The notes under the pieces are model-generated. The model searched no databases, had not been told where the DNA came from, and worked only from the letters and a program-made list of their open reading frames with translations. From Geothrix sp. 21YS21S-2 (GTDB lineage Bacteria; Acidobacteriota; Holophagae; Holophagales; Holophagaceae): a stretch of DNA of 64,000 nucleotides. The stretch spans positions 2,390,001-2,454,000 of the forward strand of contig NZ_CP132910.1 in the NCBI RefSeq assembly GCF_030846775.1, in the 5' to 3' direction. Position 1 is the first letter of the stretch. The number at the start of each line of letters is the position of its first letter. Below, one piece after another: positions 1-64,000 of the stretch. A program made the translations under genes and the position numbers.

Positions 1-19
1 AGTGCCTTAGGACGACAAG

Positions 20-124
20 CCGGTCCCCTGGGGCCGGGGAGGGGTCAAGGGTCTTCATCCGTTTCCCGATGGAGGCCCTCGTGACGAACCTGCCCAACCC
101 AGTTCCAGCATCCCCCGGGGGTGC
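20..124 (+). promoter_or_regulatory. structured 5' leader of the lysine operon
   Basis: The 127 bases before lysC hold three inverted repeats. The first is a 7-bp stem at 20-26/31-37. The second is a 12-bp stem with two G-T pairs at 48-59/68-79, around an 8-base loop. The third is a GC stem at about 108-124, where a C-run pairs with the GGGGG just upstream of the lysC ATG and could mask its ribosome-binding site. I cannot match the leader to the lysine riboswitch, SAM or T-box consensus. Transcriptional or translational control of the operon is inferred from position only. The upstream end of the leader lies outside the window. Confidence 0.45.
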
Positions 125-127
125 GCG

Positions 128-1471
128 ATGATCGTCATGAAATTCGGCGGGTCCTCGGTGGCCGACGCCCCCTGCATGCGGGAGGTCGCGGCCCTGGCCG
201 CGGCGGCCCACCCCCGTTCCCCCCTGGTGGTCCTCTCGGCCACGGCCAGGACCACCGACCAGCTCTTCGAGGCGGCCACGAAGGCCGAGGGCGGGGACCT
301 GCCCGCGGCCCTGGCCCTCCACGCCGCGCTCATCGGGCGCCACCGGGGCCTGGCGGAGGAACTCATGCCCGCGGGGCTCCCCGCGGACCTGGACGGGGCC
401 CTGGCGGACCTGGCCGCCGAACTGGACCTCCTCCTGCGGGGGGTGGCCCTCCTCAAGGAGCTCTCCCCCCGGAGCATGGACGCCATCGCAAGCATCGGAG
501 AGCGGCTCTCCACCCGCATCCTGGCCGCCTTCATGGGCGCGGCGTGGGTGGACGCCAGGACCATCGTGCGCACCGACGCCGCCTTCGGCTCGGCCCGTCC
601 CCTCGTTCCCGAGCTGGAGTCCCTGGCGGCCGCCATCCTCTCGCCCCTGCTGGGCCCCGGCCGGGCCGTGGTGACCCAGGGCTACATCGGCGCCACCGCC
701 CAGGGCCTCACCACCACCCTGGGCCGCGGCGGCTCCGACTTCAGCGCCGCCCTCTTCGGCGCGGCCCTGGGGGCCGAGGACATCCAGATCTGGACGGACG
801 TGGAGGGCGTGCTCACCAGCGATCCCCGGGTGGTGCCCGACGCCCAGCCCATCCCCGAGCTGAGCTTCGCCGAGGCCGGGGAGCTGGCCGCCTTCGGCGC
901 CAAGGTGCTCCACCCCGCCACCATCCAGCCCGCGGTGGACAAGGGCATCCCCGTCACCGTGCGCCACACCCGCCGGCCCCAGGGCCGCTTCACCACCATC
1001 ACGGCCGAGGTGCGCACGGGCCGGCCCGTGACGGCCCTGGCCCACCGGGGCCCGGTGACGGTCCTCACGGTGGCCTCGGCCCGCATGCTGAACCAGAGCG
1101 GGTTCCTGGCGCGGCTCTTCGACGTCTTCGCCCGGCACAAGGTGAGCGTGGACCTCATCGCCACCGCCGAGGTGAGCGTCAGCCTCACGGTGGAGGCCGA
1201 CGCGCCCCTGGAGGAGCTGATCGCGGACCTGTCGGCCTTCGCCACGGTGGGCGTGGCCACGGGCCGTGCCATCGTGGCCATCGTGGGCGAGCGGCTCAAG
1301 CACACGCCGGGCATCACGGGCCAGGCCTTCGGCGCCATGAGCGACATCAACGTGGAGATGATCAGCATGGGGGCCAACGAGATCAACCTGAGCATGGTCG
1401 TGACGGCCGCCGAGGCGAAGGACGCCGTGCGCCGGCTCCACGCCGCCCTCATCGGGGGAGGCGCGGCATGA
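128..1471 (+). CDS. lysC: aspartate kinase (monofunctional, two ACT domains)
   Basis: Phosphorylates L-aspartate with ATP, the committed step to lysine, methionine and threonine. The 447-residue protein begins with the family motif KFGGSS at residues 5-10, has the kinase-fold RGGSD segment near 201-205, and ends in two ACT-like regulatory domains (about 310-378 and 380-447, with NQSGFLARLF and the late MISMGANEINLS motif). The second ACT resembles the lysine/threonine-sensing type, so feedback control by end product is likely. There is no fused homoserine dehydrogenase. The ATG at 128 follows a GGGGG stretch that lies in a leader hairpin. It is the first gene of a coupled operon, and its TGA overlaps the dapB ATG (ATGA). 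Very likely correct. Confidence 0.95.
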   Translation: MIVMKFGGSSVADAPCMREVAALAAAAHPRSPLVVLSATARTTDQLFEAATKAEGGDLPAALALHAALIGRHRGLAEELMPAGLPADLDGALADLAAELDLLLRGVALLKELSPRSMDAIASIGERLSTRILAAFMGAAWVDARTIVRTDAAFGSARPLVPELESLAAAILSPLLGPGRAVVTQGYIGATAQGLTTTLGRGGSDFSAALFGAALGAEDIQIWTDVEGVLTSDPRVVPDAQPIPELSFAEAGELAAFGAKVLHPATIQPAVDKGIPVTVRHTRRPQGRFTTITAEVRTGRPVTALAHRGPVTVLTVASARMLNQSGFLARLFDVFARHKVSVDLIATAEVSVSLTVEADAPLEELIADLSAFATVGVATGRAIVAIVGERLKHTPGITGQAFGAMSDINVEMISMGANEINLSMVVTAAEAKDAVRRLHAALIGGGAA

Positions 1472-2184
1472 GGATCGGGATCTTCGGGAAGGGCCGGCTG
1501 GGTTCGGCCATCGCGCTCGAGGCCCGGGCGGCCCCCGATGTGGAGCTGGCCTGGACGCTGGATTCGGAAGGGGTGCCCACCCCCGTGGACCTGGCCATCG
1601 ACGCCAGCGTGGCGGGCGCCGTGGACGGCCACCTGGCCTGGGCCCTGGAGACCGGCGCGGACCTGGTGATCGGCGCCACGGGGTGGGGGCTGCCCGGCCT
1701 CGAGGCGCGCATCGGCGGGCGCATCGGCGTGCTCGCCGCGCCCAACTTCAGCCTGGCTGTCTCGCTCATGGCGCGGCTCTCCACGGTGCTGGGACGCTTC
1801 GCGGCCCTGGACGGGGACCTGGACCCCTACCTCCTCGAGCACCACCACCGCCTCAAGGCCGACGCCCCCAGCGGCACCGCCCGCAGGCTGGCGGAGGCCG
1901 TCCTGGCCGGGTTCCCCGGCAAGACCGGCTGGACCCTGGGCGCGCCCGCGTCCGATCAGCTCGGCATCTCCGTCATCCGCGCCGGGTCCGAGTTCGGCAC
2001 CCACACCCTGGGCCTGGACGGGCCCGCCGAGACCCTGCGCCTGTCCCACCAGGCCCGCTCCCGGGCCGTGTTCGCCCGGGGCGCCCTGCGGGCGGCGCGC
2101 TGGCTGCGGGGACGCAAGGGCCTGTGCACCTTCGACGACTACGCCCGCGAGATCCTCGACCCCCTTTTCGGAGACCTGCCATGA
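1468..2184 (+). CDS. dapB: 4-hydroxy-tetrahydrodipicolinate reductase
   Basis: Reduces the DapA product to tetrahydrodipicolinate with NAD(P)H. The 238-residue protein starts with a Rossmann nucleotide-binding loop (GIFGKGRLG, about residues 4-12). It carries the family active-site signature HHHRLKADAPSGTA around 124-138, including the catalytic histidine and the substrate lysine. It is slightly shorter than the usual 240-275 residues and its middle is compact. The ATG at 1468 overlaps the lysC stop in an ATGA arrangement, and its own stop overlaps dapA the same way, so translation is probably coupled. An upstream extension of the same frame is only the shadow of lysC. Confidence 0.94.
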   Translation: MRIGIFGKGRLGSAIALEARAAPDVELAWTLDSEGVPTPVDLAIDASVAGAVDGHLAWALETGADLVIGATGWGLPGLEARIGGRIGVLAAPNFSLAVSLMARLSTVLGRFAALDGDLDPYLLEHHHRLKADAPSGTARRLAEAVLAGFPGKTGWTLGAPASDQLGISVIRAGSEFGTHTLGLDGPAETLRLSHQARSRAVFARGALRAARWLRGRKGLCTFDDYAREILDPLFGDLP

Positions 2185-3059
2185 CGCTCACCGGACTCTT
2201 CGTGGCCCTGGCCACGCCCTTCACGCCGGCCGGCGACGTCGACCAGCCCGCGTACCGCCGCCTCGTGCGCCATGTGGCCGGCGGCGGCGCCCACCTGGTG
2301 GTCCTGGGGACCACCGGCGAGGCCCCCACCATCCTGGACGACGAGCGGGACGCCCTGGTGGACATCACCCTGGAGGAGGCCGGCTCCGCCACGGTGATCG
2401 TGGGCACCGGCTCCAACGCCACGCGGCAGGCCGCGGCGTGGACCCGCAGGGCCCAGGCCCAGGGCGCCCACGGCGCGCTGGTGGTCACCCCCTACTACAA
2501 CAAGCCCACCCCGGAAGGGATCAGGGCCCACTTCGAGGCCGTGGCCGAAGCGGCCCCCGGCCTGCCCCTGGTCGTCTACAACGTGCCGGGCCGCACGGGG
2601 CTCAACCTGACGCCCCAGGCCCTGGCCCGGCTCTGGGAGAACCCCCAGGTGGCCGCCGTGAAGGAGTCCAGCGGCAACCTCGCGCAGATCGCCGAGATCG
2701 CCCGCACCCTGCCCGAGGGCAAGGCGCTTCTCGCGGGCGACGACAACCTGGCCGTGGCCAGCATCGCGGTGGGCGCCTCGGGCCTCGTGAGCGTGCTGGG
2801 CAACGTCCTGCCCCGGGAGACGGCGCGCCTGGTGAAGCTGGCCCTGGACGGCCGCAGGGCCGAGGCCATCGCCCTCCACCAGCAGCTCCTGCCCCTCATG
2901 GACGCCCTCTTCCTGGAGAGCAACCCCATCCCCCTGAAGGCGGCCCTGGAGCTCCTGGGCCTGTGCGGCCCCACCCTGCGCCTGCCCCTGGTGCCGGCGG
3001 CCCCAGCCACCCGGGCCCGCCTTGCCGAGCTCCTGCCCCGCCGCGGCGAGGTGGCCTGA
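2181..3059 (+). CDS. dapA: 4-hydroxy-tetrahydrodipicolinate synthase
   Basis: Condenses pyruvate and aspartate semialdehyde in the first lysine-specific step, as a cytoplasmic TIM-barrel Schiff-base aldolase. The protein has 292 residues, normal for the family. It shows GTTGEAPT near 43-50, the proton-relay tyrosine at 133 in YNVPGRTG, and the Schiff-base lysine at 161 in VKESSGN. These are the same positions as in the well-studied E. coli enzyme. The ATG at 2181 overlaps the dapB stop (ATGA), and the stop overlaps the dapD start (TGATG). Confidence 0.96.
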   Translation: MTLTGLFVALATPFTPAGDVDQPAYRRLVRHVAGGGAHLVVLGTTGEAPTILDDERDALVDITLEEAGSATVIVGTGSNATRQAAAWTRRAQAQGAHGALVVTPYYNKPTPEGIRAHFEAVAEAAPGLPLVVYNVPGRTGLNLTPQALARLWENPQVAAVKESSGNLAQIAEIARTLPEGKALLAGDDNLAVASIAVGASGLVSVLGNVLPRETARLVKLALDGRRAEAIALHQQLLPLMDALFLESNPIPLKAALELLGLCGPTLRLPLVPAAPATRARLAELLPRRGEVA

Positions 3060-3865
3060 TGGACCTTCAGGCCTTCTACTCCCGCCCCATGGACGCGATC
3101 CTCGCCGACCCGGCCCTGCCGCAGGTCTTCGAGGTCTTCCTGGAGGCCCTGGAGCGCGGCGCCGCCCGCGCGGCCTCCCCCGACGCCCAGGGGAACTGGC
3201 ACGCCAACGCCTGGGTGAAGACCGCCATCCTGGCCGGCTTCCGCTCCACCGCCACCGAGGAAGTGCCGGGCTGGCCCGGACCCTGCTTCGACCGCGCCGC
3301 CTACCCTCCCAGGGCCTTCTCCCTGGCCGACGGGGTGCGCCTCGTGCCCGGCGGCAGCGCCGTGCGCCGCGGGGCCTTCGTCGCCCCGGGCGTGGTCATC
3401 GTGCCCCCGGCCTACATCAACGTCGGGTCCTTCGTGGACGAAGGGGCCATGGTGGACAGCCACGCCCTGGTGGGCAGCTGCGCCCAGATCGGCAAGCGCG
3501 TCCACCTCTCGGCCGCGGCCCAGGTGGGCGGCGTGCTCGAGCCCGCCGGCGCCCTGCCCGTGGTGGTGGAGGACGAGGCCTTCGTGGGAGGCCTGTGCGG
3601 CCTGTTCGAGGGTGTCGTGGTCAAGCGCCGCGCGGTGCTGGCCCCCGGCGTCATCCTCACGGCCTCGACGCGGATCTTCGACCTGGTCAACGAGCGCGAG
3701 ATCACCCGCGTGGTGCCCGAAGGCGCCGTGGTGGTGCCCGGCACGCGGCCGGCCTCGGGCATGTTCGCCATGCAGAAGCGCCTCTCGGTGAGCGCCCCGT
3801 GCATCGTCAAGTACCGCGACGGCAAGACCGACGCCGGCACCGCCCTTGAGGAGGCCCTCCGTTGA
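3059..3865 (+). CDS. dapD: tetrahydrodipicolinate N-succinyltransferase
   Basis: Acylates tetrahydrodipicolinate with succinyl-CoA and so opens the ring for the aminotransferase step. The 268-residue protein has an N-terminal helical part and a left-handed beta-helix of hexapeptide repeats (about 95-215, with V.PPAYINVGSFVDEGAMVD and INVGS-type turns). The C-terminal part has the TSTRIFDLVN segment typical of DapD. The presence of dapD, dapC and dapE together indicates the succinylase (acylated) route rather than the LL-DAP aminotransferase or dehydrogenase shortcuts. The start ATG overlaps the dapA stop by one base. Acetyl- rather than succinyl-CoA use cannot be excluded by eye. Confidence 0.93.
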   Translation: MDLQAFYSRPMDAILADPALPQVFEVFLEALERGAARAASPDAQGNWHANAWVKTAILAGFRSTATEEVPGWPGPCFDRAAYPPRAFSLADGVRLVPGGSAVRRGAFVAPGVVIVPPAYINVGSFVDEGAMVDSHALVGSCAQIGKRVHLSAAAQVGGVLEPAGALPVVVEDEAFVGGLCGLFEGVVVKRRAVLAPGVILTASTRIFDLVNEREITRVVPEGAVVVPGTRPASGMFAMQKRLSVSAPCIVKYRDGKTDAGTALEEALR

Positions 3866-4971
3866 TCCCCGCCGCGCGCCTCGCCCACCTGCGTCCCAGC
3901 CCCATCCGGGCCCTGTCCGAAGGCGCGCCTCCCGACGCCGTGCCCATGGGCCTGGGCGAGCCCGGCTGGGACCTGCCCCTGCCCGCGGTGGAGGCCCTGG
4001 CGCGCTTTTCCGGTCCCTGCGCCTACGGGCCCAACGCGGGCCTGCCCGAACTTCAGGAGGCGGTGGGCGCCTTCCACGGCACGCCGGCCCGGGACGTCCT
4101 CCTCACCGCCGGCAGCCAGGGCGCGCTGTTCGCCCTGACGCAGGCCTACGCGGAGCCCGGGGACGCCGTGCTGGTGCCCGACCCGGGCTTCCTGGCCTAC
4201 CCCGCCCTGGCCCGCATCGCCGGGGCCGAGCCCGTGCCCTACCCCCTGGGCCCCGGCTTCGGGCTGGACGCGGACCTGTTCAGGGCGGCCCTGGACGCCG
4301 CCCCCCGGGCCCGCCTGGCCCTGGTGAACCATCCCGGGAATCCCACCGGGGCCGGGTGCTCCCGGGCCGCCCTGGCGGAGGTGGCCGAGGCCTGCGCCAG
4401 GCGCGGCGTCCTGCTCGTCTCCGACGAGGTCTACCGCGACCTGCGCCTGGGTGACCCGGCGCCCTCCCTGCGCGACGTGACGCAGGGCGGCATCGTCCTG
4501 GGCTCCGTGAGCAAGGCCTGGGGCGCCCCCGGGCTGCGGGTGGGCTGGGCCCTGGGGGAGGCCCCGCTGCTGGCCCCGGCCCGCCTGGTGCACGCCTACA
4601 TGGTCACCGCCCCGGCCCGCACCTCGCAGCTTGCGGCCCTGGCCCTGGTGCGGGAATCGGGCGCCGTGCTCGCCCAGGCGCGGGAGCACCTGCGGGCGCG
4701 GTGGGAGGCCTTCTCGGAGGCCTTCGCGCGCCACTTCGGGCAGGTCCCGCAACACGGAGCGGGGGGCTTCTACCACTGGCTGGCCCTGCCGCCCGGGGCC
4801 GACCCCATGCCTTTCTGCCTTCGCCTGCGCGACGAGGGCCGCGTGGTGGTGGTGCCGGGCCAGGCCTTCGGGGAGCGGGGCCGCGGCTTCGTGCGCCTCA
4901 GCTACGCGGGGGATCCCGCCCTCATCCGGGAGGGCGTCCGGCGCCTGGCCCCGTTCTGGAGCACGCCATGA
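3862..4971 (+). CDS. dapC: PLP aminotransferase, probable succinyl-DAP aminotransferase
   Basis: Fold-type I class I/II aminotransferase of 369 residues. Features visible are the YGPNAGLPELQ segment (about 54-64), NHPGNPTGAG near 154-163, a DEVYRDL segment, and the PLP lysine at 218 in SVSKAWGAPGLRVGW. Position directly after dapD argues for transfer of the amino group from glutamate to N-succinyl-2-amino-6-ketopimelate. Sequence alone cannot separate this from other class I/II aminotransferases. The start is TTG at 3862, in a TTGA overlap with the dapD stop; no ATG fits as well. The stop overlaps the next ATG. Confidence 0.9.
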   Translation: MIPAARLAHLRPSPIRALSEGAPPDAVPMGLGEPGWDLPLPAVEALARFSGPCAYGPNAGLPELQEAVGAFHGTPARDVLLTAGSQGALFALTQAYAEPGDAVLVPDPGFLAYPALARIAGAEPVPYPLGPGFGLDADLFRAALDAAPRARLALVNHPGNPTGAGCSRAALAEVAEACARRGVLLVSDEVYRDLRLGDPAPSLRDVTQGGIVLGSVSKAWGAPGLRVGWALGEAPLLAPARLVHAYMVTAPARTSQLAALALVRESGAVLAQAREHLRARWEAFSEAFARHFGQVPQHGAGGFYHWLALPPGADPMPFCLRLRDEGRVVVVPGQAFGERGRGFVRLSYAGDPALIREGVRRLAPFWSTP

Positions 4972-6110
4972 ACCTCTTCGCCTTCGATGACGCCGCCTGC
5001 GACCGGCTCGCCCGGGAGGGCACGCCCCTGTTCGCCTACAGCTTCGCGGCCGCCGAGGCCCAGTTCCGCACCCTCCGGGCCGCCCTGCCCCCCCGGGTCC
5101 GGGTCGCCTACGCCGTGAAGGCCAATCCCCATCCCCGGCTCCTCCAGCTCTTCGGGGAACTGGGGGCCTCCTTCGACTGCGCCTCGGCCGGGGAGCTGGC
5201 GCGGGTGGCCGAGCTCGCCCCGGGCCGGATCCTCTATGCCGGCCCCGGCAAGCGCACCGCGGAACTGGACCTGGCCCTGAGCCTGGGGGTGCGCGTCCAG
5301 GCCGAGGGCTGGGAGGACCTGGAGCGCCTTGAGCGCCTGGCCCCGGGCCCCGTGGCCGTGAACCTGCGGGTGCACCCCGCCGGCGGAATCCAGGAGGGCT
5401 CGCCCATCATCGGGGGCACGGGCCCCTCCGCCTTCGGGGTGGACGAGGAGGACCTGCCGATCCTGCTCAAGCGGGCCGAAGGCCTGCGCAAGGTGGCCAT
5501 CCGCGGCCTGCACGTGTTCGCCGCCAGCAACGAGCGGGACGCCTCCAGGCTCCTGGCCACCCACCGGCACGTCCTGGGCATGGCGCGCCTCCTCCAGGAG
5601 GCCCTGGGCACGGAGCTCGAGCAGGTGGACCTGGGCGGAGGGCTGGGCATCCCCTACGCCCCCGGCGAGATGCCCCTGGACGTGGAGGCCCTGGGCAGGG
5701 GCCTGGGCGAGCTGCTCGCGGCCTGCCCCTGGTTCAAGGGCGAACTCGTCCTGGAGCCGGGCCGGTTCCTGGCCGGCCCCTGCGGGATCTACCTCACCCG
5801 CGTCACCCGCGTGAAGGAGAGCCGGGGGGTGCGGTTCGTGATCCTGGAGGGGGGCGTCAACCACCTGCTGCGGCCCCTGCTCACGGGCCAGGCCTTCCCC
5901 ACCCGGGCCGTGGCCTCCGCGGGCGCGCGGCGCCCCGCGACCCTGGCCGGGCCCCTGTGCACCAGCCTGGACCGCCTGGGCGAGGTGGAACTGCCCGAGG
6001 TGGGACCCGGGACCCTGCTGGTGATGGGCATGGCGGGAGCCTACGGCTTCACCGAGGCCATGACGCCCTTCCTCTCCCACCCCGCCCCGCGGGAACGGTG
6101 GGAGGCCTGA
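4968..6110 (+). CDS. lysA: fold-III PLP decarboxylase in the DAP operon (lysA-like, atypical motifs)
   Basis: Alanine-racemase-fold decarboxylase of 380 residues. It has the PLP lysine at 51 in YAVKANP, the phosphate-binding GGGLGIPY, the EPGRFL motif and a C-terminal AGAYGF segment. By context it would decarboxylate meso-DAP to lysine. However, the substrate motif is CTSLD at Cys331, not the CES-D of classical DAP decarboxylases. HVFAAS replaces the usual HIGSQ, and PFLSHPAP replaces the usual YN-RP tail. As I recall them, these variants belong to the BtrK/PvsE/exosortase-A-associated branch of the family. So the decarboxylase fold is sure, but DAP as substrate rests on context. The ATG overlaps the dapC stop. 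Confidence 0.85.
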   Translation: MNLFAFDDAACDRLAREGTPLFAYSFAAAEAQFRTLRAALPPRVRVAYAVKANPHPRLLQLFGELGASFDCASAGELARVAELAPGRILYAGPGKRTAELDLALSLGVRVQAEGWEDLERLERLAPGPVAVNLRVHPAGGIQEGSPIIGGTGPSAFGVDEEDLPILLKRAEGLRKVAIRGLHVFAASNERDASRLLATHRHVLGMARLLQEALGTELEQVDLGGGLGIPYAPGEMPLDVEALGRGLGELLAACPWFKGELVLEPGRFLAGPCGIYLTRVTRVKESRGVRFVILEGGVNHLLRPLLTGQAFPTRAVASAGARRPATLAGPLCTSLDRLGEVELPEVGPGTLLVMGMAGAYGFTEAMTPFLSHPAPRERWEA

Positions 6111-7169
6111 ATGGTTGAAATCGTTGGCCCGCCATGGGACGGTTCTTGGGTGGGAGCATCCATGCTGCAGCCGCGCCGGCTACTTGAGGACCTCTGCGCC
6201 CTGGATTCCACCACGGGCCGGGAAGCCGCGCTGCTCCCCGCCCTCCTGCCGGCCCTGGAGGCCCTGGGAGCGCGGGTGGAGATTCGGGAGTTCCGGCCGG
6301 GCCGCTGCAACGTGCTGGCCACCTGGGGCGAGCCCCGGGTGCTCTTCTCCACCCACCTGGACACCGTGCCGCCCTTCCTGCCCCCGCGTTGGGAGGGGGA
6401 GGCCCTGTTCGCCCGCGGCGCCTGCGACGCCAAGGGCCAGATCGTGGCCCAGCTCCTGGCAGCGGAGCAGCTGCGCGGCGAAGGCGTGGCCTGGCTCGGC
6501 GTCGCCGGGGAGGAGACCGACAGCCTGGGCGCGCAGGAGGCCCTGGCCTGGAAGGACCGCTTCACCTCCTGCCGGGCCCTGGTCAACGGGGAACCCACGG
6601 AGCTCAAGGTGGCCACGGGCCAGCGCGGCGTGAAGAACCTGCGCCTGGCCTGCTGCGGGAAGGCCGCCCACGGCGGCAGCCCCGAACTGGGCCACAGCGC
6701 CATCCTGGACCTCCTGGACTGGCTGGAGGGCGTCCGCCGCATTCCGCCGGGCCAGGATCCCGACCTGGGCCCCGAGGTGTGGAACCTGGGCACCATCCAG
6801 GGCGGGGAGGCCGTGAACATCGTCCCCGACCGCGCCCAGGCCCTGCTCAACGTGCGCACCGTCCCCGGGTCCTCCTTCCAGGCCCGGGTGGAGGCGCTCC
6901 GCCCCCCCCTCGGCACGGTCGAGCTGCAGGTGGACGAGCCCCCCTGCCTCTACCCCGCGCTGCCGGGTTTCGAAAGGGCCTTCATGCCCTTCGGCTCCGA
7001 CGCCCCCTGCCTGCGCCATCTCATCCCGGACCTCACCGCGGTCCTCGCCGGCCCCGGCAGCATCCGGGTGGCCCACACCGCGGGCGAACACCTCACCATG
7101 CAGGACCTCGCGGCCGGCGCCCAGCTCAACCTGCGCCTCGCCCGGCATTTTCTCCAGGAGCACCCATGA
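6111..7169 (+). CDS. dapE: M20 metallopeptidase, probable succinyl-DAP desuccinylase
   Basis: Zinc-dependent M20 amidohydrolase of 352 residues. The expected ligand motifs are all present: STHLDTVPP (first His and Asp), RGACDAKGQ (bridging Asp), GEETDSLG (catalytic and ligand Glu), NGEPTE, a dimerisation-domain AHGGSPELGH, and a C-terminal HTAGEHL. Neighbours dapD and dapC make removal of the succinyl group from succinyl-DAP the likely role; an ArgE- or LysK-like activity is the alternative. The first ATG (6111) directly follows the preceding stop with a GGAGG five bases upstream. A second ATG at 6162 begins more like typical family N-termini and is a possible true start. Confidence 0.88.
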   Translation: MVEIVGPPWDGSWVGASMLQPRRLLEDLCALDSTTGREAALLPALLPALEALGARVEIREFRPGRCNVLATWGEPRVLFSTHLDTVPPFLPPRWEGEALFARGACDAKGQIVAQLLAAEQLRGEGVAWLGVAGEETDSLGAQEALAWKDRFTSCRALVNGEPTELKVATGQRGVKNLRLACCGKAAHGGSPELGHSAILDLLDWLEGVRRIPPGQDPDLGPEVWNLGTIQGGEAVNIVPDRAQALLNVRTVPGSSFQARVEALRPPLGTVELQVDEPPCLYPALPGFERAFMPFGSDAPCLRHLIPDLTAVLAGPGSIRVAHTAGEHLTMQDLAAGAQLNLRLARHFLQEHP

Positions 7170-8218
7170 ACCGCATCCCCGTCACCGTCCTTGGCGCCAC
7201 CGGCGTCGTCGGCCAGCGCTTCGTGCGCCGCCTCCTGAACCACCCCATGTTCGAAGTGGTGTGCATCGCCGCCAGCGACCGCAGCGCCGGCAAGCGGTAC
7301 CGGGACGCCTGCGAATGGCGCCTGGACGGCGAGCCCTACGGCGGCCTCGGGGACCAGGTGCTGGTGCCCTCCGACCCCGCCGAGGCCCTCTCCCCCATCG
7401 TCTTCAGCGCGCTCGACAACGCTCCCGCCAGGGAGATCGAGCCCGCCTTCGCCCGCGCCGGGGGCCACGTCTTCAGCAACGCGGCGTCCTTCCGCATGGA
7501 CCCGGACGTGCCCCTGCTGGTGCCGGAAGTCAACCCCGGCCACCTGGCCCTGCTCGATTCCCAGCGCTCGCGGAGGGACTGGAAGGGCAGCATCCTCACC
7601 AACCCCAACTGCACCACCACCGTCCTGGTGATGGCCCTGGCCCCGCTGCACGAGGCCTTCGGCGTGGAGACGGTGATCATGACCTCCATGCAGGCCGTGA
7701 GCGGCGCCGGCTACCCCGGCGTGCCCAGCCTGGACATCCTGGGCAACATCATCCCCTACATCGGCGGCGAGGAGGGCAAGGTCGAGATCGAGACCGGGCG
7801 GCTCCTGGGCAAGGTGGAAGGCGGCCTCGCCGTGTCCGATCCCATGACGGTCTCGGCCCTGTGCTACCGCGCCCCGGTCATCGACGGGCACACCGAGAGC
7901 GTGAGCGTGCGCCTCCGGGGGAACCCCACCCCCGACCAGGTGCGCGAGGCCCTGGCGGCCTGGAAGCCCCTGCCCCAGCGCCTGGGCCTGCCCAGCGCCC
8001 CCGAGGTCCCCATCCGGATCCACGTGGCCGAGAACCGGCCCCAGGTGCGCAGGGACGTGGAGATGGACGGCGGCATGAGCGTCCACGTGGGCCGCATCCG
8101 CCCCTGCAACGTCCTGGGCATCAAGTTCTCGCTCCTGGGCCACAACACGGAGCGCGGCGCCGCCGGGGGCTCGGTGCTCAACGCGGAGCTGGCCGTGGCG
8201 CAGGACTTCGTGTCCTAG
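7166..8218 (+). CDS. asd: aspartate-semialdehyde dehydrogenase (archaeal/fungal-type)
   Basis: Makes aspartate semialdehyde from aspartyl phosphate with NADPH, linking LysC to DapA. The 350-residue protein opens with the LGATGVVGQRF nucleotide loop and has the catalytic cysteine 149 in NPNCTTT, then SMQAVSGAGYPG and the catalytic His in GHTES. The length and the AVSGAGYPG signature point to the archaeal/fungal-like branch rather than the common enterobacterial form. The ATG at 7166 overlaps the dapE stop and has a CAGGAG site upstream. It closes an operon that holds every step to meso-DAP except the epimerase DapF. Confidence 0.94.
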   Translation: MNRIPVTVLGATGVVGQRFVRRLLNHPMFEVVCIAASDRSAGKRYRDACEWRLDGEPYGGLGDQVLVPSDPAEALSPIVFSALDNAPAREIEPAFARAGGHVFSNAASFRMDPDVPLLVPEVNPGHLALLDSQRSRRDWKGSILTNPNCTTTVLVMALAPLHEAFGVETVIMTSMQAVSGAGYPGVPSLDILGNIIPYIGGEEGKVEIETGRLLGKVEGGLAVSDPMTVSALCYRAPVIDGHTESVSVRLRGNPTPDQVREALAAWKPLPQRLGLPSAPEVPIRIHVAENRPQVRRDVEMDGGMSVHVGRIRPCNVLGIKFSLLGHNTERGAAGGSVLNAELAVAQDFVS

Positions 8219-8229
8219 CCCCTCCGGCC

Positions 8230-8964
8230 ATGATCGCAGCGGAGGGGCTCGGCAAGCGGTTCGGCGACACCTGGGCCCTCCGGGACCTGAGCCTCCGGGT
8301 CCCGGAGGGCGCCTTCCTGGCGGTGCTGGGCCGCAACGGCGCGGGCAAGACGACCCTGGTGCGGCTGCTCACGGGCCAGCTGCGCGCCACGGAGGGCTCG
8401 GTGCGGGTGGCGGGGCTCGATCCCGCCGGAGCGCCCCTGGAGCTGCGGCGAATGGTCGGCGTCATGCCCGAGGAGGGCGCCCTCCTGGAGGACCTCGGGG
8501 GCGCCCAGTACCTGCAGTTCGTGGGCCGCCTCCACGGACTGGGCCGGGAGGTCCTGGCGGAGCGCGTCGCGGAGCTGGAGGCCTGCCTGGAAGTGGGCTT
8601 CGGGCCCCGGCCCATCCGGGACTACAGCTACGGCATGAAGAAGAAGCTGGCGTTCTCGGCGGCCCTCCTCCACGGGCCGCGCCTGGTCTTCCTGGACGAA
8701 CCCTTCGAGGGGCTGGACCCGTCCGTCGTGCGCAGCCTCCTGGCGGCCCTGGGGCAGCTGCGGGACCGGGGGGTCACGGTGGTCATGACCAGCCATCAGC
8801 TGAGCCTCGCGGAGCGTCTGGCCACACGGATCCTGCTGGTGGAGGAGGGGCGCCTCCTGGTGGACGGCGCCGCCGGAGACGTGCTGGGCCCCGACGAGGA
8901 CCTGGAGGGCCTCTTCCTGCGCCTGGTGGGGCGCGGCCGGGCCGGGCGGCTCTCGTGGATCTGA
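8230..8964 (+). CDS. ABC transporter ATP-binding protein
   Basis: ATPase subunit of 244 residues for an ABC-2-type exporter. Walker A is GRNGAGKT (about 34-41), the signature is YSYGMKKK (the exporter-like variant), Walker B is LVFLDEP followed by an EGLD D-loop, and an H-loop TSH is present. The signature without the usual SGGQ is typical of multidrug/lantibiotic-style exporters. It starts 11 bases after asd, so it may be co-transcribed with the lysine operon. It overlaps the next gene, its likely permease, by 10 bases. The substrate is unknown. Confidence 0.9.
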   Translation: MIAAEGLGKRFGDTWALRDLSLRVPEGAFLAVLGRNGAGKTTLVRLLTGQLRATEGSVRVAGLDPAGAPLELRRMVGVMPEEGALLEDLGGAQYLQFVGRLHGLGREVLAERVAELEACLEVGFGPRPIRDYSYGMKKKLAFSAALLHGPRLVFLDEPFEGLDPSVVRSLLAALGQLRDRGVTVVMTSHQLSLAERLATRILLVEEGRLLVDGAAGDVLGPDEDLEGLFLRLVGRGRAGRLSWI

Positions 8965-10520
8965 GGGCCCTGGGCGCCCTGTGGTCGGTCCGGAGCGGGA
9001 CCCCGCGCCCGCCTCTGCGCCCGGCCCTGGCCGCCCTCCTGGCACCGGTGGCCGTCTGGCTCGGGGGCGCCGCCTTCTGGGCCGGGACCCGCGCGGGGAG
9101 CGGCCTCGCCGGCCTGGACCCCGTGGCCGCGGGGACCCTCCTGTGGAGGCTCCCGCTGGTCCTGGGCTTCGCCGGAGCCCTTTGGGACGGCGGCTGCGTG
9201 GTGGACCCCCGTCCCTGCCGCCCCCACTTCATCGCCCCCCGCACCCTGGTGCTGGCGGAAGCGATGCTGGGCCTCACCACGCCGGTGAAGCTGGCGCTTG
9301 CGGCCCTGGGGCTGTCCTTCACCTCGGGGCTGGGCTGGGGCGGGCCCGGACGGGTCCCCCTGGGCCTGTCGTATTCCCTGCTCCTGGTGCTCTGGACCGC
9401 GTGCCTGGAGCGGGTCATCCATGTCCTCGCCCCGGCGGGCATCCTGCGCCAGCGGGCCTTCCTGGGCGTGATCCTGGGCCTCGGCGCGGGCCTGGCGGCC
9501 CTGTCCACCCTGGGCGGCGCCGCGGTCCCGGGCTGGGTCACGGCGGCGGAGCGCCTCTGGGCCCTGCCCGGGATCCGCCTGGTGAGGTTCTGGCAGACCG
9601 GGGCCTGGCCGCTGCTGGCCGTCCCGCTGGGGGCGACCCTTGGCCTCCTGGCGCTGACGGGCGCCTGCGTCCGCCGGGAACTGGCCGTCGACCGCCGGCC
9701 GGGAGCGGCCCTGGACGGGGGCCGGATCTGGGCCTTCCGCCGGCCCTGGGCCGGCCTCGCGCGGCTCCAGTTCCACCAGCTCCTGGCCAGCCGGGCCGGG
9801 CAGATGCGGCTCCTGATGCTCCTGCTCTCCGTCCTCCTGGCGAAGGAGCCCGAGCTCCTCACCGTGGGCACCGTGCAGATGCCCCGGGCCTGGCCGGCGC
9901 TGGCGGCGGGCCTCACCTTCGGCGCCGTGCTCGTGGTGCCCCTGTGCAACCTCCTGGGGTTCGACCGCGGCGGGGTGCAGACCTGGTGGACGGCGCCCCT
10001 GGCCGCCCGGGACCTCCTGCTGGGCAAGGTGCTGGGCTGCGCCGCCTACGCCGCCCTGGCCGCGCCGGTGCTGCTGGCCCTCCTCGCCAAGGCCCAGGCG
10101 TGGAGCCTGCAGCGGCCCGGCGGGGACGGCCTCCGGGTGCTCCCCTCGGCGCGGCCCATGGCCCCTGGCGAAGCCCTGGCCCTGGCCCTCCTTCTGGCCG
10201 CCCTTTTCCTCTGGTGGGCCGGGTCGGGCCTGGCCCGGTCGCTGCGGGCGCCCTGGCCCATGCCCTTGGGCAGTTACGGAGTGAAGACCGAATTCGACGA
10301 GGAGAAGGTGGCCCGGGTGGCGATCCTGCTGGCGCCGCTGGCGTGGATGGTGCCGGCCTACGGCGCGGCCCTGCTCCTGGACTGGAAGGCGGCCGCCGCG
10401 GCCATGGCCCTCCTGGCCCTGGTGGCCGCGGCCCGGTTCAGGGGGCGCCTGGAGGCGGCCGCGGCGGAACTCGCGCTCAGGCGCGAAGACCTCACTCTGG
10501 GCCTCATGTCACAGACTTGA
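8955..10520 (+). CDS. ABC transporter permease-like membrane protein
   Basis: Large hydrophobic protein of 521 residues with roughly ten membrane segments, such as the leucine-rich stretches near 20-40, 55-75, 100-115, 140-160, 170-190, 300-340, 365-385 and 405-425. No enzymatic motif is visible. It begins with GTG at 8955 inside the end of the ATPase gene (10-bp overlap), which argues for a paired exporter. The substrate cannot be told. No periplasmic binding protein is nearby, consistent with export. Confidence 0.75.
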   Translation: MDLRALGALWSVRSGTPRPPLRPALAALLAPVAVWLGGAAFWAGTRAGSGLAGLDPVAAGTLLWRLPLVLGFAGALWDGGCVVDPRPCRPHFIAPRTLVLAEAMLGLTTPVKLALAALGLSFTSGLGWGGPGRVPLGLSYSLLLVLWTACLERVIHVLAPAGILRQRAFLGVILGLGAGLAALSTLGGAAVPGWVTAAERLWALPGIRLVRFWQTGAWPLLAVPLGATLGLLALTGACVRRELAVDRRPGAALDGGRIWAFRRPWAGLARLQFHQLLASRAGQMRLLMLLLSVLLAKEPELLTVGTVQMPRAWPALAAGLTFGAVLVVPLCNLLGFDRGGVQTWWTAPLAARDLLLGKVLGCAAYAALAAPVLLALLAKAQAWSLQRPGGDGLRVLPSARPMAPGEALALALLLAALFLWWAGSGLARSLRAPWPMPLGSYGVKTEFDEEKVARVAILLAPLAWMVPAYGAALLLDWKAAAAAMALLALVAAARFRGRLEAAAAELALRREDLTLGLMSQT

Positions 10521-10600
10521 CAGGACTTTCGGGTCCATGGGAACGTTGGGCATCCCCAACGACAGCCTTGCCCGCCCTCAAGTACCCAAGAGGCTCCGCC

Positions 10601-12577
10601 ATGAATTGGAATCCCGCCCTCCCCGCGCTCGCCGCGGCCCTGCCGCTGCTCCTGGCTTGCGGCGGCGGCATCGGAGGCTCACCGGTGGCGCCCCCCACGG
10701 CCGTCAAGGTCACGCAGACGTCCTACCTGGTGCTGGAAGTCGCCTGGCAGCCCTCGGAGGGCAAGATCGACTTCTACGAACTCCAGGGCAGGTTCGCGCC
10801 CGAGGCCTGGGGACTGACCAGCCGCCTGCCCAAGGAGACCACGAGCATTCGCATCGGAGTCACCGCCGCGGAGTTCACGGATGTCTCCTACCGGGTCCGG
10901 GCGTGGTTCGGGACCAGCTATTCCCCCTGGTCCACCGAAGCCACCGTGCGGATCGGGCTGGCCCCCGCCGAAAACCTGCACGCCTGGCCGGACAGGGGCG
11001 GCCTGGGAGTCTACTGGGGCAACCCCAGCAGGTACGCCGATACCCTCCTGGTGGAGCGCGGCACGTCCCCCGCCGCCACCACGCCGCCGGCCGCCTGGAC
11101 CGCGATGCCGAACCTGCCCTATTCCCCGGAGGCGCTGATATCGGTCGTGGACACGGACGTGGTCGAGGGCCTCTACCACCAATACCGCGTGACCTACAGC
11201 AAGGGCGCGGACCACGCCTCGGCCCTGGCCGCGCCGCACCTGGTGACCCTGGCCTGCCCCACCGGCATCCAGGCCTCCGCCACGGGCGGGACCGTCCACC
11301 TGACCTGGCGGAACCGGAGCCAGGCGGCCACAGGCATCCGTATCGCCCGGGCCAACGGGAAGGACGCCACGCAGGGCGCGCCTCTCGCCACCCTGGCCCC
11401 CACGGCCACCTCCTTCGACGACGTGGACCTGCTGCCCGGCAACTACACCTATTTCGTGAGCGCCGCGGCCACGGGCGATGCGGATGCCCAAGGGCTCCCC
11501 TGCGTCGTGCAGGTCCTGCCGCCTTCCGGCGTCTGGCCCTTCACGGACGCCCTGGTGACCCTGCCCCTCCTCCCGGCCGTCAAGCTCGCCCAGGACGGAT
11601 CCTGGTGGCTGGCCGGCGAGGAAGTCCCCTCCCTCGTCATCCAGCACGGCACCACGTCAGGCTGGACCAAGGCGGCGTTCACCCGGGGTTCCGCAATCCC
11701 CGAACCCCAGCTCCTTCTCGACGGCCAGGGCCGGGCCCACCTGATCCACACCGCCGACGACGGGTTGAATTCCGGGAAACACAACATCCTCCACACCTGG
11801 CTCAGCGATTCGGGGTGGACGACGGAGACCATCGGTTCCCGGTTGTTTGCCAACTCCCATGGCCTGGCCGCGGCGCTGGACGCGGCCGGTTCGCCCCGCC
11901 TGGCCCTCAACACCAGGAACGACTCGCATTCCGACATCCTGGAACATGCCTTCAAGGGCGCCGACGGCAACTGGGTCATCGAAAAGATCGTCCATCCGGC
12001 CCTGGACACCCCGTGGTTCACCAGCCGGCTCTTCCTGAAACTGGCCCCCGACGGCACCACCCATGTGGTGGTGGGCGAAACGGCCAGCGCCGCGGTCCTG
12101 CGCCGCAGCCCGGAAGGCCCCTGGGAGTCCGTCCTGGACAAGGATACCGGGGCAGGCGCCGTGTGCGCGGCGGAGTTCACAGGCGCAGGCCACCTGCGCC
12201 TGCTTCGCAATCGGGGCGTGGTCCTGGCCTCGACGTGGGAGACGGAATTCTCAACGATGGACTTCAAGGACGGGGCGTGGACCCCGGCGAAACACCTGGC
12301 CACCGTGCCGTACCTCGCCGTCGACGCGTCCCTGGTCGCCAGCCGCGACGGGGAGAGGTTCGCCTACGAGGACAGCAACTCCGCCGACCGCCACGAAGTC
12401 GTCCTGCTCGGACCGGGCGGCATCGAACGGTTCCAGGTGGGCCGGGGCCGTTTCGGGTTCGCGGAGGGCCCCAACGGCCGGCTCTGGATCCTGGCCTACG
12501 CGCCCGACAGGAACGACGGCACGGCGGGGCCGGTGGGCCCCTCCGGGACGTACCGGTGCTACCTAGAAAAGCCCTGA
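10601..12577 (+). CDS. lipoprotein with fibronectin type III-like domains
   Basis: Secreted lipoprotein of 658 residues. The signal sequence ends in a lipobox (LLLAC-GGG, Cys about residue 20). Two or three fibronectin-III-like beta domains follow (about 30-125, 125-225, 225-310, each starting with a proline/alanine-rich linker such as APPTAVKV or LAPAENL). The C-terminal half (about 320-658) has repeated LLLDGQGRAHLI- and RLALNTRN-like segments that look like blades of a beta-propeller. It probably sits on the outer membrane or cell surface. The ATG at 10601 follows an 80-base gap, and the frame upstream is a shadow of the permease. Function unknown. Confidence 0.8.
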   Translation: MNWNPALPALAAALPLLLACGGGIGGSPVAPPTAVKVTQTSYLVLEVAWQPSEGKIDFYELQGRFAPEAWGLTSRLPKETTSIRIGVTAAEFTDVSYRVRAWFGTSYSPWSTEATVRIGLAPAENLHAWPDRGGLGVYWGNPSRYADTLLVERGTSPAATTPPAAWTAMPNLPYSPEALISVVDTDVVEGLYHQYRVTYSKGADHASALAAPHLVTLACPTGIQASATGGTVHLTWRNRSQAATGIRIARANGKDATQGAPLATLAPTATSFDDVDLLPGNYTYFVSAAATGDADAQGLPCVVQVLPPSGVWPFTDALVTLPLLPAVKLAQDGSWWLAGEEVPSLVIQHGTTSGWTKAAFTRGSAIPEPQLLLDGQGRAHLIHTADDGLNSGKHNILHTWLSDSGWTTETIGSRLFANSHGLAAALDAAGSPRLALNTRNDSHSDILEHAFKGADGNWVIEKIVHPALDTPWFTSRLFLKLAPDGTTHVVVGETASAAVLRRSPEGPWESVLDKDTGAGAVCAAEFTGAGHLRLLRNRGVVLASTWETEFSTMDFKDGAWTPAKHLATVPYLAVDASLVASRDGERFAYEDSNSADRHEVVLLGPGGIERFQVGRGRFGFAEGPNGRLWILAYAPDRNDGTAGPVGPSGTYRCYLEKP

Positions 12578-12588
12578 CCGGAGGATCC

Positions 12589-14550
12589 ATGCGACGCTTC
12601 CCGGCCGCCGCCCTTCTCTGCCTCGCCCTTCTCCCTGCCCTCGCCGGCGCGGAACCGGCGCCGGAATACTGGCGACCCCTCCCCGCGGACGTCTGGGCCA
12701 TGACCGAGGCCAGCCTGCCCGGGGGCCTCGGGGCCGTCAACCTCGCGCGGCGCCTGCGCGTCACGGACACCGCGGTCCTGAACGAGTTCCGCATCCGCAT
12801 CTGCAGCCAGCGCGGCCGGAGAGCCGCGGAATTCACGCCCTTCGCCAAGGACGGGACCGTCGTCGGCAGGGTGGTCTACCCCGACGGCCGGGAACTGGCC
12901 TTCGATTCCCAGAAGGACTTCCACCTCCAGACGAGCCTCTCCACCCGCGACCGGGAGATCCAGGAGAAGGTCCTCGTGCCGCCGGGGCTCACCGACGACT
13001 GCGTCGTGGACCTGCGGTGGGAGGAGCCCAGGTACTGGGCCTACTGGGCCAAGCTCGGCCGGGGCAGCGAGTCCTGGCACCTGGCCTCCAGCTTCCCCAC
13101 CCGGATCCTCACCATCGAAGTGAGCCAGGCCAACTGGTTCGATTTCTTCTTCAATTCCGGGGGACTGGCGTGCGTCCCGTACGACGCCCCCGGATTCAAG
13201 GTTCTGACCATCAAGGACGTGCCGGCTTCGATCGACGTCCCCTTCTCCCTCAGGTCGGCCCGCAACAGTCCCCTGCTGAAGCTCTACGTCCAGGGCAACC
13301 TCATCCGGGCCGCTTCGCGCCAGGGCAAGGAGGCCTTCTGGAAGAAGGTCGTGGAGCTCTACAAGGACTTCTTCACCAAGGACCTGGTCATGGGCACCCG
13401 CTACCGGGCCTTCTCGGATGTCATCCGCACGGGTCTTCCGGCCGGGCACCAGGCGCTCGCCCAGGAACTGGCCCTGCGCATCCAGGACAAGGTCCTGAAC
13501 CTGAGCAGGCTGAGCCTGGATGAAAGGTCCCGCAGGACCCGCAAGGAGTCCGAGGAGCGCATCGAGGCCAAGGACCTGGAGGCGCTGGCCAGGCGCGGAA
13601 CCGCGAACGGCGAGGGGATCTTCACCCTGTTCCTGCAGCTGCTCAAGGAGGCCGGGGTCACGCCCAAGCTGCTTCTGGTGGTGGACCGGGAAAAGGGGAT
13701 CTTCCACGCCGAGGAGAAGAACATCAACCAGATCGACGACTACCTGGTGAGCGTCGAGGAGCCCGGGAAGCCCCCCATCTGGCTGGATCCCGCCCTGCGG
13801 TTCGCCCCGCCCACCCTGGTCCTCCCCAACTACCAGGGCACGCCCTGCATCGAGATCGAGACCGCAGGCTGGACCAGCAGGTTCGTCGACCTGCCTTCCC
13901 AGGCCTCCTCCACCAACCAGCGGCGGGACACCTACCGCCTGGAACTCCTGCCCGACCAGGACCGGTTCACCCTGGAGGCGGACTTCCTGGGCAACGACGA
14001 CTACAACGGGAAGTGGGCCTTCATGAACCTGGAGCCCCGGGAGCAGGACCGCAAGCTGCGGGAACAGCTGGAAGGCCGCCTGGACACCCTCATCGACAAG
14101 GCCCAGGTGCTCAACGCCACCGATCCCCGCAAGCCCATCCAGTGGAAGGCCGAGGGCCGCATCGACCGGGCCGTGGGCAGGCATCGCCGGGTGGACCCCT
14201 TCCCCATGACGCCCTATGCCCTGTCCGTTCCCGACGCCCTCCCCGAGACGAGGTCGGAGTGGATCGTGCTTCCCTACCAGCTGGAACGCCTTGCCGTGAG
14301 CCGTTTCCTCCTGCCCCCGGGCTACGCGTGGAAGGGCGCCCCGCCCTACCAGCGGTCCAACGAGTTCGGCTCGGTGAGCCTCACCGCCGAGCTCGTCGAG
14401 GGCCCCGGCGGCCCGGAGGGGGTCGCCACGCTCCAGGTCAAGGTCGTCAAGGCGATGGCCAACCCGGGCCGGTGGAGCGCGTTCAAGGATTTCCTGGGCT
14501 GGATCCGGGAAGCCGGCTCGACCCAGCTCATCCTCGAGAGGAAGCCATGA
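12589..14550 (+). CDS. secreted DUF3857-like protein with degenerate transglutaminase core
   Basis: 653 residues with a cleavable signal peptide (MRRFPAAALLCLALLPALAGA). The layout follows the DUF3857/transglutaminase-like family, with an N-terminal beta domain (about 40-220), a helical region, then the segment near residues 335-350. There the family normally has a Gly-Asp-Cys active-site motif, but here it reads NGEGIFTLFLQLLKEAG, with no cysteine. It is therefore probably non-catalytic. It lies 11 bases after the lipoprotein gene with a GGAGG site, and its stop overlaps the next gene (ATGA), a relative that keeps the catalytic residues. A paired structural or partner role is inferred. Confidence 0.78.
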   Translation: MRRFPAAALLCLALLPALAGAEPAPEYWRPLPADVWAMTEASLPGGLGAVNLARRLRVTDTAVLNEFRIRICSQRGRRAAEFTPFAKDGTVVGRVVYPDGRELAFDSQKDFHLQTSLSTRDREIQEKVLVPPGLTDDCVVDLRWEEPRYWAYWAKLGRGSESWHLASSFPTRILTIEVSQANWFDFFFNSGGLACVPYDAPGFKVLTIKDVPASIDVPFSLRSARNSPLLKLYVQGNLIRAASRQGKEAFWKKVVELYKDFFTKDLVMGTRYRAFSDVIRTGLPAGHQALAQELALRIQDKVLNLSRLSLDERSRRTRKESEERIEAKDLEALARRGTANGEGIFTLFLQLLKEAGVTPKLLLVVDREKGIFHAEEKNINQIDDYLVSVEEPGKPPIWLDPALRFAPPTLVLPNYQGTPCIEIETAGWTSRFVDLPSQASSTNQRRDTYRLELLPDQDRFTLEADFLGNDDYNGKWAFMNLEPREQDRKLREQLEGRLDTLIDKAQVLNATDPRKPIQWKAEGRIDRAVGRHRRVDPFPMTPYALSVPDALPETRSEWIVLPYQLERLAVSRFLLPPGYAWKGAPPYQRSNEFGSVSLTAELVEGPGGPEGVATLQVKVVKAMANPGRWSAFKDFLGWIREAGSTQLILERKP

Positions 14551-16586
14551 GCTTACGCAGCCTCGCCCTCCTCGCGCTCCTCGCCCCGGCCCTCGCGGCC
14601 CAGGCCATCCGGGGCCTGCCCGACTGGGCCATGCCGCACGCCATCCAGGGAGCCTCGGAAACCCCCGCCGGGGACCCCGACGCCTGGGTGATCCTGGACC
14701 GCACTGAATTCGCCTATCGGGGCGACGGAGAAATCCGCAAGCGCAACTTCCGCCTTGTGCACATCCGCACGGAGCGGGGACTGGACCAGGGCGGCTACTT
14801 CATCCACGGCCTGGGCGGCGCCTCGAGCCGGATCAGGAGGCTCAAGGGCTGGAACCTCCGCCCCGACGGCGAGGTCGTGAGGCTCGACCGGGACTTCATC
14901 GCGACCGTGGGCGGGGGGAGCGCCGCGGACTATTCCACCGGCACCACCACGGTCGCCGTCCTGGACCGGGTCGTCAAGGGCAGCTACGTGGCCTTCGAAT
15001 CCGAGGAGACCATCACCCATCCCCTGGGCCCGCTGGATGGCTCCACCATCCTCGAGGCCCGGCCCATCCGGCGCTGGGAGCTGGCGATGGCCAAGTCGGT
15101 GGGATGGTTCACCGCCACCTCCACGGAGGGCGTCAGCCTGCGGCTGGAGACCCGCCACTTCCCGCCCCTCTTCCCCCAGCCCGACCCCAAGGCCACCTCC
15201 CTGGCCCTAAGCGACCTGCCCGCCCTGCCCCGGAACGAAGCCGCCGCCCCCGGCGCCAGGAACTTCCTGCCCTGGGTGGCCCTGGCCTTTGCCGACGCCT
15301 CCCTGAAGAACGTCCCCGACCTCGCCAGCTGGGACAGCTACGCGAAATGGGTCCACGGCGTCTACGAGGCCCGCACCCTACCGTGCAGGCCCGTTGACCT
15401 CGCCGGCGCCACCGGGCTGGACGCGCTCCGGACCATCCGGCGCTGGATGCAGCGGGAGATGACCTACAAGCAGGTCTACCTGACACCGGACCGGGGCTGG
15501 GTTCCCGAATCCCCCAGGGAGGTCCTCCGCGCGCGGTTCGGCGACTGCAAGGATCTGGCGGGGCTGTTCATGGCGGCCGCCAGGGACGCGGGCCTCGAGG
15601 CGGTCCCCGTGAAGGCCCGCATCGTGGAGGGCTCCATCGAGCCAGGGGAACCCGTGGGCCCCTTCGCCTTCAACCACGTCATCGCCGGCATCCGGCTGGA
15701 AAAGACCTCGGGAATGCCCGCGGAGGTCGTCACGCCCCTGGGCCGGTTCCTGCTGGTCGACCTCACGGAGCAGTTCACGCCCCTGGGCCGCCTGGGAGAG
15801 GCCCACCGGGGCGGGCGCGTGCTCATCTGCACCGCCCAGGGCGCGGCCTGGGCGGAGATCCCCGCGGCGGCCATCGTTCCGTCCAGGGTGGAGGTGCGCC
15901 TGGAAGGCACAGAGACCGACAGCGGCGGCCTCAAGGGCACCCTCTCCGTCACCGAGACGGGCAGCGGCGCGGGACTCCGGCACCTGGCCCTCTCCGGAGG
16001 GTCCAAGGCCGTGCGGGAGCGCTGCGCCACGCTGCTGGACCTTCCCGCGGGGTCCAGGTGGGACCTGGCGCGCCTGGCGGACCCCAAGGACGGCCAGGAG
16101 ACCTTCCAGGCGCAGGTGGCCTTCGAGGTGCCCGAAGCCCTGGAGCCCACGGGTTCGGAATGGCTCCTCCCCCATTTCGGCCTCCCGCCCAGCCCCGCGT
16201 CCATCCAGCGGCTGGGCCAGCCCCGGCGCCTGCCGGTGGCCGTGCAGGACGGGCCCGGATGGGACTGGCACGCCACCCTCCACCTGCGTGCCCCCAAGGC
16301 CCCCGCCACGCCCGAAGCGGACCTGGAGACGCCCTTCCGCACCCTCCACTGGACCGCGAAGCGCGATGGGCTGACCCTGGACCTTCATCTGCGCCAGACC
16401 CGCAGGCAGGTGCTCTATCCCTACGAGCGCCGCGAGGAGGGCGTGCAGGACCAGCGCGACGACTGGAAGCGGTTCCGGACCTTCGTGGACGCGGCCCTCA
16501 CCGTGGTCCCGCCGCCGCCCCCCGCTCCCGAGCCCCCCGCGCCGGAGCCCCCCAAGGCGAAGAAGCGGCCTACTTCCCCCGGATGA
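14547..16586 (+). CDS. secreted DUF3857/transglutaminase-like protein
   Basis: 679 residues with a signal peptide (cleavage after LAAQA, about residue 20). An N-terminal DUF3857 domain (about 45-210) is followed by a transglutaminase-like core with an intact triad: Cys334 in RFGDCKDLAGL, His377 in FNHVIAG and Asp405 in LLVDLTEQ. A beta-rich C-terminal domain ends in a proline/alanine-rich tail. The usual activity in this fold is amide-bond cleavage or cross-linking, with the substrate unknown. The ATG overlaps the stop of its degenerate relative. The last 17 bases overlap the convergent DUF1275 gene. Confidence 0.85.
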   Translation: MSLRSLALLALLAPALAAQAIRGLPDWAMPHAIQGASETPAGDPDAWVILDRTEFAYRGDGEIRKRNFRLVHIRTERGLDQGGYFIHGLGGASSRIRRLKGWNLRPDGEVVRLDRDFIATVGGGSAADYSTGTTTVAVLDRVVKGSYVAFESEETITHPLGPLDGSTILEARPIRRWELAMAKSVGWFTATSTEGVSLRLETRHFPPLFPQPDPKATSLALSDLPALPRNEAAAPGARNFLPWVALAFADASLKNVPDLASWDSYAKWVHGVYEARTLPCRPVDLAGATGLDALRTIRRWMQREMTYKQVYLTPDRGWVPESPREVLRARFGDCKDLAGLFMAAARDAGLEAVPVKARIVEGSIEPGEPVGPFAFNHVIAGIRLEKTSGMPAEVVTPLGRFLLVDLTEQFTPLGRLGEAHRGGRVLICTAQGAAWAEIPAAAIVPSRVEVRLEGTETDSGGLKGTLSVTETGSGAGLRHLALSGGSKAVRERCATLLDLPAGSRWDLARLADPKDGQETFQAQVAFEVPEALEPTGSEWLLPHFGLPPSPASIQRLGQPRRLPVAVQDGPGWDWHATLHLRAPKAPATPEADLETPFRTLHWTAKRDGLTLDLHLRQTRRQVLYPYERREEGVQDQRDDWKRFRTFVDAALTVVPPPPPAPEPPAPEPPKAKKRPTSPG

Positions 16587-17550
16587 AAAGGTCCCGCGCC
16601 AGCGCCCTGGCATCAGTGTAGTCCGGCATCCCGCCCATCATGCGCCAGCGCACCCGCAGCTCGTGCACCACGGGCCGCACCGCCAGGATGAACAGGAAGG
16701 CAGCGAGGAAGACCGTGACCTTGTAGCCCACGTGGCGGAAGCCCACGGCCCCCACGAAACCGCCGCCCGCGAAGGACAGCAGGATCAGGCCATGCAGCTT
16801 GAGGCGGTCGCGGTTGGCCCGGATGGGGTCGCTGCCGCGGCGGTGGAAGACGTTGGGGTACACCAGGCGGCTGAGCTCGATGCCGAAGTCGGTGAGGTTT
16901 CCGGTCATGTGGGTGGTGCGGACCTCGGCGTTGGAGATGCTGGTGACCACGGAGTTGTGCATCCCCATCATGAAGGAGAGGAGGATGATGGTCATGGGCA
17001 GGAAGAACTCCCGCTGGTGGCTGAGAGTGGCGCCCATGAGCCCGAAGAGCAGGAGGAGGCCGGCCTCGATCATCAGGCTCAGGGCGTAGTGGGCCCGGAA
17101 CTTCAGGCGCCGGCCCAGGTTGATCAGGGTGCCCGCGGTGAACGCGCCCAGGGTGAAGCACACCAGGATCTCCAGCGCGGCGTAGGCCAGGCGCATGCGG
17201 CCCCGGGCCAGCTCGTCGGCGAAACGGGAGAAGGTGCCCGACACATGGGAGGTGTAGGTCTTCACGGCCAGGAACCCGCCGGCGTTGACGGCACCGGCGA
17301 TGAAGGCCATGGACCAGGCCAGCTGCCGGTTCAGGATCTTGCTTCGGTCCGAGCCCTGCTTGGTGAGGAGGTTGGCGTCCAGGGGAAGCAGGTCCAGGGT
17401 CGTCCCGATGGCCTTGCCGATGCCGTGGGGCACGGTCTCGAGGTTCAGGTGGCCCTGGAGGGCCCTCACGGTCCGCTTCCGGGCCACGCGCAGGTATCGA
17501 TGGTGCCGCCGCGAATGGACGGGGGGGCGATGCGGGCTCATGGTCTCCAT
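16570..17550 (-). CDS. DUF1275 (YoaK-like) membrane protein
   Basis: 326 residues. An N-terminal basic cytoplasmic stretch of about 85 residues precedes five to six membrane helices. The motif AGAVNAGGFLAV near the first helix, SHVSGTFSRFADEL, HNSVVTSISNAEVRTTHMTGNLTD and the closing helix are hallmarks of the DUF1275/YoaK family. Biochemical role is unknown. The long N-terminal extension is unusual, as family members generally begin close to the first helix. It is transcribed against the DUF3857 gene (17-bp overlap) and diverges from the hyf cluster across 122 bases. Confidence 0.85.
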   Translation of the reverse strand: METMSPHRPPVHSRRHHRYLRVARKRTVRALQGHLNLETVPHGIGKAIGTTLDLLPLDANLLTKQGSDRSKILNRQLAWSMAFIAGAVNAGGFLAVKTYTSHVSGTFSRFADELARGRMRLAYAALEILVCFTLGAFTAGTLINLGRRLKFRAHYALSLMIEAGLLLLFGLMGATLSHQREFFLPMTIILLSFMMGMHNSVVTSISNAEVRTTHMTGNLTDFGIELSRLVYPNVFHRRGSDPIRANRDRLKLHGLILLSFAGGGFVGAVGFRHVGYKVTVFLAAFLFILAVRPVVHELRVRWRMMGGMPDYTDARALARDLFIRGK

Positions 17551-17672
17551 TATTCCGGCCGCGGCAGCGGATGGGGATTAAATGATAGACTCTTCGGAGC
17601 CACGCCCCGATACGACGCACCCCAGGAAGAACTCCGAGCATCGAACCGGGACCGTGCTGCTCCGGCGGAACG

Positions 17673-19622
17673 ATGGTGCTTCAGAGTCTCTATTTCAGCG
17701 CACTGCTCCTGGCCACCCTTTCCGGGGTGCCCGGCCTGGCGTGGCCCGCCCGCGGGGGGCGCGCGGCGTCCTGGATGCTTGCCGGTTCCGCCCTGTGCGC
17801 CCTCGGACTCGCCGGGAGCGTCCTCTACGGGGGGCTGGCCTGGCAGGCCGAACTGCGGTGGGCCCTTCCCGGGGCCCATTTCCTTTTCAGGGGGGACCCC
17901 ATCGGGACCTTCATCCTGGTGCCGGCGACCCTGGTGCCCGCCATCCTCTCCTTCTACGCCGAGGGCTACTGGAGCGACGGCACCCACGCCGACACCGCCC
18001 CGACCCTGCGGCTCTTCTTCGGGATCTCGGTGGGCTGCATGGTCCTGCTCACCGCCGCCGCCAACGCCGTGCTCTTCCTCTTCGGCTGGGAGATCATGGC
18101 GATCCTGGCCTTCCTGATGGTCACCACCAGCGACCAGGACGCCGCGGTGCGCGATGCCGGGTGGATCTACCTGGTGGCCTCCCACACCGGCGCCCTCATG
18201 CTCTTCGCGGGCTTCGCCCTGCTGGCCCTGGGCACGGGCACCGGCTTCGACCTGGGGCCCGTGCGCGCGGGCTTCGCCTCCACGCCCGCGGGCACCGCGG
18301 CCTTCCTCCTGCTCCTCGGGGGCTTCCTCCTCAAGGCCGGTGTGGGGCCCCTCCACGTGTGGCTCCCCGGGGCCCATGCGGCCGCCCCCAGCCACGTGAG
18401 CGCCCTGCTGTCGGGGCTCATGCTCAAGATGGGGATCCTCGGGATCCTGCGGATCATCGCCTGGACCCCGGACCCGCCGCTCTGGTGGGCGGGACTCCTC
18501 ACGGGCCTGGGCGCTGCCTCGGGGATCATGTCCATGGCCTTCGCCCTGGGCCAGAAGGACCTCAAGCGGCTCCTGGCCTACAGCTCCATCGAGAACGTCA
18601 GCGTCATCGCCCTGGGCCTGGGGCTGGCCCTGGCGGGCAAGACCCTGGGCCTGCCCGCCCTGGTGCTGCTGGGCGGCACCGGCGCCCTCTTCCACCTGCT
18701 CAACCACGCCCTCCTCAAGCCCCTGCTCTTCATGGGCGCCGGGTCGGTGATGCACGCCACGGGCACCCGCGACCTGGAGCGGCTGGGAGGCCTGGCCCGC
18801 GCCATGCCCCGCACGGCCTTCCTCTTCCTGGCGGGTTCCTTCGGCATCTGCGCCCTGCCCCCCCTCAACGGCTTCGCGGGCGAGTGGCTCATCTACCTGG
18901 GGGCCTTCCGCGGCATCCAGCCCCAGGGCTGGGTGTGGTCCGTGGTGACCCTGGCCTCGCTGGCCGTCATCGGGGCCCTGACCGTGGCCTGCTTCACCCG
19001 GGCCTACGGCATCGTCTTCCTGGGCGAGCCCCGGAAGGACCTGGGCGCCCCCGCCCACGAGTCCCCCCGCAGCATGACCGGGACCATGGCCGTGCTGGCC
19101 GGGATCTGCCTGTTCATCGGCCTGTTCCCGGCCGCCCTGGCCCCCGCCCTGCAGGCGGCTGCGCGCGACCTGGGCCCGGGCCTGCCCTCCCTGGGGAGCC
19201 TGGCCAGCCTCGGGTCGCTCTCCCTGGTGGCGGTCATCGGCATCCCCATGGGCCTGGCGGTGTGGCAGGCCATCCGCAGGGGCCCCTCCACCCGGGCCGT
19301 CACCTGGGACTGCGGCTACGCCGCCCCCACGGCCCGCATCCAGTACACGGCCTCCAGCTTCTCCCGCATGCTCACGGACGCCTTCCGGTGGCTGCTCCTG
19401 CCCATCGAGCGCATCCCCCGCATCCAGGGGCTCTTCCCCCGCGAGGCCCGCTTCCAGTCCCAGGCCCCCGACACCCTCCTGGACCGCGGCCTGAACCCCG
19501 CGGCCTCCTTCGTGGCCTCGGTGCTGAGCTGGCTGCGCTTCCTCCAGGCCGGGCACCTGCCCATCTACCTCCTCTACGTGGTGCTCACCCTCGTGGCCCT
19601 CTTCGCGTGGACCCTGAAATGA
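17673..19622 (+). CDS. hyfB: hydrogenase-4 subunit B-like proton-pumping membrane protein
   Basis: 649 residues with about 14-16 membrane helices, an antiporter-like subunit of the NuoL/NuoM/HyfB family. Signatures are FGWEIMAILAFLMV (an essential charged helix), KAGVGPLHVWLPGAHAAAPSHVSALLSGLMLKMGILG, and HxLLKPLLFMGAGSV. The lysine and the HAxAPSxVSAL signature are typical of proton-translocating subunits. It is the first gene of a six-gene complex-I-like operon. Its ATG at 17673 has only a weak GGCGGA site. The stop overlaps the hyfC start (ATGA). It probably moves protons or sodium across the inner membrane. Confidence 0.9.
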   Translation: MVLQSLYFSALLLATLSGVPGLAWPARGGRAASWMLAGSALCALGLAGSVLYGGLAWQAELRWALPGAHFLFRGDPIGTFILVPATLVPAILSFYAEGYWSDGTHADTAPTLRLFFGISVGCMVLLTAAANAVLFLFGWEIMAILAFLMVTTSDQDAAVRDAGWIYLVASHTGALMLFAGFALLALGTGTGFDLGPVRAGFASTPAGTAAFLLLLGGFLLKAGVGPLHVWLPGAHAAAPSHVSALLSGLMLKMGILGILRIIAWTPDPPLWWAGLLTGLGAASGIMSMAFALGQKDLKRLLAYSSIENVSVIALGLGLALAGKTLGLPALVLLGGTGALFHLLNHALLKPLLFMGAGSVMHATGTRDLERLGGLARAMPRTAFLFLAGSFGICALPPLNGFAGEWLIYLGAFRGIQPQGWVWSVVTLASLAVIGALTVACFTRAYGIVFLGEPRKDLGAPAHESPRSMTGTMAVLAGICLFIGLFPAALAPALQAAARDLGPGLPSLGSLASLGSLSLVAVIGIPMGLAVWQAIRRGPSTRAVTWDCGYAAPTARIQYTASSFSRMLTDAFRWLLLPIERIPRIQGLFPREARFQSQAPDTLLDRGLNPAASFVASVLSWLRFLQAGHLPIYLLYVVLTLVALFAWTLK

Positions 19623-20548
19623 TCCGGAACCTGGCACAGCCCGCCCTCGTGCTCCTGGCCCAGATGGCCCTGACGCTGGCCCTGGCCCCGCTGCTCCCGG
19701 GGATCGTGAACAAGGTCAAGGCCCTGTTCGCGGGGCGGCTGGGGCCGCCCGTGCTCCAGCTCTACTACGACCTCGCCAAGCTCATGCGCAAGGGCGCCGT
19801 GTTCAGCCGGACCACCACCGGCGTCTTCCTCGCGGGGCCCGCGGTGTCGGTGGCGGTGCCCTTCACCGCGGCGCTGCTCATCCCCATGGGCTCGGCCACG
19901 GCCCCCGTGTCCTTCGCCGGAGACGCGGTGGTGCTGGCCTACCTCTTCGGCGTGGCGCGCTTTTTCGTGGTGCTGGCGGCCCTGGACACCGGATCGGCCT
20001 TCGAGGGCATGGGCGCCGCGCGCGAAGTGACCTTCGCGGTCCTGGCCGAGCCCGCCCTCTTCATGGGCCTGGCCACCCTGGCCCGCCTCTCGGGCGAGCC
20101 CTCCATGGCCCCCATGCTCACCGCCGCGGGCCAGGGCTGGCGCGCCGCCAGCGGGCCCCTGGCGCTGGTGCTCACGGCCTGGGTCATCGTCTTCCTCGTC
20201 GAGAACTGCCGCATCCCCTTCGACGATCCCAACACGCACCTGGAGCTCACCATGATCCACGAGGTGATGGTGCTGGACCACTCGGGGCCGCCCCTGGCCG
20301 CGGTGCTCTACGGCGCCAGCCTCAAGCTCTGGGTGCTGGGCGCCCTGGTGGTCAAGCTCTGCCTGCCGCTGCGCGGCGCGTGGTGGATCGACTGGCCCGC
20401 GTTCCTCGGTGGCATGGCCCTGCTTGCCTGCGCCGTGGGGGTGCTCGAGTCCATCATGGCCCGCCTGCGCATGCGCCGGGTCTCCCAGGCCCTCATCGCC
20501 GCCGTGGTTTCGGGCACCTTCGGCTTCCTCCTCCTCCTTCTGGCCTGA
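19619..20548 (+). CDS. hyfC: hydrogenase-4 subunit C / NuoH-like membrane subunit
   Basis: 309 residues and about eight membrane helices. It belongs to the NuoH/HyfC/HycD family, which links the peripheral arm to the membrane arm. Recognisable segments are GPPVLQLYYDLAKLMRKGAVFS near 41-62, LDTGSAFEGMGAAREVTFAVLAEPALF near 116-142, and the conserved acidic ENCRIPFDDPNTHLELTMIHEVM near 195-217. The ATG overlaps the hyfB stop by four bases. Product identity is clear. Quinone or other partner cannot be read from sequence. Confidence 0.93.
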   Translation: MIRNLAQPALVLLAQMALTLALAPLLPGIVNKVKALFAGRLGPPVLQLYYDLAKLMRKGAVFSRTTTGVFLAGPAVSVAVPFTAALLIPMGSATAPVSFAGDAVVLAYLFGVARFFVVLAALDTGSAFEGMGAAREVTFAVLAEPALFMGLATLARLSGEPSMAPMLTAAGQGWRAASGPLALVLTAWVIVFLVENCRIPFDDPNTHLELTMIHEVMVLDHSGPPLAAVLYGASLKLWVLGALVVKLCLPLRGAWWIDWPAFLGGMALLACAVGVLESIMARLRMRRVSQALIAAVVSGTFGFLLLLLA

Positions 20549-20551
20549 ACC

Positions 20552-21187
20552 ATGACTCCGAACCTCCTGCTCGCCGCGATCATGCTCATCAACTTCATGC
20601 TGGTGGCCAGCAGCCGCGTCAGCAAGTGCATCCAGCTCGCCGCCATCCAGGGCGGGCTCCTGGCCCTGCTGCTCCTGGTCATGCACGACCACTGGCCCTT
20701 CCACGTGCTCCTCATGGCCTTCAGCACCGTGGCCATCAAGGGCGTGGTGATCCCCGCCATGCTCAACCGCGCCCAGGACCGCATGAAGCCCCAGCGCGAG
20801 CCCGATCCCTACGTGGGCTACACCCTGACCCTGGTGATGGCCGCGGCCGGCACCGGCCTGGCCTTCATCCTGGCCCGGCGCCTGCCCCTCCAGGCGGGCA
20901 ACCTGGGCACGCTCTTCGTGCCGGCCTCCATCATGGCCCTGTTCACGGGCTTCCTGCTCCTGACCACCCGCAAGCGCGCCCTCCTGCAGGTGGTGGGCTA
21001 CCTGGTCCTGGAGAACGGGGTGTACCTCTTCAGCCTCCTGCTGGTCAAGCAGATGCCCCTCCTCGTGGAGACGGGGGTGCTGCTGGACCTGGTGGTGGGG
21101 ATCTTCGTCATGGGCATCGTCATCAACCACATCCAGACCGCCTTCGACTCCCAGGACACCCATCGCCTGGCGCACCTGAAGGACTGA
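20552..21187 (+). CDS. hyfE: hydrogenase-4 subunit E-like membrane protein
   Basis: 211 residues with about six helices, similar to HyfE, a NuoK-related subunit with an N-terminal addition. Visible features are the early MLINFMLVASSRVSKCIQLAAIQG segment (the NuoK-like region), a GYLVLENGVYLF motif near 149-160 with an acidic residue inside the helix, and a C-terminal GIFVMGIVINHIQTAFDS. It begins three bases after hyfC and precedes hyfF by four. Part of the membrane arm. Confidence 0.88.
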   Translation: MTPNLLLAAIMLINFMLVASSRVSKCIQLAAIQGGLLALLLLVMHDHWPFHVLLMAFSTVAIKGVVIPAMLNRAQDRMKPQREPDPYVGYTLTLVMAAAGTGLAFILARRLPLQAGNLGTLFVPASIMALFTGFLLLTTRKRALLQVVGYLVLENGVYLFSLLLVKQMPLLVETGVLLDLVVGIFVMGIVINHIQTAFDSQDTHRLAHLKD

Positions 21188-21191
21188 CCCC

Positions 21192-22625
21192 GTGATCCTC
21201 GCCCTCATCTACATGCCCCTGATCGCCGCGGCCATCGTGTGGTTCATGAAGCCGGGCCTGCACCGGGCCCGGGTCCTGCCTGTGGCGGGCGTGCTCCACC
21301 TGGCCCTGGTGCTGGTGGCCCTCACCCGCTCCTCCCACCTCCAGCCCGACGCCTGGTTCCGCCTGGACGCCCTGGGCGGATGGATGCTCCTGGTGGTCTC
21401 CACGATCTTCACCCTGTGCTCCCTCTACGCCCCGGCCTACCTCGCCCTGCGCATGGAACGCAACTTCGGCGTGTTCGGCGTGGCCATGCTGGGCTTCCTC
21501 GGCATGGCCTCGCTGGTGGCCACCTCGCGCCACCCCGGCGTCCTGTGGGTGGGCATGGAGGCCACGGCCCTGTCCACCACCCCGCTGCTCTACTACAACA
21601 AGAACAAGCGCAGCCTCGAGGCCACCTGGAAGTACCTCCTGATCTGCTCGGTGGGCATGGCCCTGGCGCTCCTGGGAACCTTCTTCGTGGCCTACGCCGC
21701 GCAGCAGGGCGGCCTGGGCGAACCCATCTACATCGACCGGCTCGTGGCCAACGCCGGCGCCATGCCCACCCCCTGGCTCAAGGCCGGGTTCGTGCTCCTG
21801 CTGGTGGGCTACGGCACCAAGATGGGCCTGGCCCCCATGCACACCTGGAAGCCCGACGCCTACGGCGAGACCCCGGGCATCGTGGGCACCATCCTGGCCG
21901 GGGGCGTCACCACCATGGCCTTCCTCTCGCTGCTGCGCTTCTTCTCGATCATGGCCGCCGCGGGCCTGGGGCTCTTCTGCCGGGAGCTGCTGGTGGGCAT
22001 GGGGCTCCTGTCCATGGCCTGGGCCTTCGTGTTCATGATCCGCCAGGGGGACCTGCGCAGGCTCCTGGCCTATTCCAGCGTCGAGCACATGGGCATCCTG
22101 GCCTTCGGGGTGGGCATCGGCGGCAAGGCCACCCTGTTCGCCCTCTTCCACGTGGCGGCCAACGCCCTGGTGAAGAGCGTGCTCTTCCTGGGCTCGGGCA
22201 ACATCGTGCGGAGCTTCTCCAGCAAGAGCCTGGCCGACGTGAGCGGGGCCATGCGGCGCCTGCCGGTGTCGGGCTGGTGCTTCCTGCTGGGCTTCCTGGC
22301 CATCGTGGGTTCGCCCCCCTTCGCGCCCTTCACCAGCATCTTCGGCATCGCGTCCACCGCCCTGGGCGGTGGGCACCTCATGGCGGGCTCGCTCTTCCTG
22401 GCGCTGCTGGCCGCCATCTTCACCGCCATGGGCTCGGTGATCCTGCCCGTGCTTCAGGGCAACCCCAACCCCGCCAGCGTGCGCACCCACTACGAGGACA
22501 CTTTCGGACTCACCGCGCCCCTGGTCCTGGCGCTGGCCCTGGCGCTGATCCTGGGCACCTGGCTTCCGGGCCCCCTCCAGTCCCTGCTGGCCCGGGCGGC
22601 GCTCCTGGTGGAGGGCCAGCCGTGA
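21192..22625 (+). CDS. hyfF: hydrogenase-4 subunit F-like antiporter-type membrane protein
   Basis: 477 residues and about 13-14 helices, the second NuoL/M/N-type pump of the operon. Motifs include VGMEATALSTTPLLYYNKNKRSLEATWKYLL (about 101-131), KMGLAPMHTWKPDAYGETPG, and AYSSVEHMGILAFGVG followed by LFHVAANALVKSVLFLGSGN. The start is GTG at 21192, four bases after hyfE. The stop overlaps the GTG of hyfG (GTGA). With hyfB this gives two pump modules, fewer than in complex I. Confidence 0.92.
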   Translation: MILALIYMPLIAAAIVWFMKPGLHRARVLPVAGVLHLALVLVALTRSSHLQPDAWFRLDALGGWMLLVVSTIFTLCSLYAPAYLALRMERNFGVFGVAMLGFLGMASLVATSRHPGVLWVGMEATALSTTPLLYYNKNKRSLEATWKYLLICSVGMALALLGTFFVAYAAQQGGLGEPIYIDRLVANAGAMPTPWLKAGFVLLLVGYGTKMGLAPMHTWKPDAYGETPGIVGTILAGGVTTMAFLSLLRFFSIMAAAGLGLFCRELLVGMGLLSMAWAFVFMIRQGDLRRLLAYSSVEHMGILAFGVGIGGKATLFALFHVAANALVKSVLFLGSGNIVRSFSSKSLADVSGAMRRLPVSGWCFLLGFLAIVGSPPFAPFTSIFGIASTALGGGHLMAGSLFLALLAAIFTAMGSVILPVLQGNPNPASVRTHYEDTFGLTAPLVLALALALILGTWLPGPLQSLLARAALLVEGQP

Positions 22626-24133
22626 CCAGCGCGCCCATCATCAACGGCACCGCCATCCCCCTTTCCGAGGTGCCCCTCCTTTCCTTCCCGGACTTCCAGG
22701 AATTCATCGTGGAGTCCTGCGGCGACAGCCACCGGCTCGTGGCCCTCTCGGTGGGCCCGGACCTGGCGGGCTGCGCGGTGCTGGCCTCCGGGGCCGGCCC
22801 GGTGCTCCGGGCGGTGCGCACCACCTTCCCGGCCACGGGATTCCCGTCCATCACGCCCCGCTGCCCCGAGGCCCACCTCTTCGAGCGGGAGATCGCCGAA
22901 CAGCGCGGCCTGAAGATCTTCGGCCACCCCTGGTTCAAGCCCGTGCGCTACCAGCGCGCCCTGGGCACCCCGAGGGACGCCTGGGACCGCACCGGACCCA
23001 TCCGGCCCGGCGTGGCCGACTTCTACCGGGTGGAGGGCCGCCAGGTGCACGAGGTGGGCGTCGGCCCCGTCCATGCCGGGGTCATCGAGCCCGGCCACTT
23101 CCGCTTCCAGTGCAACGGCGAGACCGTCTTCAACCTCGAGATCGCCCTGGGCTACCAGCACCGCGGCATCGAGCGCACCCTGGCCGGAGGGCCCCACCGC
23201 TCCACCCTCAAGCACATGGAGACCGCTGCGGGCGACACCACCATCGGCCACCTGTGGGCCCATTGCCTGGCCGTCGAGGGCCTGCTTGACCTGGAGGTGC
23301 CCCTGCGGGCCAACCTCATCCGCGCCGTGGCCCTGGAGCTGGAACGCCTGGCCAACCACACCGGGGACCTGGGCGCCATCGCCGGCGACGTGGGCTTCCT
23401 CCCCACCCTCTCCTACTGCGGGCGGTTGCGGGGCGACTGGCTGAACATGACCGCGGTGCTCTGCGGCAGCCGCCTGGGCCGGGACCTGCTGAGGCCCGGG
23501 GGCGTGCGCTTCGACGTGGACGCGGCCCGCATCGACGACCTGCGTGGGCGCCTGGAGGCCGCCGCGGGCGACACCGCCAACGCGGTGGACCTGCTCTGGC
23601 ACACCCCGTCGGTCCTGGCGAGGCTGGAGGGCACCGGGCGGATCGTCCGCGCCCAGGCCAAGAACATCGGCATGGTAGGGCCCGCGGCGAGGGCCTGCGG
23701 CCTGGACCGGGACGTGCGCCGCGACCACCCCTTCGGCCCCTACCTGGAGGCGGCCATTCCGGCCGTGAACGAGGACATGGGCGACGTGGCGGCCCGCGCC
23801 CGGGTGCGCACCCAGGAGATCCAGGCCAGCGTCGAGTTCCTGCGCTGGGCCCTGGACGTGCTCCGGGCCCTGCCGCCGGGACCGGTCCACGTCGACGCCC
23901 CCCGGGCCCTGCCCCCGAACCACCTGGCTCTGGGCATGACCGAGGGCTGGCGCGGGGAGATCGCCCACCTGGCCCTCACGGACGACGACGGCCGGTTCTC
24001 CCGCTACAAGATCGTGGACCCCTCCTTCCACAACTGGACCGGACTGGCCCTGGCCCTGCGGGGCGAGGAGATCTCCGACTTTCCCCTGTGCAACAAGAGC
24101 TTCAACCTCTCATACTGCGGGTTCGACCTCTGA
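22622..24133 (+). CDS. hyfG: HyfG/NuoCD-like large subunit lacking Ni-binding cysteines
   Basis: 503-residue fusion of a NuoC-like domain (about 10-140) and a NuoD/hydrogenase large-subunit domain (about 145-503, VGPVHAGVIEPGHFRFQ onward). True group-4 hydrogenases place CxxC pairs after the RGIE segment and near the C terminus. Here residues 199-210 read METAAGDTTIGH with no cysteine pair, and the tail is CNKSFNLSYCGFDL without DPCxxC. So a NiFe site is very unlikely. It resembles the Ehr (energy-converting hydrogenase-related) class. Start GTG at 22622 overlaps the hyfF stop. The reaction is unknown; electron transfer to a non-proton acceptor is likely. Confidence 0.9.
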   Translation: MTSAPIINGTAIPLSEVPLLSFPDFQEFIVESCGDSHRLVALSVGPDLAGCAVLASGAGPVLRAVRTTFPATGFPSITPRCPEAHLFEREIAEQRGLKIFGHPWFKPVRYQRALGTPRDAWDRTGPIRPGVADFYRVEGRQVHEVGVGPVHAGVIEPGHFRFQCNGETVFNLEIALGYQHRGIERTLAGGPHRSTLKHMETAAGDTTIGHLWAHCLAVEGLLDLEVPLRANLIRAVALELERLANHTGDLGAIAGDVGFLPTLSYCGRLRGDWLNMTAVLCGSRLGRDLLRPGGVRFDVDAARIDDLRGRLEAAAGDTANAVDLLWHTPSVLARLEGTGRIVRAQAKNIGMVGPAARACGLDRDVRRDHPFGPYLEAAIPAVNEDMGDVAARARVRTQEIQASVEFLRWALDVLRALPPGPVHVDAPRALPPNHLALGMTEGWRGEIAHLALTDDDGRFSRYKIVDPSFHNWTGLALALRGEEISDFPLCNKSFNLSYCGFDL

Positions 24134-24891
24134 TGCTGAAGATCCTGGCTTCCCGACTGCGGCAAGGGCACCGCACCAACCACTACCCGGACGTCGTCCC
24201 GGCCATGCCGGACCGCTTCCGCGGCCTTCCCGAGGTGCCCGAGGGCCCCTGCCCCCCGGACTGCAGGGCCTGCATGGACGCGTGCCCCACCGAGGCCATC
24301 AGCGCCGTGCCCGGCCTGGCCATCGACCTGGGCCGGTGCCTGTTCTGCACCGCCTGCACCGACGCCTGCCCCGACAGGAGCCTGCGGTTCACGGACGAGT
24401 TCCGCCTGGCCACGCGCGCCCGGGAGGACCTGCTGGTGCGCTCCGGCGCCGGCTACCGGGTGGCCGAGGCCCTGGAGGCCAAGGCCCTGGCCCTCTTCGG
24501 CCGCTCCCTCAAGCTCCGCGTGGTGAGCGCGGGCGGCTGCAACGGCTGCGAGGTGGACGTGAACGTCCTGGGCACCATCGGCTGGGACCTGGGCCGCTTC
24601 GGCATCCAGGTCGTCGCCAGCCCCCGCCACGCCGACGCCGTGCTCATCTGCGGCCCCGTCACGCGCAACATGGAACTGGCCCTGGCCAAGACCCTCGAGG
24701 CCACCCCCGACCCCAAGCTCGTCCTCGCCGTGGGCGCCTGCGCCATCAGCGGCGGCCCCTACCTGGAGCAGGAGGAGCAGCTGTGCGGCGCCGTGGGGGC
24801 CGGAATCCACGTGGACCTGTTCATCCCGGGGTGCCCGCCGCATCCGCTTACGATTCTGGATGGGTTGTTGAGGTTGTTGGACCGGGTCTGA
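24133..24891 (+). CDS. fused ferredoxin (HyfH-like) and NuoB/HyfI-like small subunit
   Basis: 252 residues joining two subunits that are normally separate. The N-terminal part holds two 4Fe-4S sites: Cys40/44/47/51 (first spacing CxxxC instead of CxxC) and the canonical Cys69/72/75/79. After a linker the NuoB/HyfI-like domain begins near 125 and keeps the four proximal-cluster cysteines: 136 and 139 in GGCNGCEV, 203 in GACAISGG and 234 in PGCPPHP. It should carry electrons from a soluble donor to the large subunit. I chose the ATG at 24133, which overlaps the hyfG stop (TGATG). An in-frame ATG at 24088 lies inside hyfG and is less likely. Last gene of the operon. Confidence 0.88.
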   Translation: MLKILASRLRQGHRTNHYPDVVPAMPDRFRGLPEVPEGPCPPDCRACMDACPTEAISAVPGLAIDLGRCLFCTACTDACPDRSLRFTDEFRLATRAREDLLVRSGAGYRVAEALEAKALALFGRSLKLRVVSAGGCNGCEVDVNVLGTIGWDLGRFGIQVVASPRHADAVLICGPVTRNMELALAKTLEATPDPKLVLAVGACAISGGPYLEQEEQLCGAVGAGIHVDLFIPGCPPHPLTILDGLLRLLDRV

Positions 24892-25365
24892 ACCGGCCCT
24901 GGTTTGGATTCACCCCATTCCTTCCTTCGTCCCGGCCCTGCCTGCGCTCCCTGGCGTCCCAGCGGCGCGCGGCCGCGATCGCATAGGCCTCCGAGGGCAC
25001 CCAGGGGTCGCCGAAGGCCTGGGCGGCCCCATCCGTTCTCGCCCGCGCGACCCGCACGGTGCCGCCGTCCACGGCCACGGCGCAGCCTTCGCCGTCCGAA
25101 AAGGGCCTCGGTTCAGTGCGCAAGTTCGGAACACGGGCGATCCAGGATTACCAGCAGGGTCATCAGGAGCGCCCAAAGAAGGTATTAATTTATAGAATTT
25201 TTCATCCTGCCGGGGCGCCCCGGCGCCAAGCCCCGGAGGGATATTTATGACTAAACGACTTTAATACAGGCAGATATATAGTCATCCAAAGAAATGAAAG
25301 GGAATCGGTTCCCTGGCTGAAACCCGGAACTGATTTGAATCACTTATTGCACGAGAGGTCCATCC
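24892..25365 (+). other. intergenic region, decayed-looking then AT-rich
   Basis: 474 bases with no gene I can support. The first 250 bases are GC-rich and hold only weak reading frames on both strands. The last 190 bases become markedly AT-rich, including TTAATTTATAGAATTTTTC at about 25184-25202, a GC-rich inverted repeat around 25205-25235, and GGGAATCGGTTCCC at about 25299-25312. This is the likely promoter and 5' leader of the kelch lipoprotein gene. No riboswitch consensus is recognised. Confidence 0.5.
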
Positions 25366-26499
25366 ATGAAATTTTTATTTAGGTTTTTCATACCCTTCGG
25401 GGCCCTTCTGGCCATCGGTTGTGGCGGCGGGGGCCAAGATGGCCCCCGTCCCGCCCAGGCGCCCACCGCGGGGAGCTTCACGGCCACGGGAGACCTCGCC
25501 ACCCCGCGAGCCCACCACACCGCCACCCTCCTCCCGTCCGGCAAGGTGCTGGTGGCGGGGGGTCTCACCTACGCCGCCGGTCTCGTGCCAACGGCGTCCA
25601 TGGAAACCTACGATCCCGCCGCCGGCGCCTTCGCCCCCGCCGCGGCCATGGGGACGCCCCGCTACGCCCACACCGCCACCCTGCTGCAGGACGGGAGCGT
25701 TCTTCTGGCGGGAGGCATGGGCGGGAGCGCCCTGGCCAGCGCCGAGCGGTACGACCCGGCCTCGGGAACCGTGTCCCCCTGGGGTTCCATGGCCACGCCC
25801 CGGAGCAACCACGCCGCCGCCCTCCTCACCGTCGGGCCCGATGCCGGCAAGGTGCTGATCATCGGGGGCGAGGATGCCGCCGGCGCGCCCCTGGCCTCCA
25901 TGGAGGTGTTCGATCCCGCCGCGGGGACCTTCGCCCCGTGTCCGGCGGCCCTGGCCGGGGGGCGGACACGGCACACGGCCACCGTGCTGGAGGACGGCCG
26001 GGTAATCATTGCGGGCGGCCAGGCTTCCGCCGAGGTGGAAGTCTATGATCCGGCCACGCGGACCTTGGCGGTGGCGGGATCCATGCTCCAGGCGCGATCG
26101 GCCCATACGGCGACCCTTTTGCCGGGCAGCCGGTTGCTCCTTGCCGGGGGGCATGCGGGCGGCGCCCTGGCCGGGAACGAGGTGTGCGACCTGTCCCAGG
26201 CCGCCCCCACCTTCACCGCCGCCCAGGCCATGGGGGTGCCCCGCCGCGACCACACCGCGACCCCCCTTCCCGGTGGCCCGGTCCTGATCACGGGGGGAAG
26301 CCCCGCGGCCGGAGGGTCCACCGTCACGGGGCAGGCGGAGCTGTTCGATCCCGCCCGGATGGCGTTCGTTCCCGCGGCCAAACAGGTGGATGGCGTCAGG
26401 AACGGCACCGCGACGCTGCTTCCCGGCGGAAAGGTCCTGGTCGTGGGGGGCCTGGATTCACTCCTGGAACCCACAAACGCCGCAGCCCTTTATAAATAA
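25366..26499 (+). CDS. kelch-repeat lipoprotein
   Basis: 377-residue secreted lipoprotein. The lipobox is AIGC-GGG (Cys about 19), after a short hydrophobic signal encoded by strikingly AT-rich codons. The rest is about six kelch motifs of roughly 50 residues, each with the pattern HTATLLxxGxVLxAGG followed by AExYDPAxGTFxP, which folds as a beta-propeller. Surface location and binding of a carbohydrate or protein are typical of such proteins, but nothing here identifies the ligand. The ATG at 25366 has an AGAGG site. It precedes aguB by 82 bases. Confidence 0.85.
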   Translation: MKFLFRFFIPFGALLAIGCGGGGQDGPRPAQAPTAGSFTATGDLATPRAHHTATLLPSGKVLVAGGLTYAAGLVPTASMETYDPAAGAFAPAAAMGTPRYAHTATLLQDGSVLLAGGMGGSALASAERYDPASGTVSPWGSMATPRSNHAAALLTVGPDAGKVLIIGGEDAAGAPLASMEVFDPAAGTFAPCPAALAGGRTRHTATVLEDGRVIIAGGQASAEVEVYDPATRTLAVAGSMLQARSAHTATLLPGSRLLLAGGHAGGALAGNEVCDLSQAAPTFTAAQAMGVPRRDHTATPLPGGPVLITGGSPAAGGSTVTGQAELFDPARMAFVPAAKQVDGVRNGTATLLPGGKVLVVGGLDSLLEPTNAAALYK

Positions 26500-26581
26500 C
26501 GATTCGGCTATTGGCACACTCCCGTCAAGGCGTCCGGGAAACCGACCTGCTATCCTGGGTTCCCCTTTTCAGAGGTCCGCC

Positions 26582-27484
26582 TTGTCCCCCAAGCACTTCC
26601 GAGTTGGATTGGTCCAGATGGCCTGCGGGCCCGAGCCGGAGGAGAACCTCCGCCGGGCCGCGGCCTTCGTGGTGGAGGCGGCCTCCCGGGGCGCCCAGGT
26701 GGTGTGCCTGCCCGAGCTCTTCCAGACCCAATACTTCTGCCAGCGGGAGGACATCGCGCTGTTCGACCTGGCCGAGAGCATCCCGGGGCCGGCCACGGAC
26801 CTGCTGGGCGAAGTGGCCCGCACGTGCGGCGTGGTGATCCTCGCCTCGCTCTTCGAACGCAGGGCCGCGGGGCTCTACCACAACACCCTGGCGGTGCTGG
26901 AGACCGACGGCGCCATCAAGGGCCTCTACCGCAAGATGCACATCCCCGACGACCCGCTCTACTACGAGAAGTTCTATTTCACCCCGGGGGATCTCGGCTT
27001 CAAGGCCCACGACACCACCTTCGGCAGGCTGGGGACCCTGGTGTGCTGGGACCAGTGGTATCCCGAGGGGGCCCGGCTCACGGCCATGATGGGGGCGTCC
27101 GTCCTCTTCTACCCCACGGCCATCGGCTGGCACCCCGCGGAAAAGGCGGAATACGGCGAATCGCAGTACGACGCCTGGCGCACCATCCAGCGGGGCCACG
27201 CCATCGCCAACGGCGTGTTCGTGGCCGGCGTGAACCGGGTCGGCTTCGAGACCGGCAACATCCGCGGGGACGAGGCCCCGGGCCAGGGGCTGGAGTTCTG
27301 GGGCGGCTCCTTCCTGGCCGACCCCTTCGGGCGCATCCTCGCCCAGGCCAGCCACGACAAGGAGGAGATCCTCATCGGCGACATCGACCTGGAGCTGCTG
27401 GAGACCACCCGGCGCAACTGGCCCTTCCTGCGGGACCGCCGCATCGACGCCTACGGGGACCTGCCCCGAAGGTATCTGGACTGA
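26582..27484 (+). CDS. aguB: N-carbamoylputrescine amidase
   Basis: Hydrolyses N-carbamoylputrescine to putrescine, CO2 and ammonia. It is a nitrilase-superfamily enzyme with the Glu45 (PELFQ), Lys118 (YRKMHIPDD) and Cys155 (LVCWDQWYPE) triad. The protein is 300 residues from the TTG at 26582 (AGAGG six bases upstream), matching the family length. A longer frame would start inside the kelch gene and has no conserved N-terminus. It lies seven bases before aguA, so the two form the agmatine branch of polyamine synthesis. Arginine decarboxylase is not in the window. Confidence 0.93.
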   Translation: MSPKHFRVGLVQMACGPEPEENLRRAAAFVVEAASRGAQVVCLPELFQTQYFCQREDIALFDLAESIPGPATDLLGEVARTCGVVILASLFERRAAGLYHNTLAVLETDGAIKGLYRKMHIPDDPLYYEKFYFTPGDLGFKAHDTTFGRLGTLVCWDQWYPEGARLTAMMGASVLFYPTAIGWHPAEKAEYGESQYDAWRTIQRGHAIANGVFVAGVNRVGFETGNIRGDEAPGQGLEFWGGSFLADPFGRILAQASHDKEEILIGDIDLELLETTRRNWPFLRDRRIDAYGDLPRRYLD

Positions 27485-27491
27485 GGGACTC

Positions 27492-28502
27492 ATGATCCGA
27501 ATGCCCGCAGAATGGGAGCCCCATGCCGCGACCTGGCTGGCCTGGCCCCACAACCGCATGGACTGGCCCGGCAAGTTCGCCGCCATCCCCTTCGTGTTCG
27601 CCGAGATCATCCGCCACCTGGGAAGGCGCGAGCGGGTGGAGATCCTGGTGCGGGACGCGGCGATGGAGGCCCGGGCCCGGGGCGTCCTGGACCGGGCCGG
27701 GGCCCTCTCGGACAACGTGCGCTTCCACGCCCTGCCCACCGACCGCATCTGGCTGCGGGACTCCGGGTGCTGCTTCGTCAAGGACGGGGAAGCGCTGGGC
27801 GCCGTGAAGTGGCGCTTCAACGCCTGGGCCAAGTACGACAACTTCGAGCTGGACGACAAGGTGGGGACCTTCATGGCCCGCGCCGCGGGCGTGAAGGCCC
27901 GGCGCGCCGCGATGGTCCTGGAGGGCGGCAGCATCGACGTGAACGGCCGGGGCACGCTGCTCACCACCGAGGAGTGCCTGCTCAGCAACGTGCAGGAGCG
28001 CAACCCGGGGCTGGGCCGCGAAGGCTACGAGAAGGCCTTCGCAGAGCACCTGGGCATCCGCAAGGTGATCTGGCTGGGCGACGGCATCAAGGGCGACGAC
28101 ACCCACGGCCACGTGGACGACCTCTCCCGGTTCGTGGGGGAGCGCACCGTCGTCACGGTGGTGGAGCCCCGGAAGGACGACCCCAACCACGCCCCGCTCC
28201 AGGAGAACCTGCGCCGCCTCAGGGCCGCCACGGACCAGGACGGGCGGCCCCTGGAGGTGGTGGAGCTGCCCCTGCCCGGGCCCCTCTCCTACCGCGGCAT
28301 CCGGCTCCCGGCGAGCTACGGGAACTTCTACGTCGCCAACGGCCTCGTGCTGGTGCCGGTCTTCAACGACCCCAACGACCGGGTCGCGCTGGACCTCATC
28401 GCCTCCCTCTTCCCTGACCGGGAGGTGGTGGGCATCTACAGCGGCGACTTCATCTGGGGCTTCGGCGCCATGCACTGCATGACCCAGCAGCAGCCGGCCT
28501 GA
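27492..28502 (+). CDS. aguA: agmatine deiminase
   Basis: Converts agmatine to N-carbamoylputrescine and ammonia, as a member of the peptidyl-arginine-deiminase-like family. The 336-residue protein shows MPAEWEPHAATWLAWPHN at the start, the RDSG and EGGSIDVNG segments with the Asp/Glu ligands (about 91-94 and 141-149), DDTHGHVDD with the catalytic His near 203, and the nucleophile Cys329 in GAMHCMTQQ. The start follows the aguB stop by seven bases. A short GC hairpin right after its stop may end the transcript. Confidence 0.95.
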   Translation: MIRMPAEWEPHAATWLAWPHNRMDWPGKFAAIPFVFAEIIRHLGRRERVEILVRDAAMEARARGVLDRAGALSDNVRFHALPTDRIWLRDSGCCFVKDGEALGAVKWRFNAWAKYDNFELDDKVGTFMARAAGVKARRAAMVLEGGSIDVNGRGTLLTTEECLLSNVQERNPGLGREGYEKAFAEHLGIRKVIWLGDGIKGDDTHGHVDDLSRFVGERTVVTVVEPRKDDPNHAPLQENLRRLRAATDQDGRPLEVVELPLPGPLSYRGIRLPASYGNFYVANGLVLVPVFNDPNDRVALDLIASLFPDREVVGIYSGDFIWGFGAMHCMTQQQPA

Positions 28503-28509
28503 TTGGGCG

Positions 28510-28527
28510 CCCCGGCCCTTGCCGGGG
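28510..28527 (+). terminator. hairpin after aguA
   Basis: A perfect 7-bp stem CCCCGGC/GCCGGGG with a four-base CCTT loop lies eight bases after the aguA stop. No T-run follows, so rho-independent termination is uncertain. Confidence 0.35.
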
Positions 28528-28560
28528 GGAGTAACATCAAGCAGAACCAGGCACGGATCC

Positions 28561-29805
28561 ATGCACCTGACCAGCATCACGCACCGCAAAGAACTCTTCG
28601 AGCTGGCCACCCGCTGGTTCGCGGACTGCCCCCTCCGGGGGGACGGCCGTTTCCTCACGCAGGTGACCACGTACGAGAACCTGATCTCGGCCCCCGTGGT
28701 CCGGGACCTGCTCACGGGCATCAAGCAGGCCGTGCACCCCGGGCCCGTGACGCTCACGCGGCTGCGGTCCAAGGACGAGCTGCGGGACGCCATCGTCGCC
28801 TCCTGCAGGAACCCGGGCCCCCGCGAGCAGGAGCTCTTCAGCCTCTACCGGAACCATCCCGAGGACTTCTTCCCCGGCACGCCCTCGGACGTGATGCTGG
28901 GGCTGCGGGAGGACGGCACCATCCTGGGCATGGCCCGCATCAAGCGGCTGCGGCGCATCGCCGAGAAGTGCTCGCGGCGCGTGGCGGACCGGCTCGCGGG
29001 GGCCATCAACGAGCGGGCCCGGCTCCTGGCCCAGCAGCGCGCGGAGACCTACGGCATCCCCCTGAAGGAGCTCCTCTCCTCCAAGCAGGAGATGGCCCAG
29101 GACTACGACCAGGCCGAGCGCATCGTGAGCCGCACCTTCCGGGACGGCGTCCTGGTCTTCAAGCCCGAGGACCTGCGCATCGACGACGGCATCGGCCTCA
29201 AGTTCGTGGGCACCCCCGGGGAGATGGAGTCCATGGAGGAGGCCATCCGCCGCCACCCCGCCGTGGTGGGCGTCGTGAAGGAGGAGCACCGGGGCCGCTA
29301 CAACGACATCAACCTCCTGGTGGACCTGAGGGTGCCCGAACCCGGCGTCCTCGTGGACCTGGCCAGGGACTGGGACTGGGCCCGCCACGCCGGCAAGGGG
29401 CTCACGCCCGCCGAGCTCGCCGAGGGCTTCCCGGCCTTCGTGGAAGGGGGGGAGCGCAGCTTCCGCGCCGAGGTGATCCTCACCACCCATGCCGACCTGG
29501 TGGAGAGCGAGTTCGGCTCCTGCATCCACGAGGCCCGCATCCTGGAGCAGCGCGCGGGCGTCACCTACTCGGGCCGCATCGCGTCCAACGCGTCCTTCCT
29601 CATCGAGTACATGCTCATGCTGGCCCTGTCGCCCACGATCGAGGTGGGGGAGCTGCCGGTGAAGATGTGGGGCCGGTACCTGCCCGACGTATACTCCCTG
29701 GCCGTTTGGCGACTCTTCGGCATCACCCTGGGCCGGGATCAGATTGATCACCTTGTGCCTTGGGGACTTGCGGACGCGGGCCTGGCCCTGGAGCACCCCC
29801 TTTGA
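28561..29805 (+). CDS. protein of unknown function, 414 residues
   Basis: I do not recognise a named family. The sequence is rich in charged helices with no signal peptide or membrane segment, so it is probably cytoplasmic. Segments that look conserved are IASNASFLIEYMLMLAL (about 340-356), ESEFGSCIHEARILEQ (about 318-333) and GRYNDINLLVDL (about 241-252). The ND-N motif and a downstream acidic segment faintly recall RelA/SpoT-type synthetase domains, but I cannot align the catalytic residues. I chose the ATG at 28561 over an upstream TTG that lies inside a hairpin. It has a monocistronic appearance before ribH. Confidence 0.65.
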   Translation: MHLTSITHRKELFELATRWFADCPLRGDGRFLTQVTTYENLISAPVVRDLLTGIKQAVHPGPVTLTRLRSKDELRDAIVASCRNPGPREQELFSLYRNHPEDFFPGTPSDVMLGLREDGTILGMARIKRLRRIAEKCSRRVADRLAGAINERARLLAQQRAETYGIPLKELLSSKQEMAQDYDQAERIVSRTFRDGVLVFKPEDLRIDDGIGLKFVGTPGEMESMEEAIRRHPAVVGVVKEEHRGRYNDINLLVDLRVPEPGVLVDLARDWDWARHAGKGLTPAELAEGFPAFVEGGERSFRAEVILTTHADLVESEFGSCIHEARILEQRAGVTYSGRIASNASFLIEYMLMLALSPTIEVGELPVKMWGRYLPDVYSLAVWRLFGITLGRDQIDHLVPWGLADAGLALEHPL

Positions 29806-29865
29806 TTCGACTTTGCCTCCAGTTGTGCTATTGTCTTCAATTCAACCACCTTTCGGGGGGTTCCC

Positions 29866-30354
29866 ATGGGGATCTTTGAGGGCCAGCTACGTGTGGAAAA
29901 GGGCGACCGGTTCGCTCTCGTTGCCGCACGTTTTAATGAATTCATCGTGGACCGGTTGATAGGCGGCGCCACGGACTGCATCCTCCGGCACGGGGGAAGC
30001 GAGGCCCAGATCGACCTCATCCGGGTTCCGGGGGCCTTCGAGCTGCCCCAGGTGGCCAGGAAGGTTGCCCAGACCGGCAACTACGCCGGCATCGTGGTCC
30101 TGGGCGCGGTCATCCGCGGCGGGACGCCCCATTTCGACATGATCGCCAACGAGGTCACCAAGGGCACCGCCCAGGTGGGCCTGGAGGCGGGCATCCCGGT
30201 CATCTTCGGCGTGCTCACCACCGATTCGGTGGAGCAGGCCATCGACCGCGCCGGCACCAAGATGGGCAACAAGGGCTGGGAAGCAGCCATGACGCTCCTG
30301 GAATCCGTGGATCTCTTCCGCGCCCTTCCGGGACCCAGGAAGGGGACGAAGTAA
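29866..30354 (+). CDS. ribH: 6,7-dimethyl-8-ribityllumazine synthase
   Basis: Condenses 5-amino-6-ribitylaminouracil with dihydroxybutanone phosphate, the penultimate riboflavin step. 162 residues, normal size. It shows [24 protein letters not shown] (about 52-60) and the catalytic [17 protein letters not shown] with its histidine near 88, followed by [22 protein letters not shown]. The usual bacterial pairing ribH-nusB is present: its TAA overlaps the nusB ATG by one base. No FMN riboswitch is visible in the 60 bases upstream. Confidence 0.96.
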
Positions 30355-30839
30355 TGGGTGTTCGCAGGCGGGGGCGCGAATACGCCCTCCAGATGCTCTA
30401 TGCCATGGATCTCACGGACTACCTCCCCGACGAGGTGTTCGCGGGCTTCAACGCCATCCAGGACCTGAACCGGGACGCGTTCTACTACGCCCGGCGCCTG
30501 GTTGACGGGGTGCACGGGCACCTGGAGGAGATCGACGCCGTCCTCACCCGCTTCGCCGAGCACTGGAAGATCCACCGCATGGCCGTGGTGGACCGCAACC
30601 TCCTGCGCCTCGGGGTCTACGAGCTCATGTTCCTGAAGGAGATACCCTTCCCCATCGTCATCAACGAGGCGCTGGAGATCGTGAAGGAATTCAGCGACCA
30701 GGAGGGAACCCAGTTCGTGAACGGGATCCTGGACGCCGCCAGCAAGGAATTCCGGCCCGACGAGACCGGCCTGAAGGGACGCTCCCGCAAGGCCGCCGTC
30801 CTCGCGGAAACCCCGGACGAACCCCCGAGCGTCGACTGA
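30354..30839 (+). CDS. nusB: transcription antitermination factor NusB
   Basis: Binds boxA RNA with NusE to form antitermination complexes, mainly on rRNA operons. 161 residues, all-helical. Typical segments are RRRGREYALQMLYAMD at the start and RNLLRLGVYELMFLKEIPFPIVINEALEIVKEFS around 82-115, then FVNGILDAAS. The C-terminal tail of about 25 residues is basic then acidic and longer than usual. Coupled to ribH by a one-base overlap and followed by accB after 19 bases, so the four genes may be one transcript. Confidence 0.95.
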   Translation: MGVRRRGREYALQMLYAMDLTDYLPDEVFAGFNAIQDLNRDAFYYARRLVDGVHGHLEEIDAVLTRFAEHWKIHRMAVVDRNLLRLGVYELMFLKEIPFPIVINEALEIVKEFSDQEGTQFVNGILDAASKEFRPDETGLKGRSRKAAVLAETPDEPPSVD

Positions 30840-30858
30840 TGCTCCCCGTGGAGTGCCC

Positions 30859-31398
<540 letters not shown>

Positions 31399-31402
31399 CG
31401 CC

Positions 31403-32830
31403 ATGAGCCCCGTCAAGCGCGCGACCCCCAACCGCAAGCCCGCCGTCAAGAACGGCGAGCCGCCCTTCCGCAAGATCCTCATCGCCAACCGCGGGGAGAT
31501 CGCCCTCCGGGTGATCTTCGCCTGCAAGGAACTCGGCATCCAGACGGTGGCCGTGTACTCCGAGGCCGACCGCAACGCCCTGCACGTGCGGTTCGCCGAC
31601 GAGGACATCTGCATCGGCCCGCCCCCGAGCGGGAAGTCCTACCTGAACATCCCCCAGGTCATCGCGGCCGCCGAAGTCACCGGCGCCGAGGCCATCCACC
31701 CGGGCTACGGCTTCCTCAGCGAGAACCCGCACTTCGTGGACGTGTGCCAGGCCTGCGGCATCGTGTTCATCGGCCCCAACGCCGAGATCATCCGCACCAT
31801 GGGCAACAAGGCCCAGGCCAAGGCCACCATGCTGGCCGCGGGCGTGCCCCTCATGCCCGGCAGCGACGGCATCGTGGAGACGGTGGAGGACGCCCTGGCC
31901 TGGGGCGAGAAGATCGGCTACCCCGTCATCGTCAAGGCCAGCGCCGGCGGCGGCGGCCGGGGCATGCGCATCGTCAACTCCCCCGACGAGATGTCGGACA
32001 TGTACAACACCGCCCGCACCGAGGCCAAGGCCGCCTTCACGGACGACTCGGTGTACATGGAGAAGTACCTCCTGGAGCCCCGCCACATCGAGGTCCAGAT
32101 TCTCGGCGACCTCTTCGGCAACATCATCCACCTGGGCGAGCGGGAGTGCTCCATCCAGCGCCGGCACCAGAAGCTGATCGAGGAGAGCCCCAGCCCTGCG
32201 CTCACGCCCGAGCTGCGCAAGCGCATCCACGACACCGCGGTGCGCGCCGCCAGGGCCGTGGGGTACTTCAACGCCGGCACCATCGAGTTCCTGCTGGACG
32301 CGCGGGGCGACTTCTTCTTCATGGAGATGAACACCCGCGTCCAGGTGGAGCACCCCATCACCGAGCTGGTCTCGGGCGTGGACATCGTCAAGGAGCAGAT
32401 CCGCATCGCCGCGGGCCGCAAGCTCTCCTACGCCCAGGAGGACATCGTCCTGCGGGGCGCGGCCATCGAGTGCCGCATCAACGCCGAGGACCCCTGGAAG
32501 TTCACCCCCTGCCCCGGCCGCATCACCGCGCTCCATTTCCCCGGCGGTCCCGGCATCCGCATGGACACCGCCATGCACCAGGACGCGGTCATCCCGCCCT
32601 ACTACGACTCCATGGTCGCCAAGCTCATCGCCTACGGCAACGACCGCACCGAGGCCCTGGCCCGCATGCGCCGCGCCCTGGACACCATCGTCGTGGAGGG
32701 CATCAAGACCACCAGCCCCCTCCACCGCCGCATCATGGACCACCCGGACTTCATCAAGGGCGAGTTCTCCACCAAGTGGCTGGAAGTGTTCCTGGCCCAG
32801 CTGGAGAAGGAACGGGCCGAAGAAGCCTGA
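31403..32830 (+). CDS. accC: biotin carboxylase subunit of acetyl-CoA carboxylase
   Basis: Carboxylates biotin on AccB using ATP and bicarbonate. 475 residues with a 20-residue basic N-terminal extension before the family start ([17 protein letters not shown]). ATP-grasp features are the glycine-rich [25 protein letters not shown] and [16 protein letters not shown], including the catalytic Arg/Glu region near residue 310. The C-terminal barrel-sandwich domain is complete. The stop is followed by an AT-rich gap. Confidence 0.96.
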
Positions 32831-32844
32831 TTTTTAATTTATAC

Positions 32845-32908
32845 AGAACCTTGGAGGTTCTCCTTGCATTCATGGATTGGCGCGCCATAACGTCCATTTT
32901 TTATCCAT
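32845..32908 (+). promoter_or_regulatory. AT-rich region with inverted repeats before a secreted-protein gene
   Basis: Between accC and the next gene are a 6-bp hairpin AGAACC/GGTTCT (32845-32861), a perfect TGGCGCGCCA palindrome (32878-32887), and an outer inverted repeat ATGGAT/ATCCAT (32872-32877 and 32903-32908). A strong AAAGGAG site follows. It is a candidate promoter and operator area. No known operator is recognised. Confidence 0.35.
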
Positions 32909-32922
32909 AAAGGAGTACCTCC

Positions 32923-33825
32923 ATGCATCGCATCCTCCTCGGGGCTGCCCTGGCCGCAGGCTTGGCCACCGCCCACGCCACCACCCCCCTCACCCATTGC
33001 CTCGTCCACGGCATCTTCAAGCCCGCCCCCGACGCCGTCGGGGAGGGGGCGATCCACCCGCTGCAGCCCCTCCAGCGCCTCGCGTCCCTGGACAAGGGCG
33101 CCTTCCGCATCGTGGCCCAGGACTCGGCCGAAGCCTTTGCATTCCCCATGCTGGCCGCCCCCGGCGCCTCCGGCCCCGCGGACCTGGCCGACCTGGGGGA
33201 GGACACCTTCATCGCCCCCCTGGACCTGACGGGTACCGGGGTCTCCGACCTCGTCTACGCCCGCAAGGGCGCCCCGGGGTGGAAGGTCCTCACCAACGGG
33301 GCCCGCCTCAAGCAGCCCTCCCAGGGCTTCGTGGCCGGCCACTTCGAGAAGGGGGCCGACACCCCGAAATCCGACCTGATACCGGCCGACACCAGCGATC
33401 TCTCGGTGGACCAGGATCTCCTGGCCGCCACGGGCGACTTCCTGGGCAACGGCACCGAGCAGCTGGCCTACACCCGCCCCGGCCAGCACCAGATCTGGAT
33501 CGTCGGCGCCCACGGGGTGACCACCATGAAGGCCGATCTCAAGGGCATCGAACCGGGCGGCCCGGGCGAGAGGAACCACTGGCTGTTCCCCTACAAGGCC
33601 ACCCGGAAGGCGCAGCGCACCCGCCTGGCCTACTACCGCGCGGGAAACGACCACCTCGTCCGGCTGGTGCCCAAGGGCATGGAGTTCGTCCAGGAGAAGG
33701 TCCCCCTCAAAGGGCATTGGGACCGCCTGAACCAGGCCGTGGTCGATTGGCCCCATGCCGCCACCGCTCCATCCTCGTCCTCGTCCTCCACGTCTTCCGA
33801 AGGGAAGGAACCCACGGCCAAGTAA
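32923..33825 (+). CDS. secreted protein with FG-GAP-like repeats
   Basis: 300 residues with a signal peptide (cleavage after AHA, about residue 19). Two segments, LDLTGTGVSDLVYAR (about 103-117) and TGDFLGNGTEQLAYTR (about 171-186), follow the FG-GAP/VCBS pattern of a blade with a calcium-type loop, so a small beta-propeller is likely. The tail is serine-rich (about 287-296) and then charged. It is preceded by a good AAAGGAG site and followed by a strong terminator that separates it from the RiPP-like cassette. Function unknown. Confidence 0.75.
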   Translation: MHRILLGAALAAGLATAHATTPLTHCLVHGIFKPAPDAVGEGAIHPLQPLQRLASLDKGAFRIVAQDSAEAFAFPMLAAPGASGPADLADLGEDTFIAPLDLTGTGVSDLVYARKGAPGWKVLTNGARLKQPSQGFVAGHFEKGADTPKSDLIPADTSDLSVDQDLLAATGDFLGNGTEQLAYTRPGQHQIWIVGAHGVTTMKADLKGIEPGGPGERNHWLFPYKATRKAQRTRLAYYRAGNDHLVRLVPKGMEFVQEKVPLKGHWDRLNQAVVDWPHAATAPSSSSSSTSSEGKEPTAK

Positions 33826-33859
33826 GGGAATTGGAATTATTATAACGTAAGAAAAGCAA

Positions 33860-33898
33860 GGGGCCGCCGTCCGCCAGGACAGCGGCCCCATCCGTTTT
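33860..33898 (+). terminator. strong hairpin terminator
   Basis: An arm GGGGCCGCCGTCC pairs with GGACAGCGGCCCC around a GCCA loop with one mismatch, followed by ATCCGTTTTAT. It lies 34 bases after the secreted-protein stop. It isolates the downstream peptide/MNIO cassette as its own transcription unit. Confidence 0.75.
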
Positions 33899-34113
33899 AT
33901 ATGTGTATAAACTCTTTTATAATATATATTTAATTCGATTTTTCCACTCAAGTAAATTCGGTCTTGGTCCGATTTGTAGCAATGGGATTCGAGACGTTAA
34001 GTCTGGGCAAAAACACTGTCCCCTCGACCCGCCCCGCGGACGCCGTCCCCGGGCCCTCACCCCATCCGGATCCCCCGGGATCCCAGTGCGGCCTGCGCCG
34101 CGCGGAGCGCACC
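33899..34113 (+). promoter_or_regulatory. AT-rich promoter island before the Cys-repeat peptide
   Basis: About 80 bases (33891-33970) are extremely AT-rich for this genome and hold a perfect TATAAT at 33918-33923. The base pairs where a -35 box should be are poor (TTTTAT), so a sigma-70 call is weak and another factor may be needed. From 33980 the sequence returns to high GC up to the GGAG site of the peptide gene. A reading frame runs through it from 33964, but without a ribosome-binding site or conserved look. Confidence 0.4.
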
Positions 34114-34398
34114 ATGATCACGACCCTCATCGGCATCGCCACCCTCTTCTCCGCGGGCTCCAGCCTGCCCGCCACCGCCGCGCCCACCCTCTCCGCCCGG
34201 GAGATCGCCCCGGCGGGCCAGACCGCCCCGGCGCCGGAACTGGAACAGCGCCGGTGCGGCGGCAGGCGCTGCGCCAGCGTGCCCCGCTGCGGCGGGCGGC
34301 GATGTGCCGGCGTGCCCCGCTGCGGCCGGAGATGCGCGAGCGTGCCCCGCTGCGGACATCGCTGCGCCAGCGTGCCCCGCTGCGGCGGGAGGGGCTAG
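34114..34398 (+). CDS. candidate RiPP precursor: secreted Arg/Cys-repeat peptide
   Basis: 94 residues. A Sec signal peptide (hydrophobic 5-18, likely cut near residue 22-23) is followed by a Pro/Ala-rich spacer, then a basic core from 46 to 94. The core holds nine cysteines (48, 53, 59, 64, 70, 74, 80, 84, 90) in four copies of RCA(S/G)VPRCG separated by GGR, GR or GH. It lies one base before a DUF692 (MNIO) enzyme gene, the arrangement of methanobactin, bufferin and HvfA systems, in which cysteines become copper-binding heterocycles. The signal-peptide precursor plan is like bufferin/HvfA, but the repeat is different. Start is the ATG at 34114 (GGAG seven bases upstream). Modification and metal binding are inferred. 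Confidence 0.8.
   Translation: MITTLIGIATLFSAGSSLPATAAPTLSAREIAPAGQTAPAPELEQRRCGGRRCASVPRCGGRRCAGVPRCGRRCASVPRCGHRCASVPRCGGRG
34278..34385 (+). repeat. 15-bp tandem DNA repeat in the peptide core
   Basis: CGTGCCCCGCTGCGG (encoding VPRCG) occurs identically at 34278, 34311, 34341 and 34371, a period of 33, 30 and 30 bases. The interleaved RCAS/RCAG codons vary more. This points to recent duplication of a 10-11 codon unit. Confidence 0.9.
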
Positions 34399-34399
34399 C

Positions 34400-35227
34400 A
34401 TGGCCTTCTCCGGCGTCGGCCTGGGCCTCCGCCTCCCCCACCTGGAGGCGGTGGCCCGGGAGGCCCCTGACGTCCCCTTCTGGGAAATCGCCCCGGAGAA
34501 CGTCATCGGGGACGGCGGCAGGGTGGCCGCCCTGACCCGGACGATCCTGGCCAGGGACCCTGTGATCTCCCACGGCCTCAGCCTCTCGGTGGGCGGCTTC
34601 GATCCCTTCGACGACGCCTACCTGGCCGACCTGGCGGGCTTCCTCATCGCCTCGGGGAGCCCCTGGCACTCCGAACACCTGTGCTTCACCTCGGTGGACG
34701 GCGCCACCACCCACGAGCTCCTGCCCATGCCCTTCACCCGGGCCTCGGCGCGCCACGCCGCGGCCCGGGCGCGGGAGCTCAAGCCGCGGCTCCCGGTGCC
34801 CTTCCTGCTGGAGAACATCACCTACTACGCCGAGCTGGGGCAGGCGGGGATGGACGAGGCGGCCTTCATCGCCGAGGTCCTCGAGGGCGCCGACGCAGGC
34901 TGGCTCCTGGACATCAACAACGTCTACGTGAACTCCCTGAACTTCGGCTTCGATCCCTACCGCTGGTTCGAGGGGATGCCCCTGCACCGGGTCGCCCAGA
35001 TCCACATCGCCGGCCACGACCGCTACGGCGACCTGGTGGTGGACACCCACGGGGCCCCGGTGGCCGATCCGGTCGTGGACCTCATGCGCTTCGTGCTGCC
35101 CCGCATCGGCCGGCCCGTGCCCGTGCTGCTGGAGCGGGACAACGACATCCCGCCCCTGGCCGAGCTGCTCGCCGAGCGCGCCGCGCTTCAGGAGGCCTAC
35201 GACCAGGCCCTGGCCGCCCATGCCTGA
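34400..35227 (+). CDS. DUF692 multinuclear non-heme iron oxidative enzyme (MNIO, BufB-like)
   Basis: TIM-barrel enzyme of 275 residues. Family members use two or three iron ions to rewrite cysteines of a partner peptide (MbnB, TglH, ChrH, BufB). The expected ligands are in place: His58 (ISHG), His90 and His93 (HSEH), Glu138 (LLENI), Asp171 with Asn173/174 (LDINN), His202 and His206 (IHIAGH), His217 (DTHG) and Glu245 (LLERD). It starts at the ATG 34400, one base after the peptide stop, with GGGAGG upstream. The next gene, its DUF2063 partner, overlaps by eight bases. Acts in the cytoplasm before export of the peptide, by analogy. Confidence 0.92.
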   Translation: MAFSGVGLGLRLPHLEAVAREAPDVPFWEIAPENVIGDGGRVAALTRTILARDPVISHGLSLSVGGFDPFDDAYLADLAGFLIASGSPWHSEHLCFTSVDGATTHELLPMPFTRASARHAAARARELKPRLPVPFLLENITYYAELGQAGMDEAAFIAEVLEGADAGWLLDINNVYVNSLNFGFDPYRWFEGMPLHRVAQIHIAGHDRYGDLVVDTHGAPVADPVVDLMRFVLPRIGRPVPVLLERDNDIPPLAELLAERAALQEAYDQALAAHA

Positions 35228-35996
35228 CGCCGTCCTGGCCCTGCAGCGCAGCCTCGCGGCCCTGGCCCTGGATCCCGACGCCGCCGCCTTCGAGGCCGAC
35301 CCGGGCGCCTTCGCCGCGGCCCGGGGCCTGCCGGAGGGGGACCAGGCCGCCTTCCGGCGCTACCGCGACCGGCTCCTGTACTACCGGGACGCCGTGCGGG
35401 AGGACATCTGCGAACCCGTCGACCAGGACTTCCCCCTCACCCGGACCCTGCTCGAGGGGGCCGGGGCGTGGGGAGCGTGCCGCGCCGGCTTCCTTTCCAG
35501 CCGGACCTTCCGGAGCCCCTTCTACCGGGACATCTCCGCCACGTTCCTGGGCTGGCTGGCCACCTCGGCCTGGGGCCGGGACCGGTGGCCCTTCCTCCTG
35601 GAACTGGCCCACTTCGAGCTGGTCAGGCAACTGGTGGAGCACCTCCCCGACGCGGCCCCCCCCGCGGGCCTGCGCGCCGTGCCCCGCCCCGGAGACCTCC
35701 TGGTGCTGGCGCCCTCCACCCAGGTTCTGGCCTACGCGTACCGCGTCCACGAGGCCACCTGGGAGGCGCCCGCGCCCGAGCCCGGGGCCTGCCGCCTCCT
35801 GGCCAGCCGGGACGCGCAAGGCTTCATCCAGTGGCGGGAACTGACGGAGGCCGCGGCCTGCCTCCTGGCGCGGGCCCGGGGCGCCTCCCTGGCGGCCGTG
35901 GCGGAGGAGCTCGGGCTGGCGGACCTGCCCGGGCTCCTGTCCTTCCTGGCCGGCCTGCGGGAGGCGGGGGCCGTGCTGGGCTTCAGGGAAGCCTGA
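35220..35996 (+). CDS. DUF2063 partner protein (BufC/HvfC-like)
   Basis: 258 residues. The N-terminal half (about 1-95) has the DUF2063 pattern: an ALALDPDAAAF helix, YRDRLLYYRDAVREDI, then DFPLTRTLLEG. The C-terminal half (about 95-258) has alternating helices and strands typical of the partner that recognises the peptide leader. It overlaps the MNIO gene by eight bases, the standard BufB-BufC pairing. No transporter, DoxX-like BufD or regulator follows, as the next gene (lysS) is convergent six bases away. Confidence 0.88.
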   Translation: MPDAVLALQRSLAALALDPDAAAFEADPGAFAAARGLPEGDQAAFRRYRDRLLYYRDAVREDICEPVDQDFPLTRTLLEGAGAWGACRAGFLSSRTFRSPFYRDISATFLGWLATSAWGRDRWPFLLELAHFELVRQLVEHLPDAAPPAGLRAVPRPGDLLVLAPSTQVLAYAYRVHEATWEAPAPEPGACRLLASRDAQGFIQWRELTEAAACLLARARGASLAAVAEELGLADLPGLLSFLAGLREAGAVLGFREA

Positions 35997-36002
35997 CCGG
36001 GT

Positions 36003-37532
36003 TCAGAGCTCCTCGTCCTCGGCGCCCTTCGCCATGGGGCGCATCAGCGGGAAGAGCAGGACGTCCCGGATGCTGGAGCTGTCGGTCATCAGCATGACCA
36101 GGCGGTCCATGCCCACGCCCAGGCCGCCGCAGGGGGGGAACCCGTGCTCCAGGGCCTCGATGAAGTCCTCGTCCAGGAGCATGGCCTCGTCGTTGCCGGC
36201 CTCGCGCTCGGCGAGCTGGGCCTCGAAGCGCTCCAGCTGCACGACGGGATCGTTGAGCTCGGAGTAGGCGTTGGCCAGTTCCATGCCGCCGATGAAGAGC
36301 TCGAAGCGGTCCACGAACCGGTCGTCCCCGGGGAGGTTCTTGGTCAGGGGGCTCAGCTCCACGGGGTAGTCCGTGATGAAGGTGGGCTGGATGAGCTCCT
36401 TCTCGGCGTGGTGCTCGAAGAGCGCGCCCAGCAGGGCGCCGGGGGTCTGCTTCTCCGCGTCCTCCACGTGGGCCTCCCGGGCCAGGCGCAGGATCTGGGC
36501 GTCGTCCTCCAGGAGGGCCCGGTCGAAGCCGCCGTAGTGGGCGGTGGCGTCCTTGAGGGTCATGCGGCGGAAGGGGGTGCGGTAGCTGATGAGCCGGGGA
36601 TTGCCCTCGGCGTCCACGCCGTAGGGGCGCTCCACGGCGCCCAGGTGGCCCGCCACGGTCTCGAAGAGGTTCTCGGTGAGCACCATCACGTCCCGCAGGT
36701 CCTCGCCGGCCGCGTAGCTCTCCATCATGGTGAACTCGGGGTTGTGGCGCATGGAGACGCCCTCGTTGCGGAAGCTCCGGTTGATCTCGAACACCCGCTC
36801 GAAGCCGCCGACGATCAGGCGCTTGAGGTAGAGCTCGGGGGCGATGCGCAGGTAGAGGGGGATGTCGAGCGCGTTGTGGTGCGTGACGAAGGGCCGGGCC
36901 GTGGCGCCGCCCGGGATGGGCTGCATCATGGGGGTCTCCACCTCCAGGAAGCGCTGGCCCTCCATGTAGCTGCGCACCTTGGCGATGATTCGGCTGCGGG
37001 TCTGGAACGTGAGAAGGACGTCGGGGTTGGCCACCAGGTCCAGGTAGCGCCGGCGGTAGCGCACCTCCTTGTCCTGCAGCCCGTGCCACTTCTCGGGCAG
37101 GGGCTTGTGGGCCTTGGTGAGGAACTGGATCCGCTGGGCCCGGACCGACAGTTCGCCCATCCTGGTGCGCATGACCGGGCCGGTGACCGAGATGAAGTCG
37201 CCCAGGTCCAGCAGCTTGACCACCTCCCAGCCGGGCTCGGCCAGGTCGTTCATGCGGAAGTACACCTGGAGCTTCACCCCCATCTCGGTGATGGTCGCGA
37301 ACACGCTCTTGCCCATCTCCCGGATGGCGATCACCCGGCCCATGACGCTGACGACCTTGCCCAGGGCCTCCAGCTCCTCATTGGTGGTCTTGGCCCCCTC
37401 CCGGTCGTGGGCCTCCAGGAGGTCCCCGATGCCGTGGGTGCGCTCGGCCTTGCGGGGCCACACGTCCAGACCCAGGGCCTTGAGCTTCTCCAGCTTCTCG
37501 ATGCGGACTTGGCGGTACTGGCTGAGCTGCAT
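36003..37532 (-). CDS. lysS: lysyl-tRNA synthetase, class II
   Basis: Charges tRNA-Lys. 509 residues. An N-terminal OB-fold anticodon domain (about 60-170) is followed by the class II core with motif 1 (FLEVETPMMQPIPGGA), motif 2 (FERVFEINRSFRNEGVSMRHNPEFTMME) and motif 3 (GLGVGMDRLVMLMT). I chose the ATG at 37532 (GGAG six bases upstream) over an upstream TTG at 37556. The gene is convergent to the RiPP-like cassette with six bases between stops. Confidence 0.97.
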   Translation of the reverse strand: MQLSQYRQVRIEKLEKLKALGLDVWPRKAERTHGIGDLLEAHDREGAKTTNEELEALGKVVSVMGRVIAIREMGKSVFATITEMGVKLQVYFRMNDLAEPGWEVVKLLDLGDFISVTGPVMRTRMGELSVRAQRIQFLTKAHKPLPEKWHGLQDKEVRYRRRYLDLVANPDVLLTFQTRSRIIAKVRSYMEGQRFLEVETPMMQPIPGGATARPFVTHHNALDIPLYLRIAPELYLKRLIVGGFERVFEINRSFRNEGVSMRHNPEFTMMESYAAGEDLRDVMVLTENLFETVAGHLGAVERPYGVDAEGNPRLISYRTPFRRMTLKDATAHYGGFDRALLEDDAQILRLAREAHVEDAEKQTPGALLGALFEHHAEKELIQPTFITDYPVELSPLTKNLPGDDRFVDRFELFIGGMELANAYSELNDPVVQLERFEAQLAEREAGNDEAMLLDEDFIEALEHGFPPCGGLGVGMDRLVMLMTDSSSIRDVLLFPLMRPMAKGAEDEEL

Positions 37533-37586
37533 GCGGTCTCCATTCCTTCGGGGCAAAAAACCAGTTTATCGCGGGAAGGCCTCTTT

Positions 37587-38057
37587 TCAGCCCTCTCTTG
37601 GCACCAGGAGCACCACCCCCAGGCTGGCCCCGCCCAGGCAGATGGCCGTGAAGGCCCGCCCCCGGAGGGTCAGGGGTCCGGGGCCCGCGGGCACGTGGTC
37701 GGGCCCGGGGGCGGGAATCCCCCGCCACGCCGCCTCCAGGGCGGGGTCCTCCAGGAAGATCACGTCTCCGGGCCCGGGCAGGCCCTTGCCGGCCCAGCCC
37801 GGGGTGGCCTCCATCACCAGCCCCGAGACCCGGTCGACGAAGGCCGCGGGCGCCGTCAGACCCCGGAAGGCCTCGCGGTAGCGCTCGAAGGCGCGCCGGG
37901 CGTCCAGGTCCCGGGCCTCCAGCTCGTCCTCCAGGCGGATCTTGGCCCGCCAGTAGCGGTGGGCCAGCACCGAGGCCAGGAAGAGCGCGGCCACCAGGAG
38001 GAGGACGCCGCCGTCCACCTTGTGGGGCCAGGGGGGCAGCTGGAGCAGGAACGCCAT
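37587..38057 (-). CDS. small membrane-anchored protein of unknown function
   Basis: 156 residues with one N-terminal membrane helix (about 16-33). A charged helical linker follows (about 37-65), then a compact domain whose AAFVDRVSGLVMEATPGW and GVVLLV ends resemble a worn PAS-like fold. No catalytic motif is visible. It lies 54 bases before lysS on the same strand, so it may be co-transcribed. The family is not recognised. Confidence 0.6.
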   Translation of the reverse strand: MAFLLQLPPWPHKVDGGVLLLVAALFLASVLAHRYWRAKIRLEDELEARDLDARRAFERYREAFRGLTAPAAFVDRVSGLVMEATPGWAGKGLPGPGDVIFLEDPALEAAWRGIPAPGPDHVPAGPGPLTLRGRAFTAICLGGASLGVVLLVPREG

Positions 38058-38088
38058 GGAGGACCTCGGAGTCAGGCCTCCAGTATAG

Positions 38089-39252
38089 TCAGTCCCCCTT
38101 CACCGCCCGGCCGCAGTACCCCATGCCCAGGAACGGGGTGAAGAGGAACTCGAACCCGTCCCCGACCCTGCCGGTGGCCAGCAGCCCCAGGAAGGCCCGC
38201 GAGAGGATCCGGGGGCGCACGCCCCGCAGCGTGTCGACGGCCAGCCCGTGGCGGCCGCAGATGCCGCGCAGCTCCGAGGGCTTGAGGAACAGGTGGTACA
38301 CGTGCATGTGCTCCGGCGTGTTCCGCACGAAGAGCCGCACCCCCTGGATGGCCACGAGGCCGGCCAGCGGGGTCCGGTTGAAGGTGTGGAAATAGAACCA
38401 CCCGCCCGGCTTCAGGACCCGGGCCGCCTCCCGGATCACCGCGTCCCGTTCCTCGAGGTGCTCGAGGAAATCCATCATGCACACCACGTCGAAGCGCCCG
38501 TCGGGGAAGGCCAGGCTCCGGGCGTCCATGGGGAGGTAGGCCACGGTCCCGGTGGGGTCGTGCCCGCGGGCCACGGCCAGGCTCTCCCCGGACAGATCGA
38601 TGCCCGTGACCCGGTGGCCCGCCGCCGCCAGGGGGTTGGCCAGGAACCCCGCCCCGCAGGCCACGTCCAGGACGTGCGAGGCCGCGGGCAGCTCCCCGAG
38701 GATCCAGGCGGTGCGCAGGCGGGACTCCGCCCGCAGGAGGGCCACGGGATCGTCGTCGGCCTCGTACCAGCGCTCCCCCAGGCTGTCGTAGACGCGATTG
38801 TCGATCTCCGGCCGGCGCCGCCGGCCCGCCCCCGCCAGGGCCTGCACCACGAGGAAGGCGCCCACGAGCGCGACCTGGAGGCCCAGCGCCCCCCGGGGGC
38901 CGCCGGCCACCCACACCCAGGCGGTGGCCAGCAGGACCAGGGGGTGCAGGATGAACAGCACGGCGTGCACCCAGTGCTCCCAGGCCGTGCACAGGCGCTG
39001 GTGGACGAACTCGTCCTTGGTGATCAGCAGGCAGGAGAAGGCCGCCAGCGCCCCGTAGGCGCGAAGGTGACCCCCGGTCGGCGCCAGGACCAGCGGCAGC
39101 GTCAGGCACGCCAGGAACACGGCGGTATCCAGCAGGTGGCCCGCCCATTCCCACCGGGGCACGTCCCGCCACCGGTGGAAACCGAACTCGTCCACGCCCA
39201 TGGTCAGCCCCTGCAGGGCGAAGGGGAGCAGGGCCAGGGCCGGCGCGCTCAC
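38089..39252 (-). CDS. SAM methyltransferase with N-terminal membrane domain
   Basis: 387 residues joining two parts. Residues 1-135 form about four membrane helices, an unrecognised membrane domain with GVDEFGFHRW and FLVVQALAG. Residues 150-387 are a class I SAM methyltransferase of UbiG/type-11 kind, with motif I LDVACGAGFLANPL (about 193-206), an acidic GIDLS, and FDVVCMMDFLEHLEERDAV. The start is GTG at 39252, overlapping the stop of the type III polyketide synthase (GTGA), so the two are translationally coupled. It probably methylates a lipophilic phenol, pyrone or quinone made by that enzyme at the membrane. Confidence 0.85.
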   Translation of the reverse strand: MSAPALALLPFALQGLTMGVDEFGFHRWRDVPRWEWAGHLLDTAVFLACLTLPLVLAPTGGHLRAYGALAAFSCLLITKDEFVHQRLCTAWEHWVHAVLFILHPLVLLATAWVWVAGGPRGALGLQVALVGAFLVVQALAGAGRRRRPEIDNRVYDSLGERWYEADDDPVALLRAESRLRTAWILGELPAASHVLDVACGAGFLANPLAAAGHRVTGIDLSGESLAVARGHDPTGTVAYLPMDARSLAFPDGRFDVVCMMDFLEHLEERDAVIREAARVLKPGGWFYFHTFNRTPLAGLVAIQGVRLFVRNTPEHMHVYHLFLKPSELRGICGRHGLAVDTLRGVRPRILSRAFLGLLATGRVGDGFEFLFTPFLGMGYCGRAVKGD

Positions 39253-40394
39253 CCCGCCTTCCGGAGGAGGGCGCCCGCGATGGTGAGCCCGGGCCCGAAG
39301 GCCAGGGAGACGACGAGGGTCCCGGGCGCCACGGCGGCGTCGGCCAGGATGGCCTGCCACACGTGGGGCAGGGTCGCCGAGGACATGTTCCCGTGGTCGC
39401 GAAGGATGGCGTTGCTGGCCTCCACTTGCGCGGGGCGCAGGCCCAGGTGCTCGGCGAGTTCGTCGATGATCCGGGGGCCCCCGGGGTGGATGGCGAAGAC
39501 CGCGTCCCGGAAAAGAGCTCCGGCCGTGCGGCCCGCGCCCGCCGCCAGATCGTCCAGGAAGGGGCCGAGGGCCGCGCGGATGTAGTCCGGCACCTTGCGG
39601 CTCAGGGTCATCTGCATGCCGGAATCGGAGACCATCCAGGTCATGGCGTCCGTGGTCTCCGGCGCGATCTCCTCGCGGGTGGCCAGGAGCTCGAGACCGG
39701 GCCCCTCCGCCCGGGAGACGGAGTAGCGGATCGCGCCGTCGGCGAACAGGGTCTGCACCACCAGCTGCTCGGGCTGGTGCTGGGCGGGATCCATGTGCAG
39801 CGTGCACAGCTCGGTGTGGACCACGTCCACCCTGGCCTTCCCCCGCTCCAGGAGCCCCGCCGCCAGCCGGATGGCTGGCATCGCGGCGTAGCAGCCCATG
39901 TGGTAGGCGTGGATCACCTCCGTGGAGCGTCCCCACCCGCGGTGCGCCACCAGGCGCTGGGCGCCGCTGGGGGAGACGTAGCCCGTGCAGGTGACGTGCA
40001 TGATCACCGGCGGCGGCTCCAGCTCGTCGGTGTAGAAGGATTCGAAGACGCGCCCGCACACCTCCCCGTAGAACCGGCTCCGCTCCCCGCAGGGCCTGCC
40101 CGAGGGGAATTCGTTCAGCCGGAAGATCCGCATGCGGTCCCAGTCGGTGTGGGTGAAATCGTCCAGGAAGGCGCCCCGGGCGCTGATGCGGTCGGTGCTG
40201 CACCCGAAGCGAAGCACCAGCTTTTTCAGCTTCCGGGTCAGCGCCTCCCGCGCCTCCTCCGAGTCCGGGCGCTGGAGCGTGAGTTCCGCCCGGGCGTGGG
40301 CCGCGGCGATCCACTCCAGGATGTCCCCCTGGGCGGCCTGGTGCGTGGGAGACTGATTCTGGAAACCCTGGAGAAGGATCGGGAGCTGGGTCAT
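39249..40394 (-). CDS. type III polyketide synthase (chalcone/stilbene synthase-like)
   Basis: Iterative condensing enzyme of 381 residues that acts on acyl-CoA starters and malonyl-CoA without a carrier protein. The triad is complete: Cys168 in HAYHMGCYAAMPAIR, His303 in FAIHPGGPRIID and Asn336 in RDHGNMSSAT. The LFADGAIRYSV segment is also typical. Likely products are alkyl-resorcinols or alkyl-pyrones, with the coupled methyltransferase as tailoring enzyme. I start at the ATG 40394; an ATG five codons upstream (40409) is possible. Neither has a strong ribosome-binding site. AT-rich DNA upstream should hold the promoter. Confidence 0.9.
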   Translation of the reverse strand: MTQLPILLQGFQNQSPTHQAAQGDILEWIAAAHARAELTLQRPDSEEAREALTRKLKKLVLRFGCSTDRISARGAFLDDFTHTDWDRMRIFRLNEFPSGRPCGERSRFYGEVCGRVFESFYTDELEPPPVIMHVTCTGYVSPSGAQRLVAHRGWGRSTEVIHAYHMGCYAAMPAIRLAAGLLERGKARVDVVHTELCTLHMDPAQHQPEQLVVQTLFADGAIRYSVSRAEGPGLELLATREEIAPETTDAMTWMVSDSGMQMTLSRKVPDYIRAALGPFLDDLAAGAGRTAGALFRDAVFAIHPGGPRIIDELAEHLGLRPAQVEASNAILRDHGNMSSATLPHVWQAILADAAVAPGTLVVSLAFGPGLTIAGALLRKAG

Positions 40395-40760
40395 GGAAGC
40401 CTGCCTCATGGAATTCAAGCGCCTGCCGGTCGGGGAAAGGGAATGCCCAGGATGGGCATGCACGCCCAGGTCAATAATGGGCCTGTCCTGAAAAATTGCT
40501 CTTTTTTTAACAATCAAAGCGGGGCCCGGAAGCCGCCCGCCCCGGGGATGTCCGTCAGGCCCTACATTCCCAGCGCTTGCGTCCACTCGTAAGATTCCGC
40601 GAGACCCCTCAACCGGTCTCAGCTCCCGGGCCGGGCCGCCCAGGCGCCTGCGCGAATATGCCGCTATCTCCCGGCCCGGGGCCTGCCGATAGTCCAACCA
40701 GGAGTCGAGGCCAGCTCGCGTGGGACCCGGACTCTTCGCTGACTTGCCGATGGAGATGCC
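40395..40760. other. divergent intergenic region with AT-rich stretch and inverted repeat
   Basis: 366 bases between the minus-strand polyketide synthase and the plus-strand Sel1 gene, with no gene I can support. A stretch at about 40490-40520 is AT-rich (including TTTTTTTAACAATC) and is the likely promoter for the polyketide operon. An 11-bp inverted repeat CCCGGGCCGGG/CCCGGCCCGGG at 40625-40635 and 40670-40680 could form a hairpin or operator for the Sel1 gene. Confidence 0.5.
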
Positions 40761-41501
40761 ATGCAGATGCGGGTGCGGTCCCTGTTCCTTCCCTGCCTGC
40801 CTTTCTGCCTCCTGGTGGCCGGTCCCGTGACGCCGTCCTCCCGGCAGAACGGGGCCGGCCCCATTCCCCTCACGCGGGTGACGGGGGGCGCGCCCGCTCC
40901 CTCCCTTGCGTTCCTCACCTGCCTGGGCGCCGCGGAGCGCGGGGACACCGAGGCCCAGGCCCGGGTCGCCTCCATGTTCTTCCTGGGCGAAGGCGTTCCG
41001 GCCGATGTGCGGGAGGCCGTGGCCTGGTATCTCCGGGCCGCGGCGGGGGGAGATGCGAAATCCATGATGATCCTCGGCATGATGCACGAGGATGGCGACG
41101 GCGTGTCCCGCGACCCCGACCAGGCCCTCCGGTATTTCGTCATGGCCGCCCAGCGCGGGGACCTGGACGCCCAGGTCAAGCTCGGCGTGAAGTACTACCT
41201 GGGCGAGGGCGTGCCCAGGGACCTGCAGGAGGCCCGCACCTGGCTCCAACGGGCCGCCGTCCAGGGCGATGCCTACGCCCAGGGCTGCCTGGGGCTCATG
41301 TACGCCGTGGGGGAGGGGGTTCCCCGGGACCCCACGGAAGCCTACGCCTGGCTCACGCGCGCCGAGGCCGGCGGGAACCGCCAGGTCGCCCAGCCCCTGG
41401 AGACCCTCAAGCGGGATCTCACGCCGGACCAGCTCGAGCAGGGCCGGCGGCGGGCGGAGGCACTCGGGGCGGGCCGCCCCGCGGAGACGGTGGCAAGATA
41501 G
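40761..41501 (+). CDS. secreted Sel1-repeat protein
   Basis: 246 residues with an N-terminal signal-like hydrophobic stretch (about 8-22). It then has four Sel1 (TPR-like) repeats of about 36 residues, each with the A-x3-LG-x8-G-V-x3-D-x2-A-x2-W pattern, such as ASMFFLGEGVPADVREAVAWYLRAA near 67-92. The repeats make a solenoid for protein contacts. The start ATG has GGAG six bases upstream. The partner is unknown. Confidence 0.8.
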   Translation: MQMRVRSLFLPCLPFCLLVAGPVTPSSRQNGAGPIPLTRVTGGAPAPSLAFLTCLGAAERGDTEAQARVASMFFLGEGVPADVREAVAWYLRAAAGGDAKSMMILGMMHEDGDGVSRDPDQALRYFVMAAQRGDLDAQVKLGVKYYLGEGVPRDLQEARTWLQRAAVQGDAYAQGCLGLMYAVGEGVPRDPTEAYAWLTRAEAGGNRQVAQPLETLKRDLTPDQLEQGRRRAEALGAGRPAETVAR

Positions 41502-41519
41502 ATCCTGTCGGAGGCGGCC

Positions 41520-41732
41520 TTGCTGGACACCCTCTATTTCATCCTCGTCGTCATCGTCTTCTTCGGGCTCGTGCTGCACGCCATCCACCAGGAGGAACGG
41601 CGGAAGACCGACCGCCGCCAGGAGGATCGCCCCGTCGCCGTCGAGCGCAGGATCGGGGACCGGCGCGGCAATTCGGCCCTCGCCTACCTTGCGTGGGGCC
41701 TGCGCACCCGGTGGCGCAGGCTCACCCGGTAA
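41520..41732 (+). CDS. small single-helix membrane protein
   Basis: 70 residues from a TTG start with GGAGG six bases upstream. One membrane helix (about 4-20) is followed by a strongly basic, Arg-rich cytoplasmic tail. It begins 18 bases after the Sel1 gene and probably shares its transcript. The last 11 bases overlap the convergent LysE gene. Family not recognised. Confidence 0.5.
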   Translation: MLDTLYFILVVIVFFGLVLHAIHQEERRKTDRRQEDRPVAVERRIGDRRGNSALAYLAWGLRTRWRRLTR

Positions 41733-42354
41733 GGGCGCGGAGCAGCACCACGCCCGCGGCGCCCACCAGGACGGCCCCCATGCCCTTGATGAACCATTCC
41801 ACCGAGGCGGGGCTCCACCGCCCCTTGAACCTCCTCACCAGCCAGAGGAGCGTGGAGAACCAGCAGACGATCCCCAGGAACACCGCCAGGGCGAAGGGCA
41901 CGGCCCGTTCGGGGGACAGCGTGACGAGGCCCGTGGCGTGGAGGGCCGCCAGGGCCGCGGTCCAGGTGACCAGCAGCGTGGGGTTCAGGGCCGTGAGGAG
42001 GAAGCCGCCCAGGAGGCTGCGCTTGGTGCCCTTCCGGCGTTCCGGCTGGCCCGGCGGAGGGCCGGGCTTGGGCTTGTGCAGCAGGAGGATGATGCCCAGG
42101 ACCAGGCAGAGGACGGCGCCCACGACCCTGCTGGCGGGCAGGACCCGGGGGTGCCGGTCCAGGACCGTGCTGAGGCCCCAGAAGGCCGCCAGGGAATAGA
42201 TCCCTTCCGCCACCGCCCCGCCGATGGCCACGAAGCGGGCATGGCGGGCGTCCTGGTTGAGCCCCAGCCGGAGCACCAGCAGGGCGATGGGCCCCGCCAC
42301 CGGCATGGACCCGATGAAACCGAAGGCGAATCCGACGAGGATGGCGACGACCAT
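41722..42354 (-). CDS. LysE-family transporter
   Basis: 210 residues with about six membrane helices. The first helix region GFIGSMPVAGPIALLVLRLGLNQD matches the LysE/RhtB translocator start, and ALNPTLLVTWTAA (about 122-134) matches the second conserved segment. The loop between is basic. Such proteins export amino acids or similar small molecules; the substrate cannot be read. Overlaps the small gene at its 3' end. Confidence 0.8.
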   Translation of the reverse strand: MVVAILVGFAFGFIGSMPVAGPIALLVLRLGLNQDARHARFVAIGGAVAEGIYSLAAFWGLSTVLDRHPRVLPASRVVGAVLCLVLGIILLLHKPKPGPPPGQPERRKGTKRSLLGGFLLTALNPTLLVTWTAALAALHATGLVTLSPERAVPFALAVFLGIVCWFSTLLWLVRRFKGRWSPASVEWFIKGMGAVLVGAAGVVLLRALTG

Positions 42355-42372
42355 GGGGAAATATACCGCGGA

Positions 42373-42819
42373 CTACCGGAAGTCCACGTCGTCCGGCAGC
42401 TCGTTCCGGTCGGCCTCGCCCCCCCAGGGGAAATGCTCCGCCAGCCGGACCCCCACCAGGTGGATCCCCTCCACCAGTCCTTCGGTGAAGGCGCCCCGGG
42501 CAAACTGGGCGGTCAGACATGCGGCCACATCGTTCCAGAAGGCCTGCCCCACCTTGGCGTGGATGCCCGCGTCCCCCAGCACCACGAAACGCCGGCGGCT
42601 GGGCACCACGAAGATGAGGACGCCGTTGCGGTCGGCGGTGGCCTCCATGTGGAGCCGGCTGAAGGCCCTGGCGGCCGCCTTCTCCACATCGCCCCAGAAG
42701 AACCGGGACACCGACACCCGGACCTCGCCTGAGGAGGCGCGCTCCGCCTCCCGGATGGCCTCGACCACCTTCCCGGCGTCCACGCACTGCCTCAGGCGCC
42801 TGCGGCTCATGCCCCACAT
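42373..42819 (-). CDS. TPM-domain protein, small
   Basis: 148 residues forming a TPM (TLP18.3/Psb32/MOLO-1) domain without signal or membrane segments. Recognised from EAIREAERASSGEVRVSV near 18-35, NGVLIFVVPSRRRFVVLGDAGI near 62-83 and GIHLVGVRLAEHFP near the end. The start ATG at 42819 has GGAGG upstream and lies 16 bases after the stop of the second TPM gene. Role unknown; in other bacteria such genes are linked to LemA. Confidence 0.75.
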   Translation of the reverse strand: MWGMSRRRLRQCVDAGKVVEAIREAERASSGEVRVSVSRFFWGDVEKAAARAFSRLHMEATADRNGVLIFVVPSRRRFVVLGDAGIHAKVGQAFWNDVAACLTAQFARGAFTEGLVEGIHLVGVRLAEHFPWGGEADRNELPDDVDFR

Positions 42820-42835
42820 GACGGTCCTCCGCGCT

Positions 42836-43561
42836 TCACCATGATCCCGATGCCCCCCCGCCGCCGGAGCTGCCCCCGCCGCCGGAGAACCCGCCTCCGC
42901 CGCCTCCCCCGCCCCCCCCGCCACCCCGGCCCGAGGTGAGGATGTCGAGCAGGAGGTAGATGGCCATGGACGGGTGGGTGGCCAGCAGCCCCAGGAAGGC
43001 CAGCGCCAGCAGCCCGATGATGATCTTCGTCCCGAGGCCCAGCGAGGCGAAATCGAAGGAGCCTCCCTGCGGGCGCCGGGCCTTCGCCGCGGCGGCGTCG
43101 CCCCCCGCCACCTTGAGGATGCGGTCCACCCCCTCCGTGATCGCCCTGTCCGGGTCGCCGGCCTTCAGTCCGGGGATGATGCTCTCCTGGATGATGCGGT
43201 AGGCCACCACGTCGGGCACCTGCCCCTCCAGGCCGTAGCCCACCTCCATGCGCACCTTGTGGTCCGCGGCCAGGACGAACAGCACCAGCCCGTCGTCCAG
43301 GCCCTTGCGGCCCACCTTCCAGGCCGCGAAGGCCTTGACGGTCCAGTCCTCCAGCGGGTCCCCGCCGGTGGTTTCGCCGATCCACACCAGCACCTGGTGG
43401 CCCGTGCCCTGCTGGTAGGCTTCCAGGCGCCGGTCCAGGCCGGTGCGCACCGCGGGCGACAGGAGGCCGGGGCCGTCCGTCACCCACCGGGTGGGGGACG
43501 GCGGGGGCGCGGCCCCGAGGATCCCCGCCAGCAGGCAGAGCAGGACCAGGAGGCGCCGCAT
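42836..43561 (-). CDS. TPM-domain membrane protein (YgcG-like)
   Basis: 241 residues with a signal peptide (cut after GILGA, about 17), then a TPM domain (about 25-150, WVTDGPGLLSPAVRTGLDRRL through VGYGLEGQVPD and IPGLKAGD). A membrane helix near 183-199 and a glycine-rich tail follow (about 213-241, runs of G with S, F and A). The tail is coded by near-pure G/C DNA (about 42842-42930). It lies five bases after lemA in the same orientation. Confidence 0.85.
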   Translation of the reverse strand: MRRLLVLLCLLAGILGAAPPPSPTRWVTDGPGLLSPAVRTGLDRRLEAYQQGTGHQVLVWIGETTGGDPLEDWTVKAFAAWKVGRKGLDDGLVLFVLAADHKVRMEVGYGLEGQVPDVVAYRIIQESIIPGLKAGDPDRAITEGVDRILKVAGGDAAAAKARRPQGGSFDFASLGLGTKIIIGLLALAFLGLLATHPSMAIYLLLDILTSGRGGGGGGGGGGGGFSGGGGSSGGGGASGSW

Positions 43562-43566
43562 GGCGG

Positions 43567-44178
43567 CTAGAAGGCGACCTTGGGCGCGGTCTCGGAGCCG
43601 GCCTGGGCCTTGAAGTAGGCCTTGTCACGGAACCGGTCGCCGAAGAACCCGGCGATGAGCAGGGTGGGGAAGCTGTTGCGCTTCGTGTTGAAGGCCTGGG
43701 CGGCCTGGTTGAAGCGCATGCGCTCGACCGCGATGCGGTTCTCCGTGCCCTCCAGCTGGGCCTGCAGCTCACGGAAGTTCTGGGTGGCCTTGAGGTCGGG
43801 GTACTTCTCCACCACGACCATGAGCCGGGAGAGGGCCGAGCCCAGGCCCTCCTGGGCCTTCTGGAAGGAGGCCAGGGCCTCGGGGGTGGCCGGGGCCTTG
43901 CCGCCCAGGTTGATCTGGCCCACCTTGGCGCGGGCCTCGGTGACGGCCGTGAAGGTGTCCTTCTCGAAGGCCGCGGCGCCCTTCACCGTGGCCACGAGGT
44001 TGGGCACCAGGTCGGCCCGGCGCTGGTAGACGTTCTCCACCTGCCCCCACTGGGCGTCCACGCCCTGGCCGAGGCTGTTGAGGGAATTGTAGGAGCCCAC
44101 GGCGCTCAGCCCCAGGATCACGAGGAACAGCACCAGGATGCCGCCGCACCCCAAAGCGATCTTTCCGCCCAGTCCCAT
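43567..44178 (-). CDS. LemA family protein
   Basis: 203 residues with one N-terminal membrane helix (about 8-27) and a long helical-bundle domain, including AQWGQVENVYQRRADLVPNLVATVKG near 41-66 and ENRIAVERMRFNQAAQAFNTKRNSFP. These are the strongest LemA hallmarks. It is the first gene of the lemA-tpm-tpm set, with GGAGG before the ATG. In other bacteria this set is linked to membrane or envelope stress, which I infer only by family. Confidence 0.92.
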   Translation of the reverse strand: MGLGGKIALGCGGILVLFLVILGLSAVGSYNSLNSLGQGVDAQWGQVENVYQRRADLVPNLVATVKGAAAFEKDTFTAVTEARAKVGQINLGGKAPATPEALASFQKAQEGLGSALSRLMVVVEKYPDLKATQNFRELQAQLEGTENRIAVERMRFNQAAQAFNTKRNSFPTLLIAGFFGDRFRDKAYFKAQAGSETAPKVAF

Positions 44179-44266
44179 GTTGCCTCCGATGATTGCCCTG
44201 CCAGCATACCCCCATTGCCCTTTCGCAGCGGGACCCGCCTATGATGCAGGTGGGGGGCCCGCACGC

Positions 44267-45880
44267 ATGGATCTGGTTCTGGTGGCCATACATCTGGAAG
44301 CCTCGGCCCGGGCCGTGCCCCTGGGACCGGCCATGCTGGCCTCCGTGCTGCGGCGTTCCTTCGGCGCCGAAGTCGCCGTGCGGGTGCTGGACCTCTACCT
44401 GGACCAGACCCCCGAGGCCTGCGCCGACCGGATCCTGGAGGACGCCCCCCGGTGGGTGGGGTTCTCCATGTACCTCTGGAACCGCGACCTGACGATGGCC
44501 GTGGCCCGGGTCCTGCGGGCGCGCCGGCCGGACCTGGTGATCTTCGCGGGCGGCTCGGAGGCCACCGCGGACCCCGAGGGCGTCCTGGGCGACCCCTCCA
44601 TGGACCTGGTGCTCCCCGGGGAGGGCGAGGACCTCATCGTTGAGGCCGTCAAGCACCTGCTCCGGGGCCAGGACCCCCGCGCCCTCCAGGCCACCCTCCG
44701 CCCGGCCCCCGTGGCGGACCTGGCCGCGCTCCCCAGCCCCTACCTGGACGGGACCCTGGACCCTTCGGCCTACCCGGGCCAGCTCTGGGAGCTGAGCCGG
44801 GGCTGCCCCTTCAAGTGCGACTTCTGCTTCGAGTCCCGGGGAGGCACGGGCACCCGCCGCGTCCCCATGGAGCGGGTGGAGGCCGAACTGCGCCTGTTCG
44901 AGGCCAAGGGCGTCAGCCAGATCTTCGTGCTGGACCCCACGTTCAACTTCGACCGCGCCCGGGCCAAGGAGGTCCTGCGCCTCATCGCCGCCGAGGCGCC
45001 GGCCATCCACTTCTTCTTCGAGATCCGCACCGAGTTCATCGACCGCGAACTGGCCAGGCTGTTCGCGTCCATCCGCTGCACCCTCCAGATCGGCCTCCAG
45101 AGCGCCCACGACGCCGTGCTGAGAAACATCAACCGCCGCATCGACCCGGATGAATTCGAGAGCCGGGTCCTCCTGCTCCACCGCGCCGGCGCCACCTACG
45201 GCTTCGACCTCATCTACGGCCTGCCCGGGGACGACCTGGAGGGCTTCAAGGCCAGCCTCGACTACGCCCTGGGCCTGGCGCCCAACCACCTGGACATCTT
45301 CTGCCTGGCGGTGCTGCCGGGCACCCGGCTCTTCGAGACGGCGGCCTCCTTCGGCCTGGAGCACCAGGCGGCGAACCCCTACCTGGTCACCGCCTCCCCG
45401 GGGTTCCCGCCGGAGGACCTGGCCCAGGCCGCGCGCATCGCCCGGGCCTGCGACACCTTCTACAACGACGGCAAGGCGGTGCCCTGGTTCGCCATCGTCC
45501 AGGGCGCCCTGGGCCTGGAGCCCTCCGAACTCTTCCGCCGTTTCGCGGACCACCCCGGGTCCGGGGACGTCATCGGCCTGCAGCGCGACTTCATCACGGC
45601 CCAGTTCGAAGCCCTCGGGCTGGAGGCCCAGGGTTCCGTGGCCGCGGACCTCATCACCTGGTTCGGCCTCTCGGCGCGCCTCGCCGACGCCGAGGCGCGG
45701 CGGGAGCCGCTGGCGGGCCCGTGCAGCGGGTTCTTCGCCCACGACCCCGCCCTCCTCCTGGACCAGCTCGCCGCGGGCATCACCGAGCTGGAGGACCTGT
45801 CCTTCGTCCTGCCCGCGGACCCCGGGGAGCGGATCCTCCACTTCAGGGACGGCGAAGCCTGCCTAGCTGAGCCTCGCTGA
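44267..45880 (+). CDS. B12-binding/radical SAM protein
   Basis: 537 residues. An N-terminal Rossmann-like B12-binding domain (about 1-130) ends with the LVLPGEGEDLI motif, as in many B12-radical SAM enzymes. The radical SAM core has C180-x3-C184-x2-C187 (RGCPFKCDFCFE), the Gly-rich LDPTFNF and a QIGLQSA segment. A C-terminal region of about 150 residues is unassigned. The classical cobalamin-ligand histidine is not visible, so cobalamin binding is uncertain. The ATG at 44267 follows a weak G-rich site, diverging from lemA. Its last 18 bases overlap the convergent Rieske gene. Substrate unknown. Confidence 0.85.
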   Translation: MDLVLVAIHLEASARAVPLGPAMLASVLRRSFGAEVAVRVLDLYLDQTPEACADRILEDAPRWVGFSMYLWNRDLTMAVARVLRARRPDLVIFAGGSEATADPEGVLGDPSMDLVLPGEGEDLIVEAVKHLLRGQDPRALQATLRPAPVADLAALPSPYLDGTLDPSAYPGQLWELSRGCPFKCDFCFESRGGTGTRRVPMERVEAELRLFEAKGVSQIFVLDPTFNFDRARAKEVLRLIAAEAPAIHFFFEIRTEFIDRELARLFASIRCTLQIGLQSAHDAVLRNINRRIDPDEFESRVLLLHRAGATYGFDLIYGLPGDDLEGFKASLDYALGLAPNHLDIFCLAVLPGTRLFETAASFGLEHQAANPYLVTASPGFPPEDLAQAARIARACDTFYNDGKAVPWFAIVQGALGLEPSELFRRFADHPGSGDVIGLQRDFITAQFEALGLEAQGSVAADLITWFGLSARLADAEARREPLAGPCSGFFAHDPALLLDQLAAGITELEDLSFVLPADPGERILHFRDGEACLAEPR

Positions 45881-46345
45881 GGCCGCCACCGTCTGGTCCA
45901 CGTGCACCACCAGCGCGCCGCCAGGAGCGGCCTCGGTCACCGCGAAGTGGACCAGGGGGTTGACCGCGGGCCCCAGGAGGTTGCCGCCGGAGAGGTCGTA
46001 CTGGCTGCCGTGGCAGGGGCAGGTGATCTTCGTGCCCGCCGGGAGGTCCACGGTGCAGCCCTGGTGGGTGCAGATGGCGGTCATGGCGTAGATGCCCGAG
46101 GCGTCCTTGATGAGGAAGAAGTTCGCCAGGTTCCGGTAGTCGCGGACCGTGCCGTCGGGGGCGGCCAGGAGGGCAGCCTTGGTGTCCTGGGTCGTCACGC
46201 CCCCGGCGGGAGGCGGCGGAGGGGGGGCGGCGGTGGAGCCTCCTCCGCCTCCCCCGCAGCCGCAGGCCAGGGCCATGCCGCACACGGCGGCGCCCAGGCA
46301 GAAGGTCCGGCGGTCGAGTTGGAGGGTGGTTTCGGGCGCAGACAT
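45863..46345 (-). CDS. Rieske iron-sulfur lipoprotein-like protein
   Basis: 160 residues. The N-terminal twin-arginine-like LDRRTFCLGA and a hydrophobic stretch end in ACGCGGGGG, a possible lipobox, followed by a Pro-rich linker. The Rieske domain has both cluster motifs, CTHQGC (about 98-103) and CPCHGSQYD (about 115-123), giving a 2Fe-2S cluster bound by two Cys and two His. It probably acts in electron transfer outside the cytoplasm. I chose the ATG at 46345 (GGAG upstream) over a longer frame. Overlaps the radical SAM gene end. Confidence 0.88.
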   Translation of the reverse strand: MSAPETTLQLDRRTFCLGAAVCGMALACGCGGGGGGSTAAPPPPPPAGGVTTQDTKAALLAAPDGTVRDYRNLANFFLIKDASGIYAMTAICTHQGCTVDLPAGTKITCPCHGSQYDLSGGNLLGPAVNPLVHFAVTEAAPGGALVVHVDQTVAASARLS

Positions 46346-46373
46346 GGCTTCTCCCAGGGGGGGTCGGGTTCGG

Positions 46374-46396
46374 CCCTCCCCCGCCGCGGGGGAGGG
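46374..46396. terminator. perfect GC hairpin between two minus-strand genes
   Basis: CCCTCCCCC pairs with GGGGGAGGG over nine bases with a GCCGC loop. It lies in the 120-base gap between the hydrolase and Rieske genes. No T-run follows on either strand, so a terminator role is only possible; it could also be a processing or repeat element. Confidence 0.35.
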
Positions 46397-46465
46397 ATGG
46401 CCCAGCATCCATCCGGGAAGGGGGTCCCTCCAGATCCGCTTCGGGAATAGCGCCCCATCCGGTCC

Positions 46466-48028
46466 CTACCAGCGCTCCGGAGCTCCCGGGGCGACGGGGG
46501 CCAGGGCCAGGTCGTGGAAGTCGTAGCTGAAGTCCGTGGACGGCGAAACGGCCTTCATGGCCACCCGGGCCACCTTCCCGGCGGCGTCGAGGGAGAAGGT
46601 GACGTAGGCGTCCGCGTCGAGGGTGCGGTCCTTCCAACGCACCACGAAGGTGTCGTACTGCCAGTGCTCCAGCGTTCCCGAAAGGCCCGGGGTGTGGGTG
46701 AACCGCATGGCCAGCTTCCCGCCGGAGGCCTCCACGAGGACGTCCCCGTACCAGGGGTCCCGGTAGCGCCCCGCATAGCCCTCCAGGGGCAGGGCGGGCT
46801 TCGAGGCGGCGTTGCGGGTCCCGGCGGCCTTGGCGACCTCCTCCTTCGCCCGGGCCTTCTGGGCCGCCCTCACCTCCTGGAAGGCCGCCACCCAGTCCTT
46901 GGGCGGCGCGCCCAGGTAGTGGTCCAGCACCGTGTTCGTGACGGCCTTGAAGGCGGCGCCCTCCTCCTGGTTCGTGAGCACGATGACGCCCAGGTTGCGC
47001 CCCGGCACCATGCTCACCTCCGTGACCATGCCCTTCAGGCCGCCGGTGTGGGAGACCAGGAGGTGGCCGCGGTAGGTCCGCACGTCCTCGCCCATGGCGT
47101 AGGCCAGGAAATCGGACCGCGCCTCGGCCAGCGCCGCGGGGGGTTCGCCGTGGGGGATCAGGGTCAGGGGCGTCCACAGCTCCCGGGCCCGCTTCTCGCT
47201 GAACAGGCGCCTGCCGCCGCCCAGGTCCCCCTTGGCCAGCAGCGCCCGCACCCAGCGCGTCAGGTCCTCGGCGGAGGCGACGATGGCCCCGGCCGGGGCG
47301 CTGTTGTCCATGACATCGTGTTCCACCGGCGCAAGCTTGTCGCCGTCCATGGCGTGGGCCGCGGCCACGTCGTCCCCGGTCCGCACGTCCCGGATGCTGG
47401 TGCGGCTGGAGGCCATGCCCAGCGGCCCGAAGAAGCGCTCCCGGATGAACTCCGCCCAGGGCCGGCCCGAGACGGCCCGGATCACCTCGCCCGCCACCGT
47501 GTAGAGGATGTTGTCGTACGCGTAGGCGCTCCGGAAGCTCGTGGCCAGCGGCACGAACCGCAGGCGGTGGACGATCTCCTCCCCGGTGAGGTCCGTCGGC
47601 GGGAAGAACATCAGGTCCCCGGCCCCGAGCCCCAGGCCGCTGCGGTGGCACAGCAGATCCCGGATCCGCATCTCCCGGGTGACGTAGGGATCGCTCATCT
47701 GGAAGCCCGGGAGGCGGTCCACGACCCGGTCGTCCCAGGCCAGCTTCCCTTCGTCCACGAGCATGGCCAGGGCCGAGGCCGTGAAGATCTTCGTGTTGGA
47801 GGCGATGGCGAAGAGGGTTCGCGGGGTCACGGGGGCCGGGTCGCCCAGCCTGCGCACGCCGTAGCCCTTGGCCAGGACGACCTTGCCGTCCTGCACCACC
47901 GCCACGGCGATGCCGGGCACGTTGAAGGCCGCGCGGGTGCGCTCCACGGCGCGGTCGAGGTCCGCCTGGGCGGCGAGGGGGAGGGCGAGGATCAGCGCCG
48001 GCGGGAACCAGCGGGTTGGAAAGGTCAT
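46466..48028 (-). CDS. serine beta-lactamase-like hydrolase (class C/esterase fold)
   Basis: 520 residues, secreted (signal cut near ALPLAAQA, about 22). The beta-lactamase-related fold has S77-x-x-K80 (ASNTK), a Tyr-x-Asn motif (YDN near 168), and HTGG (about 329-332). A C-terminal beta domain (about 405-520, LEGYAGRYRDPWYGD) resembles DUF3471. Substrate could be peptides or esters rather than antibiotics. A relative lies at 58391-60178. Good GGAG before the ATG. Confidence 0.9.
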   Translation of the reverse strand: MTFPTRWFPPALILALPLAAQADLDRAVERTRAAFNVPGIAVAVVQDGKVVLAKGYGVRRLGDPAPVTPRTLFAIASNTKIFTASALAMLVDEGKLAWDDRVVDRLPGFQMSDPYVTREMRIRDLLCHRSGLGLGAGDLMFFPPTDLTGEEIVHRLRFVPLATSFRSAYAYDNILYTVAGEVIRAVSGRPWAEFIRERFFGPLGMASSRTSIRDVRTGDDVAAAHAMDGDKLAPVEHDVMDNSAPAGAIVASAEDLTRWVRALLAKGDLGGGRRLFSEKRARELWTPLTLIPHGEPPAALAEARSDFLAYAMGEDVRTYRGHLLVSHTGGLKGMVTEVSMVPGRNLGVIVLTNQEEGAAFKAVTNTVLDHYLGAPPKDWVAAFQEVRAAQKARAKEEVAKAAGTRNAASKPALPLEGYAGRYRDPWYGDVLVEASGGKLAMRFTHTPGLSGTLEHWQYDTFVVRWKDRTLDADAYVTFSLDAAGKVARVAMKAVSPSTDFSYDFHDLALAPVAPGAPERW

Positions 48029-48101
48029 GGCGGACTCCGGGGATGCCCGCCCATGGTACTCCCCGCACCGCCCCGCGGGTCAACGCGGGGCGGCGGGAAA
48101 G

Positions 48102-48239
48102 CTACTTCTTCTTCTTGGCCGGCGCCGCCGCGGCCTTCTTCACGGGCTCGGCGAGCTTGCTGGCGAGGTCGTTGCCGCGGCTGGTGGCACCGTGGATCAC
48201 GGCCGGCTTGGCCTTCTTCGGCTTCTTGTCGTTGGACAT
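48102..48239 (-). CDS. 45-residue basic protein (Lys/Ala-rich)
   Basis: A short gene with a strong ribosome-binding site (AAGGAG five bases upstream of the ATG at 48239). Lys, Ala and Pro dominate, with MSNDKKPKKAKP at one end and KKAAAAPAKKKK at the other, and a short middle SRGNDLASKLAEP. Histone H1-like or nucleoid-binding behaviour is a guess from composition. No homologue is recognised. It stands alone between the hydrolase and rsmH. Confidence 0.55.
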   Translation of the reverse strand: MSNDKKPKKAKPAVIHGATSRGNDLASKLAEPVKKAAAAPAKKKK

Positions 48240-48329
48240 GCTTTCTCCTTGAGGGTCCCCTCCGACAGCGGCGCGGACCTTCCCACCCAGCATGGCCCCA
48301 AAGGCGCGCAGGGGTCGGCTTTTTCCAGA

Positions 48330-49346
48330 CTAATCTTTGACGGCCCAGCGCAGCTTGGCCGACGAGGAACGCGGATTGTCATGGCGCTCCTGGAACGAGG
48401 GGCGGATGGGCTCCGGGGCGACGTCCCGGTAGACGCCCGCCCGGTGGCCTTCCAGGAAGGCCTTCTTGACCCGACGGTCCTCGCCCGAGTGGAAGGTGAG
48501 GATGGCCACGCGCCCCCCCGGCTTCAGCGCCATGGGCAGCAGGGACAGGAACTGGTCCAGCACCTTGAGCTCGTCGTTAACGGCGATGCGCAGGGCCTGG
48601 AAGGTGCGCTGCAGGCTCGCGCGCGCCTCGTCCTCGGGGAGGACGCCCCGCACCAGCCGCGCCAGCTGCGTCGTGGTGGCCACGTCCTGCCCGTCCAGGG
48701 CGGCGGCGATGGCCTCGGCGTGGGGTTCGTCGGAGTTCTCCACCAGGAGCGCCGCCAGGTCCTCCCGGGCCAGGGCCTTCAGCAGGGCCGCGGCGGACCG
48801 CCCCCGGTTGGGGTTGAGCCGCAGGTCCAGGGGGCCGTCGCTCTTGTAGGTGAAGCCCCGGGCGGGGTTGTCGATCTGCATGCTGGAGACCCCCAGGTCC
48901 GCCAGGACGAAGTCCAGGCCCCCGCCGGTCTCCGGCAGGAGCGCGGGGAGCCCCGCGAAGTTCATGCGCTTGACCACCAGGACGTCCTCGCCGAACCCCA
49001 GGGCCCGCAGGCGGGCCTCGGTGCGCGGCAGCTCCAGCGGATCCACGTCCACGCCGAAGAGCCTGCCCCCGGGCTGGATCCGGGCCAGCAGCTCCTGGGC
49101 GTGGCCGCCGTAGCCCAGGGTGGCGTCCAGCCCCACCTCGCCGGGCCGCGGATCCAGGCACGCCAGGATCTCCGCCACGCAGATGGGCCGGTGGGTCCCC
49201 GCCGGCGTCTGCCCGCGGTCCATGACCTTCTGCAGTTCCGCGGCATGCAGGTCGGGGTTCAGCTCCTTGTACTTCTCCTCGAACCGCCGGGGGTGGGTGC
49301 CCTTGTAGCGGATCCGGCGTTGTCTCGGGGGCGGGGCATCGGTCAT
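48330..49346 (-). CDS. rsmH: RsmH-like 16S rRNA (cytosine-N4) methyltransferase
   Basis: 338 residues with a class I SAM methyltransferase core. Motifs are HRPICVAEILACL and DATLGYGGHAQELL (motif I), FVLADLGVSSMQIDNPARGFTYKSDGPLDLRL and ILTFHSGEDRRVKKAFL (motif IV-V). The N-terminal extension of about 50 residues (basic, RRIRYKGTHPRRFEEKY) is not standard. It sits away from the division-cell-wall cluster where rsmH usually lies, so a paralogue is possible. The ATG at 49346 is divergent from the SpoU gene. Confidence 0.85.
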   Translation of the reverse strand: MTDAPPPRQRRIRYKGTHPRRFEEKYKELNPDLHAAELQKVMDRGQTPAGTHRPICVAEILACLDPRPGEVGLDATLGYGGHAQELLARIQPGGRLFGVDVDPLELPRTEARLRALGFGEDVLVVKRMNFAGLPALLPETGGGLDFVLADLGVSSMQIDNPARGFTYKSDGPLDLRLNPNRGRSAAALLKALAREDLAALLVENSDEPHAEAIAAALDGQDVATTTQLARLVRGVLPEDEARASLQRTFQALRIAVNDELKVLDQFLSLLPMALKPGGRVAILTFHSGEDRRVKKAFLEGHRAGVYRDVAPEPIRPSFQERHDNPRSSSAKLRWAVKD

Positions 49347-49399
49347 CCCTTGATTCTGGACCAGACCGGCCCCTCCCGGGGAACAGCTATGATGAAGCC

Positions 49400-50167
49400 A
49401 TGACCCTCCCCGACCCTTGGCCCCTCTTCCAGGACCTCCGCTTCGCGGGCCAGCGGAACCACCCCCGCGGGGCCTGCTTCGTGGCCGAGGGCCGGATCCT
49501 CGTGGAGGACCTCCTGGCCTGGGGCCGCGCCGGGAAGGTGGAGGTGGTGGCCGTCCTGGCCGAGACCGCCTCGGCGGACGCCGTGCGCCCCCTGCTGCCG
49601 GAGGGCGCCGAGCTGATCGTCGCCACGCCCGCGGAGGTGGAGGCCCTCGCGGGCTTCCCCTTCCACCGGGGCCTCATGGCCGCGGCCCGGGTGCCCGATC
49701 CGCCCGGCCAGGATCGCCTGCGGGCCTGCCGGCGCCTGCTGGCGCTGCCCAGCGTCTCCGACGCCGAGAACCTGGGCCAGCTCCTGCGCACCGCGGCCGC
49801 CCTGGGCCTGGACGGGGTCCTCCAGGGACCCGGGCCCGACCCCTTCAGCCGCCGGGTGATCCGCGTGTCCATGGGCACCGCCTGGAAGCTCCCCGTCTGG
49901 CGCCGCGACGACGTGTGGGAGGCCCTCGAAGGCTGGAAGGCGGAGGGCGGCGAGGTGGTCGCCGCCGCCCTGGGCGGCGAGGACGTCCGCGCCTGGCGCC
50001 CCGCGGCCCGCACCGCCCTGGTGCTGGGCCCCGAGGGCCCGGGCCTCTCGGAGGCGGACCTGGCCCGCTGCGGCCGCACCGTGGGCATCGCCATGGCCCC
50101 GGGCGTGGACAGTCTCAACGTCGCCGCCGCCGGCGCCATCCTCATGCACCGCATGGTGGGCCCGTGA
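49400..50167 (+). CDS. SpoU/TrmH-family RNA 2'-O-methyltransferase
   Basis: 255 residues. A substrate-binding N-terminal domain (about 1-95) precedes the knotted SPOUT fold with [19 protein letters not shown] (motif 1, about 126-144), [14 protein letters not shown] (motif 2, about 213-226) and [22 protein letters not shown] (motif 3, about 232-253). It methylates a ribose in rRNA or tRNA; the target is unknown. It is the first of three coupled genes: the stop overlaps the next GTG. Confidence 0.9.
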
Positions 50168-51069
50168 CCCTCAACGCCGGCTTCTGCTACCGGGAGCGGG
50201 TGCAGCGGGGCGGCCTCACCGTCCTGGAGCACTTCGCGCGCCACCACCCCCACTCCACCCCAGAGCGGTGGCGGGAGCGCATCGAGGGGGGCGAGGTGGA
50301 GCTGGACGGCCGCGCCCCCGATCCCGCAGCGGTCCTCGCCCCTGGCCAGGAACTGGCCTGGCACCGCCCCCCCTGGGAGGAGCCGGAGGTGGACCTGGAC
50401 ATCCAGGTGGTCCACGAGGACGCCTTCCTCCTGGCCGTGGTGAAGCCCTCGGGCCTGCCCACCCTGCCCGGGGGCGGCTTCCTGGAGCACACGCTCATGG
50501 CCCTGGTGCGGGCCCGCTACCCCGGGTGCAGCCCCATGCACCGCCTCGGGCGGGGCACCTCGGGCCTCGTGCTCTTCGGCCGCACCCCCGAAGCCGGGGC
50601 GGCGCTGCAGGCCGCCTGGCGCGAGCACCGCGTGGAAAAACGCTACCGCGCCCTGGCGGCCGGCGACCCCGCCTGGGACGAGCTGGACATCCGGACCCCC
50701 ATCGGCCCCGTGCCCCACCCCTGGCTGGGCACGGTCTTCGCCGCCAGCCCCGGGGGCAAGGCCTCCCGCAGCGTCGCCCGCGTCCTGGAGCGGCGCGGGG
50801 ACGCCGCCCTGATGGAGGTGGACCTCCACACCGGCCGCCCCCACCAGATCCGCATCCACCTGGCCTCCGTGGGCCATCCCCTGGCAGGCGACCCCCTCTA
50901 CGCCCCCGGAGGCCTGCCCCGGGAGGACCTCGTAGCGCTGCCGGGGGACCTGGGCTACCTTCTGCACGCCGAGCGCCTCGCCTTCCGGCATCCGGTCACG
51001 GGGCTGCCCATGGACCTGCGGGCGGAACCGCCCGAGCGGCTCCGGTCGCGAAGCGGGCCCACGCCATGA
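50164..51069 (+). CDS. RluA-family pseudouridine synthase-like protein, catalytic Asp replaced
   Basis: 301 residues. An N-terminal S4-like RNA-binding part (about 10-65) is followed by the RluA core: [13 protein letters not shown] (about 96-108), KRYRALAAG (about 159-167) and [26 protein letters not shown] (about 221-246). The catalytic motif reads [10 protein letters not shown], where the usual sequence is HRLDxxTSG, so residue 129 is Gly in place of the catalytic Asp. The codon is clearly GGG. Such variants occur in some relatives, as I remember, but activity is doubtful. Start is GTG at 50164 (GTGA overlap). Coupled to the helicase gene. Confidence 0.85.
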
Positions 51070-53732
51070 ACCCCCCCTTCCTTCCCGGCCAGCGCTGGAT
51101 CAGCCAGACCGAGCCCGACCTGGGCCTAGGCACGGTGCGCCTGGCCACGGCCCGCACCGTCACCGTGCACTTCGGCGCCACCGGCGAGACCCGGGAGTAC
51201 GCCAGCGACCAGGCCCCCCTGCGCCGCGTCGAGTTCCTGGCCGGGGACACCGTGCGGGACCGCCTGGACCAGGACCTGGTGGTGGAGGCGGTCGCGCTGC
51301 GCTCGGGACTCCTGGTTTACTTGGGCGGGGGCCGCGAACTGCCCGAGGCCGACCTCGGCGACCGCCTCTCCTTCAGCGACCCCCTGCAGCGCCTGGTGGC
51401 CGGGGGCCAGGAAGGTCCCGAGGCCTTCGCCCTGCGCGTGGCGGGACTGGAGCACCAGCACCGGCGGCGCCGGTCCCCGGTGCGCGGATTCGCGGGGGGC
51501 CGCATCGAGCTGATCCCCCACCAGCTCCACATCGCCTCCGAGGTGACGGGGCGCCTGGCGCCGCGGGTGCTGCTGGCCGACGAGGTGGGCCTGGGCAAGA
51601 CCATCGAGGCCTGCCTGATCCTGCACCGCCTGCTGCTCACGGGCCGCGCCGCGCGGGTCCTGGTCCTCCTGCCGGACTCGCTGGTGCACCAGTGGTTCCT
51701 GGAGCTGTACCGGCGCTTCAACCTCTGGTTCCACATCTTCGACGAGGAGCGCTGCGTGGCCCTGGAGGCCGGGGGCGCCAACCCCTTCCTGGACGATCAG
51801 CTGGTGCTGTGCGGCCTGGGCCTGCTCACCGGAAGCCCGGACCGGGCCCGGCAGGCCCTGGAGGCGGGCTGGGACCTGCTGGTGGTGGACGAGGCGCACC
51901 ACCTGGAGGGCGCGGCCTACGGCGTGGTGGAAGCCCTGGGCGCCGCCGTGCCCGGGCTCCTCCTCCTCACGGCCACCCCGGAGCAGCTGGGCGTCCCCGG
52001 CCACTTCGCGCGGCTGCGGCTCCTGGATCCGGACCGCTTCCACGACCTGGACGCCTACCTGCGCCAGGCCGCGGACTACCGCGCCATCGCCGACCTGGCC
52101 GCGGGCCTCCTGGCCCCCGGCCCCCTGTCCCCGGCCCTGGCGGCGGACCTGGCCGCCCTGCTGGGCGAGGACCTGGGCTCGCGCCTGGAGGAGGCCCGCG
52201 CCGAGGCCCTGGACGCCCTCCTGGACCGCCACGGCACCGGCCGCGTGATGTTCCGCAACACCCGCGCCGCCGTCGCGGGCTTCCCGGGCCGCGTGGTGCA
52301 CATGGCGCCCCTGGCCCCCGCCCCCCGCGATCCGCGCCTGGACTGGCTGGCGGACCTCCTTCGCTCCACCCCGGACAAGGTCCTGCTCATCTGCGCCACC
52401 CGGGCCCAGGCCGAGGCCGTCCACCAGGCCCTGAAGCTCCGGGTGCAGGTGAAGATGGCCGTCTTCCACGAGGGCCTCACCCTGGTTCAGCGGGACCGCA
52501 ACGCGGCATGGTTCGCCGAGCCCCAGGGGGCGCGGCTCCTCCTCTGCTCCGAGATCGGCAGCGAGGGCCGCAACTTCCAGTTCGCCCACCACCTCGTCCT
52601 CTACGACCTCCCCCTGGATCCCGACCTCCTGGAACAGCGCATCGGGCGCCTGGACCGCATCGGGCAGACCCGGGAGGTGGAGCTCCACGTCCCCTACCCC
52701 ACCGGCGGCGCCCACGAGGTGCTGGCGCGCTGGTACCACGAGGGCCTGGACGCCTTCCGTTCCAACCTCCACGGCGGACGCGAGCTCCTGGAGCGGTTCC
52801 GGGACCGCCTCGCCCGGACCGGCGACACCGCGGCGCTGGTGGAGGCCACCCGCGCCGCCCGGGAGGAGCTCCGCGACCGCCTGGAGCGGGGCCGGGACCG
52901 GCTGCTGGAGCTGAACTCCTTCCGCCCCGCGGCCTGCGCGGACCTGGTGGCCGAGCTCCGGCGCCAGGACGGGGACCGCGCCCTGGAGGGCTTCCTGCTC
53001 ACGGTGTTCGAGCACCTCCTCGTGGACGTGGAGGAACTGGGGCCCCGCACCTACCAGCTGGGCTCCATGGGCGTCCTGGCCGAGGCCCTGCCCGGCCTGT
53101 CCGCGGAGGGCCTCACCGTCACCTTCGACCGGGAGCGGGCCCTGGCCCGGGAGGACCTCCAGTTCCTCACCTGGGACCACCCCCTGGTGAGCGGGACCCT
53201 GGACCTCCTGCTGGGCGGCGCCAGGGGGACCTCCTGCTTCAGCCGGTGGCCGGATCCCAAGGGCTCGGGCCTCTACCTGGAGGCCGTCTACGTCCTGGCC
53301 TGCGCCGCCCCGCCCCACCTCCACGTGGACCGCTTCCTGCCCCCCACGCCCCTGCGCGTGGTGGTGGACGCCCAGGGCCGCGACCTCACCCGGACCCTCC
53401 CCAGGGCCCTCCTGGCCCGCAGCGCCAGGCCCGCCCCCGGGCATGGCCTCCTGTCCCGGCCCGAGGTGCGCCAGGACCTGCTCCCACGCATGCTGGCGCA
53501 GGCTGGCCGGTTGGTCGAAAGCCGGGCGCCCGGCCTCCTGGCCAAGGCCCGGCAGGACCTGGCAGCCCAGCTGGACCGCGAATACGGGCGGCTGGAGGCC
53601 CTGCGCCGGGTGAACGGCGGCGTCGGCCCCGGGGACCTCGCCCGTCTGCTCGAGCAGAAGACGGCCCTGGACAAGCACCTGCGGGAAGCCCGGCTCCGGC
53701 TGGACGCGATCCACGTGATCCACCGGGGCTGA
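51066..53732 (+). CDS. rapA: SNF2-type helicase, RapA-like
   Basis: 888 residues. N-terminal beta domains (about 1-130) precede a Swi2/Snf2 ATPase: Walker [12 protein letters not shown] near 177, DEAHH near 276, [10 protein letters not shown], and the C-terminal helicase motifs [39 protein letters not shown] and [14 protein letters not shown]. The tail matches RapA organisation, an RNA polymerase recycling factor. The ATG overlaps the previous stop (ATGA). With the two RNA-modifying genes it makes an RNA-metabolism operon. Confidence 0.92.
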
Positions 53733-54044
53733 AGGCCAGGCCAGAAAGTTTCAATATATAGTTCATTCAACATCGGATTCCGCGTTTGACATTGGTTGGG
53801 TGGGCATTAATTTTTTATATTGCTCTGTACGAGGAGCGCCATCACGAGGATCCCCATGCGCGGCCATTTCCATGTTCCCCTTCCCGGCATCCTCGTCCTG
53901 TCCGCCTGTCAAGGCGGCGGCCCAGGCCCCACCCTCCTGGGACGCCGGTTCCACGCAGCGGGAAGGTTCCCGGACCACCTGGGATAAACTTGCCCCGCTC
54001 CTCCCTGCGATGCCCGCCACCCAACCCCAGAAAGGGAAACCCCC
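53733..54044 (+). promoter_or_regulatory. AT-rich intergenic region before the CsgG-like gene
   Basis: 312 bases. The first 90 are AT-rich, with a perfect TTGACA at 53786-53791 and an AT run ending near 53821 (TTTTTTATATT). The spacing between TTGACA and the best -10-like hexamer is not ideal, so the promoter call is tentative. A small reading frame at 53856-53987 (43 codons, GAGG upstream) encodes a lipobox-like LVLSAC and is listed separately. Confidence 0.4.
53856..53987 (+). CDS. possible 43-residue lipoprotein
   Basis: A short frame (too short to be sure of) with a CGAGG site before the ATG. A hydrophobic stretch GILVLSAC ends in a lipobox-like LSAC at Cys18, then a Gly/Pro/Arg-rich rest. 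It lies 57 bases upstream of the CsgG-like gene. Signal-like features are weak: the N-terminal part contains two histidines and two prolines. It may be chance. Confidence 0.25.
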   Translation: MRGHFHVPLPGILVLSACQGGGPGPTLLGRRFHAAGRFPDHLG

Positions 54045-55232
54045 ATGCACCTCCGCCCCGTCGCCATCGTCCTCGCAGCGGGCGCTCTCGCCCTCCCCGC
54101 CCATGCCCAGTTCTGGGACGCCCTCATCAACCCGGACGTCCAGGTTACCCTCACCCACCCCCCGGGCCTGGGCATCAAGGTCCAGCGCGTGGCCTTCGCC
54201 CCGGTGAACAACTCGGCTGCCGAGGACCTCCTCTCGGCCTGCATCGCCGACCTCACGTCCTCGGGCCAGCTGGAGGTCCTGGACCGGGGCAACATCGAGA
54301 AGGTCCTGGGCGAGCAGAAATTGTCCAACTCGGGCCTCGTGGACGAGAAGACCGCGGTGGAGCTGGGCAGGCTCCTGGGATCCCCCGTGCTGCTGTTCGT
54401 GAAGGTCCAGCGGTCCGACGTCAAGCACATCCCCCTGCAGAAGACCGACGCCGCCTGGACGGACAAGAAGGGCGAGTACCACCCCGCCGTCACCACGTAC
54501 ACCTCCAAGACCCAGGTGGAGTTCAACGGGTCGATCCAGGCCGTGGACCTGGCCACGGGCCGCATCTACAGCCAGCAGCGCATCGCCGTGTCCCCCAGCC
54601 GCGAGACGTCCTCCACCCAGGGCCGGCCCGAGTACCCCTCGGACACCGAGGTGCGGGAGATGGCCGTGAACATGGCCAGGGACCAGGTGCACAAGATGCT
54701 CCTGTCCTGGACCGAGCAGCGCAAGCTGATCTTCTACGACGACAAGGACTACGGCATGAAGGACGCCTACAAGCGCCTGCAGCTGCAGGACGGCCGCGGC
54801 GCCCTGGCCAGGTCCCTGGAGGCCCTGGAGGCCGCCAGGACCGACCCCAAGTGCAAGCCGAAGTACCTCGGCCGCACCAGCTACAACGTCGGCATGTGCC
54901 AGTTCATCCTCGGCGACTACGCCGCGGCCCTCCCCTTCCTCAAGGCCGCCCGCGAGACCGACCCCACCCACAAGATCTTCTCCAATGCCGAGGCCGAGTG
55001 CCTTCGCGCCGTCAGCCTGATGGAGGAGATGACCAAGGTGGACGCCCGCAGCGCCAAGGTGGAGCTGGAGGCGCCCAGGGCCGAGCCCGCGCGGGCCCCG
55101 GAGCCCGCGGCCGCCAAGGGCGGTGCCTCCGCGGAGGACCGCCTCACCAGGCTGGAGTCGCTGCGGAAGAAGGGCCTGATCTCGCCCGAGGACTACAAGG
55201 CCAAGAAGGCCGAGATCATGAAGGACCTTTAG
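54045..55232 (+). CDS. CsgG-like secreted protein with TPR and SHOCT ends
   Basis: 395 residues with a signal peptide (cut after AHA, about 21). A CsgG-like domain (about 40-190) has VAFAPVNNSAAEDLLSACI, LEVLDRGNIEKVLGEQKL and GSPVLLFVKV. A tetratricopeptide-like stretch follows (about 238-320). The C-terminal 32 residues form a SHOCT motif (RLTRLESLRKKGLISPEDYKAKKAEI, about 365-390). An outer-membrane or periplasmic sensor/assembly role is an inference. The stop lies inside a hairpin shared with the convergent ABC gene. Confidence 0.85.
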   Translation: MHLRPVAIVLAAGALALPAHAQFWDALINPDVQVTLTHPPGLGIKVQRVAFAPVNNSAAEDLLSACIADLTSSGQLEVLDRGNIEKVLGEQKLSNSGLVDEKTAVELGRLLGSPVLLFVKVQRSDVKHIPLQKTDAAWTDKKGEYHPAVTTYTSKTQVEFNGSIQAVDLATGRIYSQQRIAVSPSRETSSTQGRPEYPSDTEVREMAVNMARDQVHKMLLSWTEQRKLIFYDDKDYGMKDAYKRLQLQDGRGALARSLEALEAARTDPKCKPKYLGRTSYNVGMCQFILGDYAAALPFLKAARETDPTHKIFSNAEAECLRAVSLMEEMTKVDARSAKVELEAPRAEPARAPEPAAAKGGASAEDRLTRLESLRKKGLISPEDYKAKKAEIMKDL

Positions 55233-55249
55233 GGGGTTCTACACCCCCT
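55231..55249. terminator. shared hairpin between convergent genes
   Basis: A perfect 7-bp stem AGGGGGT/ACCCCCT with a TCTAC loop contains the last bases of both convergent stop codons (CsgG-like gene and ABC ATPase). It can serve as a terminator for both directions. No strong T-run follows either way. Confidence 0.5.
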
Positions 55250-56018
55250 CCGCCTCCACGTGGCGCGCCTGCTCCTGCATGAGCAGCGCGCCCACCTCCT
55301 TCTTGATGGCGTTGAACTCCGGCGAGGCGGGGTCCCGCATCCGCGGCAGGTCCACGGCCAGGTCCAGCTTCACCGTGCCCGGGCGGTAGGTCATGAGCAC
55401 CGTCCGGTCGGCGAGGTAGATGGACTCCTCGAGGCTGTGGGTGACGAACACCACGGTCTTCCTCAGCTCCGACCACACCCGCAGCAGCTCGTCCTGGAGC
55501 GTGCGGCGCGTGAGCGCGTCCAGGGCCCCGAAGGGCTCGTCCATGAGCAGGATGGGGGAATCCAGGGCCAGCACCCGCGCGATGGCCACCCGCTGGCGCA
55601 TGCCCCCGGACAGGTCCCTGGGGAACCGGGACCGGAACTCCTCCAGGCGCAGCATGGCCAGGAGCCCGCCCACGGTGTCCCGGATCTCCGCCGCGGGGCG
55701 CCCCTTGATCTCGAGGCCGAAGGCGATGTTGGCCTCCACGGTCATCCAGGGGAAGAGGGCGTACTCCTGGAACACCATGCCCCGGTCGGGCCCGGGCGCG
55801 GCGACCGGGGCGCCGTCGACCGTCACGGTCCCTCCGGTCGGCCCGATGAAGCCGGCGATGACGTTGAGCAGGGTGGACTTCCCGCAGCCGGAAGGCCCCA
55901 GGAGGCACACGAACTCGCCCCTGCCGATGTCCAGGCTGATGTCCTGCAGGGCCGTCACCGTCTGGCCCGCCCCCTCGAAGCGCTTGCCCACGCCCTGGAT
56001 CCGGATGTGCGCGTCCAT
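55239..56018 (-). CDS. ABC importer ATP-binding protein (nitrate/sulfonate/taurine type)
   Basis: 259 residues. Walker A is GPSGCGKST (about 45-53), Q-loop FQEYALFPW, signature LSGGMRQRVAIARVL (about 140-154), Walker B ILLMDEPFGALD, H-loop THSLEES. The architecture is that of SsuB/TauB/NrtD-type ATPases. The start ATG at 56018 shares its last base with the permease stop. The substrate is not readable. Confidence 0.92.
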   Translation of the reverse strand: MDAHIRIQGVGKRFEGAGQTVTALQDISLDIGRGEFVCLLGPSGCGKSTLLNVIAGFIGPTGGTVTVDGAPVAAPGPDRGMVFQEYALFPWMTVEANIAFGLEIKGRPAAEIRDTVGGLLAMLRLEEFRSRFPRDLSGGMRQRVAIARVLALDSPILLMDEPFGALDALTRRTLQDELLRVWSELRKTVVFVTHSLEESIYLADRTVLMTYRPGTVKLDLAVDLPRMRDPASPEFNAIKKEVGALLMQEQARHVEAEGV

Positions 56019-56824
56019 CACTGCTCCAGTCCGCGGTGCCAGCGCAGCAGCCACCGGCTGAGGCGGTTCATGAGGGTGTCGATGCCCAGGCCCAGGAGGC
56101 CGATGGTGAACATGCCCGCGATGATCTTGTCCGACCACATGTACTCCCGGGCCTCCAGGATCCGGTAGCCCAGGCCGTTGTTCACCGCGATCATCTCCGC
56201 GACGATCACCACGATGAACGCCGTGCCCATGCCGATGCGCGCCCCGGCCATGATGTAGGGCGCCGCCGCGGGCAGGATGACCCGGCGGAAGGTGGTGGCC
56301 CGCCCCGCGCCCAGGTTCCGGGCCACCCGCAGGTAGATGCCGTCCACGTGCTGCACCCCGGCGATGGTGTTCACCAGCACCGGGAAGAAGGCCCCCAGGC
56401 TGATGAGGAAGAAGGCCGGCGGATTGCCCAGGCCGAACCAGAGGATGGCAAGGGGGATGTAGGCGATGGGCGGGATGGGCCGCAGCACCTGCACCAGGGG
56501 GTCGAAGAGGGTATTGGCCAGCCGGCTGTAGCCCATGGCCAGCCCGAGGGGCAGCGCGAGGCCCGTGCCCAGGGCGAAGCCCACCAGCACGCGGTAGAGG
56601 CTGCCGCAGGCGTCCCGGGGCAGCTCCCCCGACACCAGCCACGCGATCCGGGACATGGCGGCGGGATCGAAGGCCTCCAGCGGCCGCAGGTAGGCCAGCC
56701 AGCGCGCGGCCACCGCCAGGGGCGAGGGCAGGATGATGGCGTTGAAGACCCCGAGGGAGGCCAGCGCCTGCCAGGTCAGCAGGATCCCCAGGGGCACCAG
56801 GACGCCGCGAAGGAAGCGCCGCAT
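56018..56824 (-). CDS. ABC importer permease (SsuC/TauC-like)
   Basis: 268 residues and about six membrane helices, with the BPD-transp inner-membrane motif around NLGAGRATTFRRVILPAAAPYIMAGARIGMGTAFIVVIVAEM (about 168-208). The N-terminal PLGILLTWQALASLGVFN and PLVQVLRPIPPIAYIPLAILWFGLG segments match the nitrate/taurine/sulfonate family. It sits between the binding protein and the ATPase, four bases after the former. Confidence 0.92.
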   Translation of the reverse strand: MRRFLRGVLVPLGILLTWQALASLGVFNAIILPSPLAVAARWLAYLRPLEAFDPAAMSRIAWLVSGELPRDACGSLYRVLVGFALGTGLALPLGLAMGYSRLANTLFDPLVQVLRPIPPIAYIPLAILWFGLGNPPAFFLISLGAFFPVLVNTIAGVQHVDGIYLRVARNLGAGRATTFRRVILPAAAPYIMAGARIGMGTAFIVVIVAEMIAVNNGLGYRILEAREYMWSDKIIAGMFTIGLLGLGIDTLMNRLSRWLLRWHRGLEQ

Positions 56825-56828
56825 GGGC

Positions 56829-57791
56829 CTACTTCACCTTCAGGTCGGCCTTGGCCTGCGCGAGCAGGTCCAGACGGGTCCAGTCCGCCGCCCTGGGCGG
56901 GTTCGCCATGCGGCCGACCTTGTACTTGGCCATGAGGTCCGTGGTCACCTGGATGTGCTCGACCGTGATGTCGTAGGTGAAGGGCGAGTTGCCGATGGCG
57001 TCCTGGTACTCCTCCTTCGAGAGCTGGTTGCTGAACATCTTCTCCCGCACGAAGCGCTCGGCGAGGGCCTGGTCCTGGAGGAAGGCCCGGGTGGCGTCCA
57101 CGAAGCACCGCATGAACCGCAGCGCCACGTCCCGGCGCTGGTAGAGCTTCTCGGTCATCACCAGCGCGCGGACGGGCTCGCCCATGGGGGTGTCGTAGGG
57201 CTTCATGACCTCGGTTCCGAAGCCCCGCCGGATGGCCTGGGAGGAGTACGGCTCGGACTGGCACATGGCGTCGATGTTGCCCGACATGAGGGCCTGGTTC
57301 AGGTCCGGGAAGGCCAGGTACACGACCTGCACGTCCTTCCCGGGCTGGTCGGCCCACGTGAGATTGTGCTTGGCCAGCTCCGCCAGGAGCAGCAGCTCCT
57401 GCGCCCCGCCGCGGGCCACGCCCACCTTCCTCCCCTTCAGCCCCTCGACGGTGCGGATCCCCAGCTGGGTGCGGGCCACGATGCGCGCCCCGCCCTTGGC
57501 GAAGCCCGCCACCACCACGAGCGGCACGCCCGCCGCCCGCCCAGCGATGGCCGCGTCCGCCGCGCTGGCGCTCACGTCGATCTCGCCCGCGAGCATGGCC
57601 GGGTTGATGTCGATGCCCTTGGCGAACATCCGCTCCTCGATGCGGAGCCCATATTTCGGCGCCAGTTCCTTCATATAGGAGACCGCGCCGTAGTGGGCGA
57701 ACTTGAGGTTGCCCAGGCGCACCAGGTCCTGGGCCATGAGTGCGTTGGCGGCCACAAGGGCCAGGATTGCGACCAGGACGGAACGCTTCAT
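56829..57791 (-). CDS. ABC importer substrate-binding protein (NMT1/SsuA-like)
   Basis: 320 residues, secreted (cut after ALMA, about 20). Two lobes with FAHYGAVSYMKELAPKYGLRI, GEIDVSASAADAAIAGRAAGVP and GGAQELLLLAELAKHNL, followed by NIDAMCQSEPYSSQA and a long C-terminal helix. The family binds sulfonates, nitrate, thiamine precursors and related molecules. No cysteine for lipid anchoring is present, so it is soluble in the periplasm. A GGAG precedes the ATG. First gene of a three-gene importer. Confidence 0.9.
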   Translation of the reverse strand: MKRSVLVAILALVAANALMAQDLVRLGNLKFAHYGAVSYMKELAPKYGLRIEERMFAKGIDINPAMLAGEIDVSASAADAAIAGRAAGVPLVVVAGFAKGGARIVARTQLGIRTVEGLKGRKVGVARGGAQELLLLAELAKHNLTWADQPGKDVQVVYLAFPDLNQALMSGNIDAMCQSEPYSSQAIRRGFGTEVMKPYDTPMGEPVRALVMTEKLYQRRDVALRFMRCFVDATRAFLQDQALAERFVREKMFSNQLSKEEYQDAIGNSPFTYDITVEHIQVTTDLMAKYKVGRMANPPRAADWTRLDLLAQAKADLKVK

Positions 57792-57958
57792 GGGTTACTC
57801 CGGAGGACAAGGTGGACTCATATTATTTGGAATTCACCCACACGCCACCTTTATCCCCGTTCCACGCTTTTTTCCGAATCGACCCTACGATTCCCAAATA
57901 TACGTCATCGAATCCGGATCCGCGTGCTACCTTCAAGGGCTAGGCACAGGAGCAAGTC

Positions 57959-58231
57959 ATGGAAAAACAAAATTTAGCGCCCGCCACCCCCGTCGTGAAG
58001 ATCCCCAAGGCCGAGGCCATTGAGACCATCGCCAAGAACCTCGCAGCCATCCGCGCGCGCCTCGTCCAGGCCCAGGCCCTCAAGGCCGCCGCCGTGAAGC
58101 CCGAGCGCTACGCCCTCCACTTCCAGGTCAACGAGCTGAAGAGCCAGGCCAACTACTGGAAGGCCCAGATCTCCCGCCTGAAGAAGGAAGCCAAGACCGA
58201 GGTCGACTGGGTCCGCGAGTTCGGCAACTAG
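57959..58231 (+). CDS. small helical protein of unknown function
   Basis: 90 residues, likely cytoplasmic. Long alpha-helix propensity (about 17-45 and 55-83) suggests a coiled coil. The sequence is Lys/Ala/Gln-rich. It has a good AGGAG site six bases before the ATG. Upstream (57792-57958) is an AT-rich divergent promoter region. No family recognised. Confidence 0.65.
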   Translation: MEKQNLAPATPVVKIPKAEAIETIAKNLAAIRARLVQAQALKAAAVKPERYALHFQVNELKSQANYWKAQISRLKKEAKTEVDWVREFGN

Positions 58232-58390
58232 ACCCGACAGAGCCGGATCCCCATCCCGGGCGGGATTCCGCATGGCGGATATCCAGCCCGGGGTGCGCCG
58301 TACGCCCAGGTGACAGGGGATGCTTTTGGGGTTAAGGTCAGGCCAGTCCAAAGCGATCACCCGGCATACCGAACCCATGGAGGGCGACCC

Positions 58391-60178
58391 ATGCGATGGC
58401 TTCCCAGGATCCTTGTTTGCTTGATGGCCACCCTGGCCGTGGCCCAGGTCCCCGCGACGGACGTCGCGGCCCGGCTCAAGCCGCTGGACGCCTACATGGC
58501 CAAGGTCATGAAGGACTTCAACAGCCCCGGCATCGGCATCGCGGTCGTCTCCGGGGACCAGCTGGTGTTCGCCAAGGGCTACGGCTACCGCGACTACGGC
58601 CAGAAGCTGCCCTTCACCCGGAACACCCTCTTCCAGATCGCCTCCAACTCCAAGCTCTTCACGGCCGTGGCGGCGGGCATGCTGGTGGAGGAAGGCAAGC
58701 TCGCCTGGGATCAGCCCATCAAGGAGGCGGTGCCATCCATCCAGTTCCAGGACCGGGACCTGGATGCCCGCGTGACCCTCAGGGACATGCTCGCCCACCG
58801 CACGGGCATCACCCGCCACGATTCCATCTGGTACAAGTCCGCCGACTCCCGGGCCACCCTTTTCGGGAAGCTCCGGTTCATGGAGCCCAAGGTGCCCATG
58901 CGGCAGCTCTTCCTCTACAACAACATGATGTACGCCGCCGTGGGCCAGATCATCGAACTGAAGTCGGGCAGCACCTGGGAGGACTTCGTCCGCCAGCGCA
59001 TCTTCAAACCCCTCGAGATGGACCGCACCCTCTACACCATTCCCGACATGCTCAAGCAGCCCGATTTCGGCGTGGGCTACAACGAGAAGCGCGACGGCAA
59101 CGAGCTCTACAAGGCCCCCTACTACGAGGATACGGCCGGCATGGCCCCCTGCGGGGCCATCGTCTCCAGCATGGAGGACATGTCCCACTGGGTGATCGCC
59201 CTGCTGAACGAAGGCACGTACAAGGGCAAGCAGGTCCTGCCGCCCTCGGTCCTCAAGGCGACCCTCGAGCCCGCCATCGGCCTCGCCAATGCCAACCCCG
59301 AGACCCGCGGGTGGTGGGAAGTGCTCAATCCCACCTACGGCATGGGGCGGCAGACGGCCTCCTACCGCGGCCACCTGATCGCCCTGCACGGCGGCGACCT
59401 GCCCGGCTTCCATTCCCAGGTGTCCCTCATGCCCAAGGAGCGCCTGGGCGTCATTGTCTTCGTGCTCGGCGACCATGCGGGGATGCTGTATAACCCCATA
59501 AGCTATAATATTTATGAATACCTGCTCGGGATGGAGCAGACCCCCTGGCCGGCCCGGATGCTGGACATCCGCCTGAAGGGGAAGAAGGAAGGCACGGCGG
59601 CACGGGCCAAGGCCGGCGCGGACCAGGTGAAGAACACCCGCCCCTCCCACCCGCTGGAGGATTTCACCGGGGATTACGAGCACCCCGCCTACGGCTTCCT
59701 GCGCATCGGCAGGACCGGGGACCAGCTCCAGTACGACTTCCACGGCATGAAATTCCCCCTCACCCACTTCCACTACGACCGGTTCGACACCCCGGATGAT
59801 GAACTGGAAGGCAAGTCCTCCGTGAACTTCCTGACCAACCCCCAGGGCGACGTCGACAAGGCCGTCATGAGCCTGGACGAGGGGGAGGCCGTCTTCGTGC
59901 GCAAGGCCGCGTCCCTCGACCCGGACACGCTGAACAAGGTGGCCGGCACGTACGAAACCGCCACGGGATCCCGGATCCAGGTGAAGGCGAAGGACGGCCA
60001 GGGCCTGGTCATCGCCATCCCCGGCCGGCCCGACATGAAGCTGCTGCCCTACAAGGGCCTGAAGTTCAAGTGCAACGAGTACTCGGACCTCATGTTCGAA
60101 TTCGTGATGGAGAAGGGCGAGGTCAAGGCCCTCAAGGAGATCGACCCGGGCGGGGAACACGTCCTGAACCGCAAGTAG
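58391..60178 (+). CDS. serine beta-lactamase-like hydrolase with DUF3471 end
   Basis: 595 residues, secreted (cut near AVAQ, about 20). Catalytic motifs are S85-x-x-K88 (ASNSK), Tyr-Asn-Asn near 176-178, and HGGD (about 332-335). The C-terminal region has a DUF3471-like beta domain (about 417-515, [15 protein letters not shown]) and a further beta domain to the end ([10 protein letters not shown]). A local patch at about 59490-59522 uses AT-rich codons, unlike the rest. It is related to the gene at 46466-48028 (same fold and plan). Frame upstream of 58391 is not needed. Confidence 0.9.
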
Positions 60179-60199
60179 CGATCCATGCACTTGAAAGCA

Positions 60200-60226
60200 A
60201 AGGGGGAAGCCGAAGCCTCCCCCCTT
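60200..60226. terminator. hairpin between convergent genes
   Basis: AAGGGGGA pairs with TCCCCCCTT around a 10-base loop that may itself pair (AGCC/AGCC region). It lies between the hydrolase and tkt stops, so it could stop both. No T-run is present. Confidence 0.4.
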
Positions 60227-60245
60227 CACCGGAATATCCCTGCGC

Positions 60246-62243
60246 CTATCTGCCCAGCACGGCCTTGGCGGTCTTCACGACGTTCTCGACCGTGAACCCG
60301 AACTTCTCGAACAGCACTTCCGCGGGCGCCGAGGCGCCGAAGCGGTCCAGGCCCACCGAGGCGCCTTCGAAGCCGACCCACTTCTCCCAGCCGAAGGTCA
60401 CGCCGGCCTCGATGGAGACGCGGGCGGTGATCGCCCTGGGCAGGACCTCCTCGCGGTAGGCGGCGGACTGCCTCGCGAACATCTCCCAACTGGGCATGGA
60501 TACCACGCGGGTGGGGACGCCCTGGGCCTCGAGCTCCCTGCGGGCCGCGAGGGCGAGGTGCACCTCGCTGCCGGTGGCCATGAGGATGAGCTTCGGGGCC
60601 GAGCTGCCCTCCTCCAGGACGTAGGCGCCCTTGGCGGCGCCCTTGGCCTTGGCGGGGTCGAGCACCGGGAGCTTCTGGCGGGTGAGGGCCAGGCCCACGG
60701 GGCCGGTGGTGTGGCGGATGGCCTCCCGCCAGGCTTCCACGGTCTCGTTGGCGTCGGCGGGGCGGATGAGGGTCATGTTCGGGATCATGCGCAGGGTCAT
60801 GACCTGTTCCACGGGCTGGTGGGTGGGGCCGTCCTCGCCCACGCCGATGGAGTCGTGCGTCCACACGTAGTCCACGGGCAGGCCCATGAGCGCGGCGAGG
60901 CGCACGCTGGGGCGCATGTAGTCCGAGAAGATCAGGAAGGTGGCCCCGAAGACCCGCAGCCCGCCGTGGAGCGCCATCCCGTTGAGGATGGCGCCCATGC
61001 CGTGCTCGCGGATGCCCCAGTGGAAGTTCCGGCCGCTGGTGGTGGCCTCGAAGTCGCCGCCGTCCTTGAGGTGGGTGTTGTTGGAGGGGGCCAGGTCGGC
61101 GGATCCGCCGATGAGGTTGGGGAGCTTCTGCGCCAGGGCGTTGAGCACCTTGCCGCCGGCTTCGCGCGTGGCCTGGTCCTGGCCGGGCTGGAAGACCGGG
61201 AGGGCCTCCTGCCAGCCGGAAGCCATCTCGCCCTTCATGAAGGCCTCGAACTCCGCGGCCGCCTCCGGGAAGGCCTTGGCGTAGCCCGCGAAGAGCTCGT
61301 TCCAGGCGGCCTCCTGGGCGGCGCCCCGGGTGCCGCACTCGCTCCAGTGGGCCTGGGCCTCGGCGGGCACGACGAAGTGGCCGTCGGGGTCCCAGCCCAG
61401 GATCTCCTTGGTGGCCCGGATCTCGGGCTCGCCCAGGGGAGAGCCGTGGGCGCCGTGGGTGTCCTTCTTGGTGGGGGCGGGGAAGCCGATGACGGTCTTG
61501 CAGTCGATGAGCGTGGGCTTGCCGCAAGGGGTGCGGGCCTCGTCGTAGGCCCGAGCCAGGGCCTCGATGTTCTCGCCGTCGGCCACGTGGAGCACGCGCC
61601 AGCCGTAGGCCTCGAACCGCTTGCCCACGTCCTCGGTGAAGGCCAGGTCGGTGCGGCCCTCGATGGTGATGCTGTTGTTGTCGTAGAGAAGCACCAGCTT
61701 CTCCAGGGCCAGGTGCCCGGCGATGCTGGCGGCCTCCTGGGCGATGCCTTCCATCACGTCGCCGTCGCCGGCGAAGACGTAGGTGTGGTGATCCACCACC
61801 TTGAAGCCGGGCCGGTTGAAGCGGTCCGCGAGCCAGCGCTCCGCGATGGCCATGCCCACGGCGTTGCCGAGGCCCTGGCCCAGGGGGCCGGTGGTGGTCT
61901 CGACGCCGGCGGTGTGGCCGAACTCGGGGTGGCCCGGCGTCTTCGAGCCCCACTGCCGGAAGGCCTTGAGCTCGTCCAGGGGCAGTCCGTAGCCCGCCAG
62001 GTGCAGGAGGGAGTACATGAGCATGGACACGTGGCCGCAGGAGAGCACGAAGCGGTCCCGGTCCGCCCACAGGGGGTTGGCCGGGTGGTGCTTCAGGAAC
62101 TTCGTCCAGAGCACGTAGGCCGCGGGGGCCTGGGCCATGGGGGTCCCGGGATGGCCGCTGTTGGCCTTCTGGACGCCGTCCATGGCCAGGCAGCGGATGG
62201 TGTCGATGCAGAGTTTGTCGATGTTCGTGGCCGCGAAGGTCAA
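60246..62243 (-). CDS. tkt: transketolase
   Basis: Two-carbon transfer in the pentose phosphate pathway, with thiamine diphosphate. 665 residues, the normal length. The N-terminal cofactor domain shows [35 protein letters not shown] and the ThDP motif [20 protein letters not shown] through NNSITIEG. The middle domain has [26 protein letters not shown] and the catalytic segment [18 protein letters not shown]. The start is TTG at 62243 with GAGGT six bases upstream; the upstream ATG hits a stop after two codons. It sits 38 bases downstream of pyrG on the same strand. Confidence 0.96.
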
Positions 62244-62281
62244 GAGTTACCTCATGGAATGGTCAGATTGTCTCACGCCTG

Positions 62282-64000
<1,719 letters not shown>

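Follow-up and report, generated by a model that had tools for sequence, protein, structure and literature searches.

An energy-converting hydrogenase-related (Ehr) gene cluster in Geothrix lacks nickel-iron ligands and encodes a conserved, putative large-subunit pocket

Energy-converting hydrogenase-related (Ehr) complexes, described in the Geobacter group (PMC7894505, PMC8691401), are present in hundreds of genomes from many phyla and are commonly set aside as being of 'function unknown' or even as 'non-functional'. In G. sulfurreducens, the complex is encoded by GSU0739-GSU0745, comprising ehrA-1, ehrA-2, ehrB, ehrC, ehrD, ehrL and ehrS. The electron acceptor of Ehr has not been established, as the original prediction for the locus studied here pointed out and as is still true, and its identity bears on the exchange of chemistries between complex I and energy-converting hydrogenases.

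The window that we analysed is a stretch of 64,000 nucleotides from Geothrix sp. 21YS21S-2 (NZ_CP132910.1, positions 2,390,001 to 2,454,000). Family and domain matches bear out the predicted extent and gene content of a Hyf-like cluster at 17673-24891, whose six genes encode HyfB, HyfC, HyfE, HyfF, a NuoCD/HyfG-type large subunit and a ferredoxin-NuoB fusion. The subunit types match those of G. sulfurreducens Ehr.

16570..17550, minus strand: divergent membrane-protein gene, YoaK/DUF1275-like by sequence impression, outside the complex
17673..19622, plus strand: HyfB/NuoL-type antiporter-like subunit (EhrA type), 649 aa; NF005086 hydrogenase 4 subunit B, E=2e-147
19619..20548, plus strand: HyfC/HycD/NuoH-type membrane subunit, 309 aa; PF00146, E=3e-29
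20552..21187, plus strand: HyfE-type (NuoK-like) membrane subunit, 211 aa; NF008556 hydrogenase 4 membrane subunit, E=1e-21
21192..22625, plus strand: HyfF-type antiporter-like subunit, 477 aa; NF005044 hydrogenase 4 subunit F, E=5e-77
22622..24133, plus strand: large subunit of NuoC+NuoD/HyfG type (EhrL, 503 aa) lacking the Ni-Fe cysteines; HycE 7z0s_E, E=7e-52
23216..23251, plus strand: large-subunit codons 199-210 (METAAGDTTIGH), in the place of the first CxxC; alignments to HycE/HyfG and the genome's own hydrogenase
24092..24130, plus strand: large-subunit codons 491-503 (NKSFNLSYCGFDL), in the place of DPCxxC and the protein end; same alignments
24133..24891, plus strand: fused small subunit (EhrS), about 252 aa, with a 2x[4Fe-4S] ferredoxin domain (HyfH/NuoI-like) and a NuoB/HyfI domain; family and domain matches

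The start of hyfC overlaps the end of hyfB by four bases, the large-subunit gene begins with GTG and overlaps hyfF to the same extent, and the EhrS gene is joined to it by a TGATG overlap. HyfB has HycC as its top PDB match (7z0s_C, E=4e-63), HyfC matches HycD (7z0s_D, E=1.5e-31), and the large subunit also matches Nqo4 (E=2e-35); with family matches that reach E=1e-55 (large subunit) and 2e-147 (HyfB), chance is no explanation. Between 17540 and 25400, no genes of the NADH module (NuoEFG) were found.

According to the original prediction, the large subunit lacks the CxxC pair expected after the RGIE motif, having METAAGDTTIGH at residues 199-210, and ends in NKSFNLSYCGFDL instead of DPCxxC. 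Alignments to E. coli HycE (7z0s_E), to the HycE and HyfG genes of E. coli NC_000913 and to the group-4 hydrogenase that the Geothrix genome itself encodes cover both motifs without gaps, RVCGIC corresponding to T-A-A203-G-D-T206 and DPCYSC to N-L-S497-Y-C499-G500. Both parts of the claim hold: all four Ni-Fe cysteines that serve as ligands in group 4 [NiFe]-hydrogenases are replaced (CGIC by A203-G-D-T206, CYSC by S497-Y-C-G500). A location of the Ni-Fe motifs elsewhere in the protein is ruled out, as a search of the entire subunit returned no CxxC; the domain is likewise free of CxxC pairs in all 96 homologues, the sole match among them lying in the read-through 5' sequence of one MAG. The subunit stops at the end point of mature HycE and lacks the 32 residues found after DPCYSCTDR in E. 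coli HycE, the part cut off by the HycI protease. The top fold match of its AlphaFold model is 7z0s_E (Z 36.6 over 463 residues).

Given the lack of Ni-Fe CxxC motifs and the combination of an Fe-S small subunit with NuoH-like and antiporter-like membrane subunits, the cluster is a clear member of the known Ehr class, whose gene order it shares. Its large subunit is 56-58% identical to Geobacter/Trichlorobacter homologues that also lack the Ni-Fe cysteines, a comparison made through Geobacteraceae relatives rather than the sulfurreducens sequence itself. In a tree built by a quick method and containing long branches, it falls into one supported group with Geobacteraceae Ehr, here represented by these relatives and not by labelled reference sequences, and is separated from both E. 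coli HycE/HyfG and NuoD.

The missing Ni-Fe ligands, together with ehr missense changes following long electrode growth, would also be compatible with a decayed, non-functional hydrogenase, the view held for Geobacter Ehr in PMC13194489. This is already contradicted by dN/dS values of 0.10-0.35 for the six genes relative to a congener, which point to purifying selection on all of them. Moreover, the six-gene core and an invariant, remodelled pocket are conserved in more than 12 phyla, as are the ion channels; the Ehr complex is therefore not a decayed hydrogenase. Among 80 loci from many phyla, nearly all complete ones retain the core gene order B-C-E-F-G-I and contain the EhrS Fe-S subunit. 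A pseudogene is ruled out by dN/dS and conservation, leaving a non-functional hydrogenase extremely improbable.

The residues of the complex I quinone site are missing as well: in 96 of 96 homologues, the equivalents of T. thermophilus Nqo4 His38 and Tyr87 are Ile155 and Gly204. Residues such as H151, E156, H159, G204-D205, H210, N491-K492-S493 and S497 are invariant among the homologues and C499 is nearly so, a conservation that in the tail is partly built in because the pattern CNKSFNLS was one of the two seeds used to search for homologues. These residues probably line a single pocket, which we describe from sequence and without claims about its geometry because the pLDDT of the monomer model falls below 50 exactly at 141-166 and 484-503. 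Conservation of this putative pocket equals that of the ion channels.

Loss of the His/Tyr pair bears on the possibility that Ehr is a ferredoxin:menaquinone oxidoreductase (or one using formate-derived electrons), akin to a truncated ferredoxin-fed complex I, in which quinone is bound by residues other than those of complex I. The fold common to the large subunit and NuoD fits this idea, and menaquinone is the respiratory quinone of hosts such as Geobacter and Geothrix. The window organism itself carries MqnA and MqnD and therefore probably makes menaquinone, which thus stays a possible acceptor in this organism. However, the identical pocket is found in genomes without recognisable menaquinone genes. 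MqnA/MqnD and MenD all score below the cut-off in 16 of 30 Ehr-bearing genomes, two of which entirely lack a UbiA-family gene; genome completeness is judged here from a single marker, the RpsB control, present in 17 of 18 scanned genomes, and some of the 16 may use unrecognised quinone pathways or scavenge. Likewise, Ehr-bearing Riflemargulisbacteria are reported to have no full ubiquinone or menaquinone pathway (PMC6349859). With more than half of the Ehr genomes devoid of a recognisable menaquinone pathway, Ehr complexes as a whole are unlikely to rely on a quinone as acceptor, and we consider a menaquinone oxidoreductase rather unlikely.

The remaining subunits appear equipped for both electron transfer and ion transport. 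In EhrS, the twelve cluster cysteines (C41, 45, 48, 52, 70, 73, 76, 80, 137, 140, 204 and 235 in P0002 numbering) are intact and kept in 69-73 of 73 homologues. Across 69-76 homologues of the membrane subunits, the charged channel residues E140, K221, K252 and K349 of HyfB are conserved and E123, K210 and K328 of HyfF invariant, as are the Ehr-specific residues E129, D203, H207 and H214 of HyfC, while E154 and E173 of HyfE are conserved. This pattern supports the predicted retention of ion transport, which is probable on these grounds.

We therefore favour, with a probability of roughly 55%, a redox-driven ion pump on the plan of complex I and group-4 hydrogenases, which uses low-potential electrons and whose acceptor is not H+ and, in general, not menaquinone either. 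Electrons from ferredoxin, or from a soluble dehydrogenase docked at the ferredoxin domain, would enter the ferredoxin-NuoB fusion, cross two [4Fe-4S] clusters to a hydrogenase-type proximal [4Fe-4S] cluster and from there reach the class-specific pocket facing HyfC, which has neither a Ni-Fe site nor the complex I quinone residues. Substrate reduction in this pocket (not of protons and, as a general rule, not of menaquinone) would power ion movement via HyfC, HyfE, HyfF and HyfB. The direction of electron flow, the donor, the identity of the acceptor, the coupling and the ion, H+ or Na+, are what we infer.

A more specific donor is assumed if Ehr forms a formate-linked module, in which a formate (or aldehyde) dehydrogenase from the cytoplasm docks at the ferredoxin domain and its oxidation reaction, or CO2 reduction in reverse, is coupled to an ion gradient. 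All Ehr subunits of G. sulfurreducens are more abundant on formate (PMC7894505), an FDH-Ehr complex has been proposed for Margulis- and Saganbacteria (PMC6349859), and the top matches of the large subunit, HyfB and HyfC are formate hydrogenlyase subunits. Yet neither a formate dehydrogenase within 9 kb nor any other partner dehydrogenase gene beside the operon recurs in the 80 loci, and such a module names the donor and leaves the acceptor unnamed; we regard it as improbable. A downstream GAPDH gene is recurrent only among Deltaproteobacteria/Geobacterales loci. The true group-4 hydrogenase that the window genome also encodes is not read as a formate hydrogenlyase, since it lies next to an aldehyde:ferredoxin oxidoreductase.

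In 46 of 63 testable loci, an HTH-PTS EIIA gene lies directly upstream of HyfB, and its phosphorylatable His is retained in 48 of 51; we found no mention of an EIIA-Ehr link in the open-access literature. This gene is missing beside the operon in the family of the window organism; in the window, the minus-strand gene at 16570..17550 occupies the position that it has in most phyla. A search of the window genome for an HTH-EIIA homologue gave no more than an EIIA match that is weak, partial and remote from the operon. E. coli K+ transport is controlled by EIIA(Ntr), and Ehr could accordingly be a gated antiporter that serves pH or ion homeostasis and is controlled by the nitrogen phosphotransferase system, with a regulatory FeS arm and no net redox activity. 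A second Ehr cluster of the window genome, which lacks its Fe-S subunit yet keeps the membrane residues, would fit such a role. This role is hard to reconcile with an Fe-S subunit carrying twelve cysteines in nearly all complete loci and with a pocket as conserved as the channels, making the antiporter quite improbable.

New with respect to the original prediction are the core with its invariant pocket in more than 12 phyla, the hosts without a recognisable menaquinone pathway, the EIIA-headed operons and the second cluster devoid of an Fe-S subunit. The strong constraint shared by this site, the hosts lacking a recognisable quinone pathway and the EIIA regulator together narrow the question of the Ehr substrate, and the conserved residues and the regulator are targets for mutation.

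Compared with G. sulfurreducens Ehr, the window has a single HyfB instead of two and no adjoining HTH-EIIA gene. It shares the order HyfB, C, E, F, G with E. coli Hyf, and Hyc/Hyf (formate hydrogenlyase/hydrogenase-4, group 4a) provides the closest sequence and fold matches of the large, HyfB and HyfC subunits, but the Ni-Fe cysteines, the cleaved C-terminal tail, HyfD and HyfA are missing and HyfH and HyfI are fused. Core, fold and ion-channel residues are homologous to the NuoBCDHIKLMN part of respiratory complex I, whereas the NADH module and the Q-site His/Tyr are absent and the NuoB domain has CxxC in place of the tandem CC. Pyrococcus furiosus MBS/Mbx is likewise a group-4-derived, FeS-fed ion pump and not a hydrogenase; the MBS large subunit retains one CxxC, unlike that of the window, in which both are gone. 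Set beside these systems, Ehr may, as we tentatively propose, be a widespread PTS-regulated ion pump with a new large-subunit redox site of conserved His, Asp, Lys, Ser and Cys facing HyfC and with neither H+ nor a quinone as its acceptor, which would add a third catalytic chemistry to those that the complex I scaffold supports in hydrogenase and quinone reductase.

At the positions of the Ni-Fe ligands, C-G-I-C and C-Y-S-C in E. coli HycE (7z0s_E), E. coli HyfG and the genome's own group-4 hydrogenase, the large subunit of the window operon reads A203-G-D-T206 and S497-Y-C-G500 in an ungapped alignment. The original prediction of a large subunit without a NiFe site is borne out by the replacement of all four ligand positions, and a check for CxxC elsewhere found no such pair in the domain (0/96 homologues). 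The C-terminal end aligns with the end point of mature HycE. His38 and Tyr87 of T. thermophilus Nqo4, quinone residues of complex I, correspond to Ile155 and Gly204; with both sets of residues replaced, neither known chemistry of the fold is retained in its known form. The complex I/hydrogenase large-subunit fold itself is predicted to be kept in a monomer AlphaFold2 model (pLDDT 85; best match 7z0s_E, Z 36.6, rmsd 3.1, 463 residues), which does not resolve the pocket loops. The assignment to the energy-converting hydrogenase-related (Ehr) complexes was likewise correct, the class being a known one, whose descriptions note missing Ni-Fe ligands and an unknown function (PMC10284858, PMC10432482, PMC6349859, PMC7304191).

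The window (2390001-2454000) belongs to a 5.25 Mb, one-contig genome with relatives in Holophagaceae (Geothrix and neighbours), in which the following features are relevant:
17673-24891 of the window, + strand: hyfB, hyfC, hyfE, hyfF, large and fused small subunit genes
upstream of this operon, divergent: YoaK/DUF1275-like membrane protein, by appearance
2311.8-2318.2 kb of the genome (L012:6788-13173), about 100 kb from the window operon: second Ehr cluster, HyfB-C-E-F-G
about 1031-1044 kb (L011:5824-18522): true group-4 [NiFe]-hydrogenase with DPCYSCTDR tail

All six window genes overlap or abut (4-base overlaps at hyfB/hyfC and hyfF/large subunit, TGATG at large/small) and therefore form one operon. 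Content from 25366 on is unrelated to it; by sequence impression, neighbouring genes a short way downstream, at 26390-28502 (+), resemble N-carbamoylputrescine amidase and agmatine deiminase. Genes beside the group-4 hydrogenase encode HypA, a double antiporter-like protein of 976 aa, a protein of the DUF6976 type, a sigma-54 activator and an aldehyde:ferredoxin oxidoreductase, so the locus may be a hydrogenase system that oxidises aldehydes.

The second cluster's subunits are 50-64% identical to those of the window operon; its large subunit has the same C-terminal tail and is followed by a short-chain dehydrogenase gene. No FeS small subunit was found in this cluster, and the genome's five NuoB-type genes lie in complex I operons (two), the group-4 hydrogenase, a 387-aa frame elsewhere and the window. 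In the large-subunit tree, the second cluster falls within the main Holophagaceae lineage, the window operon in a separate one. Since its sister, a congener, retains two HyfB and a small subunit, the second cluster has lost the additional HyfB and the small subunit, and it may borrow that of the window operon.

Within the order, a window-operon query protein matched 76 of 77 genomes searched at E<=1e-20, a count that takes in complex I subunits, while strong Ehr matches (E below about 1e-90) occur in slightly more than half. One scan of genome contigs confirmed at least 553 relatives, the best 80 of which belong to Thermodesulfobacteriota, Acidobacteriota, Myxococcota, Planctomycetota, Verrucomicrobiota, Spirochaetota, Kiritimatiellota, Elusimicrobiota, Riflebacteria, Latescibacterota, Zixibacteria and others. 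Among these 80, nearly all sufficiently long loci carry the core B-C-E-F-G-I with fused small subunit; an additional HyfB ahead of it is common. Exceptions are a MAG locus (L070), where the small subunit is missing after the large one, and a Methylococcaceae MAG (L081:8959-11518), which has large and small subunits but no membrane-subunit gene in the 9 kb before them, on a contig that may be mis-binned or rearranged. As one of the two search seeds was the tail motif, part of its conservation follows from the search itself; D205, H151, E156, H159 and H210 lie outside the seeds. Directly ahead of one standard Ehr operon stands a second, divergent Ehr-like large subunit (L109:1724-3313; 36-38% identical; tail NKSFNQSYSGNDL); it lacks C499 and would represent a further Ehr subclass. 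The operon is followed by a gene for a long glyceraldehyde-3-phosphate dehydrogenase (about 490 aa) at L103:11292-12791, and similarly in 10 Deltaproteobacteria/Geobacterales loci.

In 46 of 63 loci with sufficient upstream sequence, spanning many phyla, a ~230-aa gene directly precedes HyfB on the same strand; in the five proteins scanned, HTH_17 lies at the N-terminus and PTS_EIIA_2 at the C-terminus. Examples among loci L063-L141 are:
L068:3137-3832
L098:980-1792
L113:1126-1827

The phosphorylatable His (IPH) is retained in 48/51 EIIA copies. Some Geobacteraceae carry EIIA next to one HyfB on the opposite strand, so that the two move together. For loci with the gene, phosphotransferase-system control is likely; it is absent from the window's genome and the Holophagaceae loci read. 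The open-access literature searched yielded no mention of an EIIA-Ehr link.

As to the electron acceptor, MqnA/MqnD-family genes occur in 13 of 30 Ehr-bearing genomes, the window's among them, and MenD exceeded the cut-off in one of the other 17, leaving 16 with no recognisable menaquinone route by these markers; two of them, the hosts of L092 and L123, also lack any UbiA-family prenyltransferase. Riflemargulisbacteria are likewise reported to have no recognisable route (PMC6349859). Gross incompleteness does not explain the missing genes, since the RpsB control was present in 17 of 18 genomes scanned. Such hosts may use unrecognised pathways or scavenge quinone; because the pocket residues are identical in both genome groups, a common, non-quinone acceptor is the simplest reading. 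In G. sulfurreducens on formate, all Ehr subunits were higher in abundance, and a formate-hydrogen link was suggested by the authors (PMC7894505); hydrogen production by Ehr itself is unlikely, as the Ni-Fe site is missing.

All 12 cluster cysteines, for two clusters of the ferredoxin type and a proximal one of the hydrogenase type, are retained, as are E140/K221/K252/K349 of HyfB, E123/K210/K328 of HyfF, E154/E173 of HyfE, and E144, E195, D202, E209 and others of HyfC. Against congener G067, dN/dS is 0.16 (B), 0.10 (C), 0.12 (E), 0.14 (F), 0.19 (G) and 0.35 (I). The view of Ehr as simply non-functional (PMC13194489) is contradicted by this residue conservation and by dN/dS of 0.10-0.35. The class itself was known; the present data constrain its function to that of an FeS-fed complex under selection, probably ion-pumping, with a new type of site. 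Most of the conserved membrane-subunit residues are shared with E. coli Hyf, whereas E129, D203, H207 and H214, invariant in Ehr HyfC, differ in HyfC/HycD and NuoH. As H207 and H214 sit in the TM5-TM6 loop, which lines the quinone cavity in complex I, the pocket would be Ehr-specific on both sides.

Follow-up and report, generated by a model that had tools for sequence, protein, structure and literature searches.

A captophorin-type MNIO cassette whose precursor appears to have exchanged its core for arginine/cysteine repeats

Cassette layout and promoter region

The window analysed here, a stretch of 64,000 nucleotides from a genome assembled as one contig of 5.25 Mb, carries a compact three-gene cassette in which a RiPP precursor gene is followed by genes encoding an MNIO oxidase and a DUF2063 partner (Table 1). 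A GGAG Shine-Dalgarno-like site lies 5' of the precursor ATG. The sequence-only reading of this DNA had described a one-base gap between the precursor and MNIO genes and an eight-base overlap between the MNIO and DUF2063 genes, and the coordinates agree with both exactly. Rereading of the precursor frame likewise bore out its account of a 94-residue peptide with nine Cys and four RCA(S/G)VPRCG units, and added one leading RRCGG. Neither a copper gene nor a DoxX gene adjoins the cassette in the window.

Table 1. Features of the Arg/Cys cassette and its upstream region (positions in the window)
Feature	Position	Strand	Remarks
Candidate operator/regulatory dyad	34004..34022	+	TGGGCAAAAACACTGTCCC; genus consensus TGGACAAAAACCCTGTCCC = GGACA-N7-TGTCC; five aligned upstream regions
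RiPP precursor, 94 aa, 9 Cys	34114..34398	+	ATG 34114; stop ends 34398
MNIO/DUF692 oxidase, 275 aa, HvfB/FonB-related, TIM barrel	34400..35227	+	ATG 34400
DUF2063 + NGO1945_C partner, 258 aa, PME-type 1, HvfC-like, with RRE-type domain	35220..35996	+	ATG 35220

A genome-wide scan allowing up to two mismatches found the dyad TGGACAAAAACCCTGTCCC as a single copy per genome, at this cassette only, in four of the six genomes of the source genus, and this palindromic GGACA-N7-TGTCC element may be the operator of the cassette. A search of the 5' leader for an RNA element gave no Rfam match over threshold, and its folding was not unusual.

Distribution and genomic neighbourhood

The Arg/Cys precursor is present in five of the six genomes (one per species) of the source genus, namely those of the window, G001, G002, G003 and G004. 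It is complete in the window, G001 and G002, and the G003 and G004 copies break off within the repeat where their contigs stop, G003 after ...EQRRC and G004 after ...GGRRCAS. The sixth genome, G005, gave no Arg/Cys precursor match and has a CKG-type MNIO locus. The order precursor-MNIO-DUF2063 is kept at one syntenic place in the genus, flanked by accC plus a gene for a 300-aa protein and by lysS where the contigs permit reading. The possibility, raised in the sequence-only reading, that the peptide frame is not conserved went the other way, as the frame persists in five species. Relatives have its leader and its repeat, with synonymous drift between them, and the precursor frame is a genuine gene; a chance or spurious open reading frame is ruled out by its presence in five species and by a core omega of about 0.3.

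Beyond the genus, the other 71 of the 77 family genomes yielded no Arg/Cys precursor, and stricter pattern searches had no match among 396 genomes of the source phylum, the genus itself aside, or among 398 genomes from the phylum to which a Microbulbifer genome belongs. The peptide had no tblastn match against plasmids, where the low-complexity filter may hide weak ones, and none among the matches listed from a loose-pattern contig scan has an MNIO nearby, which is not proof of absence; restriction to the genus is a statement about the sampled genomes. Matches of the family-wide profile in G075 and G076 (L231:1353-1629 and L230:1524-2358) were discarded, as they fall in one frame of an unrelated, dispersed CGYGFASVPSC tandem DNA repeat, probably a minisatellite, that is superficially RCASVPRC-like. 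At least one MNIO occurs in 46 of the 77 family genomes; the source genome has two further MNIO cassettes, and G001 has a single MNIO.

A place in the cassette as its fourth gene was weighed for the secreted 300-aa protein (32923-33825) and set aside, because its gene stands apart in G005, where the 11.5-kb contig bearing it has no accC, MNIO or lysS matches, and because a terminator-like hairpin separates that gene from the precursor gene. The protein has no confident Pfam match, was found in this genus only and adjoins the cassette in five species. On the other side of the cassette, the minus strand of the window (38072-41588) contains a type III polyketide synthase-like frame of the chalcone synthase family (39249-41588) with a methyltransferase-like frame downstream.

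Precursor leader, core and selection

The precursor consists of a signal-like leader (residues ~1-23), a spacer and an Arg/Cys/Pro core that starts at about Cys48. By sequence inspection, residues 2-15 are hydrophobic and are followed by an Ala-rich region. The leader motif is MITxLIGxATLFxAGS, and a Lys in the n-region is present in the G002 and G004 precursors and in none of the window, G001 and G003 copies. No Pfam or NCBIfam model matched the precursor, with Pfam searched to E=1 and DUF2282 included, so profile-based surveys of captophorins may miss the Arg/Cys type. AlphaFold gave no confident fold for the precursor (pLDDT 46).

The mature part of the Arg/Cys precursors contains 13-15 Arg and 0-1 Lys, with a pI of ~10.4-11.2. 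Among the 27 Cys contexts of these cores, the residue at -1 is Arg in 23 and that at +1 is Gly or Ala in all, with Pro at -2 in 11 and Arg at +2 in eight, and two distinct contexts, PRCG and RRCA, can be recognised. An acidic residue at -3 occurs only once in the 27, compared with 144 of 219 contexts in xCG cores. The DNA of the core is organised as a tandem repeat of 30 bp. When the window is compared with G002, 26 core codons are identical, 12 differ synonymously and 10 non-synonymously. By the Nei-Gojobori method, core omega is 0.29 against G002 and 0.35 against G001 (0.15 and 0.39, respectively, for the MNIO gene), and the Pro-Arg-Cys and Arg-Arg-Cys positions stay constant while their Arg codons switch between CGN and AGR. 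The core is under purifying selection.

The sequence-only reading had called the cationic core unusual for a metal-sequestering peptide. The core is indeed strongly positive, but it is less exceptional than stated, since related MNIO precursors are net positive too: the median net charge per 100 aa is +8 for xCG precursors and +12 for CKG types, compared with +18 in the present case. Moreover, this charge need not argue against metal binding, because up to nine acidic thiols after modification could offset much of it. The xCG relatives have a median of 21 Lys and no Arg, and the xCG paralogues in the source genome have Lys and little or no Arg. As these relatives are Lys-rich without Arg, the Arg content of the core is not due to base composition but selected.

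Shared descent with the HvfA-like xCG group

At the family loci analysed, nearly all precursors immediately 5' of an MNIO are HvfA-like, with a leader such as MITKLIGAATLFAAGSL and, after it, Lys/Asp/Glu-rich [D/E]GSCGK repeats. The Arg/Cys leaders are identical to xCG leaders at 11-14 of the first 16 residues, and their mean alignment score is 61.2 to xCG leaders, compared with 23.6 (maximum 26.0) to shuffled xCG leaders and 19.9 to CKG-type leaders of other families. In addition, an HMM built from the three complete Arg/Cys precursors matches the leaders of the two paralogous precursors in the source genome (E ~2e-4), each of which has its own MNIO and DUF2063. In a tree of 84 MNIOs, the enzymes of the Arg/Cys cassettes form one clade (100/99) inside the family xCG clade (100/99), with CKG enzymes elsewhere; the exact place of the clade within the xCG group has a support of 92/16, which is weak. 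The family tree to which the sequence-only reading had looked for the placement of the MNIO thus puts it among enzymes of HvfA-like xCG precursors.

Leader homology and the nested MNIO tree together indicate that leader and enzyme were inherited and the core was replaced, a Lys/Asp-rich [D/E]GSCG core having apparently given way to a Lys-free R-C-[G/A] core with Pro at -2. The earlier claim that the precursor is unlike HvfA therefore stands for the core, which is not EGKCG, but fails if taken to mean that it is unrelated to HvfA-like precursors, since leader and enzyme descend from the xCG group. Common descent with the Oxazolin/Buf_EGKCG family is found for the local xCG group, the link to HvfABC of Haemophilus being by profile and fold (3BWW) only. 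The repeated EGKCG motif of that family is absent from the core, which reads RCAxVPRCG, has no Lys and almost no acid at -3. The gene content, comprising an MNIO, a DUF2063/PME1 partner and a Cys-rich precursor, is that of a captophorin cassette. On sequence grounds, gene content and descent thus place the cassette among the captophorins, without the core motif that defines the EGKCG family.

A different departure from the common layout is seen in a hybrid cassette (G000:C1, about 529-532 kb, L013 and L027; also L221:1316-3355) that joins an HvfA-like precursor (...GACGAGSCG...), a radical SAM/SPASM protein, an MNIO and a DUF2063 protein. The radical SAM-MNIO pair is seen again in a second genus, with the two MNIOs as sister enzymes (99/96); the radical SAM protein scores 111 bits against SbtM (TIGR04082; cut-off 350). 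Joint modification of Cys-Gly peptides by the radical SAM protein and the MNIO is possible in this hybrid. Separately, locus L198 (G320:C4:24000-29800) holds an MNIO precursor with a long run of CKGEKAS repeats and more than 15 Cys, an extreme of the Cys-Lys type.

The MNIO, its partner and the substrate rules of FonBC

The MNIO matches PF05114 with 284 bits (E=1e-84; cut-off 25), and its AlphaFold model (pLDDT 93.7) has 3BWW as its best structural match (E=4.9e-23), with TglH and MbnB also among the best. The nine iron-ligand positions of TglH (PMC10880893) correspond to H58, H93, E138, D171, N174, H202, D215, H217 and E245, and these residues and the proposed catalytic Asp, D247, are invariant in a 36-row alignment of relatives, in keeping with the sequence-only reading, which had seen all expected metal ligands in the enzyme. 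Profile, TIM-barrel fold and iron ligands all mark the protein as an MNIO. Its score against the HvfB model NF003818 is 253 bits, under the equivalog cut-off of 360. The partner matches PF09836 (DUF2063, 37.3 bits) and PF22106 (NGO1945_C, 32.3 bits), both over the gathering cut-off, and scores 94.5 bits against the HvfC model NF050145, under its cut-off of 142.

According to Gadgil et al. (PMC13097082), FonBC acts on EGKCG repeats and makes 5-thiooxazoles; it accepts Arg at -1, allows only Ala to replace Gly at +1, and tolerates neither Pro at any place of the repeat nor Arg at position 1 (+2/-3). In the FonB model given there, the substrate acid sits between Arg15 and Arg16, and the R16A variant is less able to handle charged residues at that place. 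The second Arg of the corresponding GxGxRR motif is retained in 38 of 42 xCG-labelled enzymes and is replaced in the Arg/Cys clade (L/L/P/L; Leu12 in the window MNIO), whereas the FonB-Arg15 position remains Arg (R11) and is invariant in the 36-row alignment. Leu12 was equated with FonB-Arg16 from the GxGxRR motif and 3BWW (GYRR), not from the FonB sequence. Loss of the substrate acid and loss of its Arg partner in the enzyme thus appear to co-vary, and since this co-variation is confined to one clade, it counts as one evolutionary event. The post-catalytic site of FonB-Phe250 was also tried as a discriminator and dropped, being Asn in all Arg/Cys and most xCG enzymes.

Measured against these FonBC rules, the Arg/Cys core conforms in its Arg at -1 and Gly/Ala at +1 and breaks them with Pro at -2 and with Arg at +2. 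Consequently, either the Arg/Cys enzyme must tolerate what FonBC rejects, or only some of the Cys are modified. As a natural enzyme-substrate pair that breaks two of these published rules, the cassette makes them directly testable.

Proposed function

We consider it likely, with a probability of roughly 0.7, that this is a captophorin-type (oxazolin/HvfABC-like) cassette with a swapped core, in which Cys would be converted to 5-thiooxazoles and the peptide exported through Sec for Cu(I) buffering. Transcription would proceed from the promoter region carrying the GGACA-N7-TGTCC dyad, to which a regulatory role is provisionally assigned. By analogy with HvfC and MbnC, the DUF2063/RRE partner would bind the signal-peptide leader, and the MNIO, like its homologues, would oxidise core Cys in Arg-Cys-(Gly/Ala) to 5-thiooxazoles, each with the loss of four H, up to nine in number and about -36 Da in all. 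The leader points to export of the modified peptide by the Sec pathway, after which the thiooxazole thiolates, as in homologous systems, would bind Cu(I) and buffer a surplus of copper, either periplasmic or extracellular. Copper is our best guess for the metal and the most likely ligand partner of the modified peptide. That the peptide is an MNIO substrate, as the sequence-only reading proposed, is supported by its adjacency to the enzyme wherever the contig shows it, by leader homology and by enzyme-substrate co-variation. According to PMC13097082, all characterised MNIO-PME1 pairs make 5-thiooxazole and the products are generally Cu-binding. However, several points speak against this reading, namely the FonBC-forbidden Pro at -2 and Arg at +2, the retained R11, the lack of a neighbouring copper gene or DoxX, and HvfB and HvfC scores below cut-off.

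Part of this evidence would suit a different or partial modification, for instance 5-thiooxazoles formed only at PRCG or only at RRCA with the remaining Cys in disulfides, or another oxidation of Cys, with a product that handles another metal or serves as a cationic, secreted peptide. The two residues disallowed for FonBC (PMC13097082), the pair of distinct Cys contexts and the selected Arg content of a nearly Lys-free core (13-15 Arg) all favour it. Nevertheless, it is unlikely, since the enzyme lies inside the xCG/HvfB-like group with catalytic Asp and ligands intact, the characterised PME1-paired MNIOs described in the same paper all yield 5-thiooxazole, and the FonBC rules are those of one enzyme. 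More speculative, and rather improbable, is the idea that the core swap altered the activity of the enzyme, such that a PME1-paired MNIO working on Pro-Arg-Cys and Arg-Arg-Cys repeats, which are disallowed for FonBC, gives a poly-Arg, poly-thiooxazole peptide; its guanidinium/thiolate pairs would form a material that differs from the Lys/acid captophorins and binds surfaces or a metal, which may not be copper. It is very improbable that the peptide stays unmodified, whether as a metallothionein-like or structural secreted peptide or as a non-functional expanded repeat beside an MNIO serving paralogous precursors: although 30-bp tandem repeats readily expand, cross-talk with the two other HvfA-like precursors of the genome is conceivable through their common leader and AlphaFold finds no confident fold, the low core omega, the Cys and Arg-Cys contexts held constant through synonymous change and the retention in five species argue otherwise, as do the standing of the Arg/Cys-cassette enzyme as the sole MNIO of G001 and the separate MNIO and DUF2063 of each of the two source-genome paralogues.

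Collectively, the favoured reading of a captophorin-type cassette with a swapped core presents a natural experiment within one genus, in which a RiPP cassette would change its product and keep its leader and MNIO lineage, with the loss of the acid from the substrate accompanied by a change at a single pocket residue, the equivalent of FonB-Arg16.

Comparison with known systems

Captophorins are marked by the conversion of Cys to 5-thiooxazole (-4 Da, ~305 nm) and by copper binding or a role in copper/oxidative stress. Oxazolin (HvfABC, Haemophilus influenzae), fontiphorin (FonABC) and bulbicupramide (MmrABC) are captophorins with Lys-Cys EGKCG repeats. The cassette described here shares with them the order of a precursor (here with a putative Sec-type leader), an MNIO and a DUF2063/RRE partner, repeated basic-Cys-small dyads and an enzyme group, the last by HvfB profile (253 bits) and 3BWW fold. 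It differs in having R-C-(G/A) with Pro at -2, almost no acid and no Lys in place of their E-G-K-C-G, Leu12 for the second Arg, and no DoxX gene.

The bufferins Buf1 (DUF2282) and Buf2 (Buf_6/12Cys; Cys-Lys) also have an MNIO and DUF2063; they use a Sec signal as RiPP leader, and their product is a copper-related 5-thiooxazole, features that are predicted for the present cassette. However, the precursor here lacks a DUF2282 match, as the sequence-only reading had anticipated, and carries nine Cys in tandem repeats compared with the four conserved Cys of DUF2282. Methanobactin is made by an MbnB/MbnC pair from a short MbnA without a Sec signal, and MbnB-type products are oxazolone-thioamides. 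The present cassette resembles it in MNIO fold, iron ligands and copper as the likely metal, but its partner is DUF2063 rather than MbnC, its leader has a putative Sec-type signal, and its MNIO scores only 26.5 bits against the MbnB model (cut-off 325), so that the earlier view of the cassette as not methanobactin-like is upheld.

According to Antoine et al. (PMC12452194), the MNIOs of bufferins and EGKCG types share one similarity cluster. Precursors are sorted there into Buf1, Buf2, Buf_EGKCG, CxxxxC and small groups termed adjamnio, and hundreds of signal-peptide ORFs with 1-18 Cys are left unclassified. An Arg-Cys/Pro precursor group was not found in the parts of that study and of PMC13097082 that were consulted.

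Unlike here, Cys comes before Lys in CKG-type precursors from other families, whose enzymes group apart and have EWD in place of ERD. Also close are the HvfA-like xCG precursors of the same family (L010, L011, L008, L147-L183), which have the homologous leader MITKLIGAATLFAAGS, the same gene order and an MNIO 62-72% identical; their cores, in contrast, are Lys/Asp/Glu-rich [D/E]GSCGK repeats with 4-6 Cys in the listed examples and little or no Arg, whereas the Arg/Cys core has nine Cys and 13-15 Arg.
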